Shown one piece after another: positions 1-9,474 of a stretch of 9,474 nucleotides of DNA. This DNA comes from an uncultured Anaerolineaceae bacterium. GTDB lineage: Bacteria > Chloroflexota > Anaerolineae > Anaerolineales > Anaerolineaceae. Within the stretch, counting starts at the first letter, position 1. Each line of letters starts with the position of its first letter. Location: assembly GCA_937890875.1 (NCBI GenBank), contig CALAEB010000279.1:1-9474 (forward strand), read 5' to 3'. A model generated the notes under the pieces. The model was not told the DNA's origin. It searched no databases and saw only the letters and a program-made list of their open reading frames with translations. The position numbers were made by a program, and so were the translations under genes.

Positions 1-591
1 ACTCCCGAAATGGCAAAAGCGCTTGAAACATTGGCTGCGCTCAACGAATTCGCACCCGAAGGCGTGATGGTGAATCAGGGCGGTGAACTTTTCGGAACCG
101 CGGACAATAACTGTGCGATCAATCTGCGCAGTCATCCGGCAATTCTGTTTAATCTCCAGGCGCTCGGGTTGAATGACCGCTATGCAATTTCCCGCCTGTT
201 TATTAATGAAGCGTTCGGAAAAGGCGGTATGTTTGCCGGCAGTCCGAATGTTATCAGCGCAAACAGTAAAGTCAAAGATGCTGCCTGGGAGTATCTGAAA
301 TTTACTGCGTCAGAATTATTTGCCGAATATTGGTGGGCCAACCAGACCAATGAGGGCCTTCCTGTGATCAAAGCCGCGCTTGAATTCGGCGGTATTAAAG
401 ATAATGCCAATGTTTCCGCAGTTTTGGATACTATGCAGTATCTGTGGACTCCGCGGTACATTTACCGCTCCGGCCAGCCGCGTTATATTCTGACAACCGC
501 TGTTGAGGAAGTGACGCTGAACGGGAAACCGATCGCTGAAGCGCTTTCTGCGGCACAAAAAGAAGCTGATGAGTGGATTTCCATTCAATAA
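1..591 (+). CDS. ABC transporter extracellular solute-binding protein (family 1), C-terminal part
   Basis: This is the last 196 codons of a gene that begins left of the window. The frame is open from base 1 (Thr-Pro-Glu before the first internal Met at 10), so that Met is not a start. The protein looks like the C-terminal lobe of a family-1 (sugar, polyol or glycerol-phosphate type) periplasmic binding protein. Visible signs are the segment GMFAGSPNVISANSKVKDAA, then AWEYLKFTASELFAEYWWAN, a 'GLPVIKAAL' stretch where the family usually has 'G.lP....a', and a final helix with 'GKPIAEALSAAQKEADEWI', the usual amphipathic end of these proteins. The family delivers a ligand to a membrane permease pair outside the cytoplasm. 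The ligand cannot be read from this half. The neighbouring GDPD-like gene makes a glycerol-phosphate (UgpB-like) role possible, but this is inference. No permease or ATPase for it is in view; they may lie upstream. Confidence 0.85.
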   Translation, partial: TPEMAKALETLAALNEFAPEGVMVNQGGELFGTADNNCAINLRSHPAILFNLQALGLNDRYAISRLFINEAFGKGGMFAGSPNVISANSKVKDAAWEYLKFTASELFAEYWWANQTNEGLPVIKAALEFGGIKDNANVSAVLDTMQYLWTPRYIYRSGQPRYILTTAVEEVTLNGKPIAEALSAAQKEADEWISIQ

Positions 592-599
592 ACTCAGCG

Positions 600-728
600 C
601 AGTCTGATCAGTAAAAAAATGTCTCATAAGTCGAAAAGATGGTTGTTTCCCGGGGCATATCGGCATAAAAAGTTCCGGGAAAGCCTGAAAACAGCTTATG
701 AGACATTTATGAAAAATGAATCAGACTG
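600..728. repeat. Nested imperfect palindrome, three stacked stems
   Basis: The gap between the binding-protein stop (591) and the GDPD start (785) is dominated by three concentric inverted repeats. The outer arms CAGTCTGAT (600-608) and ATCAGACTG (720-728) match over 9 bp. The middle arms 617-630 and 695-708 match over 14 bp, around ATGTCTCATAAG / CTTATGAGACAT. The inner arms TTTCCCGG (646-653) and CCGGGAAA (675-682) match over 8 bp. The stems are separated by unpaired internal loops. A transcript could fold as one long hairpin of about 129 nt. There is no T-run directly after it, so it is not a standard intrinsic terminator. It may be a small non-autonomous element (MITE-like), a structured 3' end that stabilises the upstream mRNA, or a small RNA. 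No flanking target-site duplication was seen. Confidence 0.7.
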
Positions 729-784
729 TTCTTCCTATTGTTTTTAATCGTACTATATTTTAATAGAATTGCAGGTGTTTTTCA

Positions 785-1471
785 ATGACGCTTCTAATTG
801 CGCATGCCGGATGTGAAGGGACCGCAAACGGATCGATGGAAAGTCTTTATGCTGCTGTAAACAGCGGCGCGGATGCGATTGAAGTTGATCTACGGCTGTC
901 AAACAATAAAATCATTTATGCTCACGATATAAGCGAAGTTATATATGATGACTTCATTAAATTTGACCGGATTCTTGATTTTTTGGCAGGATCCGGCCCG
1001 CTTATCGCATGTGATATTAAAACAGAGGAGACTTTTCTTCCCGCACTTGAAACAATTGTGCAAAGGAATATGGATGAACGCGTCATTTTTTCCGGAAAAG
1101 TCCCTGTTCGGCACCGTCATACCGGCAGATATCGTTATTGCATTAATGTTGAGTGTGTCTGCAATATCGAAGACGGACAATTGCTCACAGAAAGAAATAT
1201 CCGAAGTCTGATCCGTTATTACAATCAGCACCGTTCAGAAAATCTGGCTGGTTTTAATGTTAATTATCACTGGATCACGCCCAAAATAGTCCGGCAATTT
1301 CAGGAAGCCGGTATCAATCTGTGGGTATGGACAGTCGATGATCCTGAGGCTGTCCAATGGCTTCTGGCCTGTGAAGTTTCCGGAATAACAACCAATAAAA
1401 TTGTCACGGCAATCGCTCTCGCAGCCAATAATCCTAAGAAGACGAATGGCAATTTGATGTTTGACCAATAA
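785..1471 (+). CDS. Glycerophosphodiester phosphodiesterase-like (GDPD) family protein, divergent
   Basis: A 228-residue protein with a GDPD-type TIM-barrel pattern. Family enzymes hydrolyse glycerophosphodiesters to glycerol 3-phosphate and an alcohol. Residues 7-48 carry the N-terminal signature: H7-A-G, E19, 'GADAIEVDLRLS' with E33 and D35 (metal ligands in the family), and H47-D48 (second catalytic His). D77-I-K79 sits where the family has E-x-K. Near the end 'GINLWVWTVDDPEAVQWLL' and 'VSGITTN' match the typical 'G..v..WTvn' and 'G.dGIiTD' end. Oddities: the usual HRG is HAG, so the phosphate-binding Arg is missing; the PENT-like stretch is degenerate; and the metal-binding Glu of E-x-K is Asp. 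Activity may be altered. No signal peptide is visible, so it is probably cytoplasmic. Start 785 has AGGTG at 773-777, eight bases upstream. Close relatives would be UgpQ/GlpQ-type enzymes, but a gene symbol is not justified. Confidence 0.8.
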   Translation: MTLLIAHAGCEGTANGSMESLYAAVNSGADAIEVDLRLSNNKIIYAHDISEVIYDDFIKFDRILDFLAGSGPLIACDIKTEETFLPALETIVQRNMDERVIFSGKVPVRHRHTGRYRYCINVECVCNIEDGQLLTERNIRSLIRYYNQHRSENLAGFNVNYHWITPKIVRQFQEAGINLWVWTVDDPEAVQWLLACEVSGITTNKIVTAIALAANNPKKTNGNLMFDQ

Positions 1472-1807
1472 CACAATGCGCAGGCTGTTTTTATAAAACG
1501 GATTTCAGCGAAATTAGGTGTCGGCGTTTATAAAAAATGGAATCAGTGTTCAAGAATCAGGCGCATACCGATTCCACGATTTGACCGCAGTTTTGACACT
1601 GGAGTCTTTGATTTGAATCGATGCCGATAATCCGGCAATTGAACAACGGCAGTATCATAGTTCACATTTTCAAACCATCCCGATAAATTTCATGATAATT
1701 TTACGCTTCCGCTCCGCAGGAATTTACATTTCTCCGCTATGATTCCTGCGTATGTTTATATATGCAGGAATCATAGCGCGATATTTGGTATAACACGGAG
1801 AGAACAA
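1472..1807. other. Long intergenic region ahead of the phosphonate-type importer
   Basis: 336 bases with no credible gene. It holds small overlapping inverted repeats: TGGAATC (1538-1544) with GATTCCA (1570-1576), and CAGTGT (1544-1549) with ACACTG (1596-1601), which share base 1544 and so exclude one another. A perfect -35-like TTGACA lies at 1593-1598 and a -10-like GATAAT at 1694-1699, but neither has a partner at usual spacing, so I do not call a promoter. No clear terminator follows the GDPD stop. The strongest structure is the hairpin at 1735-1778, listed separately. An in-frame ATG at 1739 inside that hairpin was rejected as the start of the next gene. Confidence 0.6.
1735..1778 (+). 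promoter_or_regulatory. Strong leader hairpin upstream of the binding-protein gene
   Basis: The arms CGCTATGATTCCTGC (1735-1749) and GCAGGAATCATAGCG (1764-1778) are perfectly complementary over 15 bp. Pairing can continue inward by five more pairs, two of them G-T, leaving a four-base TTTA loop (1755-1758). It ends 19 bases before the ribosome site GGAGAG (1797-1802). No T-run follows, so it is not an intrinsic terminator. It could be an operator dyad, a 5' mRNA stabiliser or part of a leader switch. Its left arm also has a competing upstream partner: CGCAGGAAT (1715-1723) is complementary to ATTCCTGCG (1742-1750). The structure is seen; its function is inferred. Confidence 0.6.
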
Positions 1808-2848
1808 ATGAAAAATCGTATTTTGTATGCTGTGTCGGTTTGTATATTGGTGGCATCATTCATCCTGGCGGGATTCGCCGGTGTTCAAGCGCAGAGCGAA
1901 GCCACAAAAATTGAGAAGCTGACGGTCGCGTTTGTTCCGTCAAGAGATCCGGAAGAAATCGTCACGACTACCGAGCCTTTGAAAGATTTGCTGAAGGCCG
2001 AACTGGCGAAAGCGGGTTACGAAATCGGTGAAGTCGACATCACCGTTGGAACAAACTATGAAGCTGTCGGTGAGGCGCTTTCCGCCGGAACTGCCGATGT
2101 CGGTCTGATCCCGGGTGGCACCTATGTGCTGTATGATGACGGCGCGGATGTCATCCTGACCGCTACGCGTGCCGGTCTGAGCAAAGACTCCGACAACGCG
2201 ATCGACTGGAACGATGGCCTGCCGACCGAACCGTCCGACAAACAGGCTGTTTCGTACCGCGCGCTGATCATTGCCGGCCCGTCCGAAAAAGGTCTGGAAC
2301 TGAGCGCGAAAGTGAATAACGGCGAAGAACTGACTTGGGAAGATCTGGACAGCGCCAACTGGAGCGTTATGAGCACTTCCTCCCCCGCCGGTTATATTTA
2401 TCCCACCATCTGGCTGCAGGACCGCTATGGCAAAGGGATCACCGACCTCGCCCACGCAGTGCAGTCCGATTCCTACGGCAGCGCGATGGCCAGATTGGCC
2501 GCTGGTCAGGTTGATCTTCTGGTCGGCTATGCGGATGTCCGCAGAGACAACGTCGAAAAATGGACCAGCGAATTTGGCAGAACCGCTTCCATTTGGGAAG
2601 AAACCAATGTCATTGGGGTGACGCCGGCCATTTATAACGATACGATCAGCGTCAGCAAAACTTCCAAAATTATGACCGATGAATTCAAACAGGCGCTGAC
2701 CGATGCCTTTATCAACATCGGCAATACGGAAGAAGGAAAAGCGGTCATCGCTATTTACAGCCACAATGGTTATATGCCGGCAAAATCCTCGGATTATGAT
2801 AACGAACGCAAAGCGCAGGAATTGGTTCAGGAACTGAGCTCAAAATAA
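1808..2848 (+). CDS. phnD: Phosphonate/phosphite-type ABC transporter substrate-binding protein (PhnD-like)
   Basis: A 346-residue extracytoplasmic receptor of the PhnD family, which catches phosphonates, phosphite or related oxyanions for the ABC importer encoded just downstream. Start 1808 is chosen because GGAGAG (1797-1802) precedes it and a classic signal peptide follows directly: basic MKNR, a hydrophobic stretch to about residue 24, and a likely VQA|Q cleavage near residue 28. There is no lipobox Cys, so it is not an evident lipoprotein. Family features include 'TVAFVPSRDPEEI' (39-51), 'EALSAGTADVGLIPGGTYVL' (89-108), 'SYRALIIAG' (149-157), 'STSSPAGYIYPTIWL' (189-203) with the Ser-rich ligand loop, and 'AAGQVDLLVGYADVRRD' (231-247). 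Length is slightly above the usual 300-340. A terminator follows at 2893, so this gene can be transcribed more than the transporter core. Exact ligand unknown; the symbol is given by family only. Confidence 0.88.
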   Translation: MKNRILYAVSVCILVASFILAGFAGVQAQSEATKIEKLTVAFVPSRDPEEIVTTTEPLKDLLKAELAKAGYEIGEVDITVGTNYEAVGEALSAGTADVGLIPGGTYVLYDDGADVILTATRAGLSKDSDNAIDWNDGLPTEPSDKQAVSYRALIIAGPSEKGLELSAKVNNGEELTWEDLDSANWSVMSTSSPAGYIYPTIWLQDRYGKGITDLAHAVQSDSYGSAMARLAAGQVDLLVGYADVRRDNVEKWTSEFGRTASIWEETNVIGVTPAIYNDTISVSKTSKIMTDEFKQALTDAFINIGNTEEGKAVIAIYSHNGYMPAKSSDYDNERKAQELVQELSSK

Positions 2849-2892
2849 GCAGTTCCGCCGCTGAACGCAAAGCAGGATTCAGAGATTGAATT

Positions 2893-2923
2893 GGGGCAGG
2901 GATCCGTTTCCCTGCCCTTTTTT
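2893..2923 (+). terminator. Intrinsic terminator/attenuator between binding protein and ATPase genes
   Basis: A 9-bp GC-rich stem, GGGCAGGGA (2894-2902) with TCCCTGCCC (2909-2917), has a six-base loop and is followed directly by six T (2918-2923). It lies 45 bases after the binding-protein stop and 112 bases before the ATPase start. Partial read-through would give high binding protein and low transporter core, a common arrangement for ABC importers. No convincing promoter was found between it and 3035. Confidence 0.9.
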
Positions 2924-3034
2924 GTATCGGGACTATTTCGGCGAGAGCAAGTGGCGTATAGATTTTCCGCAGACATTTGGAAAGAATGATCCAATATTGA
3001 ATTCCTGTCGGAAACCGCGAAGGATTTTTAAAAC

Positions 3035-3787
3035 ATGATTGAATTTGACCACGTTTCCAAGATTTATCCCAATGGCGTAAAAGGGTTGGATGATGTAAGT
3101 TTGAAGATCGAACAGGGGGAGTTTGTCGCGATCATCGGCTTGTCCGGAGCCGGAAAATCCACCCTGATCCGTACGATCAACCGGATGATCGATACGACGG
3201 AGGGCAGACTGACTGTCGACGGGACAGAAGTGAACATGTTAAAGGGAAAACAGCTGCGGAAATTCCGCAGAAAGATCGGAATGGTTTTTCAGTCTTTTAA
3301 TTTGGTAACCCGAACCACTGTCATTCGGAACGTGTTGACTGCCAAAGTGCCGGATATGCCGTTTCTGCGTGTTCTGTTTGGAATTTTTACCAAGGCGGAG
3401 AAATTAGAAGCCCTGGAAGCGCTGGATAAAGTGGGGATCCTTGAAAAGGCTTTTATCCGCGCGGATCAGCTTTCCGGCGGGCAGCAGCAGAGAGTCGCGC
3501 TCGCCCGGACACTGGCGCAAAATCCGCGGATCATTCTGGCGGATGAACCGGTGGCCGCATTGGATCCGGTGACAGCGAAGCGGGTGATGGATGATTTCAA
3601 ACGGATCAATCGGGATATGGATATTTCGATCATTATGAATATTCATCACGTGGAACTGGCACTGAGTTATGCGGAACGGATTATCGGCATCCGGGAAGGA
3701 AAGATTGTTTATGACGGCAAAGTTTCGGATGTGACCGGCGAAGTGTTGGATGCGATCTATATGGAAAAAGCGGACGGGATCAAATGA
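3035..3787 (+). CDS. phnC: Phosphonate/phosphite-type ABC transporter ATP-binding protein (PhnC-like)
   Basis: A 250-residue cytoplasmic ATPase that powers import through the two permeases downstream. All nucleotide-binding motifs are intact: Walker A GLSGAGKST (35-43), Q-loop MVFQSFNLV with Q86, signature LSGGQQQR (146-153), Walker B IILADEP with catalytic E171 (166-172), D-loop AALDP (174-178), and H-loop NIHHVELA with H204. The segment after the Q-loop ('NLVTRTTVIRNVLTAKV') and the 'NIHHVELALSYAERIIGIREGKIVYDG' end are typical of PhnC rather than of sugar or amino-acid ATPases. Length is normal for the family. The ribosome site GAAGGA (3019-3024) stands ten bases before the ATG. The stop overlaps the next start by four bases (ATGA, 3784-3787), indicating translational coupling. 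Confidence 0.92.
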   Translation: MIEFDHVSKIYPNGVKGLDDVSLKIEQGEFVAIIGLSGAGKSTLIRTINRMIDTTEGRLTVDGTEVNMLKGKQLRKFRRKIGMVFQSFNLVTRTTVIRNVLTAKVPDMPFLRVLFGIFTKAEKLEALEALDKVGILEKAFIRADQLSGGQQQRVALARTLAQNPRIILADEPVAALDPVTAKRVMDDFKRINRDMDISIIMNIHHVELALSYAERIIGIREGKIVYDGKVSDVTGEVLDAIYMEKADGIK

Positions 3788-4605
3788 GTATTTATGAAAA
3801 GTTGTTCCCGCCGCGGGAATTGGAATTAAGCAGCGGGGAAAAGATTAAAGAACCGCGGTCGCGGACGCTGTGGATTCTGCTGCTGTTGGCAGCGGCGATG
3901 GTTGTTTCAGCGAAAGTCACCGGATTTGACCTCGCCACCATCCTGGAGCGCGGAGAACAGTTTTTCGTTATTGTCGGACAGATGTTTCCGCCGAAATGGA
4001 GTTACAGGAACCGCATTTTGTCCCCTTTGCTGGATACGATCAAAATGTCGCTGCTGGGCTCTGCGATTGGATCCTTGCTGGTGGTTCCTTTTTCTGTGAT
4101 CGCGTCAAGCAATATTGTCAAAAACCGGGGGATATTGTTTGCCGTAAGACTGTTTCTGAGCATTGTCCGGACGCTTCCCACTTTGGTTTCTGCGTTGATC
4201 GCGACGTATATGTTCGGGTTCGGCATGTTGGCCGGGACCTTTGCGATTGCGGTGTTCACGTTTGCTTATGTTGGAAAACAGTTGTATGAACTGATCGAAA
4301 CGGTCGATATGGGCGCTTATGAGGCAATGGAGGCCATGGGGGCCGGTAAGCTGCGCAGTTTTTTGACCGCCATCCTGCCGCAGGTGATGCCGGCGTATCT
4401 TTCGACCTGTTTGTTCTGTTTTGAGGGAAACGTGCGGTATGCGTCCATTCTGGGTTATGTCGGAGCCGGCGGTTTGGGTGTGATCCTGAACGAGAAAATT
4501 GGCTGGAGAGAGTACAGCAGTGTGGGCATGATCCTGATCGCTTTATTCCTTACCGTGGTCATCATCGAAGCGCTCAGCCATTACCTCAGAACAAAACTGA
4601 CTTAG
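3784..4605 (+). CDS. phnE: Phosphonate/phosphite-type ABC transporter permease, first subunit (PhnE-like)
   Basis: A 273-residue inner-membrane permease. Hydrophobic segments are visible at about 28-43, 88-108, 119-143, 148-165, 203-213 and 246-264. The cytoplasmic coupling loop that contacts the ATPase is clear at 176-200 (MGAYEAMEAMGAGKLRSFLT, then AILPQ), an EAA-type motif with the usual Glu-Ala and Gly. It is followed by 'EGNVRYASILGYVGAGGLG' (214-232), the characteristic PhnE stretch. Its start overlaps the ATPase stop (ATGA). An AGGAG overlapping its own stop serves the next permease. Together with that gene it should form a heterodimeric channel, as in operons with two phnE copies. Confidence 0.9.
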   Translation: MSIYEKLFPPRELELSSGEKIKEPRSRTLWILLLLAAAMVVSAKVTGFDLATILERGEQFFVIVGQMFPPKWSYRNRILSPLLDTIKMSLLGSAIGSLLVVPFSVIASSNIVKNRGILFAVRLFLSIVRTLPTLVSALIATYMFGFGMLAGTFAIAVFTFAYVGKQLYELIETVDMGAYEAMEAMGAGKLRSFLTAILPQVMPAYLSTCLFCFEGNVRYASILGYVGAGGLGVILNEKIGWREYSSVGMILIALFLTVVIIEALSHYLRTKLT

Positions 4606-4618
4606 GAGCGCGGGCGAT

Positions 4619-5428
4619 ATGAACGAAAGAATTTTAAAAGCATACGAACAAGAACCGCGCCGCTGGGGCTGGAAGCTGCTGGTGGCGTTGATTTGCGCTG
4701 CGCTGATCGCATGGTCAGGCTCAACCATTCAGTGGAGTGCGATCACCCATCAAGGGCTGGAAATTGCGGGCAGGATTTTGAACGGGATTTTTCATCCGGA
4801 CAAAGAACTGTTATTTAACTTGACGAAATCCAGCGTCTTCTACCTGCTGCTGGAAACGGTCTGCATCGCATTCCTGGGGACCATCGTCGGGGCTGTTCTG
4901 GCGGTTCCCTTTGCGTTTATTTCCGCGACCAACATTGTCCCCCTGCCGCTCAGCCTGATCGGACGGACGATTATTATGGCTGTCCGGACGGTTCCGCCGT
5001 TGATTTATGGATTGATGTTTATTCGTGTGACGGGGCCGGGGCCTTTCACCGGGCTTTTGACGATGTCCCTGTGCTCGATCGGGATGGTGTCCAAAATGTA
5101 TATTGAAGCGATCGAAGATTTTGATATGAGGATATTGGAATCTTTGGATGCCTGCGGATGCGGATTTTTCCAGAAGATCCGCTATGGGATCATTCCGCAG
5201 CTTTTTCCGGATTTTATGTCTACCATCATCTACCGGTTTGATATGAATCTGCGCGATGCCACCGTGCTCGGGATCGTCGGTGCCGGCGGTATTGGCGCAC
5301 CGTTGATCTTTGCCATGAATGCCTACCGTTGGAATCAGGTGGGCGCGCTCCTGGCCGGGCTGATCGTTTTGGTGATGGCGGTGGAGTTCTTTTCAACGAA
5401 AATCCGCGTCAAGTTGGCCAGAGGGTGA
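4619..5428 (+). CDS. phnE: Phosphonate/phosphite-type ABC transporter permease, second subunit (PhnE-like)
   Basis: A 269-residue inner-membrane permease, paralogous to the preceding gene. Hydrophobic segments lie near 18-33, 73-103, 112-135, 142-158 and 241-257. The coupling loop is at about 162-195 (EAIEDFDMRILESLDACGCG), a divergent EAA motif in which the usual Ala-x-Gly-Ala is Cys-Gly-Cys-Gly. The conserved 'LRDATVLGIVGAGGIGAPL' (211-229) follows. AGGAG (4604-4608) overlaps the previous stop and lies ten bases before ATG 4619, so the two permeases are translated from one message. It is the last gene of the importer block. A palindromic repeat begins seven bases after its stop, and no classic T-run terminator is seen there. 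Confidence 0.9.
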   Translation: MNERILKAYEQEPRRWGWKLLVALICAALIAWSGSTIQWSAITHQGLEIAGRILNGIFHPDKELLFNLTKSSVFYLLLETVCIAFLGTIVGAVLAVPFAFISATNIVPLPLSLIGRTIIMAVRTVPPLIYGLMFIRVTGPGPFTGLLTMSLCSIGMVSKMYIEAIEDFDMRILESLDACGCGFFQKIRYGIIPQLFPDFMSTIIYRFDMNLRDATVLGIVGAGGIGAPLIFAMNAYRWNQVGALLAGLIVLVMAVEFFSTKIRVKLARG

Positions 5429-5435
5429 TCGGCGA

Positions 5436-5539
5436 TTCGAAATATCAGCATCCTTTTCCGAAGAGAAACTTTGTTGTTCTTCTGTTTTGCATTCCGCGTA
5501 AAATAAAAGAACAACAAAGAATCCTTTCCATATTTCGAA
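5436..5539. repeat. Palindromic intergenic repeat, copy A
   Basis: The outer arms TTCGAAATAT (5436-5445) and ATATTTCGAA (5530-5539) are perfect over 10 bp. The inner arms CTTTGTTGTTCTT (5469-5481) and AAGAACAACAAAG (5507-5519) are perfect over 13 bp. After one mismatch the pairing continues for eight more pairs to a seven-base loop (5491-5497). The element shares its TTCGAA ends, its TTTGTTGTTCT arm, the loop-side TTCGCGT/TTCCGCGT and the CTTTCC...ATTTCGAA right end with the structure at 6970-7086, so the two look like divergent copies of one element. It has no T-run after the hairpin and is a poor terminator as it stands. Confidence 0.65.
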
Positions 5540-5605
5540 ACGCTGTGCTCTGCCTCATTTCCCCTTTAAATTTCATGTGCATAGACAGAAAGAAAGCATC
5601 GCTGA

Positions 5606-5640
5606 TATTTTATATAATCACAGTAGAAAAGGAGTGAAGG
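5606..5640 (+). promoter_or_regulatory. Possible promoter and SD-like block upstream of ada
   Basis: A perfect -10 hexamer TATAAT lies at 5613-5618. The only -35-like hexamer nearby, TAGACA (5582-5587), is 25 bases away, too far for TATAAT, though a weaker TATTTT (5606-5611) would give an 18-base spacing. AAGGAG (5629-5634) and GAAGG (5636-5640) follow. Transcription from here would produce a leader of about 200 nt before ada. Support is the hexamer alone. Confidence 0.3.
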
Positions 5641-5830
5641 CGGTCTATGATATTTCTATACAAGGACTCCGGATGTTGTACCGCCATAAGAAGATGACCA
5701 GAGAATTGTTCGCTCAATATAAATGCCGTTATTCTCCCAATGCCAGCACCGCAAGCATCTGTTTATGGGTGATTGCGGCGGACACAATCCCTGGAATGGA
5801 TGGGTACATCCCGAAAGGTGGTGGATAAAC

Positions 5831-6896
5831 ATGACCAATGAAGAAAAATGGAACGCGGTTGCGACAAATAACGCGGGCTATGATGGAAAATTTTACTAAG
5901 ATCGGAAGAGCGTCGTGTTACTACGCGGTAAAATCAACCGGGATTTATTGCCGCCCATCCTGTAAGTCGAAACTGCCGGATCCCGCGAATATTCTGTATT
6001 TTGATACCAAAACAGATGCTGAAAATGCCGGTTACCGGCCCTGCAAACGCTGCCGTCCCGATCTGATCGATTATCAGCCTGTTCAGAACCTTGCGCGGCA
6101 GATGAAACAAATCATTGACAGCGAATTTTTGGATAAAGCCCATGTTTTTCAGGAACTGAAAAAGTTAGGCGTAACGCCTAAACGATCCATCGAAATTTTC
6201 AAAGAACAATTTGGCGTGACGCCCGGCGCATATGCGGACAGATTGCGCATGAATGAGGCGCGCTGCCGGCTGTCAGAATCCGATATGCCCATTCTTGAGA
6301 TCGCATATACGCTTGGTTTTGAGAGCATTTCCGCTTTTTACTCATTTTTCGGCCGATATACGGATATGACTCCCGGCGAATTTCGCAGAAATGCCCAAAT
6401 TTCTTCCGGCATGGAAGCAGAAGCAGAAACTTCTTTTGTTTATCCTGCAGCCTTGGGAACAATAACGATTACGGCGGATAGGGATGCGATTACGGGGATA
6501 CGCTTTGGAGAGCCTGTTATGCCCTTCAAATACGGGAGAAATATACTGACCGATATGGCGGCGGAACAGCTTGCGGAATATTTCAGCGGAACAAGAAGCG
6601 CATTTACAGTGCCTTTGCGCCCGGCGGGAAGCTCATTTCAGCAGTCGGTATGGTCCGCCTTGCGGGACATTCCTTACGGAAAAACCAACAGTTATAAACA
6701 GATCGCTGAGCGCATCGGAAGGCCCACTGCCAGCCGTGCGGTGGGTATGGCAAATAACAGGAATCCCATCCTGATTATGATTCCCTGCCATCGGGTAGTC
6801 GGGGCGGATGGCTCGCTGGTGGGCTATGCAGCGGGATTGCCAATAAAACAACGCTTGTTGGCGTTGGAAAGGGAAATTTTCAACCATTCCGCCTGA
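5831..6896 (+). CDS. ada: Ada-type methyltransferase/transcriptional activator; frame broken by an adapter-like insert
   Basis: Bifunctional alkylation-damage repair protein and AraC-type regulator. The true start is ATG 5831, after GGTGG. It reads MTNEEKWNAVATNNAGYDGK, then F-Y, before hitting a stop inside an insert at 5898-5922. Omitting those 25 bases joins it in frame to the rest and gives 346 residues, a normal Ada length. In restored numbering, the N-terminal Ada domain has the four zinc cysteines C32, C36, C63 and C66 ('GIYCRPSC', 'PCKRC'). The N-terminal domain demethylates phosphotriesters through one of these in characterised Ada. The AraC-type HTH domain spans about 75-178 ('ILEIAYTLGFESISAFYSFFGRYTDMTPGEFRR'). 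The C-terminal O6-methylguanine methyltransferase spans about 199-342 with catalytic C311 in 'IPCHRVVGADG'. Without the correction, a caller would start at 5838 and give a false N-terminus containing KIGRASC, the translated adapter. A terminator lies about 100 bases downstream. Confidence 0.93.
5898..5922. other. Probable Illumina adapter insert with a 4-base duplication (artefact)
   Basis: Bases 5899-5918 read AGATCGGAAGAGCGTCGTGT, identical to the first 20 bases of a standard Illumina TruSeq read-through adapter. The host sequence TACT occurs on both sides (5894-5897 and 5919-5922). Removing 25 bases leaves ...TTTTACTACGCGG..., which restores the conserved Ada sequence F-Y-Y-A-V-K-S-T-G. 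25 is not a multiple of three and exactly accounts for the shift between the frame of ATG 5831 and the rest of ada. Confidence 0.95.
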
Positions 6897-6969
6897 ACGG
6901 AACATTGCCTCCCTGTTTTTGCCCGGCGTAACGGATGTTATGGCGCATGACGAGATTCAGACAAGCAGC

Positions 6970-7086
6970 AATTCGAAGTATAAAGAAGGTTTTTTTGTTG
7001 TTCTCCTAAATCTGCTCTTCGCGTGGATTTATGAGAACAATATTTTTTTTTCTTTTTATTCGAAAGGCTTTCCTAAATTTCGAATT
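6970..7086. repeat. Palindromic intergenic repeat, copy B
   Basis: The outer arms AATTCGAA (6970-6977) and TTCGAATT (7079-7086) enclose a hairpin at 6998-7040 and a T-rich stretch. The hairpin arm TTTGTTGTTCT (6994-7004 region), the loop-side TTCGCGT and the right end CTTTCCTAAATTTCGAA correspond to CTTTGTTGTTCT, TTCCGCGT and CTTTCCATATTTCGAA of copy A at 5436-5539. A third TTCGAA (7059-7064) can pair locally with 7078-7085. The two copies lie in the same order on either side of the ada region. Confidence 0.55.
6998..7057 (+). terminator. Intrinsic terminator downstream of ada
   Basis: TTGTTCTC (6998-7005) pairs with GAGAACAA (7033-7040). After one mismatch, TAAATCTGC (7007-7015) pairs with 7023-7031, including two G-T pairs. 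Nine T in a row (7043-7051), then a C and five more T, follow the stem. It stands 101 bases after the ada stop and should end the ada message. Confidence 0.8.
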
Positions 7087-7417
7087 CCTGCAGTACAATT
7101 GCGCTGTGAGAAATTATCATCATATGGTATTATGATTTTTGTCAGCAGTGCAGCTTTTTATGAAATGAGAATCTTCTTTGGCTGTGCTTGCTCCGCTCAA
7201 TGTATGCCCGCAGTCCAAAGTCTGGAAATGTCTTTGTCTTTTGAGATGCTCCGGATTTTTTTCAAAATTTGAATGAATGGATGACTGTCAGCAAGTCAGG
7301 ATGGTGATCCCGTTCCGACCAGAGGAGCGGCTGATTGATCTTTCATTTTTCGCTGATTGATGAGTGAAAGAATAGCCAACAATTTTTCAAATTCGTATGG
7401 ATAGGAGAAACAGGACC
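7056..7417. other. Intergenic region between ada terminator and CC/Se-motif gene
   Basis: About 360 bases without a credible gene. It starts inside repeat copy B and includes a short AT-rich stretch (7107-7140) with TATTAT and TATGAT hexamers that lack a partner at normal spacing. Near its right end is the 10-bp tandem repeat at 7330-7361. A 117-codon frame (6919-7272) crossing it reads through the terminator T-run, is rich in Phe and Ile, and has no ribosome site, so it was rejected. Confidence 0.5.
7330..7361. repeat. Two direct copies of GCTGATTGAT, 22 bp apart
   Basis: GCTGATTGAT occurs at 7330-7339 and again at 7352-7361, offset by 22 bp, about two turns of B-DNA. It lies 57-88 bases before the start at 7418. 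CTTTCA (7340-7345) and TGAAAG (7365-7370) add a small inverted repeat. The arrangement could be a pair of regulator sites, but two copies of a 10-mer can also arise by chance or slippage. Confidence 0.4.
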
Positions 7418-7729
7418 ATGATTGCAATCACACCCGAAGCCAGGACCTGGCTGGACCAAAAGAAACGCGATGTCGTAACCTTGGAACGCCAGGTTGCGAA
7501 ACTCAATGCCTGCTGCGCCACGACGCTTGCCTATATGGATGTGTATTTTCACATTCCGGATTCACCGGCGAATTTTCAAAGTGAGACGGTTGACGGGATC
7601 ACCGTTTATTATCCGAAAACTATTAAACTGCCGGCGGATCGCGATGTGGTGATCGAGCTGCAGTCAACGCTGGGCATCAAAAGCCTGAAGGTGGAAGGGC
7701 TGATGCAGCGGTCTGACACGAATCGGTAG
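7418..7729 (+). CDS. Small CC/Se-motif family protein (Cys-Cys form)
   Basis: A 103-residue cytoplasmic protein that resembles the CC/Se-motif family, whose members carry either two adjacent cysteines or Cys-selenocysteine. Layout: 'ITPEARTWLDQK' (4-15), reminiscent of the HesB/IscA-like opening; C32-C33 after a short strand; then 'ETVDGITVYYPKTIKLP' and the ending 'LGIKSLKVEGL'. These match my recollection of the family; the biochemical role is not known to me, though a thiol redox or metal role is a reasonable guess. Start 7418 is chosen over 7397 because AGGAG (7403-7407) lies ten bases upstream of 7418. No SECIS-like need arises, since the motif is encoded by TGC-TGC. No clear terminator follows. 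The next gene is convergent. Confidence 0.6.
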   Translation: MIAITPEARTWLDQKKRDVVTLERQVAKLNACCATTLAYMDVYFHIPDSPANFQSETVDGITVYYPKTIKLPADRDVVIELQSTLGIKSLKVEGLMQRSDTNR

Positions 7730-7902
7730 AAATTTGGCTGTCAAAAAGGTGTCTGCCCTTTTGTATCCCGGCTGCTATCAGGGATGCGGGTGCTTCAATC
7801 GATTAAGATAACTGCCAGGAGTTTCTTTTAAGAATTGCCGGTGTTCTGCCTTTTTTATGCTGGTGTTCCTTTCATTTATAATCAGTATTTTTTTAATAAT
7901 GA

Positions 7903-7930
7903 AGGAGCGGTACACTGAAATGCCGCTCCT
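7903..7930 (-). terminator. Hairpin downstream of the reverse-strand gene, probable terminator
   Basis: AGGAGCGG (7903-7910) and CCGCTCCT (7923-7930) form a perfect 8-bp GC-rich stem, extended by a G-T and an A-T pair. It lies 21 bases beyond the TAG stop of the reverse-strand gene. Read in that direction it is followed by TTCATTATT, only moderately T-rich, so termination may be partial. In the forward direction no T-run follows. The rest of 7730-7951 shows only a weak ATCCC/GGGAT dyad (7765-7785) and AT-rich sequence. Confidence 0.45.
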
Positions 7931-7951
7931 CTGCAGATAAAATGTTTTGTT

Positions 7952-9474
7952 CTATTTCAGACTATCAGCGATTTCTATCCAGATGGTTCTTGGGTATTTG
8001 TTGAACCCGCTCACGGTATAGCCAATGCCATCTTCAAACCAGCTCAAGCTGGCCCCGCCGTCTCCGCCGTCTTCCAATTCTTTCCAGCCGTCTTCCGTCC
8101 AATAGCCCTGCGAGATCAGCGCTGGTTGGTCATGGACGGTTACGGTGTCAAAGGCTTCCGGGTGGTCCTTGCGAATGGCTTCCAGTGTCTCTCCATTCCC
8201 GCTGACCTGACTGATTTCAAGCATCTGACTGCCGTCGCTGTAATAGAGTGTGACGCTCCGCTGTCCGCCATTCTTATCAACCCGTATATGATCCAGGTTC
8301 ATACCTTCCGGCAGCTTACCAGGGAGCTTAATGCTGAATCCGGATAAGGTTTCGGCTTCGTCAACCGAGGTGAGGAATTCCGGATCAGGCTGATCTTCCG
8401 CGATCCGCCGGACGCCGGTCATGCTTTCGGCCACTTTGACCATTTCCTGTTTAGTCAGTCCTCTCTGTGCGAGGTTTATACCGCCGATCTTACGGGCAAA
8501 GATCATGATCCGGTAAGGTTCCATCTCAAACTGCAATGCCTGATGCTCGAGGATATTGCCGCAGAGCGGAGTCGGATCAATACTGCCGTAAACGTATTCA
8601 CCGTTCCCGTTCAGGCTGCCGCCTACGGCAAGGTTTTCCTTTTCGAGCAGGACTTGATCCGGTCGCAGCCCTTCAGGAACGAGCTCTTTCAGGTCGGGCA
8701 GCGGCGCAGAAACACGCTGGGCGATACTCAATGAAGGAGCGGGGAGGTTTCCCGCATCGCGATTACTGAGCGGAATATCGTCCGGGTGGGTATATTCGAT
8801 GCAGAGGATTTCCTGTTCCGGTACATATCGTGCGGAAGACAGTCGATAGCCTTCCGGCAGCCAGGTTGGCTCCACAGCTTTGAAACCGGCTGTTTGCCCG
8901 ATTTCTGCCAGGTTAACCACAGGTGTGACAGTTGCCTGGATGAGGGGAGCAGGATGACTGTTTTCCGTCAGGCCGGCAGCCAGCGCGATGACACCGGCCT
9001 TGTCCGGACAATTACCCAGAGCATCCGTACCTTCTTCCGCTGAAACGGACAAAAGATAGAACCGCTCCTGTTCTTCCCAGCGCAGAACCTGCATATTTTG
9101 CTGCGGATCCCAACGGGCCGTTTTATCGCCGCCATAAGAGAACCAGCCGCCCTGCAAGTATTCGGCCTCCGCGTTCCCAATTTGGACAGTTTCAACTGCT
9201 GCTTCGCCGGCGATCAGCCAGCCTGTTTCGGCCGCCGGGTCAGTTTTCCCTTGCGAGAGTGTGATAACGCACAGCGGATCGTCGCTGCGGTAGGTGAGAA
9301 CGATTTCGGACGGCCCGCCGGTTGCTCCGATAAAGCTCATTCCCGCTGGAATTTCCACTAACCCTTGAACCGGGAAATCCACCATTGCGCGGATCTCGTC
9401 CAGTGAACAGCGCGCGTTCGGACCCTCCCCGCAGCGGTCATAAAAAGCCGGATGAATCGTGGCGGCCGGCGTGT
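7952..9474 (-). CDS. Protein with three tandem DUF4367-like units, N-terminus outside the window
   Basis: The reverse-strand frame is open from the right edge to the TAG at 7952-7954. The Met at 9385 has no ribosome site and 29 in-frame codons precede it, so the gene starts beyond 9474 and 506 codons are seen. Numbering from that Met, three units of about 140-165 residues repeat one layout. Each opens with a hydrophobic strand and a Pro-x-Gly turn: FPVQGLVEIPAGMSF (4-18), FKAVEPTWLPEGYRL (168-182), FSIKLPGKLPEGMNL (350-364). Each continues with a strand-rich part and ends in a short helix: 'AGVIALAAGL', 'EMVKVAESMTG', 'TIWIEIADSLK'. Units 1 and 3 also share an 'A.Y/L..QG.W' block and a 'L.W....  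Y.L' strand. This resembles DUF4367, found in secreted or anti-sigma-linked proteins. No catalytic motif is seen and the function is unknown. A signal peptide or anchor would lie in the missing part. Confidence 0.7.
   Translation of the reverse strand, partial: TPAATIHPAFYDRCGEGPNARCSLDEIRAMVDFPVQGLVEIPAGMSFIGATGGPSEIVLTYRSDDPLCVITLSQGKTDPAAETGWLIAGEAAVETVQIGNAEAEYLQGGWFSYGGDKTARWDPQQNMQVLRWEEQERFYLLSVSAEEGTDALGNCPDKAGVIALAAGLTENSHPAPLIQATVTPVVNLAEIGQTAGFKAVEPTWLPEGYRLSSARYVPEQEILCIEYTHPDDIPLSNRDAGNLPAPSLSIAQRVSAPLPDLKELVPEGLRPDQVLLEKENLAVGGSLNGNGEYVYGSIDPTPLCGNILEHQALQFEMEPYRIMIFARKIGGINLAQRGLTKQEMVKVAESMTGVRRIAEDQPDPEFLTSVDEAETLSGFSIKLPGKLPEGMNLDHIRVDKNGGQRSVTLYYSDGSQMLEISQVSGNGETLEAIRKDHPEAFDTVTVHDQPALISQGYWTEDGWKELEDGGDGGASLSWFEDGIGYTVSGFNKYPRTIWIEIADSLK

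Follow-up and report, generated by a model that had tools for sequence, protein, structure and literature searches.

An Illumina adapter prefix inside the ada gene of an Anaerolineaceae contig and the false frameshift that it creates

We found that the DNA-repair gene ada in the window (the whole stretch of DNA analysed here, a contig of 9,474 nucleotides from an uncultured Anaerolineaceae bacterium) contains an exact 20-base prefix of an Illumina TruSeq adapter, which breaks its reading frame. This prefix is almost certainly a laboratory and assembly artefact; most likely it arose by read-through of short fragments, was left untrimmed, and came to lie inside the gene when an adapter-tailed contig end was joined to its true continuation. 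The first-pass annotation had ascribed a false frameshift in ada to an embedded adapter; the exact prefix, the genome-wide excess of such prefixes and an intact protein on record (P0001) all agree with that claim, and our sequence, assembly and database comparisons yielded no evidence against the artefact itself. Recognizing the adapter averts a false claim, either of a broken ada or of an Ada protein with a new N terminus.

The adapter insert at the ada locus

The first 20 adapter bases, which had been reported from the sequence alone, are present on the forward strand without a mismatch (Table 1). The 20-mer, AGATCGGAAGAGCGTCGTGT, consists of the 12-base common part AGATCGGAAGAG followed by the first eight bases of the reverse-specific TruSeq part; both the common and the specific parts are printed in a study of how sequencing adapters contaminate databases of microbial genomes (Moeller et al. 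2024, BMC Genomics 25:1033, PMC11536531). The insert starts at the first base of the adapter, directly behind genuine sequence, and the match is exactly 20 bases long, as the following position is T in the window and A in the adapter. It is internal to the contig, at 5.9 kb and 3.6 kb from the two ends.

Table 1 Features of the ada locus in the window
Feature	Positions	Strand	Basis
Illumina TruSeq adapter prefix, 20 bases	5899..5918	+	Exact match to AGATCGGAAGAGCGTCGTGT, zero mismatches
TACTA, left copy; final genuine bases ahead of the adapter	5894..5898	+	Sequence
TACTA, right copy; genuine sequence restarts with five bases repeated	5919..5923	+	Sequence
True ada start: ATG 5831, 22 codons, then TAA	5831..5899	+	Equals P0001 residues 1–22
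Artefactual 352-residue ORF: starts out of frame, runs through translated adapter and continues as genuine Ada	5838..6896	+	ORF list
Whole ada gene: Ada zinc-binding, AraC-type HTH and O6-methylguanine methyltransferase	5831..6896	+	Pfam; P0001

The extra sequence at ada amounts to 25 bases, made up of the 20 adapter bases and the repeated TACTA. An earlier marking of the insert at 5898–5922 is an equivalent way of delimiting the same 25 bases; the duplication reported with it, TACT, is indeed there, but it is the five-base TACTA rather than four bases long (six bases, if the last T of the adapter is counted as common). The frame from ATG 5831 encodes MTNEEKWNAVATNNAGYDGKFY (22 residues) and then ends at the stop codon TAA at 5897–5899, the last A of which is the first base of the adapter. 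The rest of the gene lies in another frame, which runs without a stop from ATG 5838 to 6896 and encodes 352 residues, including TKIGRASCYY. Thus the ATG at 5831 that had been proposed as the correct start is in place, with residues 1–22 identical to those of P0001 ahead of the insert, and a gene call at 5838 does carry the translated adapter, KIGRASC, as had been foreseen.

The gene beneath the insert

The best database match to the 352-residue ORF was P0001, an Ada protein of 346 residues that is listed on a single contig of 2,160 bases, and hence not on the window's own contig of 9,474 bases. P0001 is identical to the translation of the window both upstream (residues 1–22) and downstream of the insert, and an uninterrupted form of ada is therefore present in a database record, at the protein level. 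No single frame of the window yields all 346 residues, so we read P0001 as a record of this genome or of one nearly identical to it, perhaps from a different assembly of the same sample. When a second copy of the ada region was sought in the source assembly, the window itself was the sole match.

We aligned P0001 and the window ORF with 13 relatives chosen from the best 120 of 6,179 matches, a comparison with Ada homologues that the first-pass annotation had suggested. All 13 relatives, like P0001, begin with a normal, MTNEEK-type start; the window ORF alone deviates, and its first residues show no common pattern with the other rows. By profile search, the Ada_Zn_binding domain scored 81.6 bits in the window ORF (profile positions 16–65), 105.1 bits in P0001 (1–65) and 107.7 bits in P0002 (1–65), and the scores of the AraC-type HTH, Methyltransf_1N and DNA_binding_1 domains were nearly equal in the window ORF and P0001. 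The domains of Ada are all present and in order (PF02805, AraC-type HTH, PF02870 and PF01035, by Pfam search). Five cysteines (C32, C36, C63, C66 and C311 in P0001 numbering) are invariant across the 15 rows, the window ORF included; by the roles known for E. coli Ada, we take the first four to be the zinc-site cysteines and C311 to be the acceptor in PCHRV.

These results bear on whether the protein might genuinely be translated as a 352-residue form from ATG 5838, with an alternative N terminus. In favour of such a protein, 5838–6896 is an uninterrupted frame in which the zinc-site cysteines are retained. Against it, its first 24 or so residues recur in none of the 14 other aligned sequences, the opening 15 positions of the Ada_Zn_binding profile have no counterpart in it, and KIGRASC is translated adapter. 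We consider a genuine N terminus of this kind to be so improbable as to deserve almost no weight. In the wider search, 57 of 61 genomes (the source genome included) matched the 352-residue query, mostly in its HTH or methyltransferase part. Among the near-full-length matches listed from other genomes, 12 of 14 start at query residues 25–28, past the translated adapter, and the remaining two at residues 13 and 14. In the database search that gave P0001, some listed hits cover up to 98% of the query, their pairwise alignments extending into its first residues.

The gene beneath the insert is an ordinary ada, and there is nothing unusual about it once the insert is recognized. It encodes an Ada-type methyltransferase and regulator that, at 346 residues in P0001, is akin to the relatives of 338–354 residues that are common among the matches listed. 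The Ada protein of this organism is most likely normal and working. The intact P0001 and the normal starts of its relatives bear out the earlier warning that a 'pseudogene' or 'novel N-terminus' claim would be wrong here.

The surroundings of ada were compared with those in G007, a genome of the same genus as the source genome (G000). The window carries genes for a phosphonate-binding protein, an ATPase and two permeases at 1739–5428, and the phosphonate-transport genes (approximately 1681–5426) match contig C422 of G007 (L298) at 81–85% DNA identity. This contig was tried as an intact comparison for ada and discarded: its likeness to the window extends no further than about 5426, and no ada gene comes next on it. 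No match to the phosphonate-binding protein was obtained at E <= 0.001 in the 12 other genomes of the genus searched, and no full-length Ada was among the matches listed from 13 other genomes of the genus. The ada gene may be patchily held or horizontally acquired in this genus, or the contig may be misbinned.

Adapter sites and split genes across the assembly

The source assembly comprises 3,056,141 bases in 665 contigs and is 80.75% complete. A search of the whole of it for the 20-mer, another check put forward in the first-pass annotation, returned six exact copies in 3.06 Mb, against 5.6e-6 expected; allowing two mismatches added none. For the exact common 13-mer we counted 18 copies where 0.09 would be expected, and backward-pattern controls gave no match in this assembly for either the 20-mer or the 13-mer. 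Shuffled versions of the window contained at least one 13-mer match with up to two mismatches in 40 of 200 cases, a result with little bearing on the exact 20-mer. Our search patterns start at the first base of the adapter, so that copies without that base would escape them; the pattern GAACTCCAGTCAC gave no additional site in the source assembly, but one site in G007 (L308) lacks the first adapter bases. The earlier inference of at least one adapter-derived error is true but understated, for the assembly contains about 18 sites, of which six lie within contigs.

Twelve of the 18 sites reach the last base of their contig, with the adapter pointing outward as a tail of 13–38 bases. Among the exact 20-mers, four of the six are at contig ends and two are internal. 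Over all 18 sites the TruSeq end type is CGT... in 7 and CAC... in 10, and one site is too short to be assigned. The six internal sites are on C279, the window's own contig (20 bases), C563 (45), C553 (31), C38 (21), C14 (15) and C190 (15), and the lengths of these internal prefixes, 15–45 bases, largely overlap those of the tails. Five of the six lie more than 300 bases from both contig ends, and the one on C563 is 281 bases from one end. The two 15-base sites, on C14 and C190, are supported by no more than the 13-mer and two further bases, but each coincides with a change of frame in a gene. One tail in this assembly (L305, on C148) extends into the four bases AGTT, an apparent sample index, and two tails in G007 (L306 on its contig C279, and L308 on C581) extend into ATGTCA, likewise an apparent index. 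These fit TruSeq indexes 14 and 15, in which case the two genomes would appear to stem from different libraries of one study.

The five-base direct repeat around the insert in ada resembles what some transpositions leave behind, and a real insertion would make the gene a pseudogene, carrying a short piece of DNA with a five-base target duplication whose likeness to the adapter is coincidental. We regard this as very improbable. By chance, 1.7e-8 copies of the exact 20-base prefix would be expected in the window (both strands; equal or actual base frequencies), in keeping with the earlier statement that such a match is not expected by chance, and six copies are present in the assembly, four of them at contig ends. 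Moreover, the inserted 20 bases are all adapter, too few for a transposon and without likeness to a mobile element, and P0001 represents the same protein in intact form.

At the other internal sites, we searched the protein pieces to the left and right of the adapter on C563, C553, C14, C190 and C38 separately against Pfam. On C563 (L299), the adapter separates flagellar rod and FlgE/F/G D1 domains from the FlgEFG C-terminal domain. C14 (L302) has positions 1–94 of Peptidase_M20 on one side, and the M20 dimerisation domain together with M20 positions 58–205 on the other, and on C190 (L303) positions 4–105 and 136–268 of BPD_transp_2 flank the adapter. C553 (L300) carries what appears by eye to be a single permease gene, probably of the ABC type, neither piece of which had a Pfam match. 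On C38 the ORFs to either side of the adapter are different: PSP1 was matched by the right-hand ORF, and the left-hand ORF had no Pfam match. At least four genes are thus split by adapter in this assembly: ada, a gene of the FlgE/F/G type, an M20 peptidase and a BPD_transp_2 permease. Any frameshift reported from this assembly is open to doubt; pseudogene and frameshift calls from it need a prior check for adapter, and the assembly should be flagged.

An adapter that sits between two genuine pieces of sequence would also be left by a chimeric library molecule, in which ligation had placed adapter between two DNA fragments, so that the join physically existed. On contig C287 of G007, the sequence left of the adapter is not recognizable by eye as the beginning of the argininosuccinate-synthase-like gene to its right; this would fit a junction of unrelated pieces. 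Random ligation, however, would join unrelated loci, whereas at ada, C563, C14 and C190 the sequence on both sides comes from one gene or gene family, and the adapter pieces are truncated prefixes of varying length rather than whole adapters. A chimera therefore seems improbable to us.

The joining of adapter-tailed contig ends, which we favour, is proposed on two grounds: the overlap in length between internal prefixes and end tails, and the fact that the two sides form one gene or family at four sites. At ada, the genomic insert of the library fragment would have ended at 5898, and its reads would have continued into the adapter. The adapter bases would then have entered the assembly as a 20-base tail, like the 13–38-base tails at 12 other contig ends, and scaffolding or gap closing would have set the next piece, starting five bases earlier (TACTA), right behind that tail. 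A five-base overlap was considered as a rule of such joins and rejected: the flanking repeat at C563 is GAAC, 4 bases (GTGGGAAC, 8 bases, with adapter bases counted), and none was evident at C553, where comparison of the flanks by eye found no clear repeat.

Adapter contamination beyond this assembly

Among 147 genomes of the family, the exact 20-mer is present in four, the source genome included: G000 (6 copies), G007 (14), G067 (1) and G096 (1). The backward 20-mer control gave none in all 147. In G007, a 45-base adapter prefix on C287 (L304; approximately 763–807, reverse strand) precedes an argininosuccinate-synthase-like frame, as judged by eye, and possibly marks a join of two different loci.

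In public collections we counted at least 128 sites on viral contigs and at least 122 on genome contigs, spread over at least 120 stretches in each collection. Of the viral-contig sites listed, 126 of 128 point outward from a position no more than 200 bases from a contig end, and one is internal; for the genome-contig sites listed, the corresponding figures are 119 of 122 and three. One IMG/VR contig (L165) bears an adapter copy of at least 58 bases near its end that points inward, unlike 126 of the 127 other viral-contig sites listed. Internal copies of the 20-mer are rarer among the public-collection sites listed (4 of 250) than in the source assembly (2 of 6), which argues against a large general rate of internal error, not against its existence. 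On balance, we lean towards the view that adapter prefixes deep inside contigs systematically give rise to false frameshifts and 'pseudogenes' in short-read drafts, and that this has drawn little notice. The present sites suggest that filters that trim contig ends only would miss part of the contamination: 5 of the 18 sites would survive them.

Among the papers listed by a literature search, none dealt, by its title or the beginning of its abstract, with adapters embedded in contigs or with misassembly through them, and the translated-adapter string RSEERRVGKEC was not found in a text search of the literature. The kind of artefact is already published, as the accessible part of PMC11536531 makes clear; what our analysis contributes beyond the first-pass annotation is the extent, about 18 sites and at least four split genes. 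The system described in that part is likewise one of AGATCGGAAGAG with a forward- or reverse-specific continuation, concentrated at contig ends and in excess over a Poisson expectation. Adapters are counted there wherever they occur, and those described and removed are at most 300 bases from contig ends. The ada case, of a sort that this part of the paper does not treat, differs in lying deep inside a contig and within a gene, where it produces a false frameshift.
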